Positions 1 to 49,819 of a stretch of 49,819 bases of DNA are shown here, piece by piece. Both the position numbers and the translations under genes were made by a program. The first letter of the stretch is position 1. Each line of letters starts with the position of its first letter. The DNA is from Kiritimatiellia bacterium. GTDB lineage: Bacteria; Verrucomicrobiota; Kiritimatiellia; CAIQIC01; Lenti-01. The stretch is from positions 1-49,819 of the forward strand of contig JAFYAC010000051.1 in NCBI GenBank assembly GCA_017540905.1, written 5' to 3'. The notes under the pieces were generated by a model that was given only the letters and a program-made list of their open reading frames with translations, was not told the DNA's origin and ran no database searches.

Positions 1-1
1 C

Positions 2-1831
2 CCCGCCCCCGCCCCGTCCCCCGCCTCCACCCCCGCAGCATCCGAGTCTGGCAGTGGCCGCCCCGTCGGCCACTCCCCCGCGCTCCCCAACGACCCACCG
101 CAAACTTTTCACTCTTCGCTTTCCACTGTTCACTCGTCGCCCTCCCCACTCCTCGCCCACGTCGAATTCACCGCCGTCCCCCTTTCCGCGGCCCTGCGCC
201 TCATCGCCGACCAGTCCGGCGCCAACATCTCCGCCTCCGCCTCCACGGCGGCCGTCCCCGTCTCCATCTTCCTGCGCAACGTCCGGCCCGAGACCGCCGT
301 CGAGGAAATCTGCCGCGTCACCGGCCTCTGGTACCGCCACGACGCCGCCGCGGGCATCCTCCGCGTCACCACCATGGACGAATACGAAGAATCCCTCGCC
401 TCCTTCCGCGAAGAACAGACCGAGACCTACACCCTCCTCTACCCCAACGTCCTCGAAGTCGCCTCCGTCATCTACGGCCTCTACCCCGAGCGCGTCATGC
501 TCTCCCTCGGCGAAGAGCAGCTCCTCGACGGCGAAAAGGACGACATCGCCCGCCGCCTCGAACGCTTCAATCTCCTCGCCGACGGCGGCGGCTCCTCCTC
601 CTTCATGCGCATGACGCCGGGCACCCTCAACGCCTCCTCCTCCGGCACCGGCAGCTCCGGCACCATCGCCTTCAACGGCGGGCGCGTCACCGTCGTCCCT
701 CCCCTCGGGCGCCTGGCCCCGGCCGACGCCGCCCGCCTGGCCGACGCCGAGGCCGCGGCCCCCGAAACCTTCGACCGCACCCTGTCCGACTACCAGTCCC
801 GCACCGCCAACATCTTCGTCACCGTCTCCCCCAAGAACAGCATGCTCATGGTCCGCACCTCCGACGCCAAGGCCCTGGAGGACATCCGCGCCCTCGTCCG
901 CCGCCTCGACGTCCCGACCCCCATGGTCCTGCTCGAAGTCAAAGTCCTCGAACTCGCCCTCGACGACGGCTTCACCTCCTCCTTCGAGTACCAGTTCACC
1001 CAGGACTACAACACCACCGACCCCAAGCACCTGGCCACCACCGCCTACGGCTTCCCCGGCCTCGAACCCCTTTCCACCGACGGCCGCGCCGACTCCTTCA
1101 CCTTCCGCCTCCTCTCCTCCCACCTCCAGATGCGCATCCAGATGCTCGAAACCGAAGGCAAGGCCAAGACCCTCGCCACCCCCCTCCTCCTGACCGCCAA
1201 CAACGAAGTCTCCCGCCTGTTCATCGGCGAAGAGCGCCCCATGGTCCGCAACATCACCTCCCAGACCATCGCCAACGGCGACACCACCATCACCGTCCCC
1301 CAGACCGAATTCGACCTGCAGGCCGTCGGCACCATGCTCCTGATCACCCCGAACATCAACGCCGACCGCACCGTCACCCTGCGGCTCCTCCAGGAGAACT
1401 CCGACATCGTCAAGGACGGCGCCACCATCCCCATCTACTCCGCCACCGACGGCGGCATCATCCAGAAAGTCTCCATCGACGTCGTCTCCTCCCGTTCCAT
1501 CACCGGCACCTTCATCGCCAAGGACAACCTCGTCACGGCCGTCGGCGGCCTGGTGAAGGAAACCGAGACCCTCCAGGAATCCCGCATCCCGATCCTGGGC
1601 CGCATCCCCCTGCTCGGCTGGTTCTTCCGCTCCACCGAAAAAGTCACCCGCCGCACCGAACTCGTCGTCCTGATCCGCCCCCACGTCATCGCCACCCCCT
1701 CCGAATCCGCCCCCGCGACCCAATCCCTCCTCGACCGCCTCTCCGCGCACCCCGCCCGCGACGGCCGCCCCACCCTCACCCCCGTCCCCCCCACCGGCGC
1801 CCCCTCCCCCGCCCCCTCCCCCTGGCGCTGA
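2..1831 (+). CDS. Secretin (GspD/PilQ-type outer-membrane channel), 5' partial
   Basis: Outer-membrane multimeric channel protein of a type II secretion or type IV pilus-like machine. The frame is open from base 2 with no ATG, GTG or TTG before 374. The stretch just before the ATG at 374 (bases about 155-373) reads as a short secretin N-terminal domain (VEFTAVPLSAALRLIADQSG onward), so that ATG is internal and the true start lies left of the window. After a Ser/Pro-rich segment come the N0-like domain, an N1/N2-type region (VRRLDVPTPMVLLEVKVLEL) and the secretin core, with the hallmark RIPILGRIPLLGWFFRS followed by ELVVLIRPHVI. The last 35 residues are Pro-rich. 609 residues are visible. Family assignment is strong; which machine it serves cannot be told from here. 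Confidence 0.9.
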   Translation, partial: PAPAPSPASTPAASESGSGRPVGHSPALPNDPPQTFHSSLSTVHSSPSPLLAHVEFTAVPLSAALRLIADQSGANISASASTAAVPVSIFLRNVRPETAVEEICRVTGLWYRHDAAAGILRVTTMDEYEESLASFREEQTETYTLLYPNVLEVASVIYGLYPERVMLSLGEEQLLDGEKDDIARRLERFNLLADGGGSSSFMRMTPGTLNASSSGTGSSGTIAFNGGRVTVVPPLGRLAPADAARLADAEAAAPETFDRTLSDYQSRTANIFVTVSPKNSMLMVRTSDAKALEDIRALVRRLDVPTPMVLLEVKVLELALDDGFTSSFEYQFTQDYNTTDPKHLATTAYGFPGLEPLSTDGRADSFTFRLLSSHLQMRIQMLETEGKAKTLATPLLLTANNEVSRLFIGEERPMVRNITSQTIANGDTTITVPQTEFDLQAVGTMLLITPNINADRTVTLRLLQENSDIVKDGATIPIYSATDGGIIQKVSIDVVSSRSITGTFIAKDNLVTAVGGLVKETETLQESRIPILGRIPLLGWFFRSTEKVTRRTELVVLIRPHVIATPSESAPATQSLLDRLSAHPARDGRPTLTPVPPTGAPSPAPSPWR

Positions 1832-1860
1832 CCCGACCCGTCTTTCCCCCTCCCCCCTCC

Positions 1861-1953
1861 CATCTCCTCATCATCTTCCTCGCCGTCGTCGTCGGCTCCA
1901 TCGTCATCGCCCTCTTCATGCCCCTCGTCTCCATCATGGGCTCCCTCGCCGGC
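1861..1953 (+). pseudogene. Possible gspF 3' remnant
   Basis: Thirty nucleotides after the secretin stop, frame 1 reads a hydrophobic segment beginning HLLIIFLAVVVGSIVIALFM, followed by PLVSIMGSLAG. This closely resembles the last membrane helix and tail of GspF/PilC inner-membrane platform proteins, which often neighbour gspD. There is no start codon or rest of the gene upstream, and the frame runs on through the terminator without a prompt stop. It therefore looks like a decayed 3' end left by a deletion. The match rests on recall of the family C-terminus, and a chance hydrophobic reading is possible. Confidence 0.4.
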
Positions 1954-1976
1954 CGCCCCCCGCCCCGCCTCCCCCC

Positions 1977-2002
1977 AGGCCGCCCCTCCCGGGCGGCCTT
2001 TT
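1977..2002 (+). terminator. Rho-independent terminator after the secretin region
   Basis: Nine-base-pair stem AGGCCGCCC / GGGCGGCCT with a 5-nt loop, followed by TTTT. It lies 146 nt after the secretin stop and 24 nt after the gspF-like remnant. Confidence 0.8.
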
Positions 2003-2264
2003 CCGTCCCCAGCCCCTTCCCATTTGTATTTGCATTTGTGGACAATTGTGGACATTTGGAGTTTGTGGACATTCCCCCTCTGGGAGCGCGGGCGGCCCCT
2101 CCCGCTTCCCAAATACATTCCACCGCCTCTCTGGGAGGTGAGACTTCAAGTCGCGCCCCATCCCTTTCTCCCCTTTTGAAACCATTCCAAACAACAATTT
2201 GCAATGGTAATCACCATTCCAAATCATCATTCGGAAAAGCTTGACGCACCCTGTCCTTTCCCGC

Positions 2265-2396
2265 ATGCAGAAAACCCTCTCCGCCCCCCACGCCTTCCAG
2301 GTCGTGATGGACCTGCCCTACGCGGACGCCAATCCCTTCTCCCGTCCCGATCCCGTCATCGTCCCCGCCCGCACCCTCCTCTCCCAACTGCCCTGA
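2265..2396 (+). CDS. Doubtful small ORF (43 codons)
   Basis: Starts MQKTLSAPHAF and ends RTLLSQLP. It is preceded by TTGACG at 2241-2246, but the matching -10 position 17 bp later (CATGCA) overlaps the ATG. A transcript from that promoter would instead use GTG 2304 or ATG 2307 (about 29 residues). No family is recognised. It may be the remnant of a larger gene; codon use is like the neighbours. Confidence 0.25.
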   Translation: MQKTLSAPHAFQVVMDLPYADANPFSRPDPVIVPARTLLSQLP

Positions 2397-2479
2397 CCCC
2401 CTCCTTGGGAACGCGGGCTTCCATCCCTCGGTTCCTTCCCACCTTCTCCCCCCTCCTCCCGCCCCCCCTCTCCCCACTC

Positions 2480-2508
2480 GCGAGATTATGGAAAATATTG
2501 CCATTTCC
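2480..2508 (+). repeat. A+T-rich dispersed module (copy 1)
   Basis: Member of the family typified by TTTGCAATTACGGAAAAAC; here GAGATTATGGAAAATATTG followed by CCATTTCC. It stands out from GC-rich surroundings. Other copies are at 7344, 25770, 28826, 31811 (minus), 36524, 36903 (minus), 43131, 43301 (minus) and 49681. Confidence 0.5.
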
Positions 2509-2637
2509 ACCCATTTTCCCACATCCCTCCCCCATCAAAATCCCCCTCCCGTTCCCCTCCCTCACCCCCGCCGCCGCCCTCGGGCTGGGCGGCAGTCCCC
2601 TGCCCGCCGTGCGAAAACGGCACCCTGCCGCGCCACA

Positions 2638-2680
2638 TGTCCAAGTTTATGGCGCGGCTGAAAGCCGCACCTCCCAGCCG
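2638..2680 (-). repeat. GC-rich hairpin repeat, type A
   Basis: A 43-bp unit with core GGTGCGGCTTTCAGCCGCGCC (hairpin GCGGCTTTCAGCCGC). It is near-identical, in inverted orientation, to 43016-43058 including the flanking ACTTGGACA. Shorter copies are at 7251-7276, 7386-7432 and 43073-43123. Confidence 0.75.
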
Positions 2681-2683
2681 ATG

Positions 2684-2750
2684 GTCGCGCGGAAGCGCCC
2701 CCCGCCCGCCGCGCTCTCCACGGGGAGGGCCGCGCTTCGGTGCGTCCGCG
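2684..2750. repeat. GC-rich hairpin repeat, type B
   Basis: Two arms, GCGCGGAAGCGC and its GCGCTTC-containing partner, flank CGCTCTCCACGGGGAGGG. Related copies are at 2999-3040 (half), 25307-25373, 28572-28637 and 42865-42935. Confidence 0.7.
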
Positions 2751-2961
2751 GCGGGGAAGCGCCAGAGAGGGGCACGAAACAATGTGGCCGTCTTGGGAGG
2801 GCCGCGCTTTGTCGCGGCCGCGCGAACGTGGTGTTTCAGGCATGTCCATAGAGTGGTTGAAAATTGTGTATCCGTTCCGGAGCAGGCAAACTCCGATTTG
2901 TCTCCCTTTCCAATGCAACCACATTGTTTCTTAACCCGCTCTGAAGAGCCCTGCGGGCACC

Positions 2962-3040
2962 GGCCCGGACGAAGCCGGGCCCTCCCAGGAGGCGGCCCTC
3001 CGCGCTCTCCACGGGGAGGGACGCGCTTCCGCGCGTCCGC
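2962..3040. repeat. GC-rich repeats, type C plus half type B
   Basis: 2962-2986 contains GGCCCGGACGAAGCCGGGCC followed by CTCCC, identical to 42978-43002. 2999-3040 is the right half of a type B element. Confidence 0.7.
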
Positions 3041-3106
3041 GCCGGAAAAGTGGCGACACAATGGACCCTGGCCACACAATTGCTGAACTTCCGGCCAACC
3101 AAACTT

Positions 3107-3209
3107 TTTTCCAATCATTGGAAAACCGACGAAAATTTTTTTCCAATCATTGGAAAAACCGGCCAGATTTTTCCAACCATTGGAAAAAAATTTTCCAATC
3201 ATTGGAAAA
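3107..3209. repeat. Array of four 19-bp palindromes
   Basis: Copies of TTTTCCAATCATTGGAAAA begin at 3107, 3139, 3169 (central C for T: CCAACCATTGG) and 3191, spaced 32, 30 and 22 bp apart. Those spacings are close to three, three and two helical turns. The array lies about 270 bp before the DUF4139 start and 200 bp before its predicted promoter. Similar arrays are at 25242 and 47964. Perfect dyad symmetry and helical phasing suggest protein binding sites; this is inference. Confidence 0.85.
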
Positions 3210-3408
3210 CTTTTTCCGGGACCATTGCCCGGCGCGGAGGAGGTCTGGGCACAAAGGAGGGGAAGCCTGTCGTGGGCGATTGGAGCGTGCGAAGCACTTT
3301 CCCCCCTCCGAGAGGGGGGTGCCGCCCGGGCGGCGGGGGGAGTACTGCGGGTCGCCTGTGCAGGACATCCCGTGCTCACCCGAACAGGCCCTGCCGTGCC
3401 AAAAACGC

Positions 3409-3439
3409 TTGACGCGGGGGCGGCGCCGCGGAAAAGATT
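3409..3439 (+). promoter_or_regulatory. Predicted promoter of the DUF4139 gene
   Basis: TTGACG at 3409-3414 with a poor -10 (AAAGAT or AAGATT) 18-19 bp downstream, about 40 nt before the start at 3482. Confidence 0.45.
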
Positions 3440-3481
3440 CGCCCGGTGCCCGCGGTGGGCGCCGGAAAGCGAGGTTTCGGC

Positions 3482-4936
3482 ATGCAACGGATGGTCTTGG
3501 CATTGGCGGCAACCCTGGCCGCGGCCGCGGCGGCACGCGGCGGCGAGGTGGCGCTCACGGTCTACAACGGCGGATTCGCCTGCGTCCGCGAGGCCCGCGA
3601 ACTGGAGCTCATGGAAGGCGAAAACGCCCTCCGCCTCACCGACATGTCGGGTCAGCTCGAACCCGACTCCGTCGTCCTGCGCGAGACCGGGACGCTCCCA
3701 TTCGGCCTGGACATCCTCGAACAGCGCTACGTCAACGACCCCCTCACCCAGGAACGGATGCTCCGCGAGATGGAGGGCCGCGAGGTCCGCTTCCGCGTCA
3801 CCGACAAGGACAGCACCCACGAAGAAACCGGCACCCTCGTCCGCAGCGGCTGGAACCCCTCCGGGCGCTACGTCGGCGGCAACGGCATCGGCCCCATCGT
3901 CAAGATGCCCGACGGCGTCCGTTTCTCCCTTCCCGGCCAGCCCGTCTTCGACGGCGTGGACCCGGCGGCGTTCCTCAAGCCCTCGCTGGAGTGGGTTCTC
4001 CGGTCCGGCCGCGCGGGCAAGGCGCCGGTGGAAGTCTCCTACCTGACCGGCGGCCTCTCCTGGGAAGCCACCTACAACCTCGTCGCGCCCGGGGAAGGCG
4101 GCGACGAATTCGCCCTCTCCGGATGGGTCACCATCCGCAACGACAGCGGCAAGGACTATCCCGACGCCGACCTCAAGCTCATCGCCGGCGACGTCCACAA
4201 GGTCATGCCTCCGCGCAACGAGGAGTTCGTGGCATTCGGCGGGGGCTACGAATCGCCCCGGTTGGCAAAAGCCATGCCCCAGGAGCGCGCCTTCGACGAA
4301 TTCCACCTCTACACCCTCCCCCGCCGCACCACCCTCAAGACCGGCGAACTCAAGCAGATCGAATTCCTCCGCGCCGACGGCGTGAAAGGCGTCCGCCAAT
4401 ACGTCTACGAGCCCCTCCGCGGCTGGCACTGCCGGCACGGCGACACCGGCCGCACCTCCGGCCTCAACGACGAAAAGAAAGTCGGCGTCTTCATCGAAAT
4501 CCGCAACAGCGAAACCAATTCCCTCGGCGTCCCGCTCCCCGCGGGCAAGATGCGCCTCTACCGGCAGGACGCGGCGGACGGCCGCCCCGAATTCACGGGC
4601 GAAGACGCAATCGACCACACGCCCAAGGACGAATCCATCCGCCTGGCGGCCGGCTACGCCTTCGACCTCGCGGCCGAGCGCACCCAGACGGACTTCGACT
4701 TCCACTCCACCGCGCACGAACTCACCGAAAGCTACGAAATCAAGGTCCGCAACCACAAGGCGGCCCCCGTCGAAGTCCGCCTCGCCGAACACCTCTGGCG
4801 CTGGTCGAACTGGGAAATCACCGCGGAAACCGCCCCCCACGAAAAACCCGCCTCCGACCGCGCCGAATGGCTCCTCACCGTCCCCGCCGACGGCGAAGCC
4901 ACCCTCGCCTACACCGTCCACTACACCTGGGACTGA
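3482..4936 (+). CDS. Secreted DUF4139 domain-containing protein
   Basis: 484-residue exported protein of unknown function. I start at 3482 because MQRMVLALAATLAAAAAARG is a clean signal peptide with GCGAGG upstream; an in-frame ATG at 3446 would put 12 charged residues before it. The mature part opens EVALTVYNGGFACV, typical of DUF4139 proteins. It then has a beta-rich N-terminal part and a DUF4139 core (LTGGLSWEATYNLV near residues 190-205; SYEIKVRNHKAAPVEVRLAE near 415-435). These proteins sit in the periplasm or at the surface. It is convergent with the next gene, 9 bp between stops. No partner gene is evident. Confidence 0.85.
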   Translation: MQRMVLALAATLAAAAAARGGEVALTVYNGGFACVREARELELMEGENALRLTDMSGQLEPDSVVLRETGTLPFGLDILEQRYVNDPLTQERMLREMEGREVRFRVTDKDSTHEETGTLVRSGWNPSGRYVGGNGIGPIVKMPDGVRFSLPGQPVFDGVDPAAFLKPSLEWVLRSGRAGKAPVEVSYLTGGLSWEATYNLVAPGEGGDEFALSGWVTIRNDSGKDYPDADLKLIAGDVHKVMPPRNEEFVAFGGGYESPRLAKAMPQERAFDEFHLYTLPRRTTLKTGELKQIEFLRADGVKGVRQYVYEPLRGWHCRHGDTGRTSGLNDEKKVGVFIEIRNSETNSLGVPLPAGKMRLYRQDAADGRPEFTGEDAIDHTPKDESIRLAAGYAFDLAAERTQTDFDFHSTAHELTESYEIKVRNHKAAPVEVRLAEHLWRWSNWEITAETAPHEKPASDRAEWLLTVPADGEATLAYTVHYTWD

Positions 4937-4945
4937 CGCCCCCCG

Positions 4946-6184
4946 TTACCCGGGGAGGAGGGACGCGGCTTCGGCAAAGAGCGGCAGCACCGGCGCCGGG
5001 GCCAGGACGATGTGGTTGCCGAGGGGATCCGCGAGGAGGCGTTCCAGGGCCTCCGGGCTGGTGCGCACGAGGACCTGGGTGCGGCACTGGCCGTCGGCGT
5101 GCGTGTCGGCCACGATTTCGCCTTCGGCGCCCCACCAGCGCTCGAGCCGCGCGCCGCCGAGGCGGAGAAGGGTCGCGCGGCCGTGCGCGAACGTCCCGTC
5201 GATGCCCAGCCCCAGCCCGGATTCGAAGTGGGTCTTGAAGGAATAGGATTGGACGATCCCGAGCGGCACGGTGCAGTGGGCGAGCGCGATGGTCCCCTCC
5301 GCCGGACGGATGTCGGCGGGATTGGCCATCCACGCGGGGCGCCCCGTCAGGTGCCAGAGCCAGCGGAGCAGCAGGATGGACGGAACGTCGCCTTCGCACC
5401 CGGCGCTGATGCCTTCGTCGGCCAGCAGCGCCAGCGCCAGGCAGCCGGTGGCGGCGTCCTGGCGGACCCAGTCGAAGCAGCGGACCGTGAGGGCGGAGAG
5501 GCCGTGCTCTTGCGCGGCGGCCTTGAGGGCGCGGTACAGCGCGATGGAGCGGCGGTACGTCGCCTCTGGAACGCCGTCGCGCACCGCGGCCCCCTGCCAG
5601 GGCGCGAGTTCGGCGGGGGTCGGCGGGATGCCTTCTTCGCGCGCCATGCGCCCGCGGATTTCGTCGAGCGGTACGGGGACGAGCGTGGCGCCGAAACGGC
5701 TGCGCACAATTTCGGCCGCGTGCGAACTGGCCACGAGCCAGCCCGAGGGTTCGCCGACCTGGCCGATGCGCTCGGCGGCAAGCAACTGGTTGGCCCGGAG
5801 GGCGGCCGCCGTGCGGGCAATCGCGCCGAGGGCGTCCGCGTCGCCTTCCCCGTGCACGAGGTGGAGCCGCCCGGCGGCGCCGTCCTGGCGGAGGCGCGCC
5901 AGGATTTCGAGCGAGGCGGGCAGGGAGTTGTGGCCCGTGTGGGCGATGAGCAGGACGGGGCCGGCCCCGCCGGCGTCCCGCCACGCGGCGATGCGGCGGA
6001 GGACTTCTTCTTCGACGCCGCCGGTCTGCACGAACCAGAAGGGCACCGCGCCGGGGGGCGGCAGCGGCCCCTCCGCCGGCGCGCCGCCGAGGGCGCGGAG
6101 GGCTCGGTCGATGGCGCCGGTGGCGGCTTCGAGCGAGCGGGCGTCGTGCAGGGTGGATGCGACGGGAATGTACGTGAAGGACAT
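4946..6184 (-). CDS. L-fucose/L-arabinose isomerase-like protein
   Basis: 412-residue cytoplasmic protein resembling the FucI/AraA-like sugar isomerase superfamily. Visible landmarks are LLIAHTGHNSLPA near residue 75, a CEGDVPSILLLRWLWHLTG segment near 265-285 and a C-terminal WGAEGEIVADTHADGQCRTQ. Start chosen at 6184 (MSFTYIPVAST) with AGAGAGG upstream; longer readings extend into intergenic DNA. A TTGTCC-N17-TACACT promoter precedes it. It stands alone with no sugar kinase or aldolase nearby, so the substrate is unknown. The superfamily call is inferred from motif resemblance, not a search. Confidence 0.6.
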   Translation of the reverse strand: MSFTYIPVASTLHDARSLEAATGAIDRALRALGGAPAEGPLPPPGAVPFWFVQTGGVEEEVLRRIAAWRDAGGAGPVLLIAHTGHNSLPASLEILARLRQDGAAGRLHLVHGEGDADALGAIARTAAALRANQLLAAERIGQVGEPSGWLVASSHAAEIVRSRFGATLVPVPLDEIRGRMAREEGIPPTPAELAPWQGAAVRDGVPEATYRRSIALYRALKAAAQEHGLSALTVRCFDWVRQDAATGCLALALLADEGISAGCEGDVPSILLLRWLWHLTGRPAWMANPADIRPAEGTIALAHCTVPLGIVQSYSFKTHFESGLGLGIDGTFAHGRATLLRLGGARLERWWGAEGEIVADTHADGQCRTQVLVRTSPEALERLLADPLGNHIVLAPAPVLPLFAEAASLLPG

Positions 6185-6207
6185 GCTTACCTCTCTTTCC
6201 GTCCGGG

Positions 6208-6236
6208 AGTGTAGCGGATGCAAGGGGGTCGGACAA
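6208..6236 (-). promoter_or_regulatory. Predicted promoter of the isomerase-like gene
   Basis: On the minus strand TTGTCC (6236-6231), 17 bp, TACACT (6213-6208), about 24 nt before the start codon. Confidence 0.6.
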
Positions 6237-6279
6237 GCGCGGGAACCATGCCCGCCGCCGCAATGTGGGCCGTCCCGCC

Positions 6280-6308
6280 TTGACACTGCGGACCCGTTGG
6301 CGCAAACT
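6280..6308 (+). promoter_or_regulatory. Predicted promoter of the DUF2780 gene
   Basis: TTGACA at 6280-6285, 17 bp, CAAACT at 6303-6308. The start codon is 26 nt further, with GGAAAGGA between. Confidence 0.55.
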
Positions 6309-6334
6309 CGCGGCGTCAACGGAAAGGAACGCGC

Positions 6335-6727
6335 ATGGACGAACTGGTAAAAGCATTGGTTTCGCAGCTGGGCATCACGGACGACCAGGCCGCGAAAGGG
6401 TCCGGGCTGATCTTCAAGGCCGCCAAGGAACGCCTCGGCGGCGATTTCGCCAAGGTCGAAAACGCCATCCCCGACATCGGCAAGCTCATCAAGGCCGCGC
6501 CTTCCGGCTCCTCTTCCGGCGGCGGCCTCGGCGGCCTGCTCGGCGGCCTCGCTTCGGCCCTGGGCGGCAACTCCAACCTGGGCACCCTCGCTTCCCTCGC
6601 GGGTTCCTTCTCCTCCCTGAAGCTTTCGCCCGACATGGTCGGCAAGTTCGTCCCCGTCATCCTCGACACCCTCAAGTCCAAGGCCGGACCCGACATCCTC
6701 AAGCTCCTCGCCGGCGCCTTCAAGTAG
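6335..6727 (+). CDS. DUF2780 (VcgC/VcgE-like) protein
   Basis: 130 residues. An N-terminal helical part (MDELVKALVSQLGITDDQAA) leads to a Gly/Ser-rich low-complexity middle (residues about 52-75) and a C-terminal helical part ending GPDILKLLAGAFK. This matches DUF2780 proteins, which are small and of unknown role. A good AAGGA ribosome site lies 7 nt before the ATG. Transcribed alone from its own promoter; the following gene has its own as well. Confidence 0.7.
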   Translation: MDELVKALVSQLGITDDQAAKGSGLIFKAAKERLGGDFAKVENAIPDIGKLIKAAPSGSSSGGGLGGLLGGLASALGGNSNLGTLASLAGSFSSLKLSPDMVGKFVPVILDTLKSKAGPDILKLLAGAFK

Positions 6728-6777
6728 GATTTGCCGGGCGGGCCAACCTCCCGACTTCCATTCCCGCCCCCGCCGGG

Positions 6778-6805
6778 TTGCGTCCGGTGCGGGTCGTGGT
6801 AGAGT
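6778..6805 (+). promoter_or_regulatory. Predicted promoter, leaderless start for the C_GCAxxG protein
   Basis: TTGCGT at 6778-6783, 16 bp, TAGAGT at 6800-6805. The ATG at 6812 is 7 nt past the -10, where transcription would begin, and no Shine-Dalgarno site fits. Confidence 0.65.
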
Positions 6806-6811
6806 GGCGGT

Positions 6812-7234
6812 ATGGACACGATTTTTGGACAAGCATCGGACAGGCGGGCCGAACGGGCCGCTGAACTGAAAAAATCGGGCGCGGCCAACTGCTGCCAGGC
6901 GGTGGTGGAAGCGTTCGCGGACCTTCTGCCGGGGATGGACCCGGCGGCGCTGCACCGGCTCGGGGCCGGCTTCGCGGTCGGCATGGGCACGATGGAGGCC
7001 ACCTGCGGGGCCTTGGTCGGCGCGGGCTTGGTCGCGGGCTTGCTCGCCGACGGCAACGCGAAGGCCGTGAAGCTTGCGCGAGGGACGTTCGAGGGCTTCC
7101 GCGACAAGTGCGGCGCCACCGTCTGCGGTGACCTCAAGGGACGCAACGGCGGCCCGGTCCTCTGCGAGTGCGAGGACTGCTGCCGCAACGCCGTCCGCGC
7201 CCTCGAAGAAACCCTGGCCCAGTCCAAGAAATAA
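6812..7234 (+). CDS. C_GCAxxG_C_C family putative redox protein
   Basis: 140 residues with the cysteine layout of the C_GCAxxG_C_C family: NCCQAV near residue 26, GMGTMEATCGALVGA near 55-70, CGATVC near 97-102 and CECEDCC near 115-121. The family is thought to be redox-active or metal-binding; partners are unknown. Nine cysteines in a short cytoplasmic protein support the call. Start fixed by family length and by the leaderless promoter geometry. Downstream is a repeat-filled gap. Confidence 0.85.
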   Translation: MDTIFGQASDRRAERAAELKKSGAANCCQAVVEAFADLLPGMDPAALHRLGAGFAVGMGTMEATCGALVGAGLVAGLLADGNAKAVKLARGTFEGFRDKCGATVCGDLKGRNGGPVLCECEDCCRNAVRALEETLAQSKK

Positions 7235-7343
7235 CGCATCCGATTTTTGGGAGGTGCGGCTTTCAGCCGCGCCCTTGCGGATGGAGCGCGGGAGGACAAC
7301 GGGACAACCTGGACAACTCGGGGCACCTTGCGACCTGTTGTCT

Positions 7344-7366
7344 GATTATTGCGGAAAAACAGATGG
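7344..7366 (+). repeat. A+T-rich dispersed module (copy 2)
   Basis: GATTATTGCGGAAAAACAG, a member of the TTTGCAATTACGGAAAAAC family. An ATG follows within the module (ATGGAAAAGCG), but no gene follows. Confidence 0.4.
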
Positions 7367-7385
7367 AAAAGCGTGTGGATTCTGG

Positions 7386-7432
7386 GGGCGCGGCGCGGCT
7401 GGAAGCCGCACCTCCGGAAGTCGCGCGATGCT
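7386..7432 (-). repeat. GC-rich hairpin repeat, type A2
   Basis: On the minus strand GCGCGACTTCCGGAGGTGCG leads into GGCTTCCAGCCGCGCC. The same 45-bp unit is at 43073-43123 in plus orientation. Confidence 0.65.
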
Positions 7433-7471
7433 TGTCCAGAAGGTCTTGCGCCACTTCCGGGCGGCGAGTCC

Positions 7472-7764
7472 CGAATGCTGATCAGACAAGGTTTTCACTG
7501 GAGGGAGGGGCCTGCGGCGCCAAACACGGAGGAAACGTAGGCACGGAGAGATTTTGGATGGAGCGTTTGTTGGAGGAGCCTTCGCACCCTGAAATGCCGG
7601 ACAAACGCTTGAGCGGAACGTTTTTGGACGCGCGAAGCTCCTCCCTGCAAAAACTCCGTGTCTCCTTCCTCCGCGCGCTCCGTGTTTTGCGCCGCAGGCA
7701 TTGGAGAAAGGAGAGCGGGCGGGCTTGTCCCATGGGTGGGCGGAGCTTGTCTGATCAGCGCTCT
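7472..7764. repeat. MITE-like inverted-repeat element, copy 1 (complete)
   Basis: Outer ends are GCTGATCAGACAAG (7476-7489) and its inverse CTTGTCTGATCAGC (7746-7759). The inner core 7510-7699 begins GCCTGCGGCGCCAAACACGG and ends with its near-perfect inverse. Between them lie sub-repeats containing GGCACGGAGAG and the segment CCGGACAAACGCTTGAGCGG. It encodes no transposase. Copy 2 is at 25511-25707; copy 3 (36636-36775) lacks its left end. Confidence 0.7.
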
Positions 7765-7781
7765 CCCCCGCCCCCCCCTTT

Positions 7782-7795
7782 CGGCGCGAACGCCG
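7782..7795 (-). terminator. UUCG hairpin just after the ABC importer operon
   Basis: On the minus strand CGGCG-TTCG-CGCCG directly follows the ATPase stop. There is no U-tract (a G-run follows), so it may stabilise the mRNA 3' end rather than terminate. Confidence 0.4.
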
Positions 7796-7796
7796 G

Positions 7797-8717
7797 TCAC
7801 TTCGCCGGCGCTTCGGGCGCGCCGGAGATGATCTTGGAGAGGAAGTCGCGGGTGCGGGGCTGGGATGGGTTCTCGAAGATCAGCGAGGGGGGGCCTTCTT
7901 CCAGGATCACGCCGCCTTCGAGGAACAGGACGCGGTCCGCCACGTCGCGCGCGAAGTTCATTTCGTGCGTCACGATCACCATCGTCATGTGGTTGGCGGC
8001 CAGTTCCTGCATCACCGCCAGCACTTCGCCCACCATCTCGGGGTCGAGGGCGCTCGTCGGTTCGTCGAAGAGGAGGACGCGCGGCTCCATCGCCATCGCG
8101 CGGGCGATCGCGATGCGCTGCATCTGGCCGCCGGAGAGCTGCGAGGGATAGGCGCGGGCCTTGTCGGGAAGGCCGACGCGTTCGAGAAGCTCCATCGCCT
8201 TCTTTTCGGCGGCTTCGCGGCTGACGCCCCGGATCATGCGCGGCGCCATCGAGATGTTGTCGATCACCGTCATGTGCGGAAAGAGGTTGAACCGCTGGAA
8301 CACCATCCCCATGTCGGACCGGTAGCGGTTGAGGTTGCGCTCGCGGGCGCGGTGGGAGAGGCGCCGGTCGGTGCCGTCGCGCTGGAGGGAGCCGCCGGAG
8401 ACGATCTCTTCGCCGCCGAACCAGATGCGGCCGGAGGTGGGCGTCTCGAGGAGGTTCAGGCAGCGCAGGAAGGTGGATTTGCCGCCGCCGGAGGGGCCGA
8501 TGACGACGACGACTTCGCCCTTCTTGATGGTCGTGGTGATGCCGCGCAGGACGTGGAGGCCGCCGAAGGATTTGTGCAGGTCTTCGACTTCGATGAGGGG
8601 TTTGCCCGGCGGCACGACGGGTCGGTCGGAGAGGAAGGGGTCCGGGGTCGGCGGGTCGAGGACGGGAACCGCCGGGGCGGCGGGGGAGGCGGGTTGCTTG
8701 CGGGTGGAACGGGTCAT
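7797..8717 (-). CDS. Polar amino-acid ABC transporter, ATP-binding protein
   Basis: 306-residue ATPase of a GlnQ/HisP/ArtP-type importer. After a 40-residue Pro-rich leader come [20 protein letters not shown], Walker [16 protein letters not shown] (near residue 74), signature [15 protein letters not shown] (near 198), Walker [15 protein letters not shown] and switch histidine [10 protein letters not shown]. All catalytic residues are present. It has a family-typical D-SG insertion region, slightly longer than usual ([20 protein letters not shown]). Third gene of the operon, 3 bp after the permease stop. The N-terminal leader is longer than in most homologues. Confidence 0.9.
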
Positions 8718-8720
8718 AGG

Positions 8721-10178
8721 TCAGCGGGAGGAGCGTTGGAGGTGGCGTTCGAGGCGGGCGAGGAGTTTGGAGAAGATCATGACGAGGACCAGGTAGATGC
8801 ACGCGACCGCCAGGAAGGGGATGTACGCCTGGTAGGTCTGCGACCGGATGATGGAGCCGCCGCGCGCGAGGTCGTCGAGGCCGATGAAGGAGGCGATGGA
8901 CGTGTCCTTGAGCATCACGATGAATTCGTTGCCCAGCGCCGGCAGGATGTTCCGGATGGCCTGCGGCAGGACGACATGCCGCATGCCCTGGCCGTAGGAG
9001 AGGCCCAGGGAGCGGGCGGCTTCCATCTGGCCGACGTCGATGGAGACGATGCCGGCGCGGATGATTTCGGCGACGTAGGCGCCGGAGTTGAAGCCGAAGG
9101 CGAGGATGGCGACGAGGATCTTGTTGTTGATGGAGGAGAAGATGATGAAGTAGGCGATCAGCAGCTGGACGGTCATCGGGGTGCCGCGGATGACGGTGAT
9201 GTAGGTCTTGGCGACGGCGTCGAGGACCACGAAATGCCCGTGCTTGTCGTGGGTGTAGCGGACGATGGCCGCCAGGAAGCCGAGGATCGCGCCCAGCACC
9301 ACGGCGCAGAGGGCGACGGACAGGGTGTTGCGCAGGCCGTTGGTGATGTAGTGCCAGCGGCCCTTGTAGACCTGTTCGGTGCGGACGGTGACGGTGCCGT
9401 CGGGGGCCGTCTCGCGGACTTCGCGCGTGCCGAAGGGGATTTTCTTGATGAAGCAGACGTAGAAGTTGTTCTCGAACGACGCCAGCCAGCTGCGCCGCAC
9501 CGGGCACAGCATGCGGTAGTGGTCGGAGGGGTCGTCCTCGCGCTCGAAGCGGAGGTCGCAGTTTTCTTCGCGGGAGCGCGCGGCCGTGAGGGTGAAGGCG
9601 GCCTCGGTCTGGCCCCCGGCGAATTCGAGGCGGTCGGTGGAGAGGGAAAAGGCGCCGTCGGGGGCGTTGTGGATGGCGAGGCGGTAGGCGGCGGGGGCGT
9701 CGGCCGCGTCCGCGGCGCGCACGACGCGCACTTCGACGGGGTCGCCCGCGAAGAGGCCGAGCGGCAGGGACGGGAACTCGCCCGGCCGGCCGTCGGGTCC
9801 GGGCGGGAGGGAAAGGGTGGAGGCGTGGCGGCCTTCGCGTTCCTGGACGGTCAGCGAAAGGGTCGCGTTGGTCTGCCCGGTCTCCAGCGGGAGGCGGGCG
9901 GTGAGGGGGATCTTGCGGCCGGGGATTTCCAGCGTCAGTTCGTAGACGATCCGGTCGGCGGCCTCGCCGCGCACCAGGTCGATCTCGTGCGCCGCCGGGG
10001 CGTCCACCGATACCGCCGTGCGCGCGGACGCATCCCCGACGCCGTCCCCCAGCCCCACGTCCACGCCCTCCACCGCGCGCGCCGGGCGCAGGCACAGGAA
10101 CGGGACCAGCGCCGCCGCGCACAGGAGTGCGGCGGCGGCGCGGGGAACGGCGGAATGCGGGAACGCGCGCGCGGACAT
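8721..10178 (-). CDS. Amino-acid ABC permease with extracytoplasmic N-terminal domain
   Basis: 485 residues, about twice the length of a HisM/GlnP permease. The permease part is roughly residues 283-485 ([23 protein letters not shown] loop [20 protein letters not shown]), with about five membrane helices. Ahead of it a signal-peptide-like start ([20 protein letters not shown]) leads into about 210 residues of predicted beta-rich sequence (Calx-beta/Ig-like in feel, for example [19 protein letters not shown]). HisM-type permeases have an outside N-terminus, so the extra domain would lie in the periplasm, next to the binding protein. Overlap with neighbours is minimal (8 bp after the binding-protein stop). 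What the extra domain binds is unknown. Confidence 0.85.
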
Positions 10179-10186
10179 GGCCGGGC

Positions 10187-10969
10187 TTACTCGGCCGCTT
10201 CGCCGGCGGACTGGAGGGCGTCGGCCTTGGCGGTCCATTCGTCGACGATTTCGTCGAGGCGGCCGCTGTCCTGGAGGCCTTCGATGACCTTGTTGACGGT
10301 GGCGAGCAGCTCGGGCTGGCCCTTCTTGATGGCCACCGCGTACTCTTCCACGGTCAGGAAGTCGGAGATGTCGTAGTCGGGCTCGCCCTTGATGAGGTTC
10401 TTGGCGGGGTCGATGTCGGCGATCACCACGTCCACCTTGCCCTGCTTGAGGGCCGCGAAGGCGGAGGCGGGCGAGTCGAACATCTCGGGCTCCTGGCCGA
10501 GCTGCTCGCGGACGTAGTCGGCGGAGGTGGTGCCGTTCTGGACGCCGATGCGCTTGCCGGCGGCGGAGGCGCCGTCCTCGCAGGGATCGGCCTTGGCGTA
10601 GACGAGCACGATGCCGGTGCGGACGTACGGGACGGAGAAATCGACCTTCATCTTGCGGTCCTCGGTGACCGTGATGCCGGCGGCGGCCAGTTCGGCCTTG
10701 CCCGCGATCAGGGAGGGCAGCACGGAATCGAACTCGACGTCCTCGACGACGAGGCCGCGGCCGAGTTCGGCGGCGATGGCCTTGCAGATTTCGACGTCGA
10801 TGCCGACGACATCGGTGCCCTGGCGGAACTCGTAGGGCGGGAAGGTGGCCTCGGTGATCATGCGGACGGGAGCCTGCGCGTCGGCGGCGGGGGCTTCGGC
10901 GGGTTCGTCTGCGAACGCGGCGGCCGCGGCGAGGAGGGAGGCGAGGAGGGTCAATGCAATCTTTTTCAT
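10187..10969 (-). CDS. Amino-acid ABC transporter substrate-binding protein
   Basis: 260 residues. Signal peptide [20 protein letters not shown], then a type 3 solute-binding fold (SBP_bac_3): [66 protein letters not shown] and [17 protein letters not shown]. It delivers a polar amino acid to the permease. First gene of the operon, with GAAAGGA before the ATG and its own promoter. The ligand-contacting Arg of the family (usually VTxxR) aligns with TVTEDRKMK. Exact substrate not predictable. Confidence 0.92.
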
Positions 10970-11000
10970 TCGGTTCCTTTCGGGGTTGAAACAATGCCCG

Positions 11001-11029
11001 ACCCTACCACACCCCCGCCCCCCGCACAA
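11001..11029 (-). promoter_or_regulatory. Predicted promoter of the amino-acid ABC importer
   Basis: Minus strand TTGTGC (11029-11024), 17 bp, TAGGGT (11006-11001), about 30 nt before the binding-protein start. Confidence 0.6.
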
Positions 11030-11098
11030 GCGCGCGTTGCGGAAAAGCGGAGCGGAAACGGCTGGACGGGGACCAAGGGGTATGGGAGGATGGACGGC

Positions 11099-12181
<1,083 letters not shown>

Positions 12182-12182
12182 T

Positions 12183-12199
12183 GGCCGGACAATCCGGCC
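12183..12199. terminator. Hairpin between convergent genes
   Basis: GGCCGGA-CAA-TCCGGCC right after the epimerase stop. It has no T-tract, so it is a weak terminator or mRNA-end hairpin. Confidence 0.35.
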
Positions 12200-12233
12200 C
12201 CCACCCTCGGATTTCCCCTCCTTTCCCTGCGCC

Positions 12234-13373
12234 TCACTCCAACACGATCCGGCAGATCCGCCGGACGTCGTCTTCCCCAAGCTCGTAGTAGAGCGGCAGG
12301 CGGACGAGCGTGTCCGCGTAGCGGTCGCAGTTCGGCAGCGCCCGCCCGTCGTGCTTGTCCGCGAAGAACGGGCTCGAATGCAGCGGCAGGTAGTGGAACA
12401 CGGCGAGGATGCCCTGCGCCTTGAGCCGGGCGATCAGGCGCGTCCGCGTATCCAGATCGCGGCAGACCAGATAGAAGCAATGGGCGTTGTTCGTGGCCCA
12501 GGGCGGGATTTCCGGGAGCGCGAAGTCGTCGCGGGGCGCCCCGGACAGCTCCTCCCGGTACAGTTCCCACAACCGCTTCCGCTTCGCCTGGATGGCGTCC
12601 AGGTGCTCCAGTTGCCCCCACAGGAACGCCGCCGTCAGCTCCGACGGCAGGAACGACGACCCGATGTCCACCCACCCGTATTTGTTCACCTCCCCGCGGA
12701 AGAACTCCGCCCGGTTCGTCCCTTTCTCCCAGATGATTTCCGCCCGCCGGGCCAGCGACGGATCGTTGACGGCCAGCATCCCGCCTTCCCCCGCGATGAT
12801 GTTCTTCGTTTCGTGGAAGGAAAAACACCCTAGGTGCCCGATGCTCCCCAGCGCCCGCTTCTTCCCGTCCTTCCCGACATGCCACGAATCCACCGCCTGC
12901 GCCGCATCCTCCACCACCTTGAGCCCATGGCGGTCCGCGATGCCCATGATGGCGTCCATGTCGCACGCGCACCCCGCATAGTGGACTGGAACGATGACCT
13001 TCGTCCTCTCCGTCACCAGCTCCTCCAACCGCGACGCGTCGAGGTTCGGATGCCGCGCCCCGCTGTCGGCGAACACGATCTTCGCCCCCTGTCTCACGAA
13101 CGCCAGCGCCGTCGACACGAACGTGTAGCTCGGCATGATGACCTCGTCCCCCGGGCCCACCCCCGTCAGCATCGCCGCCATCTCCAGCGCATCCGTGCAA
13201 CTCGTCGTCAACAAACACTTCCCGAACCCGTACCGTTCCTCGAACCACACCTGGCACCGCTTCGTGAACGCGCCGTTCCCCGACAGCTTGCCAGCCGCCA
13301 CCGCCTCCGTGATGTGTTCCAGCTCCCGTCCCGCGATGAAGGGTTTGTTGAAAGGGATGACGTATGTTTGCAT
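12234..13373 (-). CDS. rffA: dTDP-4-amino-4,6-dideoxygalactose transaminase (WecE/RffA-like)
   Basis: 379-residue PLP-dependent sugar aminotransferase (DegT/DnrJ/EryC1 fold). It converts a 4-keto-6-deoxy sugar nucleotide to the 4-amino sugar with glutamate as donor. Typical start IPFNKPFIAGRELEHITEAV; SGNGAFTKRC, LLTTSCTDALEMAAML, EVIMPSYTFVSTA, VHYAGCACDMDAIM, EDAAQAV and PLP lysine in GCFSFHETKNIIAGEGGML all match WecE. Last gene of the minus-strand glycan operon, about 125 bp after the second small transporter. Start 13373 (MQTYVIPFNK) fits family length. It makes an amino sugar suitable for the ArnC-like transferase upstream. Confidence 0.88.
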   Translation of the reverse strand: MQTYVIPFNKPFIAGRELEHITEAVAAGKLSGNGAFTKRCQVWFEERYGFGKCLLTTSCTDALEMAAMLTGVGPGDEVIMPSYTFVSTALAFVRQGAKIVFADSGARHPNLDASRLEELVTERTKVIVPVHYAGCACDMDAIMGIADRHGLKVVEDAAQAVDSWHVGKDGKKRALGSIGHLGCFSFHETKNIIAGEGGMLAVNDPSLARRAEIIWEKGTNRAEFFRGEVNKYGWVDIGSSFLPSELTAAFLWGQLEHLDAIQAKRKRLWELYREELSGAPRDDFALPEIPPWATNNAHCFYLVCRDLDTRTRLIARLKAQGILAVFHYLPLHSSPFFADKHDGRALPNCDRYADTLVRLPLYYELGEDDVRRICRIVLE

Positions 13374-13497
13374 GTATTGTTGCTCCGGACGAATCACGTT
13401 TGCCGTTACCCTGTTTAGCACACACCGGCCGTTTCCGGAAGTGTTTCCAGTCTGGTCTGTCAGCATTCCCCAGCATCCCCCGCGGCTCCCTGCATGT

Positions 13498-13827
13498 TCA
13501 CGAGAAAAACACCAGGACACCGGCCATGATGACGGCCGTGGCCGCGATTTTGCGCGGAGTGAAGGATTCGCGGAAGAAGAATCGGGCGAGAAGGGGAACG
13601 AAGAGATATCCAAGCGATTCCAAGGCGGCAATCTGGTTGACGAGAACGCCGCGGGACATGCAGAAGACGTTTCCCGCAAGCGTCGCCCCCAAGATGGCGT
13701 AACCGCCGACCACCCACGGATTGGCATACTGCCGCCAACACCCGCGGTATCCGCCCAGCACCCCCCGCTTGAGCATCATCTGCGCCACCGACGCGCAGAA
13801 CACGAAGAAAACGACCAGGGCGTGCAC
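13498..13827 (-). CDS. Small EamA/SMR-type membrane protein (ArnF-like flippase subunit 2)
   Basis: 109 residues with four predicted membrane helices: ALVVFFVFCASVAQMMLKRG, WVVGGYAILGATLAGNVFCM, a central LESLGYLFVPLLARFFFRES and a final AATAVIMAGVLVFF. EmrE-like half-transporters of this kind flip undecaprenyl-phosphate-linked amino sugars in the Arn pathway (ArnE/ArnF). Start: GTG 13827, with CGGGGG 7 nt upstream. A TTG at 13833 overlaps the preceding stop and is the alternative. Tightly coupled to the first small subunit, so the two probably form a heterodimer. Confidence 0.75.
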   Translation of the reverse strand: MHALVVFFVFCASVAQMMLKRGVLGGYRGCWRQYANPWVVGGYAILGATLAGNVFCMSRGVLVNQIAALESLGYLFVPLLARFFFRESFTPRKIAATAVIMAGVLVFFS

Positions 13828-13829
13828 CG

Positions 13830-14168
13830 TCAAGCCCCCGCATGGAGCGCGATGCCGCAGACAATCAACACCGCCCCCGCGGCATTGCGCGCCGTAATCG
13901 GCTCGCCGAACAGCCAGGCCGAGAGCAGCAGGATGAAAATCAAGCTCGTGCCTCGGAATACATAGGCCGCCGCGAGCGGCACCCGCGCCAGCGCCTGCTG
14001 CCACAGCAGCGCGTACAGCCCCATCACGCCCACCGCTCCCGCCATCCACAGCACGTATTCCTTCGACATCCACGCCGTCCGCGAAGCCATTTTCGTGCAC
14101 ACGCTCGTTCCCGCATACACGAAATTGAGCGCCGTCAGGGCCGCGGCCATGGGCAGAATGCGCTTCAT
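13830..14168 (-). CDS. Small EamA/SMR-type membrane protein (ArnE-like flippase subunit 1)
   Basis: 112 residues with four predicted membrane helices, starting MKRILPMAAALTALNFVYAG and ending AAGAVLIVCGIALHAGA. Features TSVCTKMASR and the RGTSLIFILLLSAWLFGEP segment typical of EamA/SMR half-transporters. Its ATG overlaps the stop of the ArnC-like gene (ATGA), and it is followed at once by a second such protein. The likely role, flipping the lipid-linked sugar made by the neighbouring transferase, is inferred from gene order as in arnCEF. Confidence 0.75.
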   Translation of the reverse strand: MKRILPMAAALTALNFVYAGTSVCTKMASRTAWMSKEYVLWMAGAVGVMGLYALLWQQALARVPLAAAYVFRGTSLIFILLLSAWLFGEPITARNAAGAVLIVCGIALHAGA

Positions 14169-15103
14169 GGCGCCGCCACTCCGCTCTTCGTGACGCTCCG
14201 GACCACGTATTGCGGCGATCGGTTGATGCACATGTAGATGCGCCCCACGTATTCCCCGATGACCCCAAGGGAGAACAGGACCATGCCGCCCAGGAAAAGG
14301 ATCAGCGCGATGGTGGAGCTGTAGCCGGCCTGGATGTCCGCCCCCAGCAGCTTGCGCACGACCGCGAAAATGCCGTAGGCAAATCCGCAGGCCGCGCTGG
14401 CCAGCCCGCAGAAGGACGCGAACCGCAAGGGCAGGATGGAGAACGCGGTCAGGCCGTTGACCCACAGGGCCACCATCTTGCGGAACGTGAACGTGGTCGT
14501 TCCCGCCTGCCGTTCGCGTTCCTCCATGGGAACGTTCCGGATGTGCCGCGTGGTGCGCAGCAGCAGGCCGGTGAAATAGGGATAGGGGTTCTCGTAGCGG
14601 GCGACTTCGTCGGCGATCGACCGCTTCATGGCCATGAAGTTGGTGAATTCGAGGTCCCGGGGCCGGCCGAGGGCGAGTTCGGTCATCTTGCGGTTCAGCC
14701 AGGTGGCGCAGTCCTTGAAGGCGCTTTGCTTGCGTTCGGGATACTTGGCGATCGCGACGTCGGCTCCATCCTCCAAGGCGTCGATCAGATCCCAGAGGCA
14801 GGGCATGGGACACTGCCCGTCGTCGTCCATGACGACGACGGCGTCTCCGGACACGTGGGCGAGGCCGGCCATGACGGCGCCGGGACGGTTGAAATTGCGG
14901 GCGAGTTCGACGACGACGCAAGAGGGGCGCGTGTCGAGGATGTGACGGAGGATGGAGGCGAGATCGTCGGGGGAGGAGTCGTTGACGAGGATGATTTCGG
15001 GAACGGTCTCGGGGCGCAGGGCGACCGTGGCGAGGATTTCATCGACGACGGGGCCGATGGTCAGCCCGCTCTTGTAGCAGGGAATGACGAAACTGATTTT
15101 CAT
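14165..15103 (-). CDS. ArnC/GtrB-like polyprenyl-phosphate glycosyltransferase (GT2)
   Basis: 312 residues. GT2 domain: KISFVIPCYKSGLTIGPVVD, EIILVNDSSPDD, NFNRPGAVMAGLAHVSGD, VVMDDDGQCPMPCL. Two C-terminal helices follow (FASFCGLASAACGFAYGIFA; TIALILFLGGMVLFSLGVIG, then EYVGRIY), the ArnC/GtrB/DPM1 plan. These enzymes load a sugar onto undecaprenyl phosphate at the inner membrane face. Start 15103 has GGAGAG upstream; 14 residues further upstream is a poor alternative. Followed by two flippase-like subunits with ATGA coupling. Confidence 0.88.
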   Translation of the reverse strand: MKISFVIPCYKSGLTIGPVVDEILATVALRPETVPEIILVNDSSPDDLASILRHILDTRPSCVVVELARNFNRPGAVMAGLAHVSGDAVVVMDDDGQCPMPCLWDLIDALEDGADVAIAKYPERKQSAFKDCATWLNRKMTELALGRPRDLEFTNFMAMKRSIADEVARYENPYPYFTGLLLRTTRHIRNVPMEERERQAGTTTFTFRKMVALWVNGLTAFSILPLRFASFCGLASAACGFAYGIFAVVRKLLGADIQAGYSSTIALILFLGGMVLFSLGVIGEYVGRIYMCINRSPQYVVRSVTKSGVAAP

Positions 15104-15184
15104 GCGGCTTCTCTCCTTTCGGTCTTCAAGCGGCTCTCGATCCACGGGCAGACCGGACGGCTGACGTCCTTGGCAACACGTGTT

Positions 15185-16249
15185 TCATGAGGAATTCCTT
15201 TCTGATTGCGACTGGAACAAAGCAGTGGCGACGAGGTCGAATGCGCGGCGTGCATCGTCATCGGGGAGCGAAAGAGGAAGATTCAGGATGGAGCGGCCGT
15301 GCAGGAAAGCGTTGGGTGCGGGATGGCAGGAGGAGAAAAAGTCGGCATTGGACGGGTACCAATCGCTGACGGGAATGCCGGCGCCGAGGAGGGCGGCGGC
15401 GACTGCCGGCCGCCGTTCCGGCGGCACGAAGAAGGAGAATCTCCAAGGAACGCCACCCGGTGGACAGACAAAGACCTCTGCACCCGCGGCAGGAGCGCTC
15501 GATTGCCGGAAAGAATCTTCCAGCAGCTTCTGCCGCGTGCGTCGGCGGGTGATTTCAGCAGGAAGGGCCTGTCGGACGGCCGTCAACAGTTCCTGCCTCC
15601 CGCCGCGAGGAAGGCGCAGGTGAATCCGGCGAAAATCCGCACGGAAAAAATCTTTCATTGGAAATTCAGATAAGGAGCGCCTTGAGTTCAGGTAGTTGCG
15701 GTACATTTGCCCAAAACGAAATTCGAGGCTTCGGCTTTCCTCGTCATCCGGAAACAGCTCGGTTTCATGGGCACGGAGGTCCTTCTCCGGAATGGAAGTA
15801 CACAGGATGCCGCCCCAGCCCAGGTCAACGGTTTTGGCGTGCCCTGTGCTGAAGAGAACGTCGTCGCCGAATCCGCCGGTTCCGTCGGCACCCAGCGCGG
15901 ATGCGCAATCCTCGACGAGAACCAGTCCGTTTTGCCGGCACAGGGCGGCAATGGCGCCTGCATCTTCGGCGGGACACCCGTACATGTGGGGCAGAACCAC
16001 GGCACGGGTCCGCGGCGAGAGAATCTGGAGGATGTCGGCCAGCCGGACATTCCCGGTACGGACATCCACATCGCAGAGGACGGGTTGCAAGCCGGCGTGG
16101 AGGACGGGATAGACCGCCGCGTGGCAGATGTTGGCCGGGAGGATGACTTCACCATCCCCGTCCGGGAACCGGACTCGGAGGAGCAGGAAGAGCGCCGTCG
16201 CGGCACGACCGGTGACAAAAAGTGTGGGGGTGGGGGGAAAGGGCTCCAT
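15185..16249 (-). CDS. DegT/DnrJ/EryC1-family aminotransferase-like protein
   Basis: 354 residues. PLP-fold features: LFVTGRAATALFLLLRVRF, EVILPANICHAAVYPVL, DVDVRTGNVRLADIL, LPHMYGCPAED, VEDCASALGADG and a candidate PLP lysine in DDVLFSTGHAKTVDLGWGG. The C-terminal half is diverged from WecE-type enzymes. Substrate unknown; it may aminate a sugar or act in a related step of the cluster. Start 16249 lies 2 nt after the upstream stop. An ATG at 16318 would overlap that gene by 67 nt. Confidence 0.75.
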   Translation of the reverse strand: MEPFPPTPTLFVTGRAATALFLLLRVRFPDGDGEVILPANICHAAVYPVLHAGLQPVLCDVDVRTGNVRLADILQILSPRTRAVVLPHMYGCPAEDAGAIAALCRQNGLVLVEDCASALGADGTGGFGDDVLFSTGHAKTVDLGWGGILCTSIPEKDLRAHETELFPDDEESRSLEFRFGQMYRNYLNSRRSLSEFPMKDFFRADFRRIHLRLPRGGRQELLTAVRQALPAEITRRRTRQKLLEDSFRQSSAPAAGAEVFVCPPGGVPWRFSFFVPPERRPAVAAALLGAGIPVSDWYPSNADFFSSCHPAPNAFLHGRSILNLPLSLPDDDARRAFDLVATALFQSQSERNSS

Positions 16250-16251
16250 GC

Positions 16252-17262
16252 CTAAAGCGTGGCCGGCCGGTCTTCGGGCCGGATGAAATGGTAGTTGCGG
16301 AAGCGTTTGCTCTGCCATTCGGCCTTGTAGTCGGCGTAGAGGGCGTGCAGGTCGGTGAAAGCCGGTTCCCAGCGCAATTGCGCCCGAGCCTTGGAAATAT
16401 CATAGAGATATCCGCGAACCAGGCCCGGGAGGTCGGGACGGGCGGTTACCGTGGAATGTCTGCTTCCCGCGAAAACGTCGGCCAAGGCGCATGCTTCTTC
16501 GTACTGGGAGTAAGCCCGGCCCATGGCGATGTTGAAGATTCCCGAGGCATCCGGTGCCCGGATGGCGGCGAGGATCGCACCCAGGACATCTTTGACGTAG
16601 ATGTGGTCGCGGCGGATGGATTGGTCGCCCCAAACCTCGATGGAATCGCCACGGAGGGCTTTTTCGAAGAAGATTTCGAAGGTGCTTTTCCGGTAGGAAC
16701 CGTCGGGGTTCAGGTGCCCGAGGATTTCCCCGTAGCCGTGGACCCCGGTCAGGCGCAGGCAAATCCCCTTCAGGCCGAAGTCCTTGTTGTAATATTCCAC
16801 AAAGTGTTCCGCGGCGATCTTGGAAATGATGTACGGCGTGTGGTCCCCCCTGTATCGGGGAGGGGTCTCTTCGGAAATGGGGGTCCCCGGGGGAACATCC
16901 ACGTCGTTGTAGACCTTGTGCGAACTGGTCACGACCACTTTTTTCACCCCGCGGACGCGGGCGAATTCCAGCAACCGCTGCGTCCCCAGCGTATTGACCT
17001 CGAAAAACCGCTCGACAGGCGTTTCGTGTTCCGCCAGGCAGGCCGCAAGATTGACGATGGCATCGCCGGGGACCGCGGGGAAGCGCTCTTCCGGTTTCAC
17101 GGGACCCGAAAGGTCGAAGATTTCGAGCGGGATGCCGTTCTGTTCGAAAAACGGCCTCACTTTTTCCGATCGGCCGATGGCCGTGAACGGGACGCCCAAT
17201 TCCTTGAGATGGACACAAAGATAGCGGCCGATGTATCCCGTGGCACCGAAAATGTAGTTCAT
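16252..17262 (-). CDS. NAD-dependent epimerase/dehydratase
   Basis: 336-residue extended SDR. NAD-binding start MNYIFGATGYIGRYLCVHLK (GxxGxxG), FEVNTLGTQRLLEFA, KVVVTSSHKVYND and the intact catalytic TPYIISKIAAEHFVEYY (YxxxK). It acts on a sugar nucleotide or related substrate in the cytoplasm (UDP-glucose-4-epimerase-like). GGAG lies before the ATG, inside the end of the ATP-grasp gene (6 bp between stop and start). Exact reaction not predictable. Confidence 0.82.
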   Translation of the reverse strand: MNYIFGATGYIGRYLCVHLKELGVPFTAIGRSEKVRPFFEQNGIPLEIFDLSGPVKPEERFPAVPGDAIVNLAACLAEHETPVERFFEVNTLGTQRLLEFARVRGVKKVVVTSSHKVYNDVDVPPGTPISEETPPRYRGDHTPYIISKIAAEHFVEYYNKDFGLKGICLRLTGVHGYGEILGHLNPDGSYRKSTFEIFFEKALRGDSIEVWGDQSIRRDHIYVKDVLGAILAAIRAPDASGIFNIAMGRAYSQYEEACALADVFAGSRHSTVTARPDLPGLVRGYLYDISKARAQLRWEPAFTDLHALYADYKAEWQSKRFRNYHFIRPEDRPATL

Positions 17263-17268
17263 GGTGGG

Positions 17269-18438
17269 TTACTCCTTGGAGCCGGTTGTGAAGTCGCAGC
17301 GGCCAAGACGGCGGTCGGCCTGGTAGATGAGGTAGCCGGAGCGGTCGGCGCTGCGGGTGAGAGGGCGAAGGACGGAATCGGTGATTTCCGCGCGAACGAT
17401 GGCTGGATGGCGGGGAACGGCACGGATGGCGTCGCCGACGGCCGGGGTGTCGGACGAATAGAACCAGACGCCGGAGTGCTTGCGGAGAGGAAAAGCGGGA
17501 GGGGTGAAGCTTCCGAGGGCGACTTCGATCACGCCGCGGACGAAATCATAGCCGGTGGAGAGCCGGACCAGGTCCGAACCGATGAAGTCGCCCCCCATGC
17601 GGGCCCCGATTTCCGTGACGAAAACATCCCCGTCCGGTGCAACCATCAGTTCGGCGTGGGTGGCGCCCTCGCGGATTTCCAGCGCCGCGACGCCGAGCCG
17701 GGCCTGCTCCAGGGCCCGGTCCAGAACGGCCTCGGGAAGAACGCTGGGCTGGTGGTGCGCGAGTTCGACGTAATGGGGCGCTCCGGTCGTGAGTTTGTCG
17801 GTGACCGCGAGGACATGGTACTCTCCGCCGTGCGAAATGCCTTCCACGCTGATTTCCCGCGCATCCGCCACGAAGCGTTCGATGACGGCCTCGCCGCAGA
17901 AGGAGATGTCCAGCGCCCGCCGGACGGCTTCCAGGAGGGACGGAATATCCTCCACCCGGACCACCCCCATGCTGCCGGAGCGGTCGGCGGGCTTGACGAT
18001 GAGCGGCCAGCCGATTTCGGCGGCCGCCGCCCGGGCGTCCTCTTCCGAACGGGCCATCCGGGACGCCGGGACACGGACGCCGGCCGCCCGGAACGCGGTG
18101 CGCATGGCATTCTTGTTGGTGGAGAGGAAGGCGCTTCGCTCCGAATCGCCGTTCAAACCCAGCTGCTGCGCCACATGGCAGACCGTGGGCACGGCCACGT
18201 CCGAAGCAATGGTCGCCACGCCGTCGATGCCCCGTTCGGCGCAGATGGAGGCGATGCGCTCCTTTTCGACAATCGACACCGGGACGAATTCATCGCACTT
18301 CTCCTTGCACACGGCCCCCTCTGGCCACGCAAAGCAAAGGGTTTCCAGTCCCATTTCACGTGCCTTGAGCACGAGAGGCAACTGGAGGTAGGAGGCTCCG
18401 ATGATGGCGAGGCGGCGCGGCATGTGATGGCAGGGCAT
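17269..18438 (-). CDS. ATP-grasp domain protein, probable amino-acid/amide ligase
   Basis: 389 residues. An N-terminal pre-ATP-grasp fold (RLAIIGASYLQLPLVLKARE) is followed by the ATP-grasp core: WPLIVKPADRSGSMGVVRV, AVIERFVADAREISVEGISH, HAELMVAPDGDVFVTEIGAR, then MGGDFIGSDLV. EIGARMGG resembles L-amino-acid ligases of the BacD group. First gene of the minus-strand glycan operon. Start: a TTGTCT-N17-AAAACT promoter sets transcription near 18444, which rules out ATG 18447. ATG 18438 (near-leaderless) or 18423 remain. A role joining an amino acid to an amino sugar is inference from context. Confidence 0.78.
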   Translation of the reverse strand: MPCHHMPRRLAIIGASYLQLPLVLKAREMGLETLCFAWPEGAVCKEKCDEFVPVSIVEKERIASICAERGIDGVATIASDVAVPTVCHVAQQLGLNGDSERSAFLSTNKNAMRTAFRAAGVRVPASRMARSEEDARAAAAEIGWPLIVKPADRSGSMGVVRVEDIPSLLEAVRRALDISFCGEAVIERFVADAREISVEGISHGGEYHVLAVTDKLTTGAPHYVELAHHQPSVLPEAVLDRALEQARLGVAALEIREGATHAELMVAPDGDVFVTEIGARMGGDFIGSDLVRLSTGYDFVRGVIEVALGSFTPPAFPLRKHSGVWFYSSDTPAVGDAIRAVPRHPAIVRAEITDSVLRPLTRSADRSGYLIYQADRRLGRCDFTTGSKE

Positions 18439-18450
18439 TCCTTCCATCCC

Positions 18451-18479
18451 AGTTTTGCACGAGCGGAGACGGAAGACAA
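18451..18479 (-). promoter_or_regulatory. Predicted promoter of the minus-strand glycan operon
   Basis: Minus strand TTGTCT (18479-18474), 17 bp, AAAACT (18456-18451), just ahead of the ATP-grasp start. It is divergent from the promoter at 18534. Confidence 0.6.
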
Positions 18480-18533
18480 GTTGCAATCGCAACCGCGCCT
18501 TATTTCCAAATTCAATGGATGAGAAAAAGACCT

Positions 18534-18560
18534 TTGTCAGGGAAAGAAGAATGGTATAAC
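18534..18560 (+). promoter_or_regulatory. Predicted extended -10 promoter of the GT-C-like gene
   Basis: TTGTCA at 18534-18539, 15 bp, TGG then TATAAC at 18555-18560 (extended -10). With 18451-18479 it forms a divergent promoter pair. Confidence 0.6.
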
Positions 18561-18669
18561 CTCGACCTTCATGGACAATGGTTTACAAGGAAACGGTTTT
18601 TCCCCATCCGGGGTTTTCCCAGCCGGACAGGAAGAGCAAACGAGGAATTCAACCGACGGCAAGGTTGCA

Positions 18670-20268
18670 ATGAAAAAGATTTCGATGAAATCCAGTTGGC
18701 GAGTTTTTCTACTGACGGGAATATTCCTGTTGTTGGCGATACAGGGGTTGACACGCTTTGCGGTGCATCCCCCCGTCGGATTCGTTCTGGACGATTGGTC
18801 GCTGTGGAGCGATGCACTCAACGGGGAATCCCTGTGGACGGTTTCCCGCAATGCGTTGCTGAATCCGACGAGACCCGTCGGGGCGTGCATCCAGCAGGTG
18901 GCGTCCCGGCTGCTCTTGGACCGCATGCCGTGGTACGGGATGTTGGCTTGGGGCAATTATTCATTGATGTTGCTCCTGGTTTTCCTGCTTGTGCGGGAAG
19001 TGACGGACCGCACGGAGCTGGCATTCGTTGCCGGTGCCGTCTTCGCGGTACTGCCGAACCTGTGCGGCCAATTCCATTGGCTTTGCATGATCATTGGAAT
19101 CGGGCAACCATGCTATCTGGTTTCGGCATGGTTGTTGGCCCGGTACGTTCGGCGGGGCACGCGCCGCTCCCTGTGGGGTGCGGTGTTTTGGTACGCCCTG
19201 GCGCTGGGCAACTACGAAGTGGGGGTGTTTTTACCGGCAGCCTATGCCGTGTTGCTGTGGGGGCGTGGATGGAAAAAATGCCTCATGGCGTTGATGCCGT
19301 TCGGGTTGGCCTTGGGTGTCTATGCGGCATGGCGTTTGACGGCGGGTTTCGGACTGGGGCGTGGAGTGGGAGTGGCACCTCAATTCACACCGGGCCTTTC
19401 GGGATACGCACTGAAACATACGGCGGCGGATATCGTGTCATGGTGGGCAGGGCTCGACTGGTGGCGTGCAATCGGGGATGGGGCGACCGGTTTTTCGGAA
19501 TTGCCTTGGATCCAGGCAACGCTGCTCTTGTTGGCCAATGGCATGCTGGTGGCTCTGTCGGGATGGTGGTTGTGGAAGGCGCAAAGCGTCGAGATGCCTG
19601 CCCCATCGCAGGAGAAGACGCGGGACAAGCCTTTCGGGAATGCCACGCTTGCATTGTTCGGCGTGGCGTGGGTGGCGGCAACCTATCTGCCCGCCTTCCT
19701 GGGCTACATGGCTCCCCGCCTCAACTATCTGCCCGGGGCGGGTGTGGCATTCCTGGTTGCACTGGCAGCGGGCCGGATGAAGCTGGAACGCTGGCTGGGG
19801 CTCGTGTTGGGCGTGGTGTTCGCCGGCATGGTGGTTGGCGAGGGAGACACGAAGAACTGGGGGGACAGCATCCGTTTCCAGGAGAATCTGTTCCAAACGA
19901 TGAAGGAGCATCGTGCAGACTGGCAAGACTCGGAGGTGCTTTGTCTGGACACCCGGGAACTGTCCAACCGTTTGACTCCAGGACTGGTTGCCCCCAACTG
20001 CCACCACATCGACACCGTCGCGGAATACCGGAATGCGGGCTTGCTGCGCGGGTTCGGCCCGTCAGCCATGGCGGAATTGATTCTCAAGGGACGGCCGGGG
20101 CCGCGGGTCGTGCTGGATGTCGAATACGGGGCGCACGAGGAAAACGGCGTCTTGAAATGGCATGAACGGTACGATCCGTCGAAACCGTTCGAGACCCCGA
20201 TGGACCGAGTCTACCGCTTGGATGTATTGTCCGCAGGCACCCGGAGTTCCGCCGATGCCCGCGACTGA
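18670..20268 (+). CDS. Multi-pass membrane protein, possible GT-C glycosyltransferase
   Basis: 532 residues with about ten predicted membrane helices and a soluble C-terminal part from about residue 420. Just after helix 1 comes GFVLDDWSLW; an acidic DD/DE pair in the first outer loop is the catalytic hallmark of GT-C enzymes such as ArnT and PMT. That would let it use a lipid-linked sugar flipped by the ArnEF-like pair; the call is inference. Start 18670 (MKKISMKSSWRVFLL, AAGG upstream). ATG 18571, 10 nt after the -10, is an in-frame alternative adding 33 residues. It appears lower in GC than most of the window. Its end overlaps DUF2851 by 14 bp. Confidence 0.6.
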   Translation: MKKISMKSSWRVFLLTGIFLLLAIQGLTRFAVHPPVGFVLDDWSLWSDALNGESLWTVSRNALLNPTRPVGACIQQVASRLLLDRMPWYGMLAWGNYSLMLLLVFLLVREVTDRTELAFVAGAVFAVLPNLCGQFHWLCMIIGIGQPCYLVSAWLLARYVRRGTRRSLWGAVFWYALALGNYEVGVFLPAAYAVLLWGRGWKKCLMALMPFGLALGVYAAWRLTAGFGLGRGVGVAPQFTPGLSGYALKHTAADIVSWWAGLDWWRAIGDGATGFSELPWIQATLLLLANGMLVALSGWWLWKAQSVEMPAPSQEKTRDKPFGNATLALFGVAWVAATYLPAFLGYMAPRLNYLPGAGVAFLVALAAGRMKLERWLGLVLGVVFAGMVVGEGDTKNWGDSIRFQENLFQTMKEHRADWQDSEVLCLDTRELSNRLTPGLVAPNCHHIDTVAEYRNAGLLRGFGPSAMAELILKGRPGPRVVLDVEYGAHEENGVLKWHERYDPSKPFETPMDRVYRLDVLSAGTRSSADARD

Positions 20269-21742
20269 AGACACTTGGAGCGCTTCCACATGGTTCCCTC
20301 TTGCCGGGACATTCGGCGAGCCCCCGTTTGAAGTCCGGGAGGTTCCGCCTGGAGTGCGGGCGCTGGGCTTCACCGAGCGGCACCTGCAGTGCGTGTGGGC
20401 GGACGACCGGTTGAGGCCGGAGGGGCTTGCCACGGCGGAGGGGGAGGCGGTGGAGGTGGAGTTCCCGGGGGAGTGGAACAAGGGGCCGGGGCCGGATTTC
20501 ATCGGGGCGGTGCTGAAGGTGGGCGACGGGTCGCGGCGGCTGGCGGGGGATGTCGAGATCCACATCCATCCGGCGGACTGGAGAAGGCACGGGCATGCGG
20601 ACGATCCGCGGTATGCGCGGGTTTGCGCGCACGTGGCGTATTTTCCCGGGGCGCTCCGCGCGGAGGAGCTGCCGCCGGGGGCGCTCCAGATTGCGCTCAA
20701 GCCGGCGCTGGACCGGGCCGACGGGTTCTCGTTCGACAACATCGATTTGATGGCCTACCCGACGGCCGCGCGGGCGGCTCCCCCACCCTGCCGCGCCGCG
20801 ATGCTCGCCCTGCCGCCCGAAGAGCGCGGCCGCATCCTCGACGCCGCCGGGCAGACGCGCCTCGCCCGCCGCGCCGAATGGCTCCGCATGGCGATGGAAG
20901 ACCGCGGGATGGCCCAGACGGTCTACGAGGAGACGCTGGCCGCCCTCGGGTACCGTCCCAACAAGATTCCCTTCCGCCGCCTCGCCCGCGCGGTCCCGCT
21001 GGAACGCCTCCGCGACCTCTCCGGCGGCGACCCGCTCAAGGCCTACGCGCTGCTCGCCGGCACCGCCGCGCTGCTGCCCGACCCGACGACCGCCTTCCGG
21101 CGCGGTCCGCAGCCCGACGCCGAAACCCGCCGCTTCCTGCGCCGCTGCTGGGACGAGTGGTGGCACATGGCGGGGGCCTGCGCGCCGTCCGCGTTCACGG
21201 CGGCCGACTGGGTGCGCACCGGCATCCGCCCGCCGAACCGCCCCGAGCGGCGCCTCATGGCCGCCGCGGCCCTCTTCGCGCCCGCGCGCGGCCTTCCCGA
21301 GCGCCTCGAAGCCCTGGCCAAGCGCACGGGCGGCGGCACCGCCGACGACCTGATGGCGCTGCTGGCCACCGACGACGCCCCCTACTGGCCGCACCGCCTC
21401 GCCTACACCTCGCCGCCGCTGGCCGCACCCGCCGCGCTCGTCGGCGAAACCCGCGCGCAGGCGCTGGCCGTGAACCTCCTCGTACCGGCCCTGGCCGCCC
21501 TCGGCGCGCGCGCCGCCGGATGGCCCCCCGTCGGCGAGCTGCTGCCGCCGGAAGCCCCTAACGCCGTCACCCGCATCATGGCCGACCGCCTGTTCGGCCC
21601 CGGCCACGACGCCCGCCTCCACAGCACCGCCCTCCGCCGCCAGGGGCTCATCCACCTCCACCACGAGCACTGCCTCGGCGACCGCTCCCGCTGCGCCGAC
21701 TGCCCGGTGCCCGCGCGCCTCGCGGCCGCGACCGAATCCTGA
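20255..21742 (+). CDS. DUF2851 family protein
   Basis: 495 residues, soluble. Hallmarks of DUF2851: WNKGPGPDFIGAVLKVGD, GDVEIHIHPADWRRHGH, YARVCAHVAYFPG and a C-terminal HEHCLGDRSRCADCPVPARL with three cysteines that could bind metal. Function unknown; the acidic and His-rich core (EIHIHPADW) has a nuclease-like look, which is only an impression. Start at 20255 (CGGAG upstream), overlapping the previous gene. GC rises back to the window norm inside this gene. Confidence 0.82.
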   Translation: MPATEDTWSASTWFPLAGTFGEPPFEVREVPPGVRALGFTERHLQCVWADDRLRPEGLATAEGEAVEVEFPGEWNKGPGPDFIGAVLKVGDGSRRLAGDVEIHIHPADWRRHGHADDPRYARVCAHVAYFPGALRAEELPPGALQIALKPALDRADGFSFDNIDLMAYPTAARAAPPPCRAAMLALPPEERGRILDAAGQTRLARRAEWLRMAMEDRGMAQTVYEETLAALGYRPNKIPFRRLARAVPLERLRDLSGGDPLKAYALLAGTAALLPDPTTAFRRGPQPDAETRRFLRRCWDEWWHMAGACAPSAFTAADWVRTGIRPPNRPERRLMAAAALFAPARGLPERLEALAKRTGGGTADDLMALLATDDAPYWPHRLAYTSPPLAAPAALVGETRAQALAVNLLVPALAALGARAAGWPPVGELLPPEAPNAVTRIMADRLFGPGHDARLHSTALRRQGLIHLHHEHCLGDRSRCADCPVPARLAAATES

Positions 21743-21779
21743 GGCCGGCCGCCGGGACCCGTTCGCTTCGGTTTTCCCG

Positions 21780-21808
21780 TTGCGGGCGGATGCGTCCGGT
21801 TATATACT
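21780..21808 (+). promoter_or_regulatory. Predicted promoter of the WcaJ-like gene
   Basis: TTGCGG at 21780-21785, 17 bp, TATACT at 21803-21808. The ATG at 21790 lies between -35 and -10, so the protein must start at 21823. Confidence 0.75.
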
Positions 21809-21822
21809 CCGCCCCGTTTTAC

Positions 21823-23262
21823 ATGAGATTTTCACGCGACAACTTCAACGCCTGGTGCTCCATCCTGGCCGGCGCGATGGATGCCTTGTCGGCCTTCTCC
21901 GGAATGATGCTGGCCGTCTGGCTCCGCTTCGACTCCGGCCTCGTCCCGCTGTTGCACGAGACCATCCCCCCGCGCCGGATGTACGTCGCCGCGGCCCTCG
22001 TCCTTGCCATCCTGCAGGTCGTGGTCTTCCGCGTCGTCGGCCTCTACGTCCGCCCCCAGTTCGGCTCGTTCGGCGACAAGGTGCCCAAGATCGTCCGCGG
22101 CATCGGCATCACCCTGGCGACCGCCCTCGCCCTCTCCTTCGTCGTCCGCGTCGAAGGCTGGCCCCCCTACTCCCGAACCGTCGCGCTGATTGCGTTCGCG
22201 GCCATCCTCCTGCTCGTGTCGGTCATCCGCTTCGTCCTGTTCCGCGCCGAACGCCACTGGGCCAAGTACTCCGCCCACAAGCGAAAGGTCCTGATCGTCG
22301 GCGTCGACCGCCTCGCCGTCCACGTGCGCGACCGCCTCGAAGGCGAATACCGCCTCCGCTCCCGCGTCGTGGGTTTCCTGCTGCCATCCGCCCCCGCGCC
22401 CGGCTCCCCCGAAACCACCCCCGACCCCGCCATCGCCCCCGGCCAGCTCCTCGGCACCGCCGACGACCTCGAGCGCATCGCCGAGCGGACCGGCGCCGAC
22501 GAAGTCATCCTGGCCGACCTCTCGGTCCCCCGCAAGCGCATGGCGGACATCTTCTTTCACTGCGAGCGCAACCTCCTGACCTTCCGCATGGTCCCCGACC
22601 TCTACGGCATCCTCACCACCCGCATCCGCGTCGACCAGCTCGCCGACACCCCGCTCCTCGGCATCGCCCCCTGGCCGCTGGAGCGCTTCTGGAACCGCGT
22701 GCTGAAGCGCGTAGAGGACATCCTCGGCGCCCTCGTCGGACTGGTCGTTTCCGCGCCGATCGTCGCCATCGCCGCCCCCTTCATCAAGCATTCCTCCCCC
22801 GGCCCCGTCTTCTACAGCCAGATCCGCTGCGGCATCGGCGGACGCCCCTTCACCATCTACAAGCTCCGCACGATGCCCACCGACGCCGAAGCCGCGTCCG
22901 GCCCCGTCTGGACCACCGAGGACGACGCCCGCCGAACCCGCGTCGGTGCCTTCCTGCGCCGCTGGAACCTCGACGAGCTGCCGCAGTTCTGGAACGTCCT
23001 GCGCGGCGACATGTCCCTGGTCGGCCCTCGCCCCGAGCGCCCGCACTTCGTCGAGCAGTTCAAGAACGACGTCGGCCACTACATGACGCGGCACGTCTCC
23101 CGCCCCGGCATCACCGGCTGGGCGCAGGTCAACGGCATGCGCGGCGACACCTCCATCCGCGACCGCGTCCAGCACGACCTCTACTACCTCGAAAACTGGT
23201 CCCTCTCCTTCGACTTCAAGATTCTCCTCCAGACCTTCCTCAACCGCGAAAACGCCTACTGA
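21823..23262 (+). CDS. Undecaprenyl-phosphate sugar phosphotransferase (WcaJ/WbaP-like)
   Basis: 479 residues. It starts exopolysaccharide assembly by moving a sugar-1-phosphate onto undecaprenyl phosphate. N-terminal four-helix part (to about residue 140), a Rossmann-like central domain ([20 protein letters not shown]) and the C-terminal bacterial sugar transferase domain: [75 protein letters not shown]. All catalytic motifs are intact. Start forced to 21823 by the promoter. First gene of a rightward operon with a GT2 enzyme 16 bp downstream. Confidence 0.93.
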
Positions 23263-23278
23263 CCCGTCCGCCCCGCCC

Positions 23279-23983
23279 ATGTCCGACACCGCCCCCAACT
23301 TCTGCGTCCTCATCCCCGCCTACCGCGAAGAGCGCCACATCGCCGCCGTCGTCCGCGAAACCCTCGCCTACGCCCCCCGCGTCGTCGTCATCGACGACGG
23401 CTCGCCCGACGCCACCGCCGAGGCCGCCCAGGAAGCCGGCGCCACCGTCCTCTCCCACGTCCGCAACCAGGGCAAGGGCGCCGCCATCCGCACCGGCATC
23501 CGCCACGCCGCCGAAGCCGGTTTCGACCTCGCCGTCACCATGGACGCCGACGGCCAGCACGCCCCCTCCGACATCCCGGCCTTCCTGGCCGCCCACGCCC
23601 GCACCCACTGCCCCGCCCTCGTCGGCAACCGGATGGGCGACACCCGCACCATGCCCTGGGTGCGCCGCCGCACCAACCTCTTCATGTCCGCCCTCCTCTC
23701 CCGCGCCATGGGGCAGTACGTCCCCGACACCCAGTGCGGCTTCCGCCTCTACCACAAATCCGTCTTCCCCCTCTTCGACCTCCCCGGCGCCGCCCGCTAC
23801 GACGCCGAATCCGAAATCCTGCTCCGCCTTTCCCTCGAAGGCTACAAGATCGGCGCCGTCACCATCCAGACCATCTACGGCACCGAACGCAGCAAGGTCA
23901 ACCCCCTCACCGACACCATCCGCTTCTTCCGCATGCTCCGCCGCTTCAGGAAAATCCGCAAACAATGGGAGAAAAACCAATGA
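23279..23983 (+). CDS. GT2 glycosyltransferase
   Basis: 234 residues, DPM1/polyprenyl-phosphate-mannose-synthase-like core without membrane anchors: FCVLIPAYREERHIAAVVRE, VVVIDDGSPDATAEAAQ, HVRNQGKGAAIRTGIRHAAE, VTMDADGQHAPSDIPAF and the acceptor-region PDTQCGFRLYHKSVF. The DXD-like DADGQ is intact. It transfers a nucleotide-activated sugar, probably to a lipid carrier. It follows the phosphotransferase closely, and its stop overlaps the next start (ATGA), so translation is coupled. Confidence 0.9.
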   Translation: MSDTAPNFCVLIPAYREERHIAAVVRETLAYAPRVVVIDDGSPDATAEAAQEAGATVLSHVRNQGKGAAIRTGIRHAAEAGFDLAVTMDADGQHAPSDIPAFLAAHARTHCPALVGNRMGDTRTMPWVRRRTNLFMSALLSRAMGQYVPDTQCGFRLYHKSVFPLFDLPGAARYDAESEILLRLSLEGYKIGAVTIQTIYGTERSKVNPLTDTIRFFRMLRRFRKIRKQWEKNQ

Positions 23984-24747
23984 CCCGCATTCCCTTCCCC
24001 GCCGCCCTCCTCCTCGCCGCCCTCCTCGCCCTTTCCCCGGCCCCCTCCCGCGCGCAGGACGCCGGCGCCGGCCCGGCCCTCCCCGACAGCCCCCTCGTCG
24101 TCGAACGCGCCGAAGTCCCCGCCGCCCCGGCCGCCCACAAATCCACCGGACAGAAAATCGCCGAGTCCCTCCGGGCGAAGGGCCTTTCCGAAAACCTCAC
24201 CATCACCCTCATCTCCCTGCTGCCCATCGTCGAACTCCGCGGCGCCATCCCCGTCGGGCACATCATCGCCACCGACCCCGATCCCTCCACCCGCCTCGGG
24301 CGCGAAGACTGGCTCCGCGCCGCCCGCATCTACCTCCTCGCCGTCGTCGGCAACATGCTGCCCGTCCCCTTCATCCTCTGGCTCCTCGGCCCCGTCTCCC
24401 GCCTGTGCATGAAGATCCCCCTCGGCAAGCGCTTCTTCGACTGGCTCTTCGCCCGCACCCGCCGCAAGACCGCCGGCATCGAAAAATACGAATTCTTCGG
24501 CCTCACCGTCTTCGTCGCCATTCCCCTTCCCGTCACCGGCGCCTGGACCGGCGCCATGGCCGGCTGGCTCATGGGCCTCAAGCCCCTCTCCGCCTTCTTC
24601 AGCATCCTCCTCGGCGTCATGGTCGCGGGCGTCATCATGACCGTCCTCTCCCTGATGGGCTGGCTGGGCGCCGCCATCGCCGGCACCGTCCTCCTCGTCC
24701 TCCTCGCCTCCGTCCTCCTCAAATCCCTCCGCTCCAACCCCGCCTGA
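23980..24747 (+). CDS. Small multidrug export family membrane protein (COG2426-like)
   Basis: 255 residues. A signal-like hydrophobic start (MTRIPFPAALLLAALLALSP) and about 45 polar residues precede the membrane domain, which opens LTITLISLLPIVELRGAIPV, the family hallmark, and continues with FFGLTVFVAIPLPVTGAWTG and a long C-terminal helix. Despite the family name the substrate is unknown; DedA-like lipid-carrier roles have been suggested for related folds. The N-terminal extension is longer than usual. Coupled to the GT2 gene. Confidence 0.82.
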   Translation: MTRIPFPAALLLAALLALSPAPSRAQDAGAGPALPDSPLVVERAEVPAAPAAHKSTGQKIAESLRAKGLSENLTITLISLLPIVELRGAIPVGHIIATDPDPSTRLGREDWLRAARIYLLAVVGNMLPVPFILWLLGPVSRLCMKIPLGKRFFDWLFARTRRKTAGIEKYEFFGLTVFVAIPLPVTGAWTGAMAGWLMGLKPLSAFFSILLGVMVAGVIMTVLSLMGWLGAAIAGTVLLVLLASVLLKSLRSNPA

Positions 24748-24762
24748 CCGCGGGTTGCCCCC

Positions 24763-25203
24763 ATGCGGCTCCACGCCCCGTTTGCATCCCTCCTCCTGGC
24801 CGCCGCCGTCGGTACCGCGCTGGCGGCGGACCTGCCCGGCCGCTACCGGGCCTTCCTCGAAGCCCCCTCCGAAACAACCCTTCTGGATTTGCTCGTCGAG
24901 TCCGTCGATGCCGCCGCGGAGGGGCCTCCCACCCCGGAAGCCCGGGACCTGCTGCTGGAGCAGCTCGCCACGGACCCGCCGCCGCGCTACCGGGTGGACC
25001 TCGCCGACGCCGCGGAAATCGACGCCTGGACCGTTGCCTTCGCCTGCACCGAATCCTTTGACGCCTGCGGTCGCCTCCCCCTGGCCGGCCCCGCCGTCGC
25101 GATATGCAGCCGCCTGCGCGACGGCGAAATCTACCGCTTCCACCTCTTCTCCATCCGCCCCGCCGACCTTCCCGCCATCCGCGCCGCGCTCGCAGCCCCC
25201 TGA
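24763..25203 (+). CDS. Secreted protein of unknown function
   Basis: 146 residues. Signal peptide MRLHAPFASLLLAAAVGTAL ending ALA-A, then a compact domain with two cysteines (ACTESFDACGR) that could form a disulfide, ending ADLPAIRAALAAP. No family recognised. Last gene of the operon, 15 bp after the membrane protein; a pair of 19-bp palindromes follows 39 bp after its stop. Confidence 0.6.
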   Translation: MRLHAPFASLLLAAAVGTALAADLPGRYRAFLEAPSETTLLDLLVESVDAAAEGPPTPEARDLLLEQLATDPPPRYRVDLADAAEIDAWTVAFACTESFDACGRLPLAGPAVAICSRLRDGEIYRFHLFSIRPADLPAIRAALAAP

Positions 25204-25241
25204 CGCCCCCCGCGCGACCGCCGGAACCGGCACCCCTCACC

Positions 25242-25282
25242 TTTTCCAATGATTGGAAACTTTTTTTCCAATGGTTGGAAAA
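25242..25282. repeat. Pair of 19-bp palindromes, 22 bp apart
   Basis: TTTTCCAATGATTGGAAAC begins at 25242 and TTTTCCAATGGTTGGAAAA at 25264. The 22-bp spacing equals that of the cluster at 47964-48026. Confidence 0.85.
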
Positions 25283-25306
25283 CTCCATTTCCGCCTTTCC
25301 GCGCCA

Positions 25307-25373
25307 CCCGGGAGGGGCGCGCTTCCGCGCGACCTTTCGTTGCGGCCGCGCGGAAGCGCGTCCCTCCCCCGGG
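25307..25373. repeat. GC-rich hairpin repeat, type B
   Basis: A long inverted repeat: GGGAGGGGCGCGCTTCCGCG and its inverse around a TTTCGTTGCG loop. Confidence 0.65.
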
Positions 25374-25453
25374 GGCTTCCTTGTGGCTTGATACAGGGCG
25401 CCCGGACGGGGGCTTCCTTGTGGCTTGATACAGGGTGCCCGGACGGGGGCTTT
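25371..25453. repeat. 37-bp tandem direct repeat, about 2.2 units
   Basis: Units at 25371-25407 and 25408-25444 differ at one base (AGGGCG versus AGGGTG); a third begins GGGGGCTTT. Each contains CTTGTGGCTTGATACAGG. Too few units and no spacer pattern for CRISPR. Confidence 0.8.
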
Positions 25454-25510
25454 CCCGAATGCTGGTCTGACACGCTCCTTCCACAGCCCGCCCGCTCTCC
25501 TCTCTCTTCT

Positions 25511-25707
25511 GCCTGCGGCGCAAACACGGAGCGCGCGGAGGAAGGAGACACGGAGAGTTTGCAGGGAGGAGCTTCGCGCGTCCAAAAACCTCCTTCCCAA
25601 ACGTTTGTCCGGCGTTTCCAGAGTGCGGAGGCGCCTCCAACAACCGCCCCATCCAAATTCTCTCCGTGCCTCCTTCCTCCGTCCCCTCCGTGTTTCGCGC
25701 CGCGAGC
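25511..25707. repeat. MITE-like inverted-repeat element, copy 2
   Basis: Left end GCCTGCGGCGCAAACACGGA, right end its approximate inverse at 25688-25707. The central CCAAACGTTTGTCCGGCG corresponds to the centre of copy 1. No coding content. Confidence 0.65.
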
Positions 25708-25769
25708 CGGTTTCCAAAAGAACAACCCTTGCCTGACCGTCATTCGGGGTTTTCCCTCCTTCGGGCACA

Positions 25770-25800
25770 TTTTTGGAAACAGGAAAAATACGCGTATTCC
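25770..25800 (+). repeat. A+T-rich dispersed module (copy 3)
   Basis: TTTTTGGAAACAGGAAAAATA then CGCGTATTCC. An ATG (25829, ATGAAAAACATG) follows at the same distance as true starts follow copies 28826 and 49681, but its frame runs into the glgB terminator. Confidence 0.45.
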
Positions 25801-25885
25801 CCGCCAATCTTCCCCCTTCTCCACTTCATGAAAAACATGCCCGCACATCCCGGGCGGGGCGCGTGGACTTTGCCGCCGCGGGGAC

Positions 25886-25927
25886 AAAAAAAACGCATCC
25901 CCCGGGAGGATGGCTTCCGGGGGATGC
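25886..25927 (-). terminator. Strong Rho-independent terminator of glgB
   Basis: Minus strand: 11-bp stem GCATCCCCCGG / CCGGGGGATGC, 11-nt loop, then a run of eight T after one G. It lies 28 bp past the glgB stop. Confidence 0.9.
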
Positions 25928-25954
25928 GGTTGCGGGCGCGGGTTGCGCGGGGGG

Positions 25955-28168
<2,214 letters not shown>

Positions 28169-28227
28169 CTTCTTTGCTCCTTGGTTGGCTCAAACCTCCG
28201 CACGGCGCGCGCCCTGCAAGTGCCTGC

Positions 28228-28256
28228 ATCATCCCACATCCCCCCCCACCCCGCAA
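28228..28256 (-). promoter_or_regulatory. Predicted glgB promoter
   Basis: Minus strand TTGCGG (28256-28251), 17 bp, GATGAT (28233-28228), 60 nt before the start codon. Confidence 0.45.
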
Positions 28257-28571
28257 GCGGATTCCTCGGCCCGGGAAAAACGCTTGCATCCGGCCGCGGA
28301 ACGTGCGAGAGTGGCCACGGATTGGTGAGTTCGCTAATTACTTGGGCCAACTGCCCGCATCGCGCGCTTGACGCGCATGAACCGCCAATCCCTTTTTGTG
28401 CCCCGATCGCATGCCGGCCGCTCGATCCCCGCGCCAGGGAACACCTCCCGCCTTGCCCTCTCCCGAGATCCGCTCTCTCCCTTTGCCCCTCCCGCCTTGC
28501 CCCACTTTGATGCTCCCGCCTGGAGCGGATTAAGTTGTTCTGTGGCTTCCCAGAGGTTTCCAAACCACAAG

Positions 28572-28637
28572 GTCGCGCGGAAGCGCGCCCCTCCCGTTGC
28601 GCTCTCCACGGGGAGGGACGCGCTTCTGCGCGTCCGC
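28572..28637. repeat. GC-rich hairpin repeat, type B
   Basis: GTCGCGCGGAAGCGCGCCCC paired with GGACGCGCTTCTGCGCGTCC around CGCTCTCCACGGGG. Confidence 0.7.
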
Positions 28638-28825
28638 AGTGGGAAATGGCTGGTGAGCCAACGGCTCGAAGCCACACTGTTTTTGAAACCGCTCCAGCCC
28701 CACGCCCGAACGTTCTCCTCCCGGTTTTTTCCCTCCTGCCATTTCACCGCACGACACATCCGGCCGAGTGCATGCAACCGTGCGTGCAGATGGTTTCCCG
28801 TGCTTTCCTGCCATCCCTCCAGCCC

Positions 28826-28877
28826 ACTTTTGCACACAGGAAAATTCCTTGACTTTCTTTCGCGCTTTCCCCATCCT
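28826..28877 (+). promoter_or_regulatory. A+T-rich module plus promoter, leaderless GTG start
   Basis: ACTTTTGCACACAGGAAAAT leads into TTGACT (28849-28854), 17 bp, CATCCT (28872-28877). The GTG start is 7 nt further on. The arrangement is nearly the same at 49681-49742. Confidence 0.65.
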
Positions 28878-28884
28878 CGCCCCC

Positions 28885-29889
28885 GTGAAAAAACCGCTGC
28901 AACAAGCCCTCGGCTGGGTGGCTGGCTACGTCGGCGCCAACGTCCAGTTCTATGGCGGCGCCCTGTCCCTGCCCGTGGTCGTGCCCGCCGCCCTCGCGGG
29001 GCTTGCGGCGATGTCGGCGCTGGCGCTGGGGGGCTGGCTGGCCGACGCCACCGGGGGCGCCATCCTCTCCGAGCTGCGCCGCCGGGCGCGCCTGCGGGCC
29101 CCGCGGCCGCCTTCGCCGTCGCTGCGCGGCACGCCGACGCCGGAGGAGTTCGCCGCCGATGCCGCGGTGCGGCCCCGCACACTGGCGGTGCGCCTGCGGA
29201 TCGGGTCGCGTCTGGCGGACCTGGCGCCGACGCTCGATCGCGGCAACCTCTACGACGTCTCGCCGACGGGCGCCAAGCGCATCCGCGACCGCGGTCGCGG
29301 CGTGAGGGGCTGGCTGGAGGACAACCGCGTCGGCATGAACTACTCGACGCTCATGCGCTACATGCGCCTGGCGGTCCGCCTCCGCGCCCTGCTGGGGCTG
29401 GACGAACACCTCCCCCTGGAGTGGCTGCTGCCGGGCGCGGCGGCCTCCGCGAATGTGCCGCCCGCCCTGCAAGCGCAATGCGCGGCGGCGAAACGCAAAC
29501 TCGCGCGCCTGATGCGGGAACACTGGAATTTCAGCCGCCTGCAGTCGCACGTGGACAGGGCGCTGGGGCTGCGGCGGCTGCCGCGTACGGGGAGAGCCGG
29601 CGCCGGAGGGCGGACGCGACCGCTCGACGAGGTCCTTGCGGAGAACACGCGCCGCGAGCTGGCGGACTTTTTGCAGGCGCGTGACCTTTCGCCCAAATTG
29701 GAGGCGCTGAGGCAGGCGGCGGTGGCCAGATTCCTGGAAGCCGGACAAGGGGGCGTGTCCGGTCCCGGGATTCCTTGTCCTGCCCCGGCAACGGGGAGTC
29801 AGGGCACGGGGAAGAAGTGCAGGACGGGCGGCTTGTCGGCGGAGCGGCGGGGCAGGGCGAGCTGGAAGCCGATGGACGAGGGCGTGTAG
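28885..29889 (+). CDS. Protein of unknown function with N-terminal membrane segment
   Basis: 334 residues from GTG 28885. Residues about 20-60 are hydrophobic (SLPVVVPAALAGLAAMSALA). The middle reads RLRIGSRLADLAPTLDRGN and VRGWLEDNRVGMNYSTLMRY followed by MRLAVRLR, which recalls the GWLxxNxxxSxxTAxRYMRLA core of DUF3102-like phage and plasmid proteins. A charged helical part follows. The last 45 residues lack family-like character and are read opposite the 3' end of the next gene, so the original stop may have been lost. Not assigned to a family with confidence. Confidence 0.55.
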   Translation: MKKPLQQALGWVAGYVGANVQFYGGALSLPVVVPAALAGLAAMSALALGGWLADATGGAILSELRRRARLRAPRPPSPSLRGTPTPEEFAADAAVRPRTLAVRLRIGSRLADLAPTLDRGNLYDVSPTGAKRIRDRGRGVRGWLEDNRVGMNYSTLMRYMRLAVRLRALLGLDEHLPLEWLLPGAAASANVPPALQAQCAAAKRKLARLMREHWNFSRLQSHVDRALGLRRLPRTGRAGAGGRTRPLDEVLAENTRRELADFLQARDLSPKLEALRQAAVARFLEAGQGGVSGPGIPCPAPATGSQGTGKKCRTGGLSAERRGRASWKPMDEGV

Positions 29890-31784
29890 GCGAGAGGTTC
29901 GCCGGTGCGGTAGTCGAGGGGGAGGGCGGGAAGATAGTCGGGGATGAGGGTTTCGAGGTCGGGGGGAAGGGTTCCGGCGTGGTCGCGGCGGTAGAGTTCG
30001 ATGGCGGCGGCCGCCCGCACGTAGTCGGCTTCGCCGCGTGCGCGCACCGGCAGATGGTTGTTCAGCGGTTCCATGAAGGAGGCGCGGCTGTACTGCAGGC
30101 GCGCGCCGAGGGGGAGGTCCGCTTCGGCGTCGGCGAGCCACCCGGCGATGGCGCGGTGCGCGGCGGCACGGTCGGGGCCCGGCGGGAGCGCGAGGGCGGG
30201 CAGGAAGCGGTCGAGGAAGTCGGATGCGTGGCGGTAGAGGGCGTTCTGGTCGTACTGGCACCACCAGTTGCAATACGGGGCGAGGACGGTCGGCAGGCGG
30301 ACGTACGGGCAGTCCAATCCGGCGGGCACCGCGGAAGGGGGCAGGGCGTCGAGCCAGAGCGCGCCGAAGAGCATTTCTCCGCCGAACCAGTCGGGCCAGC
30401 GGGCGTCGACGAGGTCGGCCCAGGCGTCGACGGCGCGCACCGCGTCCCGGAGCGCCTCGGCGGGCCAGGCGGAGAGGTTCTCGGAAAAGACGCCGGTGTC
30501 GATGGGGATGCCGTGGATGGCTTCGGCCATGAGGGCGCCGATGAGAAGGCATTCGCGGGCGGCGGTGCGGGCGAGCTGGTCGAGGCGGGCGAGGTCGGCC
30601 AGCCCCGCATCCGCGTCGCCGCGGGCGAAGGCGAGGCGGGCCCGCCAGGCAAAGAGGCGGCTCAGGGTGAGGAACTCATGGGGAATGCGGGGTTCAATCC
30701 AGAAGAAGTCCATGCTCTCCTCGCGGGGATCGAGCCTCTTCGGGAAGTCGCCCGGCGTCGTGGCGCCGGACAGCGAGGAGCGGTAGCCGGGGACGGCGGC
30801 GGCTTCGGCGGCGGTGGTGGCGTCGGGATGGGCGTCGAAGAAGGCGGAGAGGGAGTCGATGGCGTCGGCGTCGAGGGGTCCGGGGCGGGTGTTGGGGTGG
30901 ATGGGCCCCGTGATTTTGTAGAGGGCGCTGCCGGCTTCGGCTATGCGGGCGGCGGCGGGGGCGGCCAGGGGGTCCTGGTCGGCGGGCACGGGCGGGGTGG
31001 CGCCGGGGAGGGGCTTGTCGGGGGCGAGGGTGCAGCCGACACGGGAGAGGAGGGTTTGCAGGCGGGCGGCGTTGTCGGCGCGCAGGGCGGACGTGCGCAG
31101 CGCGGGATGGGTCGCCAGCGAGGCGGCCGCCGCCAGGATGAATACGGCGGTGAGGAGGCGGGCGGTGCGTCGCGGGTATGGGGTTTCCATGCGGAGGGCG
31201 GCCTCGGGGAGGAGGCATCCGGCCATGTACCACGCGAAGCCGGCGGGCCAGAAGAGGGAGGTCTGCGGGGTCCAGTACGAGACGACGGCCAGCACGGGCA
31301 CCGCAAGGAGTGCCACTCCACCGACTGCGGCCCACCATGCGGCGGCGCGGTTGCCGCGGCGCAGGGCCGCCGGGAGGAGGATTGCCAGCGGCCAGGTGCA
31401 GGTCACGATGGCAAGCATGGTTAGGATTGTTTGCAAGGCGGCCCGTCCGGGGTGTGGGCGCAGCGGCGGCGGACGGCGGGCGGTGCGGAGCCGGAGGAAC
31501 ACGAGTCCGGCGCAGAGGGATCCCGCCGACAGGAGCACGAAGAGGAACCAGATTCCGAGGCATCCTTCGATGTGTGCCAGGCGGGTCGGATCGCCGCCCA
31601 GGGAGGGGATGTAGCGGTGGATGTTGCGCACGAACCACATGAAGGGCAGGTGCAGGAAGGAAAACGCAACGAACAGGCCGAGATGGCCGAAGGCGATGGC
31701 ACGCGGGCGGTAGGGGGCTTTCATGCAGAAAGTTCTACCATTGTTTTGGAGCGGATGGCAAGGGAAACGGAAGAGGGTGTTCAT
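29799..31784 (-). CDS. Large membrane protein of unknown function
   Basis: 661 residues. About six predicted helices in the first 220 residues (AFGHLGLFVAFSFLHLPFMW, LGIWFLFVLLSAGSLCAGLV, ILTMLAIVTCTWPLAILLP, then two more ending TAVFILAAAASLA). A long helical extracytoplasmic part follows. The C-terminus, AAAIELYRRDHAGTLPPDLE then TLIPDYLPALPLDYRTGEPL, resembles the pseudopilin-type tail seen in many PVC-group proteins. Start 31784 (MNTLFRFPC) fits the A+T-rich module geometry; ATG 31724 is the alternative. The stop lies 91 bp inside the convergent gene. Confidence 0.6.
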   Translation of the reverse strand: MNTLFRFPCHPLQNNGRTFCMKAPYRPRAIAFGHLGLFVAFSFLHLPFMWFVRNIHRYIPSLGGDPTRLAHIEGCLGIWFLFVLLSAGSLCAGLVFLRLRTARRPPPLRPHPGRAALQTILTMLAIVTCTWPLAILLPAALRRGNRAAAWWAAVGGVALLAVPVLAVVSYWTPQTSLFWPAGFAWYMAGCLLPEAALRMETPYPRRTARLLTAVFILAAAASLATHPALRTSALRADNAARLQTLLSRVGCTLAPDKPLPGATPPVPADQDPLAAPAAARIAEAGSALYKITGPIHPNTRPGPLDADAIDSLSAFFDAHPDATTAAEAAAVPGYRSSLSGATTPGDFPKRLDPREESMDFFWIEPRIPHEFLTLSRLFAWRARLAFARGDADAGLADLARLDQLARTAARECLLIGALMAEAIHGIPIDTGVFSENLSAWPAEALRDAVRAVDAWADLVDARWPDWFGGEMLFGALWLDALPPSAVPAGLDCPYVRLPTVLAPYCNWWCQYDQNALYRHASDFLDRFLPALALPPGPDRAAAHRAIAGWLADAEADLPLGARLQYSRASFMEPLNNHLPVRARGEADYVRAAAAIELYRRDHAGTLPPDLETLIPDYLPALPLDYRTGEPLAYTPSSIGFQLALPRRSADKPPVLHFFPVP

Positions 31785-31810
31785 GGGGACGAGGTTGGGC
31801 TGGAAGGGGG

Positions 31811-31844
31811 GAAATGCACAGGTTTTTTTCCTGTTTGCAAAAGT
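31811..31844 (-). repeat. A+T-rich dispersed module (copy 5), upstream of the membrane-protein gene
   Basis: Minus strand ACTTTTGCAAACAGGAAAAA, closely like copies at 28826 and 49681. After it, TGTGCA, 17 bp, CAACCT and 7 nt lead to ATG 31784: the same spacing as the two TTGAC promoters but with a weak -35. Confidence 0.55.
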
Positions 31845-31944
31845 GGGCGGGCGGCAGGCGGAAGGCACATGCCCGCGCCACGGCCGGCACATCCGCCGCG
31901 TTTTGGCTGGATTCGGGGCGGGCGGCATGGATAATGCGCGGGTC

Positions 31945-33123
31945 ATGAAGCGTAAAGAACAGGCAGCAGAGCCGACCGTCGTGCTGGACGCGCGGTGGGT
32001 GGAGCCCCGGCTGAGCGGCATCGGCCGCTACACGCTGGAGCTGCTGCGTTGCTTCGGGCGGGACGCGGGCGGGTTCCGGTTCCGCGTGTGGGCGCTGTCG
32101 GGGGAGCGGGCGGGGTTCATCCGGGAGGCGGCGGGGCTGGAAGGGAATCCGGCGTTCGCGTTCGAGGTGTTTTCCAAGGGGCCGTTCTCGCCGGCGGGGC
32201 AGCTGGAGGCGGCGTGGCGGCTGCGGCGGGCGCGGGCGGCGCTTTACCATTCGACGAACTTCATGGTGCCGCTGCCGGCGTTCCCGGGACGGTGCCCGCA
32301 CCGGGTGCCGTGCGTGTGCAACATCCACGACCTGATCCCGCTGCTGCATCCGGAGTACACGCCGCGGGCGCTCAAGACGCGCTTCTTCCCGGTCTACCGC
32401 GCCCTCATGCGGGCCATCGCGCGCCGCGCGGACGCGGTGGTGACGGGCAGCGAGGCGGCGCGGCGCGACATCCTGGCGGCGCTGCCCGTCGATCCCGACC
32501 GCGTGACGGCGGTCTGGGACGGCGTCTCCCCGCGCTACAGTCCCGCGCCGGGCCCCCGCTCCTCCGCGCGCGGTCCGTTCGCGCCCAAAACCATCCTCTA
32601 CGTCGGCCGCGCCGACCCCTACAAGAACCTCTCGGGCCTCGTCCGCGCGCTCGCCCGCCTCGTGGAAGGCGGCACCGACGCGGTCCTGCAGATCGCCGGA
32701 CCGCCCGACGAGCGCTATCCCGAGCCGCGCCGGCTCGCGCGCGAACTCGGCGTCGAACCGCGCGTCCGCTGGACGGGGTACCTGGACGACGAGGCCCTCC
32801 TGCGCGCCTACCGGTCCGCCGACGTCCTGGCCCACCTGTCGCTGTACGAGGGGTTCGGCCTGCCCGTCGCCGAGGCGATGGCGTGCGGAACCCCCGTCGT
32901 GTGTTCCAACGCCGCCAGCCTGCCCGAAATCGCGGGCGACGCCGCGCTCCTCGTGCCGCCCGACGACCCGGACGCCGCCGCGGAGGCGCTCCGGCGCGTG
33001 CTGACCGATTCCGCCCTCGCGGAGCGGCTGCGCGCGGCGGGGTTCCGCCGGGCGCCCGCCTTCTCGTGGCCGGCCGCGGCGGCCGCCGTGCTGGCCCTCT
33101 ACCGGAGACTTCTTTCCCCATGA
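31945..33123 (+). CDS. GT4 family glycosyltransferase
   Basis: 392 residues, GT-B fold. N-terminal [35 protein letters not shown] and [19 protein letters not shown], then C-terminal [20 protein letters not shown] and the EX7E motif in [20 protein letters not shown]. It moves a sugar from a nucleotide donor during cell-surface glycan assembly. Start: a GATAAT box at 31930-31935 puts ATG 31945 at the expected transcript start; ATG 31927 lies upstream of that box. Its stop overlaps the next start. Confidence 0.88.
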
Positions 33124-34238
33124 CCGCGACTGCCCCCAAGACCGTTCTCGTCCACGACTGGCTCAACGGCATGCGCGGCGGCGAACGCTGCCTGGAGCTG
33201 CTGGCGGGGGAATACCCGTCGGCGCCGGTCTACACGCTGCTGTACCGTCCCGAACTCGTCTCGGAGGCCATCCGCGCGCACGACGTGCACGTGTCGGGGC
33301 TCTCGCGGCTGCCGGGGTTCCGCGACCGCTACCGCTGGTTCCTGCCGCTGTTCCCGACCGCGATCGAGGCGTTCCGGCTGCCGGAGGACGTGCGGCTGGT
33401 CGTCAGCACGAGCCACTGCGTCGCGAAGGGCATCCGTCCGCCGAAGGGCGCGCGCCACCTCTGCTACTGCTTCACGCCCATGCGCTACGCGTGGGGGCTG
33501 CGCGAGGACTACTTCCCCTCGCGCCTGCAGCGCGCCCTCCTCGGCCCAGCGCTCGACCGGCTCAAGCGCTGGGACCGGGCGGCGAGCGACCGGGTGGACC
33601 GGTTCGTGGCGATCAGCCGCTGCGTGCGGGAGCGGATCGAGCGCAGCTACGGGCGCGACGCGGCGATCGTCTATCCGCCGGTGAACGTCGCTTTCCACAC
33701 GCCCGACCCCGACGCGCCGGCCGGCTCCCACGACGGCTACGACCTGGTCGTCTCCGCGCTGGTTCCCTACAAGCGCATCGACCTCGCCGTGCGCGCCTAC
33801 GCCGCGAGCGGGCATCCGCTGAAGATCGCCGGGAGCGGCAGCGAAGAGGCGTCGCTGCGCGCGCTGGCGGCGGGCGCGCCGAACATCGAGTTCGTGGGGC
33901 ATCCCGACGACGCGGGCGTCCGGCAGCTCTACCGGCGGTGCCGGTTCCTCGTGTTTCCGGGACTCGAAGACTTCGGCATCGTCCCCGTCGAAGCGCAGGC
34001 CTGCGGCAAGCCGGTCATCGCCTACGGCGAGGGCGGCATCCTCGACACCGTCCGGGACAGGCGCACCGGCCTCTTCTTCGGCGCGCAGACGCCCGAAGCC
34101 CTCGCCGACGCCGTCGAACGCGCCGCCGCCATGTCCTGGGATCCCGCGGAAATCCGCGCGAACGCCGTCCGGTTCTCGCCCGAGCGCTTCCTCGACGGCA
34201 TCCGCCGCGAGACCGCCCGCCTCCTCGAAAGGCGCTGA
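33120..34238 (+). CDS. GT4 family glycosyltransferase (second)
   Basis: 372 residues. TVLVHDWLNGMRGGERCLEL opens a subgroup found in exopolysaccharide clusters. Next come VVSTSHCVAKGIRPPKGARH, CYCFTPMRYAWGLREDYF, VYPPVNVAFHTPDPDAP and VSALVPYKRIDLAVRAYA, with the donor-site EX7E in LEDFGIVPVEAQACGKPVIA. The start overlaps the preceding stop by 4 nt (ATGA), so the two transferases are translated together and probably add consecutive sugars. Confidence 0.9.
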   Translation: MTATAPKTVLVHDWLNGMRGGERCLELLAGEYPSAPVYTLLYRPELVSEAIRAHDVHVSGLSRLPGFRDRYRWFLPLFPTAIEAFRLPEDVRLVVSTSHCVAKGIRPPKGARHLCYCFTPMRYAWGLREDYFPSRLQRALLGPALDRLKRWDRAASDRVDRFVAISRCVRERIERSYGRDAAIVYPPVNVAFHTPDPDAPAGSHDGYDLVVSALVPYKRIDLAVRAYAASGHPLKIAGSGSEEASLRALAAGAPNIEFVGHPDDAGVRQLYRRCRFLVFPGLEDFGIVPVEAQACGKPVIAYGEGGILDTVRDRRTGLFFGAQTPEALADAVERAAAMSWDPAEIRANAVRFSPERFLDGIRRETARLLERR

Positions 34239-34240
34239 CC

Positions 34241-34975
34241 GTGCAACCCCCGCCCCTTCCGAACCTTCCGGCCCCCCCCCCCCCGCCGCTTCCGCCGCCC
34301 GCGCCCTCCCCCGCCGCGCCGTCCCCGGCGCGCGGCGGGTGGACCCCGCAGCGCCTCCAGTGGGCCGGCCGCGGCTACCTGTCGCTGGCCGGCGGCGTGC
34401 TCCTCCTGCCGATCCTCTACTTCGTGCTCATCTTCAGCGCCCACCGCCCCGTCCACATCCTCCTGCTCACCGCGTGCAGCTTCGTGCCCGTGTTCCACGG
34501 ACTCAACGCCATCCGCCCCCCCGCCCCCCGCCGCAGCCATGCCGCCGCGTACGGCGCCGCGCTGGCGCTGGCGTTCCTGACCCCCTTCCTGGCCTTCTGG
34601 GCCGTCCATCCCGCGGTCGGCGTTTTCGCGGCCAACGCCTGCGCACACGGCGTGGCCGGGCTCGCGTTCCTCGTCTCCCTCCACCTGTTCGTCCGCGTCC
34701 AGTCCGCCGAAACCGGCGATGCTGCCATGCGCATCGAGGCCACGTCCTGCCTCTGCCTCATGGCGCTGCTGCCCCTTCTGGCGGGACTGTGCTTCGGCTT
34801 CCTCGTCTGGCGCGGCGGCGCCGTCGTCCACCCCGTGACCTTCCACCCCGCGCTCGCCCCCCTACCCTTCCCCCTCCAGGCCGTGCTCCTCTTCGCGAGC
34901 CTCCCCTACTTCACCACCCTCCTCATGCTGCTCCAGGCCTCCAACCACGCCTTCGGCCAATCCCTCTCCGCCTGA
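34241..34975 (+). CDS. Multi-pass membrane protein with Pro-rich N-terminus and C13 tract
   Basis: 244 residues from GTG 34241 (2 bp after the GT4 stop, AAAGG upstream). The first 35 residues are Pro-rich (VQPPPLPNLPAPPPPPLPPP), coded in part by 13 consecutive C (34272-34284). About six helices follow, including YLSLAGGVLLLPILYFVLIF, AYGAALALAFLTPFLAFWAV and CLCLMALLPLLAGLCFGFLV. No family recognised. The homopolymer sits 10 codons from the start, where slippage would abolish the protein. Confidence 0.6.
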   Translation: MQPPPLPNLPAPPPPPLPPPAPSPAAPSPARGGWTPQRLQWAGRGYLSLAGGVLLLPILYFVLIFSAHRPVHILLLTACSFVPVFHGLNAIRPPAPRRSHAAAYGAALALAFLTPFLAFWAVHPAVGVFAANACAHGVAGLAFLVSLHLFVRVQSAETGDAAMRIEATSCLCLMALLPLLAGLCFGFLVWRGGAVVHPVTFHPALAPLPFPLQAVLLFASLPYFTTLLMLLQASNHAFGQSLSA

Positions 34976-35014
34976 CCGCCGGGCGGCAATGCACCTTGGA
35001 AAAGTTGTCCAACG

Positions 35015-35044
35015 TTGCCCGGGTTGGCACCCATCAAATAAACT
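35015..35044 (+). promoter_or_regulatory. Predicted murD promoter
   Basis: TTGCCC at 35015-35020, 18 bp, TAAACT at 35039-35044, 45 nt before the start codon. Confidence 0.45.
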
Positions 35045-35088
35045 GTTCTCCATGAAACATCGGCTTTGTATTGTTTGAGGTGTTGAAA

Positions 35089-36435
35089 ATGCCATCGTTT
35101 CCCTTTTCCTCCCCCGTCCTCGTCTGCGGTCTGGGCCGCAGCGGCCGCGCCGCCGCCCGCCTGCTGCGCGCCGAAGGCCACCCCGTCCACGCCCTCGACC
35201 AAGGCCCCGTGCCCGACCCCGTCCGCCAGGAACTCGAAACCCTCAGCTGCCGCGTGCACGCCGACGCCGGCCCCACCCTCCCCCCCACCCTCCCTCCCTG
35301 CGCCTGCGCCGTCACCAGCCCCGGACTCCCCGCCGACGGTCCCATCCTCTCCGCCCTCCGCGACCGCGGCATCCCCGTCATGTCCGAAATCGAACTCGGC
35401 TGGCGCCGCCATCCCGGCCGTACCCTCGCCGTCACCGGCAGCAACGGAAAGAGCAGCGTCGTCAAACTCCTCGCCGATGCCCTGACCGCCGCCGACCATC
35501 GGGCCATCCCCTGCGGCAACTACGGCCTCCCCGTCTGCGAAGCCGTCATGCAGACGCCCGCCCCCGACTGGCTCGTCATCGAGACCAGCTCCTTCCAGCT
35601 CGAAACCTGCCACGCCCTCCGCCCCGACATCGCCGTCCTCCTCAACCTCCTTCCAAACCACCTCGACCGCCACGGCACCATGGACGCCTACGGCCGCCTC
35701 AAGGCCCGCCTCTTCGCCGCCCAGACCCCCGCCGACACCGCCATCGTCCCCGCCGCCGACCTTGCCCGCTTCCGCGCCTGGTCCGGCGACGCCCCCGCCC
35801 GCTGGCAGCCCTTCGGCGGCCCCGACGCCCCCCCCGCCGCCTACCGCTGGACCCCCGGCGCCATCCACCCGCCCACCGGCGACGCCCTTCCCCTGGCCGG
35901 CTACTTCGACAACCCCGTCCTCGGCCCCAACGCCGCCGCCGCCCTGGCCGCGGCCGTCGCCGCCGGACTCCCCCCCGCCGACGCCGCCCGCGCCCTTTCC
36001 TCCTTCGAGCCCTTGCCCCACCGCTCCCAATGCGTCGCCGACCGCGACGGCATCCGCTGGATCGACGACTCCAAAGCCACCAACCTCGCCTCCCTGGCCG
36101 CCTCCCTGGAGATGCAGCCCCCCGGCCGCCCCATCCGCCTGATCGCCGGCGGCCGCCCGAAGGAGACCGACTTCACACCCGCCCTGGACACCCTCCGCCG
36201 CCGCGCCACCGCCATCTACCTCATCGGCGAAGCCGCCCCCGCGATGCACGCCGCCTGGTCCGCCATCGTCCCCTGCCACCTCTGCGGCACCCTCCCCGCC
36301 GCCGCCGCCGCCGCCCGCCGCGACGCCCACCCCGGCGATACCATCCTCCTCGCCCCCGGCTGCACCTCCTACGACCAATTCCCCTCCTACGGCGCCCGCG
36401 GCGACGCCTTCCGCACCCTCGCCACCGCCCCTTGA
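35089..36435 (+). CDS. murD: UDP-N-acetylmuramoylalanine--D-glutamate ligase
   Basis: 448 residues. It adds D-Glu to UDP-MurNAc-L-Ala in peptidoglycan synthesis. Rossmann-like N-terminal domain (VLVCGLGRSGRAAARLL), P-loop LAVTGSNGKSSVVKLL (near residue 120), VIETSSFQLETC, NLLPNHLDRHGTMDAYGRLK and DDSKATN (near 330) in the C-terminal domain. All Mur-ligase motifs are present and the length is normal. Start ATG 35089 with GAGG 8 nt upstream; TTG 35071 is in frame but less likely. Not within a recognisable mur/dcw cluster here. Confidence 0.95.
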   Translation: MPSFPFSSPVLVCGLGRSGRAAARLLRAEGHPVHALDQGPVPDPVRQELETLSCRVHADAGPTLPPTLPPCACAVTSPGLPADGPILSALRDRGIPVMSEIELGWRRHPGRTLAVTGSNGKSSVVKLLADALTAADHRAIPCGNYGLPVCEAVMQTPAPDWLVIETSSFQLETCHALRPDIAVLLNLLPNHLDRHGTMDAYGRLKARLFAAQTPADTAIVPAADLARFRAWSGDAPARWQPFGGPDAPPAAYRWTPGAIHPPTGDALPLAGYFDNPVLGPNAAAALAAAVAAGLPPADAARALSSFEPLPHRSQCVADRDGIRWIDDSKATNLASLAASLEMQPPGRPIRLIAGGRPKETDFTPALDTLRRRATAIYLIGEAAPAMHAAWSAIVPCHLCGTLPAAAAAARRDAHPGDTILLAPGCTSYDQFPSYGARGDAFRTLATAP

Positions 36436-36523
36436 CCGCCATCCCTCCCGGAGCACCGACACCCCACCCGCCATTCCCGCCACCCCACCCCTTTTCCCCG
36501 TCGTGCAGCCCCCTCACTCCCAG

Positions 36524-36554
36524 ATTTGCAATTACGGAAAAACCACGTTTTTCC
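36524..36554 (+). repeat. A+T-rich dispersed module (copy 6)
   Basis: ATTTGCAATTACGGAAAAAC followed by CACGTTTTTCC, with CACCCC-ATGAAAATCG 27 nt downstream. No lasting reading frame follows. Confidence 0.55.
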
Positions 36555-36635
36555 ACCGTCTTTCCCAAAACTTCCACCCCATGAAAATCGTCTCCCCGCC
36601 CGTGGAATCGGGCGGGGCGTCCCCGCGCCTCAGCC

Positions 36636-36775
36636 AGGAGCTTCGTGCGTCCATAATCGTCCCGCCCAGCGTTTGTCCGGCGTTTTTCGGGTGCGAAGGC
36701 TCCTCCAACAAACGCCCCGTCCAAAATCTCCTCTGTCTCCGTGCCTTCGTTCCCTCCGTGTTTGGCGCCGCAGGC
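36636..36775. repeat. MITE-like inverted-repeat element, copy 3 (left end missing)
   Basis: Matches the central and right parts of copies at 7510 and 25511: CAGCGTTTGTCCGGCG, then CTCCGTGCCTTCGTTCCCTC and GTGTTTGGCGCCGCAGGC. The outer CTTGTCTGATCAGCATTCG motif follows at 36797-36815. The left inverted arm is absent. Confidence 0.65.
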
Positions 36776-36902
36776 CCCTTCCGCGAGGGAAAATCCTTGT
36801 CTGATCAGCATTCGCGGCTTCCATCCTCGGGGCCCCCGGAGGAGCCTTGGCGACGGGAGGGGGATGGAGTTTTCATGGGGTTGGATGGCGAGAAAAACGG
36901 GA

Positions 36903-36935
36903 GGATATTCCAATGTTTTCCGTAATTGCAAATAT
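36903..36935 (-). repeat. A+T-rich dispersed module (copy 7)
   Basis: Minus strand ATTTGCAATTACGGAAAACA, facing the copy at 36524. Its own CAACCCC-ATGAAAACTCC follows at 36876, mirroring the partner. Confidence 0.55.
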
Positions 36936-36993
36936 TCGGCGGGGAAGAGCCGGGAAGCATGGCGGAAAAATGCGTTTCCCGCCATCGCGGGAT

Positions 36994-37022
36994 TGATTCG
37001 CGGCGGCGGGGGCGCTAGAGTG
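36994..37022 (+). promoter_or_regulatory. Predicted promoter of the ABC/Gld-like operon
   Basis: TTGATT at 36994-36999, 17 bp, TAGAGT at 37017-37022. ATG 37034 is 12 nt past the -10. Confidence 0.65.
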
Positions 37023-37033
37023 GCGGGACAACC

Positions 37034-37828
37034 ATGGCGGATACGGATGACATCCTGATCGAGGCGGAAGACTTGGGCCGGCGCTTTTCGGGCGTGGCGG
37101 CGGTCTCGCGCGTGTCGTTCCGCGTGCGGCGCGGCGAACTGGTCGCCCTGCTCGGCCCCAACGGATCGGGCAAGACGACGCTCCTGCGCATGCTGGCGGG
37201 CGCGCTGGCGCCGTCCGAAGGCCGCGCCCTGCTCTGCGGCCTGGACCCGGCGGAGCAGTCGCTGGAGGTCCGCCGCCGCTGCGGCTACTTGCCCGAGCGC
37301 TCCCCCCTCTATCCCGAGATGCGCGTGGAGGAATACCTCCGCTACCGCGGCCGCATCCGCGGCCTCCGCGGCGCCGGACTGCTCCTGCGCCTGCACGAGA
37401 CGATGCAGTACTGCGGCCTCTCCCAGGTGGCCCGCCGCCCGCCCATCGGGTCGCTCTCGCTGGGCCAGCGCCGCCGCGTGGCCATCGCCGACTGCCTGCT
37501 GCACAGCCCGGACGTCCTGCTGCTGGACGGCCCGCTCGACGGACTCGACGCGATCCAGTCGGCGGCCCTCGCCGGGCTGATGATCGACCTGTCGGAAAGC
37601 TGCGCCATCGTCTTTTCCTCGCACTCGCTCGAGTCGCTGCAGTCGGTGTGCAGCCGGGCGCTGATCCTGAACGCCGGACGCCTGATCGCCGACGGCACGC
37701 CCGACGGCCTGACCGCGGCGCAGCCCGGCGCGAAAACCTTCGCGCAGGCCTTCGTCCGCATGGCGGCGGCGACGTCGGAGCCGCCGCGGCCCGCCGGGAC
37801 CGCCCCGCGCCGCGGGAGGAGGCCGTGA
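37034..37828 (+). CDS. ABC transporter ATP-binding protein (GldA/NatA-like) with altered Walker B
   Basis: 264 residues. Walker A LLGPNGSGKTTLLRMLAG (near residue 40), GldA-style GYLPERSPLYPEMRVEEYLR, signature IGSLSLGQRRRVAIADCLL and switch histidine VFSSHSLESLQ. Walker B reads VLLLDGPLDGLD: Gly replaces the catalytic Glu of the usual DEP. ATP would bind, but hydrolysis is expected to be slow unless another residue compensates. First gene of a five-gene operon; the permease starts 1 bp after its stop. Confidence 0.88.
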   Translation: MADTDDILIEAEDLGRRFSGVAAVSRVSFRVRRGELVALLGPNGSGKTTLLRMLAGALAPSEGRALLCGLDPAEQSLEVRRRCGYLPERSPLYPEMRVEEYLRYRGRIRGLRGAGLLLRLHETMQYCGLSQVARRPPIGSLSLGQRRRVAIADCLLHSPDVLLLDGPLDGLDAIQSAALAGLMIDLSESCAIVFSSHSLESLQSVCSRALILNAGRLIADGTPDGLTAAQPGAKTFAQAFVRMAAATSEPPRPAGTAPRRGRRP

Positions 37829-37829
37829 C

Positions 37830-38576
37830 ATGAGCGCGTTCGTACCCCTCTGGCAGCGCGAGACCGGGGCGTGCTTCCGCACCTCCATCGCCTACACGGT
37901 CGGCGTCTTCTTCCTGGTGCTGACCGGCGCCGCCTACTGGATGCTGGCCGGCCGGCTGGCCGCCGGCGAAATCGACGGCACGCTCGCGGAAGCCTTCTTC
38001 TCCTCGCAGTGGTTCTGGCTGGCGATGCTCCTGCTGGGCTCGATGCTGACGATGCGTCTCTTCGCGGAGGAAATACGCCTGGGGACGCTGGAGATGCTGA
38101 TGGGCGCGCCCGTCACGGAGACGGAAGTGGTGCTGTCCAAGTTCGCCTCCGCGGGGACGGTGTTCACGTTGCTGTGGCTCCCGACCCTCGCCTATCCCGC
38201 CGTGGCCCGCTTGTGCGGCCTCGACCTGCCCCCGCCGGTACCGGGGCAGGCCGCCTCCGCCTACTTCGGCGTGCTGCTGCTCGGCGCGTTCTTCCTGTCC
38301 GCGGGCCTCTTCTGCTCGCTGCTGACGAAGCACCAGATGGTGGCGGCGATGCTCGGCTTCGGCGCGATGGGCGCGTGGGTGTCCGGCGGCCTCCTCACCA
38401 GCCGCATCAGCCCCGAAGGCCAGTCCGCGCTCGCCCGCGCCCTGTCGGCCCCTCTGCACATGCGCGACTTCGCGGCGGGCATCCTCGACACCCGCACCAT
38501 CGTCCTCTACCTCTCCGCCACGGTCCTCCTCCTCTTCTGTTCCATCCGCCTGCTGGAGGCGCGCCGCCTGCGCTGA
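37830..38576 (+). CDS. ABC-2 type permease (GldF-like)
   Basis: 248 residues with six predicted helices. It opens FVPLWQRETGACFRTSIAYT, followed by VGVFFLVLTGAAYWMLAG. FAEEIRLGTLEMLMGAPVTE is the conserved cytoplasmic segment of GldF/NosY-type permeases. It partners the ATPase before it and the GldG-like protein after it. Substrate unknown. Sits between genes with spacings of 1 and 5 bp. Confidence 0.87.
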   Translation: MSAFVPLWQRETGACFRTSIAYTVGVFFLVLTGAAYWMLAGRLAAGEIDGTLAEAFFSSQWFWLAMLLLGSMLTMRLFAEEIRLGTLEMLMGAPVTETEVVLSKFASAGTVFTLLWLPTLAYPAVARLCGLDLPPPVPGQAASAYFGVLLLGAFFLSAGLFCSLLTKHQMVAAMLGFGAMGAWVSGGLLTSRISPEGQSALARALSAPLHMRDFAAGILDTRTIVLYLSATVLLLFCSIRLLEARRLR

Positions 38577-38581
38577 TTGCC

Positions 38582-40069
38582 ATGCCCCGCCGTTCCCCCA
38601 GCTACACCGCCGCCGCGCCGCGCCCCCGCCTGCGCCGCTTCCGCCGCTGGCTGGGCCGGGCCGACCTGCTGGTCTCGGTGTTCCTCGCGGTGGTCCTCTT
38701 CGGGATGGTGAACCTCCTGTCCTGGCGCCACTGGGTGCGGCTGCATTCCCGGGCGGGGGCGGGCGGGCGCCTGTCGGAGAAGACGCTGCGCCTCCTCGAA
38801 GACACGCCCGGCGAGATCCGGTTCCAGGTCCTGATGCGCCCGGACAACGACGCCTTCCGGCCCACGGCCGACCTCCTCCGCGAATACGAAGCCAGTTCCG
38901 CGGCCGTGTCCGTGCGCTTCATCCACCCGGACCGCGACCTGGCCGACGCCGAAGCCCTCGTGCGCAACTCCCGCGGCGCGGCCGGCGAATGCGTCGTCGT
39001 CGAAACCGGCGGCCGCCAGGCCACGCTGCCTGCGGACACGCTGTTCGATGCGCCCCCGTCCGGCGGCGGCGCGGCGGCGGCGCCCTCCCCCTCCCCCCGC
39101 GCCTACTGCGGCGAACAGCGCCTGTCCGGCGCCATCCGTTCCCTCGTCCGCACCACCCGCCCCGCCGTCTACTTCCTCCAGGGGCACGGCGAACACTCCC
39201 CCAGCGACTTCGGGCGCGACGGCTACTCCCGCATCGCCGAGCGCCTCCGCGACGAAAACGCCGACGTCCTGACCCTCGACTTCGGCACCGCCCGCACCAT
39301 ACCGGCCGACTGCGAACTGCTGGTGCTGGCGGGCCCCGTCCGCACCCTGGCGCCCCACGAACTCAACCTCCTGCGCGCCTACCTCGACCGCCGCGGCCGC
39401 CTCCTGCTCCTCCTCGACCCGCGCACCGACACCGGCCTCGAGCCGCTCCTCCGCGACTGGGGCGTGCAGACGGGCTCCGACGTCATCGCCGACGAAACCC
39501 ACACGCTCGGCGGCCGCGACCTCCACGCCAACGCCTACCCCCCCCACCCCGCCACCGCCTCCCTCCAGGGCCTGACCACCGTGTTCACCCTCTCCCGCTC
39601 CCTCCGCCCCATCCCCCAGCCGCCGGGCGTCGACAAACCCGCCGTGTTCCCCGTCGTCCTCTCCTCCCCCGACAGCTGGGCCGAGTTCGACCCCGGCGAC
39701 GCCTCCCCCCGCTTCGACGCGCAGATCGACATCCCCGGCCCGCTGCCCGTCGCCGTGGCCGTCGAGCGCGGCCCGGTCCCCGGCGTTCACGTCCAGATCC
39801 GCCCCACGCGCATGATGGTGTTCGGCGACTCCGGCTTCGCTTCCAACGCGGGCCTGGTCGGCGCGAACGGCGACCTCTTCCTCAACGCCGTCCACTGGCT
39901 GCTCGACGCCGATCCCGCGCAGCTCGTGCCCGGCCCCCGCGCCCCGTCCGACGCCCGGGTGATCGCCACCCGCCCGCAGCTCGACCGCCTCTTCGTGTGC
40001 CTGGTCTGCGTGTTCCCGGCGCTCCTGGCCGCGGCCGGCTTCTTCGTGTCCTGGAGGAGGAGGCGCTGA
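38582..40069 (+). CDS. GldG family protein (ABC-associated extracytoplasmic subunit)
   Basis: 495 residues. One N-terminal helix (LLVSVFLAVVLFGMVNLLSW), an extracytoplasmic domain with LRLLEDTPGEIRFQVLMRPD, VYFLQGHGEHSPSDFGRDGY and LRAYLDRRGRLLLLLDPRTD (the DUF4350/GldG-type core), and a C-terminal helix (LFVCLVCVFPALLAAAGFFV) with an RRRR tail inside. In Bacteroidota GldG works with GldA/GldF in gliding; outside that phylum the role is unknown. Located between the permease and a DUF4340 protein, the usual order. Confidence 0.85.
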   Translation: MPRRSPSYTAAAPRPRLRRFRRWLGRADLLVSVFLAVVLFGMVNLLSWRHWVRLHSRAGAGGRLSEKTLRLLEDTPGEIRFQVLMRPDNDAFRPTADLLREYEASSAAVSVRFIHPDRDLADAEALVRNSRGAAGECVVVETGGRQATLPADTLFDAPPSGGGAAAAPSPSPRAYCGEQRLSGAIRSLVRTTRPAVYFLQGHGEHSPSDFGRDGYSRIAERLRDENADVLTLDFGTARTIPADCELLVLAGPVRTLAPHELNLLRAYLDRRGRLLLLLDPRTDTGLEPLLRDWGVQTGSDVIADETHTLGGRDLHANAYPPHPATASLQGLTTVFTLSRSLRPIPQPPGVDKPAVFPVVLSSPDSWAEFDPGDASPRFDAQIDIPGPLPVAVAVERGPVPGVHVQIRPTRMMVFGDSGFASNAGLVGANGDLFLNAVHWLLDADPAQLVPGPRAPSDARVIATRPQLDRLFVCLVCVFPALLAAAGFFVSWRRRR

Positions 40070-40071
40070 CC

Positions 40072-41862
40072 ATGCACCGCCGCACCACCTCCGTCCTCGC
40101 CCTCGCCGTCCTCCTCCTCGGCGCCTACCTCCTCGTCTGGGAGCACGGCGACCGCCTCGACCGCGAAGACCTCTCCCGCATGCGCCGCGCCCTGCGGCTG
40201 GACCCCGACCGCGTCGAAGCGCTGGCCATCGACGGCCCGTCCGGGCACACGCTCTGCCGCCGCCGCGGGGAAGACTGGCAGCTCGCCGAACCCATATCCG
40301 CCCGGGCCGACACCTCCCGCATCCGCCAAATCCTCTCCCTCCTCCGCGAACTCCCGCGCGGCGGGATCGTCCTTCCCGACCGCCGCGACCGCGACGCCTA
40401 CGCACACTACGGCCTCGAGCCCCCGCAGGCCTCCCTGGCGGTTGTCCAGGGCACCTCCACCAACCGCCTGCTCATCGGCCGCCGCTCGCCCCTCGGGGAC
40501 GACGTGTACGTCCGCAAGGAAGGCCTGGACGCCGTCGTCCGCATCCCCGTCTCCCTCCTCGACCTCCTTCCGACCTCCCTCGACGCCATGCGCTCCCGCT
40601 CCCTGCTCCGGGGCGTGCCGGCCGCCATCGACCGCCTCGAACTCCGCAACGCCTCCGGCTACATCCAGCTCGCCCGCACCCCGGCCGGCGCGTGGCAAAT
40701 CCTCCAGCCCCTGGCGACCCGGGCCGACCCCGTGCCCATCGCCTCCCTGGTCCGCGAACTCCTCGCCTGCACCATCGTCCAGTTCGTCCAGGACGGCGTG
40801 ACCGACTTCACCCCCTACGGCCTCGACGCCCCTTCCGCCCTTTCCGCCATCCTCGACACCGAAGGCGGTCTCGGGTCCCAAATCATCTTCTTCGGCGACC
40901 CCTTGGCCTCCTCCCCCGGGCTCGTCTACGCCCGGCTCCAGGGCGAGAACTCCGTCTACGCCGTCCCCGACGCCGCGGCCAAGGCCCTGGCCATCCGGCT
41001 CGACGACCTCCGCGACCGGCGCATCCCCGGCCTCACCCTGCCCGCCCGCATCCAGGGCGTCCGCGCCGAAGGCGACGGAGCGGCCCTCGAATTCCACCGC
41101 GACGGCGCCCTTCCCGGCGGCTGGCAGATCGACCGCCCCCGCCGGGTGCCCGCCGACCCCGCCGCCATCACGAACCTCCTCGCCGGCTGGACCGGCGTGC
41201 GCATCACCGCCTTCGAGCCCCCGCCGGCCCCGTCCGCCGCCTCCTCCCTGCCGCCGCCGCCCGAACCCGTCTTCACCCGCACCCTCCGCATCGCCCTGGC
41301 CGACAACCCCGACCCCGTGCTCATCCACGTCGGCCCCGCCGAAGCCACCAACGCCTGCCGCATCCGCATCGCCGGCGAATCCGCCACCGCCATCGCCGAG
41401 CCCGCCGCCCTCCTCGACTTCCCCCTCGACGCCGAACCCTACCAGTCCCTCGACGTCCTCTCCATCCCCTCCGCCAACGTCCTGGCCCTCGACCTCGGCA
41501 CCCCGGCCCGCACCCTGTCCGTCCGCCGCGACCCCGTGACCGGCGACTGGGTCCAGCCGCCCGAAGGCTTCGACGCCCTCCTCGCCGCCCTATCCCCCCT
41601 CCGCGCCGCCGAATGGCTGCCCATTCCCGACGGCCTCGACCGCACCGCCCCCGTCTCCACCCTACGCATCACCCAGACCGGGCGCCGCACCCTCTCCAAC
41701 ACCCTTCTCCTCTATCCCGACGGCATCTACCTCCTCCGCGGCCATCCCGCCGCCTTCCGGCTCCCCCCCGACTCCCCCGTCGCCCGCTGGCTCACCCCGT
41801 CGCTCCCCGCCGCCGCCGGAGAAGAACCCGCCCCCGCCGCCCAAGCCCCCGCCGCCCCATGA
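40072..41862 (+). CDS. DUF4340 domain-containing protein
   Basis: 596 residues. A signal/anchor helix (TSVLALAVLLLGAYLLVWEH) is followed by repeated DUF4340-type modules of about 150-200 residues, each with a pattern such as YGLEPPQASLAVVQGTSTNR, LLIGRRSPLGDDVYVRKEGL or DFTPYGLDAPSALSAILDTE. DUF4340 proteins accompany GldG-like proteins in ABC operons and are probably periplasmic. The C-terminus is Ala/Pro-rich. Two bases separate it from the GldG stop; its stop overlaps the next start. Confidence 0.85.
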   Translation: MHRRTTSVLALAVLLLGAYLLVWEHGDRLDREDLSRMRRALRLDPDRVEALAIDGPSGHTLCRRRGEDWQLAEPISARADTSRIRQILSLLRELPRGGIVLPDRRDRDAYAHYGLEPPQASLAVVQGTSTNRLLIGRRSPLGDDVYVRKEGLDAVVRIPVSLLDLLPTSLDAMRSRSLLRGVPAAIDRLELRNASGYIQLARTPAGAWQILQPLATRADPVPIASLVRELLACTIVQFVQDGVTDFTPYGLDAPSALSAILDTEGGLGSQIIFFGDPLASSPGLVYARLQGENSVYAVPDAAAKALAIRLDDLRDRRIPGLTLPARIQGVRAEGDGAALEFHRDGALPGGWQIDRPRRVPADPAAITNLLAGWTGVRITAFEPPPAPSAASSLPPPPEPVFTRTLRIALADNPDPVLIHVGPAEATNACRIRIAGESATAIAEPAALLDFPLDAEPYQSLDVLSIPSANVLALDLGTPARTLSVRRDPVTGDWVQPPEGFDALLAALSPLRAAEWLPIPDGLDRTAPVSTLRITQTGRRTLSNTLLLYPDGIYLLRGHPAAFRLPPDSPVARWLTPSLPAAAGEEPAPAAQAPAAP

Positions 41863-42692
41863 CCCCCGCCCCCTCCCCCGCCCCCCGTCTCCTGCGCATC
41901 TTCATGGACGCCCACGTCCACGTCTACCCCGCCTACGACCTGCCCGCCTTCCTCCTCGCCGCCCTGGACCACATGCCCCGCCTGGCCCCCACCGACCAAC
42001 GCATCCTCTGCCTGGCCGAGCGCTCCAACCACGCCTTCTTCCAGTCCCTGGCACAGGACGAAATCGCCCTGCCGCCCGAGACCTGGCGCATCGTCGCCTG
42101 GGACCCCGACGGCGCCGTGAAGATCCGCCACCGCCCCACCCACCGCGACCTCTGGATCGTTGCCGGACGCCAGATCGCCACCCGCGAAAAACTCGAAGTC
42201 TGCTCCCTCTTCTCCGACGCCCCCGTCCCCGACGGAATGAACGCCCGCGAAACCATCCGCGCCGTCCGCGACGAAGCCGGCGGCCTGCCGGCCCTCGACT
42301 GGGCCTTCGGCAAGTGGCTGTTCGCGCGCGGCAAGCTGGTGAAAACCCTCTTCGGGACCACCCCCGACCTCCTCCTGATCGATACCGCCATGCGCCCCCG
42401 CGGCACCCCGCCCCCGACCGTCTACGCCGACGCCCTCCGCGCGGGCCGCCCCATCCTGGCCGGCTCCGACCCCTTGGCGGCCCCCGTCGAACAGACCCAA
42501 CCCGGCCGCTACGGCGTCACCTTCCAGCTCCCCGCCCCCGAAGACCCATCCACGATCGTCGCCCCCCTCCGCGCCTTCCTCTCCGCCCCCCACCCCGCCC
42601 CGCTCCCCACCTTCGGCACCCGCGACACCCTCCTCCGCGCCCTCCTCCGCCGCCGCCGCGCCGCCGCCGCCGACCGCTCCCCCCGCCCCTGA
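41859..42692 (+). CDS. Unassigned protein with DAHVHVYP motif
   Basis: 277 residues, soluble. FMDAHVHVYPAYDLPAFLLA near the N-terminus looks like the HxH metal site that opens amidohydrolase or PHP enzymes, but I see no clear later metal ligands (only scattered His such as RHRPTHRDLW). TPDLLLIDTAMRPRGTPPPT and GRPILAGSDPLAAPVEQTQP could be barrel-end loops. Start overlaps the DUF4340 stop (ATGA); MDAHVHV at 41904 is an alternative. It is the last gene of the ABC operon, so a linked role is likely but unknown. Confidence 0.55.
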   Translation: MTPAPSPAPRLLRIFMDAHVHVYPAYDLPAFLLAALDHMPRLAPTDQRILCLAERSNHAFFQSLAQDEIALPPETWRIVAWDPDGAVKIRHRPTHRDLWIVAGRQIATREKLEVCSLFSDAPVPDGMNARETIRAVRDEAGGLPALDWAFGKWLFARGKLVKTLFGTTPDLLLIDTAMRPRGTPPPTVYADALRAGRPILAGSDPLAAPVEQTQPGRYGVTFQLPAPEDPSTIVAPLRAFLSAPHPAPLPTFGTRDTLLRALLRRRRAAAADRSPRP

Positions 42693-42864
42693 CCGCCTCC
42701 TCCCGCCCCCCCCGTATTTCCCTCCCCTCCCCCCTCCAAGCCAACGTGATGACGCCCCCCCGCCGCCGTCCATTCCACACCACTTCCTCCGAATCCTGTG
42801 CCACCGCTTCGCCCTGAGCAGGGCAAGGTTTTCAGTGGCTTTTCAATCCCTCCCCCACCCCCAT

Positions 42865-43002
42865 GTCGCGCGGAAGCGCACCTCTCCCTCTGCGCTCTCC
42901 ACGGGGAGGGCCGCGCTTTGTCGCGGCCGCGCGATTGGGGTGTTACCGGCATGCCCCCGAAGCGCCCTTGCGGAGACGGCCCGGACGAAGCCGGGCCCTC
43001 CC
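42865..43002. repeat. Hairpin repeats, types B and C
   Basis: Type B at 42865-42935 shares GCCGCGCTTTGTCGCGGCCG with 2801-2820. Type C at 42978-43002 is identical to 2962-2986. The same order B-C occurs near 2.8-3.0 kb. Confidence 0.7.
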
Positions 43003-43015
43003 GGGATACGGAAAA

Positions 43016-43123
43016 CGGCTGGGAGGTGCGGCTTTCAGCCGCGCCATGTACTTGGACAAGCAACGCCGGCCTTTCTGCACAACCATCGCGCGACTTCCGG
43101 AGGTGCGGCTTCCAGCCGCGCCG
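43016..43123 (+). repeat. Hairpin repeats, types A and A2
   Basis: 43016-43058 is the near-identical inverted partner of 2638-2680. 43073-43123 matches 7386-7432 in inverse orientation. Confidence 0.75.
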
Positions 43124-43130
43124 CCCGATT

Positions 43131-43158
43131 GGAGATTATGGAAAAACCTTGCGATTTC
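43131..43158 (+). repeat. A+T-rich dispersed module (copy 8)
   Basis: GGAGATTATGGAAAAACCTT then GCGATTTC. It faces copy 9 at 43301-43334. Confidence 0.5.
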
Positions 43159-43300
43159 ATGTCGGGCGCTCCCTCCGGTAGGGCCCGACCTCCGGGCGGG
43201 CCGTACGGCAGGATGGCCCATGCCGGGCCGCCCGGAGGCCGGCCCCTACCGGCCCACAGGGACAGGCCCAGACCATTCCATCCGGCCGCCCAAAACCGAT

Positions 43301-43334
43301 GGAAAGGCCATGTTTTTCCGTAATCTCGTTTGCG
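43301..43334 (-). repeat. A+T-rich dispersed module (copy 9)
   Basis: Minus strand ACGAGATTACGGAAAAACAT then GGCCTTTCC, facing copy 8. Confidence 0.5.
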
Positions 43335-43353
43335 TGGGTTGGGGGCGGGCACA

Positions 43354-43390
43354 AGAAAACCCCGGCCGCCGGGGAGGGCGGGCCGGGGTT
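43354..43390 (-). terminator. Rho-independent terminator of aspS
   Basis: Minus strand stem AACCCCGGCC / GGCCGGGGTT with a 13-nt loop, then TTCTTG. It lies 24 bp past the aspS stop. Confidence 0.8.
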
Positions 43391-43413
43391 GGGCCGGAGG
43401 GTGGCCGGAAGGA

Positions 43414-45222
43414 TTATTCCGCGGCGGGGGCCTGGGCGGCCGGGGGCGTCTCGGCGGCGAGGCGGATGTGGATGTCGCGGAGCTGCTTGGCGTCCACGGT
43501 GGCGGGGGCGGACATCAGCAGGTCCATCGCCTTCTGGGTCTTCGGGAAGGCGATGACGTCGCGGATGCTCTTGCAGCCCGCCAGCAGCATGACCAGGCGG
43601 TCGGCGCCGATGGCCAGCCCGCCGTGCGGCGGCGCGCCGTATTCGAGGGCCCGGATCAGGTGCTGGAAGCGGTCCTTGATTTCCGCCTCCGGCAGGCCGA
43701 GGACCTTGAACATGCGCGCCTGGAACTCCGGGTCGTGGATGCGGATGGACCCGCCGCCGAGTTCGGTGCCGTTGAGCACGATGTCGTAGGCGACGGCGCG
43801 GACTTTTTCGGGGTCGCTGTCCAGCAGCGGGATGTCGTCGGGGTTCGGCGAGGTGAAGGGATGGTGGACGCTCACCAGGCGGCCTTCGTCGTTGCGCTCG
43901 AAGAGCGGGAAGTCGGTCACCCACGTGAACTTGAATACGTCCTCCGGAATGGCCCCGGTCTGGGCGGCGGCCAGCAGGCGGATGCGCCCGAGCAGGGGGA
44001 GGACCTTCTCGGCCTTGTCGGCGCCGAAGAGGACGAGGTCGCCGGGGGCGATGCCGAGCTTGGCGGTCATGGCGGCCTTCTCGGCGTCGGAGAAGAACTT
44101 GACGATGGGGGACTTCCAGGTGCCGTCTTCCTGCACGCGGATGTAGGCGAGGCCGCCGAGGCCGGCTTCCTTGGCCATGCCGGTCCAGTCCTGCTCGACC
44201 ATCTTGATGGAGCAGTGCGGGGAGCCGCCCTTGACGTTGATGGCCTTGAGGACGCCGCCGCTCTCCAGCGCGCGCGCGAAAACCTTGAAGGAGGTGCCGG
44301 CGAAGACGTCGGCCAGGTCGGTGATTTCCATGCCGAAGCGGAGGTCGGGCTTGTCGGAGCCGAAGCGGTCCATCGCCTCGCGCCAGGTCATGCGCGGCAG
44401 CGGGAGGGCGGGCACGGGCTTGCCGGTGGCTTCCATGAGCTTGGCGATGAGGCCGTCGATAAGGGTAATGATGTCCTCTTGGCCGACGAACGACATTTCG
44501 ACGTCGAGCTGGGTGAACTCGGGCTGGCGGTCGGCGCGGAGGTCTTCGTCGCGGAAGCAGCGGGCGACCTGGAAGTAGCGGTCCATGCCGGACATCATCA
44601 GCAGCTGCTTGTACTGCTGCGGGGCCTGCGGGAGCGCGAAGAAGGTGCCCGGGCACACGCGGCTGGGCACGAGGTAGTCGCGGGCGCCTTCGGGGGTGGA
44701 CTTGGTGAGGATCGGGGTTTCGATCTCCATGAAGCCGTTGGCGTCGAAGTAGTTGCGCGCGGTCTGGATGAGCTTGTGCCGCAGGAGGAGGTTGCGTTGC
44801 ATGGAGGGGCGGCGGAGGTCGAGGTAGCGGTACTCGAGGCGCAGGTCCTCGCTGACGGCCATCGCTTCGCGGTCTTCGAGCGGGAAGGGCGGGGTCTTGG
44901 CGCGGTTGAGGACCTCGATGCCGGAGCAGCGGACCTCGATGGCGCCGGTGGCGATCTTGTCGTTGACCATGTCGGCGGGGCGGGCGCGGACGGTGCCGTG
45001 GACGCGCACGACGTACTCGGGGCGGCAGCTCTCGGCGCGGGACCAGGCGACCTGGGAATCCTGCGGGTCGAAGACGCACTGGGTGATGCCGTAGCGGTCG
45101 CGCAGGTCGAGGAAAATCAGCCCGCCGTGGTCGCGGACGCTGTCGACCCAGCCGCAGAGGAATACGGAAGCGCCGTCGTCGCCGGCGCGGAGCTGGCCGC
45201 AGGTGTGGGTTCTGGATTGCAT
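43414..45222 (-). CDS. aspS: Aspartate--tRNA ligase, probably non-discriminating (Asp/Asn)
   Basis: 602 residues, bacterial class II synthetase. N-terminal OB-fold anticodon domain (VFLCGWVDSVRDHGGLIFLD), motif 1 region RHKLIQTARNYFDANGFMEI, motif 2 FRDEDLRADRQPEFTQLD, a GAD insertion (residues about 285-420) and motif 3 ending GLAIGADRLVMLLAG. RDHGG carries His at residue 32, where E. coli discriminating AspRS has Leu (RDLGS) and Pseudomonas non-discriminating AspRS has His. That suggests charging of both tRNA-Asp and tRNA-Asn. GAAAGGAA precedes the ATG; own promoter and terminator. Confidence 0.95.
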   Translation of the reverse strand: MQSRTHTCGQLRAGDDGASVFLCGWVDSVRDHGGLIFLDLRDRYGITQCVFDPQDSQVAWSRAESCRPEYVVRVHGTVRARPADMVNDKIATGAIEVRCSGIEVLNRAKTPPFPLEDREAMAVSEDLRLEYRYLDLRRPSMQRNLLLRHKLIQTARNYFDANGFMEIETPILTKSTPEGARDYLVPSRVCPGTFFALPQAPQQYKQLLMMSGMDRYFQVARCFRDEDLRADRQPEFTQLDVEMSFVGQEDIITLIDGLIAKLMEATGKPVPALPLPRMTWREAMDRFGSDKPDLRFGMEITDLADVFAGTSFKVFARALESGGVLKAINVKGGSPHCSIKMVEQDWTGMAKEAGLGGLAYIRVQEDGTWKSPIVKFFSDAEKAAMTAKLGIAPGDLVLFGADKAEKVLPLLGRIRLLAAAQTGAIPEDVFKFTWVTDFPLFERNDEGRLVSVHHPFTSPNPDDIPLLDSDPEKVRAVAYDIVLNGTELGGGSIRIHDPEFQARMFKVLGLPEAEIKDRFQHLIRALEYGAPPHGGLAIGADRLVMLLAGCKSIRDVIAFPKTQKAMDLLMSAPATVDAKQLRDIHIRLAAETPPAAQAPAAE

Positions 45223-45244
45223 GGAAAGTTCCTTTCTGTTGGGG

Positions 45245-45262
45245 CGCGGTCCGTGGACCGCG
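45245..45262 (-). promoter_or_regulatory. Hairpin in the aspS 5' leader
   Basis: Perfect dyad CGCGGTCC-AC-GGACCGCG between the promoter and the ribosome site, about 23 nt before the start codon. No recognised T-box or other riboswitch features. Confidence 0.4.
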
Positions 45263-45279
45263 GATGGGAAAACGGCGGG

Positions 45280-45308
45280 AGTATAGGCGGGGGGATGGGA
45301 CGGGGCAA
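45280..45308 (-). promoter_or_regulatory. Predicted aspS promoter
   Basis: Minus strand TTGCCC (45308-45303), 17 bp, TATACT (45285-45280), giving a leader of about 50 nt. Confidence 0.75.
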
Positions 45309-45337
45309 GAATTGTTTGCGCATCCGCGCCCGCTGCG

Positions 45338-48049
45338 TCACTCCGCGTCGCGCGTCCAGTGTTCCTGGCGGATGCGCTCGATGCGCGACTCGGCCTCGGC
45401 GGCCGCGGGCACCCCGGCCCCGGCCACGCGCCGGTAGGTCTTGACGGCCGCGTCCCACTGCCCGGCGCGCTCCTGGAGCGCCGCCGCGGCGAACGCGGCC
45501 CGCGTGAACCACACCGCCGACTCGGCCGCCGGGCGCGCCTCCTGCAGGTACGAGTACGCCGTCTCCAGGTACTGCTCCAGCGCCTCCGTGCGGTTCCCCA
45601 GCTTCTCCAGGCACCGCCCGATCTTGTAGCGCGCCTGCAGCGCGAGGTCCCCGGGGACCCCGGCGAAGTCCGCCAGCGCCCGGTAGCTCATCAGCGCCTC
45701 CTCGTACCGCCCCGGGTCGGACGCCCCCAGCGTGAACTGGCAATCCCCCTTGCGCCCGCGCGCCATGAGCGCCTCGGGGCTCTGAGGGAACCGTCCCGCC
45801 ACCTCGTCGAACGCGACGATGGCGAGCGCGAACTGCCCCAGCTCGCACAGCACGTCGCCCTGCGAGAGCAGCGTCTCGGGCAGGCGCGGCGAGTCGGGGT
45901 AGCCAGCCATGAGCGCGTTGAAATGCTCGTTCGCCTCGAGGTAGGCCGACCGCGCGGCCGCGGCGCGCCCCGCCCAGTACAGCGCTTCCGGCGCCCGGGC
46001 GCTGCGCGGGTAGTCGGCGGCGACGGCGGCGAACCGCTTCTCCGCGACCTCCGCATCGCCCTCGTTGAAGGCCTTTTCCGCGAGCCAGAAGCGCACGTCG
46101 GGCGCGAACTCCGAATCCGGGTACTCCTTGAGGAACCGCTCGCACGCGGCGATGGCGTCCTCGTCCTTCCCGAGCAGGTACAGGCACCACCCGCTCATGA
46201 ACAGCGCGCGCGGCGCGGCCTCGCTCTTGGGGAACTCCCGCCGGATCCGCAAAAAATCGTCCAGCGCCGGCTGGAACGCCCCCAGCCCGTACCGGATCCG
46301 CCCCCGCGCCATCAGCGCCGCGGCGGTCTGCGCCGGGTCGGCGGCCTTGCCCGCGCGCCCGGCGCCCTCGACGAGCCGCCCGTACTGCTCCATCGCCGTG
46401 TCCAGCGCCCCCCGCTCCTCGTACATCCGCCCGAGCCGCGCCGTCGCCGCGCGCGTCCACGCGCTTTCCGGCTCCGACCGCGACAGGTCCAGCCAATCGA
46501 TTTCCGCCTCCCGCTCCTCGCCCGCGGCGAGCCGCGACTCGGCCCCCAGGAAGCGCGCCTCGCCCCACTCCGGCGAGCCCGCGGGCGCCTCCGACGCGAT
46601 TTCCGCGAACGCCTCCGCCGCGCGCGCGTGCCTTCCGCACGCCGCCTGCAGGCGGGCTTCTTCCAGGCGCAGCGCGAGGCGCGCGGCGCCCTTGCCCTCG
46701 GCGGCGACGGCGCGTTCCAGCGCGTCCGCGGCCTCCTCCAGGCGGCCCTGGGCCGCGAGCAGGCGCCCCAGCCGCGCGTGGACCCCCGCCGTGCCCTCCG
46801 CCCCGTCGAACGCTTCCAGCCAGGCCCTGCACTCCGCCTCCGCCTCCTCCGGGCGGCCGGCCTGCTCCAGCCAGTCCGCCAGTTGCAGCTGCAGCGCCGC
46901 CGCGCGCGACTCGTCGGGGACGCGCCCCGCGACCTCGCGCAGCAACCCGGCACCCTCCTCCCCGCGCCCCGCGGCGCCCATCAGGCGGGCGCGGAGCACC
47001 TGGCACTCCAGGCGGTCCTCCGGATGCCTCGCGAGCGAGAGCGCCTTGCCGGCGGCCTCCAGCGCGGCCCCGTACTCCCCTTCCGCCGCCAGCGCCCTGG
47101 CCGCCACCCGGTACCCGCCCGAAGCCGCCTCCGCGGCGGGATCCAACCCTTCCAGCCGTTCCAGCCACGCCTTGCCGGCGAGCTTGCCGCCCTCCAGGTC
47201 CAGCTCCGCCAGCCGCACCAGCGCCCAGCCGTGCCACGGCGACGGCTCCGGCCACTTCTCCGCCACGCGTTCCAGCGCCGCGCGGGCCCGGGCCGTCTCG
47301 CCGGCGGCCGCCATGCGGTCCGCGAGGGCCATCCACGCGCCCGGCGCCTGGTTCCCGTCCTGGCCCTCGCCGCCGGGCACCCCCTCCAGCGCCTCCCCGG
47401 CCGCTTCCGCCTCGTCCCAGCGGCCCAGCTCGGCGGCCGAATCCATGGCCAGGCGGAGCGCCGCGGGCACCGCCGCGTCGCCCGGATGCCGCCCGGCGAA
47501 CCCCTCCAGCTCCTCCAGCGCGGACTCCGGCTTGCCGGACGCCGCGGCGGCCCGTGCCGATTCCAGCGCGAAGCCCGCCGCGAGCGGCCCCGACGCACCG
47601 ACCTTGCCGCGGTGCGCCGCCAGCAGCCGCACGGCTTCCGGCGGCTTGCCTTCCGCGAGCGCCACGCGCGCCAGCCATAGGGCCGCCTCCGCCTGGCGGC
47701 GGCGGTCGGACGACTCCGCGAGCACCGACTGGAACTGCCGGCGCGCCAGCCCCCACATCCCGTCCTCCAGCGCCGCGCGCCCCACCGCCAGACGCTTCAC
47801 CGCCTGCTCCCCGCCGGCCCCTTCCGCGACCTCCGCGTGCTCGGCGGTCTCGGCGGTTTCCGCGGCTTCCGCGGCCTCCGCGGACGGCACCTCCTCCGCA
47901 ACGCCGGACGCCTCCTGTCCCCACGCGGCGGCCCCCCACGCCACGCAACCCGCCGCCGCCAGTTTTTCCAACCATTGGAAACCTTTTTTCCAACCATTGG
48001 AAACTTTTTTTCCAATCATTGGAAAACTTCTGTCGCCCGCCATGCGCAT
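45338..48049 (-). CDS. Large TPR-repeat protein
   Basis: 903 residues, almost wholly TPR/HAT-like helical repeats, for example RAALEDGMWGLARRQFQSVL, LYLLGKDEDAIAACERFLKE and ALYWAGRAAAARSAYLEANE. The C-terminal half has the Tol-Pal/YbgF-type spacing of outer-membrane-associated TPRs. A hydrophobic stretch LAAAGCVAWGAAAWG (residues about 31-45) ending GQEA looks like a signal peptide. Its n-region (SFPMIGKKVSNGWKKGFQWL) is coded by three 19-bp palindromes, so start choice is uncertain: ATG 48049, 48043 or 48019 (inside a palindrome). A scaffold role in the periplasm is inference. Confidence 0.8.
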   Translation of the reverse strand: MRMAGDRSFPMIGKKVSNGWKKGFQWLEKLAAAGCVAWGAAAWGQEASGVAEEVPSAEAAEAAETAETAEHAEVAEGAGGEQAVKRLAVGRAALEDGMWGLARRQFQSVLAESSDRRRQAEAALWLARVALAEGKPPEAVRLLAAHRGKVGASGPLAAGFALESARAAAASGKPESALEELEGFAGRHPGDAAVPAALRLAMDSAAELGRWDEAEAAGEALEGVPGGEGQDGNQAPGAWMALADRMAAAGETARARAALERVAEKWPEPSPWHGWALVRLAELDLEGGKLAGKAWLERLEGLDPAAEAASGGYRVAARALAAEGEYGAALEAAGKALSLARHPEDRLECQVLRARLMGAAGRGEEGAGLLREVAGRVPDESRAAALQLQLADWLEQAGRPEEAEAECRAWLEAFDGAEGTAGVHARLGRLLAAQGRLEEAADALERAVAAEGKGAARLALRLEEARLQAACGRHARAAEAFAEIASEAPAGSPEWGEARFLGAESRLAAGEEREAEIDWLDLSRSEPESAWTRAATARLGRMYEERGALDTAMEQYGRLVEGAGRAGKAADPAQTAAALMARGRIRYGLGAFQPALDDFLRIRREFPKSEAAPRALFMSGWCLYLLGKDEDAIAACERFLKEYPDSEFAPDVRFWLAEKAFNEGDAEVAEKRFAAVAADYPRSARAPEALYWAGRAAAARSAYLEANEHFNALMAGYPDSPRLPETLLSQGDVLCELGQFALAIVAFDEVAGRFPQSPEALMARGRKGDCQFTLGASDPGRYEEALMSYRALADFAGVPGDLALQARYKIGRCLEKLGNRTEALEQYLETAYSYLQEARPAAESAVWFTRAAFAAAALQERAGQWDAAVKTYRRVAGAGVPAAAEAESRIERIRQEHWTRDAE
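47964..48026. repeat. Array of three 19-bp palindromes at exact 22-bp spacing
   Basis: TTTTCCAACCATTGGAAAC begins at 47964 and 47986, and TTTTCCAATCATTGGAAAA at 48008. The array overlaps the 5' coding end of the TPR gene. Because 22 is not a multiple of three, the copies are translated in three different frames (FPMIGK, FSNGWK-like, FQWLEK). Confidence 0.9.
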
Positions 48050-48052
48050 TGT

Positions 48053-48124
48053 CCGTTCAATCGTTGGATTGGTCTGTCGTTGGATCGCTGGATCGTTGGA
48101 TCGTTCAATCGTTGGATCGTTTTG
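48053..48124. repeat. 8-bp tandem repeat (TCGTTGGA)
   Basis: Units in 8-bp register from 48053: CCGTTCAA, TCGTTGGA, a diverged unit, then TCGTTGGA, TCGCTGGA, TCGTTGGA, TCGTTCAA, TCGTTGGA and a partial unit. It fills most of the gap between lemA and the TPR gene. Confidence 0.8.
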
Positions 48125-48139
48125 CCGGTTCGGTTCAGA

Positions 48140-48694
48140 TCAGAACTGCACCGTCGGGGCCGTCGCCGCCGCTTCCACCGCCTCGAAGGGCTTGCGCGTC
48201 TCGAACCCCGCCAGCCGCGCAATCAGCGCCCCCGGCATCTTGCGGATGCCCGTGTTGTAGCCCTTCACCGACTCGTTGTACCGCTGGCGCTCCACGTTGA
48301 TCCGGTTCTCCGTCCCGCTCAGCTCGTCCTGGAGCCGCACGAAATTCTCGTTCGCCTTCAGCTCCGGATAGTTCTCCACCACCACCATCAGCCGCGCGAG
48401 CGCGCTTTCCATGCCCGAAGCCGCCGCCATCTTCTCCTCCGGCGTCTTCGCCTCGCCCCACTGGCTGCGCAACCGCGTGATCTCCTCCAGCGTCCCCTTC
48501 TCGTGCGCCGCGTAGCCCTTGACCGTGTTCACCAGGTTCGGGATCAGGTCGAACCGCCGCTGCAGCACGCTTTCCACGTTGCCCCAGGCTTCGTTGCACG
48601 CCTCGTCCTTGCCGACCATGCCGTTGTACTGCCCCAGGCCCCACAGGACCAGGACCGCCACAACCGCAATCGCCCAGATCGTACCCTTCTTCAT
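48140..48694 (-). CDS. lemA: LemA family protein
   Basis: 184 residues. One N-terminal helix (GTIWAIAVVAVLVLWGLGQY), then the LemA coiled-coil domain: NEAWGNVESVLQRRFDLIPN, LVNTVKGYAAHEKGTLEEIT, YPELKANENFVRLQDELSGT, ENRINVERQRYNESVKGYN. Inner-membrane protein with an outside helical domain; role unclear. AAGGAA before the ATG. Placed 31 bp after the TPM-domain gene, a common pairing. Confidence 0.95.
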   Translation of the reverse strand: MKKGTIWAIAVVAVLVLWGLGQYNGMVGKDEACNEAWGNVESVLQRRFDLIPNLVNTVKGYAAHEKGTLEEITRLRSQWGEAKTPEEKMAAASGMESALARLMVVVENYPELKANENFVRLQDELSGTENRINVERQRYNESVKGYNTGIRKMPGALIARLAGFETRKPFEAVEAAATAPTVQF

Positions 48695-48725
48695 GCTTTC
48701 GTTCCTTTCGCTTTCGCTTCCAAAT

Positions 48726-49511
48726 TCACCAACCCCCGCGCGCCCCGCCGCCGCCGCTGCGGCCCCCGTGGCCGTGGAAACCGCCGCCCCTGCGCGCCCC
48801 ACCCCCCGCATGCCGCACCGGCGACCGCCCCGGCGTGGCGCGCGACGGCGACTTCACCGGCGCCAGCGACTCCTCCGACCCGTCCCCCTCGCCGCCGCCC
48901 CCCTTGCACGCGCTCCACACCACCAGGCCGACGAACAGGATGAAGAACCCGGCGAAGATGTACAGCCCCGCGTTCGACTTCTTCCGTTCCGCGAACACCT
49001 CCCCGGCCATCACCTTCAGCAGCGCCGCCGCCCCCTCCTCCAGCGCCGCCGCGTAGTCGCCCTCCTTGCAGTGCGGGATGATCGCCTCGTCGCGGATCCG
49101 CCCGCACAGCGCGTCGGACAGCGCCCCCTCGAACCCGTACCCGACCTCGATGTCCACCTGCCGCTCCTCCAGCGCCAGCAACAGCAGCACCCCGTTGTCC
49201 TTGCCCTTCTCGCCGATCTGCCACTGCTCGAAGAGCTTGTTCGCGAAATCCCCGATCTCCCCGCCCTTCAGCGACGGCAGCGACGCCACCACCAGCTGCG
49301 CCCCGTTCGACGCCGTCCCCGCCTTGATGGCCTCCACCAGCGCGGCCTGCCGTTCCGGGCCCAGCACCCCCGCGTAATCCATGACGGGCGACTCCAGCGC
49401 GAGCCCCTTCCGCCACGCGTCCGACTCCGCCGCGCCGGCCCAAACCACCCCCGCGCCGGCGGCCCACACCGCCGCCGCCGCGACCACCACTAGCCTGTAT
49501 GCCCTTCTCAT
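48726..49511 (-). CDS. TPM domain-containing protein (YgcG-like)
   Basis: 261 residues. Signal peptide (RLVVVAAAAVWAAGAGVVWA), a TPM domain (VMDYAGVLGPERQAALVEAI; LFEQWQIGEKGKDNGVLLLL; RQVDIEVGYGFEGALSDALC), one helix (YIFAGFFILFVGLVVWSACK) and the family's Gly/Arg/Ser-rich cytoplasmic tail ending GGGGARGGW. Extracytoplasmic phosphatase-like fold; function uncertain. ATG 49511 lies 10 nt after a TAGAGT box with no ribosome site, so it may be leaderless. Confidence 0.92.
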   Translation of the reverse strand: MRRAYRLVVVAAAAVWAAGAGVVWAGAAESDAWRKGLALESPVMDYAGVLGPERQAALVEAIKAGTASNGAQLVVASLPSLKGGEIGDFANKLFEQWQIGEKGKDNGVLLLLALEERQVDIEVGYGFEGALSDALCGRIRDEAIIPHCKEGDYAAALEEGAAALLKVMAGEVFAERKKSNAGLYIFAGFFILFVGLVVWSACKGGGGEGDGSEESLAPVKSPSRATPGRSPVRHAGGGARRGGGFHGHGGRSGGGGARGGW

Positions 49512-49521
49512 GCGCCCGCCG

Positions 49522-49551
49522 ACTCTACCCCACCCCCCTCCCCCAACGCAA
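49522..49551 (-). promoter_or_regulatory. Predicted promoter of the TPM-lemA unit
   Basis: Minus strand TTGCGT (49551-49546), 18 bp, TAGAGT (49527-49522). Confidence 0.55.
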
Positions 49552-49680
49552 CGCTTTTCCCCCCTTCCGCCCCCCTGCCGCCCCCTTCCCTGCCCTCCAC
49601 CAATCCCCATTCCCCCGCCCCCCTCCGCGCCCCCCCCACTGCCCCCGCTTCCCCCCCGTCGCTTCCCCCACCTCCACCCA

Positions 49681-49733
49681 ACTTTTGCAATCACATGAAT
49701 TCCCTTGACATTCCACCAGAACTCCCCCATTCT
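49681..49733 (+). promoter_or_regulatory. A+T-rich module plus promoter, leaderless start
   Basis: ACTTTTGCAATCACATGAAT leads into TTGACA (49705-49710), 17 bp, CATTCT (49728-49733). ATG 49742 is 8 nt further on. Near twin of 28826-28885. Confidence 0.65.
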
Positions 49734-49741
49734 CTCTCCCC

Positions 49742-49819
49742 ATGAACATCCTCTCCTCCGCCTCCAAGAAAACCTCCTCCATCTTCCAGGAACTCGCCGA
49801 CGCCCCCGCCATCGCCCCC
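49742..49819 (+). CDS. 5' end of an unidentified gene, cut by the window edge
   Basis: 26 codons, MNILSSASKKTSSIFQELAD then APAIAP, open to the end of the window. Supported by the promoter geometry just upstream. Too short to assign. Confidence 0.55.
   Translation, partial: MNILSSASKKTSSIFQELADAPAIAP

What the first reader, a model, noticed from the sequence alone, without database searches (positions are those of the whole stretch)
3107..3209. Helically phased 19-bp palindrome arrays
Three separate clusters of TTTTCCAATSATTGGAAAA-type palindromes occur in a GC-rich genome: four copies here (spacing 32, 30, 22 bp), two at 25242-25282 (22 bp) and three at 47964-48026 (22, 22 bp). All spacings lie near whole turns of B-DNA, so bound proteins would line up on one face. 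Perfect dyads with constant CCAAT/ATTGG arms point to an unknown dimeric DNA-binding protein, perhaps nucleoid-organising or a global regulator. I know of no named element with this sequence.
Basis: partly seen in the sequence, partly recalled or inferred. Interest (0 to 1): 0.75.

Follow-up and report, generated by a model that had tools for sequence, protein, structure and literature searches.

The report
Helix-phased palindrome arrays of Kiritimatiellia
Hundreds of short DNA palindromes, set at whole turns of the DNA helix, are scattered mostly between the genes of one class of little-cultured bacteria; they look like docking rows for a protein that has not been identified.

Summary
In detail: all nine sites stand where stated; 100 shuffles gave none. 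The genome holds 513 exact TTCCAANNNTTGGAA against 0 reversed controls. The three central bases vary in relatives. High copy number is confined to this class (Kiritimatiellia by contig titles): 36 of 131 class genomes have ten or more sites, up to 1339; none of 256 other genomes sampled in the phylum has more than 5. A scan allowing any spacing of 20-50 bp gave neighbours only at 20-22, 30-33 and 41-44 bp; best period 10.3-10.4 bp. In this genus arrays are modular and copied: the four-site array recurs at about 37 listed places in each of two sister species, yet three of four arrays tested are missing beside the sisters' orthologous genes. Arrays occupy convergent gaps as often as divergent ones, so most are probably not operators. 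No link to REP transposases was seen; the class Lrp is a poor candidate. Best reading: REP/BIME-like dispersed arrays bound on one DNA face by an unidentified oligomeric protein. Binder and function are not shown.

The parts
3101..3220 (+). Four-site composite array; sites at 3107-3125, 3139-3157, 3169-3187, 3191-3209; centres TCA, TCA, CCA, TCA; spacings 32, 30, 22. About 110 bp of it recurs as a dispersed element in two sister species.
25242..25282 (-). Two-site array, spacing 22, about 40 bp after the stop of CDS 24763-25203, in a convergent gap. Sister G002 keeps two sites at 21 bp; sister G001 has one site.
47964..48026 (+). Three-site array, spacings 22 and 22, over the predicted 5' end of the TPR-protein gene 45338-48019(-). 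The orthologous genes of two sister species have no array.
45338..48019 (-). TPR-repeat protein gene whose predicted start and first codons are encoded by array 3 (start call by codon usage, uncertain)
3124..3140 (.). Variable 17-nt linker between 15-bp cores 1 and 2 (relative of the 16-nt class of this genus)
3156..3170 (.). Variable 15-nt linker between cores 2 and 3
3186..3192 (.). 7-nt linker between cores 3 and 4, following the CCA-centred site as the grammar predicts

Best explanation
The arrays are dispersed, mostly extragenic elements, like REP/BIME elements in organisation. Each unit is a 15-bp dyad, TTCCAA-NNN-TTGGAA, that binds a dimer, and the units sit two, three or four helical turns apart so that an oligomer (several dimers on one DNA face, probably bending or wrapping the DNA) covers the array. 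In the window's genus the arrays follow a grammar (a CCA-centred site is followed by a 7-nt linker, a TCA-centred one mostly by 14-17 nt) and spread as modules of up to about 110 bp; they gain or lose units and whole copies between sister species. SHOWN: motif, copy number, confinement to the class among the genomes sampled, phasing, grammar, relatedness of copies, turnover, mostly intergenic placement. INFERRED: a protein binds; it is oligomeric; it or a partner helps the arrays persist or spread; the effect is local nucleoprotein structure or a block at gene ends rather than promoter control.
For: 513 sites against 0 controls; class confinement. Neighbour spacings: 185 of 185 within 20-50 bp fall at 20-22 (16), 30-33 (166) or 41-44 (3). 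Best period 10.3-10.4 bp, R=0.91 on 269 pairs; R=0.87 at 10.3 when distances of 29-34 bp are left out (103 pairs). Own-genus loci: R=0.83 at 10.35 on 339 pairs. Arms nearly invariant: in own-genus loci 160 exact sites, and 2, 0, 2, 9 partners with 1, 2, 3, 4 arm mismatches; in CAIVKH 69 exact and 9, 0, 1, 2; while 15- and 16-nt linkers are nearly all different (29 of 30 and 28 of 31 distinct). Grammar: 53 of 58 gaps after a CCA centre have 7 nt and 56 of 61 after a TCA centre have 14-17 nt; the other 10 gaps follow other centres. Arrays 1, 3 and A absent beside orthologous genes of the sisters; array 2 differs by one unit in G001. Within-genus counts from 1 to 1177 (g53) and 62 to 778 (g28).
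Against: No binding protein identified. No mobiliser identified; target-site duplications not tested. In G085 sites look solitary: none of the 6 in 60 kb examined has a partner at 31-32 bp. Exact sites were required for detection, so arm invariance is partly ascertainment; the degenerate-partner counts are the only check, and they are less sharp in CAISWQ (39 exact; 8, 1, 3, 6), G042 (28; 0, 0, 1, 12) and G019 (36; 4, 0, 0, 20), where many 4-mismatch words may be chance. Linkers are alike above shuffles in every set (own 0.83-0.88 against 0.53-0.57; G042 0.82-0.90 against 0.48-0.51; CAISWQ 0.72 against 0.50; CAIVKH 0.75 against 0.63; G019 0.62-0.67 against 0.49-0.50), so copying may contribute to the common spacing everywhere. 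In the window's own genus arrays show no clear stop-codon preference (21 nearest a stop, 17 nearest a start). The genomes are mostly draft assemblies, so missing copies beside repeats could partly be assembly gaps.
Confidence: 0.6

Rival explanations
1. True REP/BIME elements spread by a RAYT (REP-associated tyrosine transposase, Y1 family).
For: Palindromes in regularly spaced modular clusters, over 100 copies, fast turnover match the REP/BIME description in PMC2817692 (passages).
Against: Y1_Tnp: 4 of the 15 genomes without a match have ten or more sites (G071 183, G042 111, G060 58, G055 16), against 33 of the 82 with a match. Of 20 stretches around listed Y1_Tnp genes only 4 hold any site, the nearest about 0.8 kb from the gene, none with sites close on both sides; these 20 are a small part of the Y1 hits. 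All centres lie on one strand in 33 of 38 arrays, not alternating.
Confidence: 0.1
2. Operators of a global regulator of Lrp/AsnC type: octamers wrap DNA whose 13-17 bp palindromic sites lie two or three turns apart.
For: PMC2995911 (passages) reports 13-17 bp inverted-repeat sites, same-face alignment and spacing of two or three turns; PMC4046817 (passages) gives a 15-bp palindrome for Ss-LrpB. A protein with the AsnC domain is nearly universal here (89 of 97), and the 8 genomes without it have 0 or 1 site.
Against: 52 of 89 genomes with the domain have fewer than ten sites. The 8 without it belong to only two families. The HTH recognition helix differs between site-rich genomes (by eye; 18 of 20 loci readable). 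Only 2 of 20 Lrp neighbourhoods hold a site. Convergent gaps carry arrays as often as divergent ones.
Confidence: 0.12
3. RNA-level elements (hairpins acting as terminators or 3'-end protectors).
For: In relatives arrays lie near stop codons (73 of 108 tandem cases closer to the stop, median 34 bp). The four RNAs folded are more stable than shuffles (z -4.9 to -6.7).
Against: Any row of dyads folds well. A period of 10.3-10.4 bp is that of B-DNA and has no evident reason in RNA. Arrays also occur in divergent gaps and inside genes.
Confidence: 0.1
4. DNA uptake sequences kept by biased transformation.
For: Hundreds of copies, near-invariant core with variable surroundings, loss in some lineages.
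Against: Known uptake words are single and not set in phased dyad arrays (recalled). Lone half-sites exist (20 in the window outside the nine sites) but no control was made. Competence genes were not tested.
Confidence: 0.05

Closest known systems
REP / BIME elements (enterobacteria, Stenotrophomonas, Pseudomonas)
   Same: Extragenic palindromes in short clusters with defined linkers, hundreds of copies, fast turnover between relatives
   Different: Shorter near-perfect dyad with free centre; one orientation in most arrays; strict helical-turn spacing; no Y1 transposase link seen; the same core across a class
Lrp/AsnC (feast-famine) multi-site targets such as the Ss-LrpB control region
   Same: 15-bp palindromes two or three turns apart on one DNA face
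   Different: Hundreds of loci in all gap types, near-invariant arms; binder unknown and the class Lrp is a poor fit
ARG boxes of ArgR (recalled, from no call)
   Same: Two palindromes about two turns apart bound by an oligomer
   Different: A few operators per genome, not a dispersed repeat

Membership tests
REP/BIME | Mostly extragenic palindromes in high copy number, clustered in modules | tested here: met
   (154 of 201 classified arrays intergenic)
REP/BIME | Units in alternating orientation | tested here: not met
   33 of 38 arrays (one of them a single site) have all centres on one strand
REP/BIME | Cognate RAYT flanked by the repeat or correlated with copy number | tested here: not met
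   the flanking test covers 20 stretches only
Lrp target arrays | 13-17 bp dyads two or three turns apart | tested here: met
Lrp target arrays | Bound by an Lrp-family protein | not testable with these tools
   only indirect: variable recognition helix, sites in 2 of 20 neighbourhoods
MITE | Terminal inverted repeats with target-site duplication | not tested
   no clean filled/empty pair was examined
Operator of a transcription factor | Preference for promoter-bearing (divergent, upstream) gaps | tested here: not met
   24 arrays for 80 convergent, 22 for 75 divergent, 108 for 509 tandem neighbour pairs; tandem arrays closer to stop 73, to start 35; in the own genus no clear preference
DNA uptake sequence | Biased uptake by a competent host | not testable with these tools
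   none

The most novel reading that the evidence does not exclude
Kiritimatiellia carry a chromosome-organising nucleoprotein system of their own: an oligomeric dyad-binding protein occupies hundreds of helix-phased arrays at gene ends, wrapping or bridging the DNA and acting as a boundary for transcription or supercoiling, while the arrays spread through genomes as a domesticated or parasitic repeat.
Probability: 0.3. Interest if true: 0.87.

Novelty: new variant of a known kind. Interest (0 to 1): 0.73.

Why it matters
A repeat whose conserved traits are a dyad core and its rotational position on the DNA helix, kept in many families of one bacterial class, points to a structural DNA-protein complex for which I found no named member. 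It gives a direct handle (a phased-probe pull-down) on how a little-cultured class may organise its chromosome, and it offers a repeat family with copy numbers from 1 to over 1000 inside one genus in which to study how such arrays arise and vanish. Where arrays overlap gene starts they may also produce odd predicted N-termini (inference from window array 3).

Tried and rejected
RAYT/Y1_Tnp link: no clear co-occurrence and no close flanking sites in 20 stretches. Lrp: present almost everywhere, no sites around it in 18 of 20 stretches, recognition helix variable. Known RNA families: 0 Rfam hits in the window at gathering score. tRNA: none in the window. Viral carriage: 13 stretches of viral contigs hold a site pair; in 9 of them the (first) spacing is 21-22, 31-32 or 41-42, in 3 it is 28 and in 1 it is 45; whether these are viruses of such hosts or host DNA was not examined, so a viral role is not excluded. 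In print: the letter strings searched gave 0 papers; name searches showed nothing on such repeats in this class in the listed part (20, 20, 10 and 12 papers of far more hits in three of the four). All this covers only the held open-licence library. Array B of L022 could not be scored in the sisters. A first claim that half-sites are not enriched was dropped because no control was made.

Full report
Observation. The nine sites exist as described (sequences): four at 3107-3209 (spacings 32, 30, 22), two at 25242-25282 (22), three at 47964-48026 (22, 22). None of 100 shuffles of the window gave one. The genome (G000, 3.5 Mb, 178 contigs) holds 509 exact TTCCAAYSRTTGGAA and no reversed control.

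The real motif. Relatives carry TTCCAA-NNN-TTGGAA with a variable centre. In the 115-stretch sample the commonest centres are TCA 143, GCC 73, CCA 30, ACC 28 of 375 sites, strands merged. The window's genus uses mainly TCA and CCA.

Where it occurs. Among 97 relatives, 60 have at least one match and, by my count of the listing, 37 have ten or more. Across the phylum (387 genomes drawn from a larger group) 36 of 131 class members have ten or more, up to 1339, while none of 256 genomes outside the class has more than 5; controls were at most 3 (class totals counted by hand from the listing). Counts swing inside genera: g53 from 1 to 1177, g28 from 62 to 778; g34 from 1 to 110. I take the class to be Kiritimatiellia from these titles. 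Sheep-rumen contig L092 has site pairs at the same spacings as the window's genus, so a rumen or gut source for the window is likely (inference).

Helical phasing. The scan allowed any spacing from 20 to 50 bp. All 185 adjacent spacings in that range fell at 20-22 (16), 30-33 (166) or 41-44 (3). Over 269 pairs up to 160 bp the best period is 10.3-10.4 bp, R=0.91; without distances of 29-34 bp it is 10.3, R=0.87, 103 pairs. Some of these contigs may belong to the window's genus. A family-f18 genome shows seven sites with exact arms at 0, 31, 63, 94, 126, 157 and 189 bp (L070). Against it: in G085 none of 6 sites examined has a partner at 31-32 bp.

Copying versus selection. In the window's genus 38 distinct arrays follow a grammar: gaps after CCA centres have 7 nt (53 of 58), gaps after TCA centres 14-17 nt (56 of 61), and 10 gaps follow other centres; 33 of 38 arrays keep one orientation. 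The 15- and 16-nt linkers are related (best identity 0.83-0.88 against 0.53-0.57 shuffled) but nearly all different in detail, whereas arms hardly vary: 160 exact sites, and 2, 0, 2, 9 partners with 1, 2, 3, 4 arm mismatches (the window itself was not in the second count). So here spacing is partly inherited with the copied module. Linker likeness: G042 0.82-0.90 against 0.48-0.51 shuffled, CAISWQ 0.72 against 0.50, CAIVKH 0.75 against 0.63, G019 0.62-0.67 against 0.49-0.50. Copying is thus plain in the own genus and G042 and weak in CAIVKH and G019, where partners still sit at 31-32 bp. Partners with 1, 2, 3, 4 mismatches were 9, 0, 1, 2 beside 69 exact in CAIVKH (16 of the 17 listed loci used), 8, 1, 3, 6 beside 39 in CAISWQ, 0, 0, 1, 12 beside 28 in G042 and 4, 0, 0, 20 beside 36 in G019; the many 4-mismatch words may be chance. 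I read this as copying plus selection on core and spacing. Detection required exact sites, so the arm figures favour my reading.

Turnover. Array 2 is kept in G002 (spacing 21) and is a single site in G001, with a GC-rich stretch before it. Array 3: the sisters' orthologous gene has no array; similarity ends at window 47815, and the sisters begin with an ordinary-looking ribosome site and signal peptide (translated by eye). Array A of L022 is missing beside both flanking genes in both sisters. Array 1 is missing beside the downstream gene in G001 and beside the upstream gene in G002 (one flank each). So three of four scorable arrays are missing in the sisters. Assembly gaps at repeats are a caveat.

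Placement. Of 219 arrays in 135 loci from relatives (a few may be of the window's genus), 18 at locus edges were dropped; the other 201 were 108 tandem, 47 inside, 24 convergent and 22 divergent, against 509, 80 and 75 tandem, convergent and divergent neighbour pairs in the same loci (gene calls by codon usage). Tandem arrays lie closer to the upstream stop in 73 of 108 (median 34 bp) than to the next start (median 71). Convergent gaps are not expected to hold promoters, so most arrays are probably not operators. In the window's own genus the preference is not clear: nearest gene end is a stop in 21 and a start in 17 of 38. Fifteen of the 47 'inside' arrays lie within 92 nt of a predicted start; like window array 3, these may be start-call errors or real overlaps.

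Candidate partners. Y1_Tnp (RAYT family): 4 of 15 genomes lacking it have ten or more sites, against 33 of 82 with it; of 20 neighbourhoods 4 hold sites, the nearest about 0.8 kb off. Lrp/AsnC: the published geometry of Lrp targets (13-17 bp dyads, two or three turns apart, same face; PMC2995911, passages read; Ss-LrpB 15-bp palindrome, PMC4046817, passages) fits strikingly, and the domain is nearly universal (89 of 97; the 8 without it have 0 or 1 site), but 52 of those 89 genomes have fewer than ten sites, the recognition helix varies among site-rich genomes and 18 of 20 stretches around the gene have no site. It works like Lrp arrays; membership is not shown. REP/BIME features are from PMC2817692 (passages).

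Verdict. A real, class-specific, helix-phased dispersed repeat; organised like BIMEs and spaced like Lrp targets, with membership in REP/BIME failing on two features and in Lrp targets unproven. My searches of the open library showed no description of it.

Noticed in passing
window 2629-3066, 28517-28647, 42810-43011: GC-rich dispersed repeat (words such as CTCTCCACGGGGAGGG and GCGCTTCCGCGCG) with further copies in sister genomes, sometimes next to the palindrome arrays (its 14-base word lies within 400 bp of 7 of 38 arrays, 2.2 expected by density).
   Followed up: partly
window 43143-43254: About 110-bp intergenic repeat with more than 25 listed copies at 83-94% in sister G001.
   Followed up: no
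window 25597-25752 and 36665-36820: Two copies of a 156-bp intergenic repeat, 74% identical.
   Followed up: no
window 25370-25443: A 37-bp unit duplicated in tandem, 97% identical.
   Followed up: no
window 48056-48120: Row of CGTTGGATCG-like words between array 3 and the LemA gene.
   Followed up: no
window 20000-49819 and L022 against G001/G002: Genes up to 99% identical to sister species but scattered over different contigs, often with similarity ending near the gene ends: gene order seems shuffled at operon scale, though some blocks stay together (G002 contig C22).
   Followed up: partly
window 28811-29775; L022 11804-12627: Multi-copy sequences with many hits at about 64-91% in both sisters, probably gene families.
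   Followed up: no
window 47815-48655: Array 3 and most of the LemA gene lie in 840 bp that correspond to 78 bp between the same neighbours in both sister species.
   Followed up: partly
L199-L211: Thirteen viral-contig stretches carry site pairs: nine with an in-phase first spacing (21-22, 31-32, 41-42), three at 28 bp (L200-L202) and one at 45 bp. Not examined whether they are viruses of such hosts.
   Followed up: no
L226-L228 (G085): Solitary sites without phased partners in a genome with 334 of them.
   Followed up: partly
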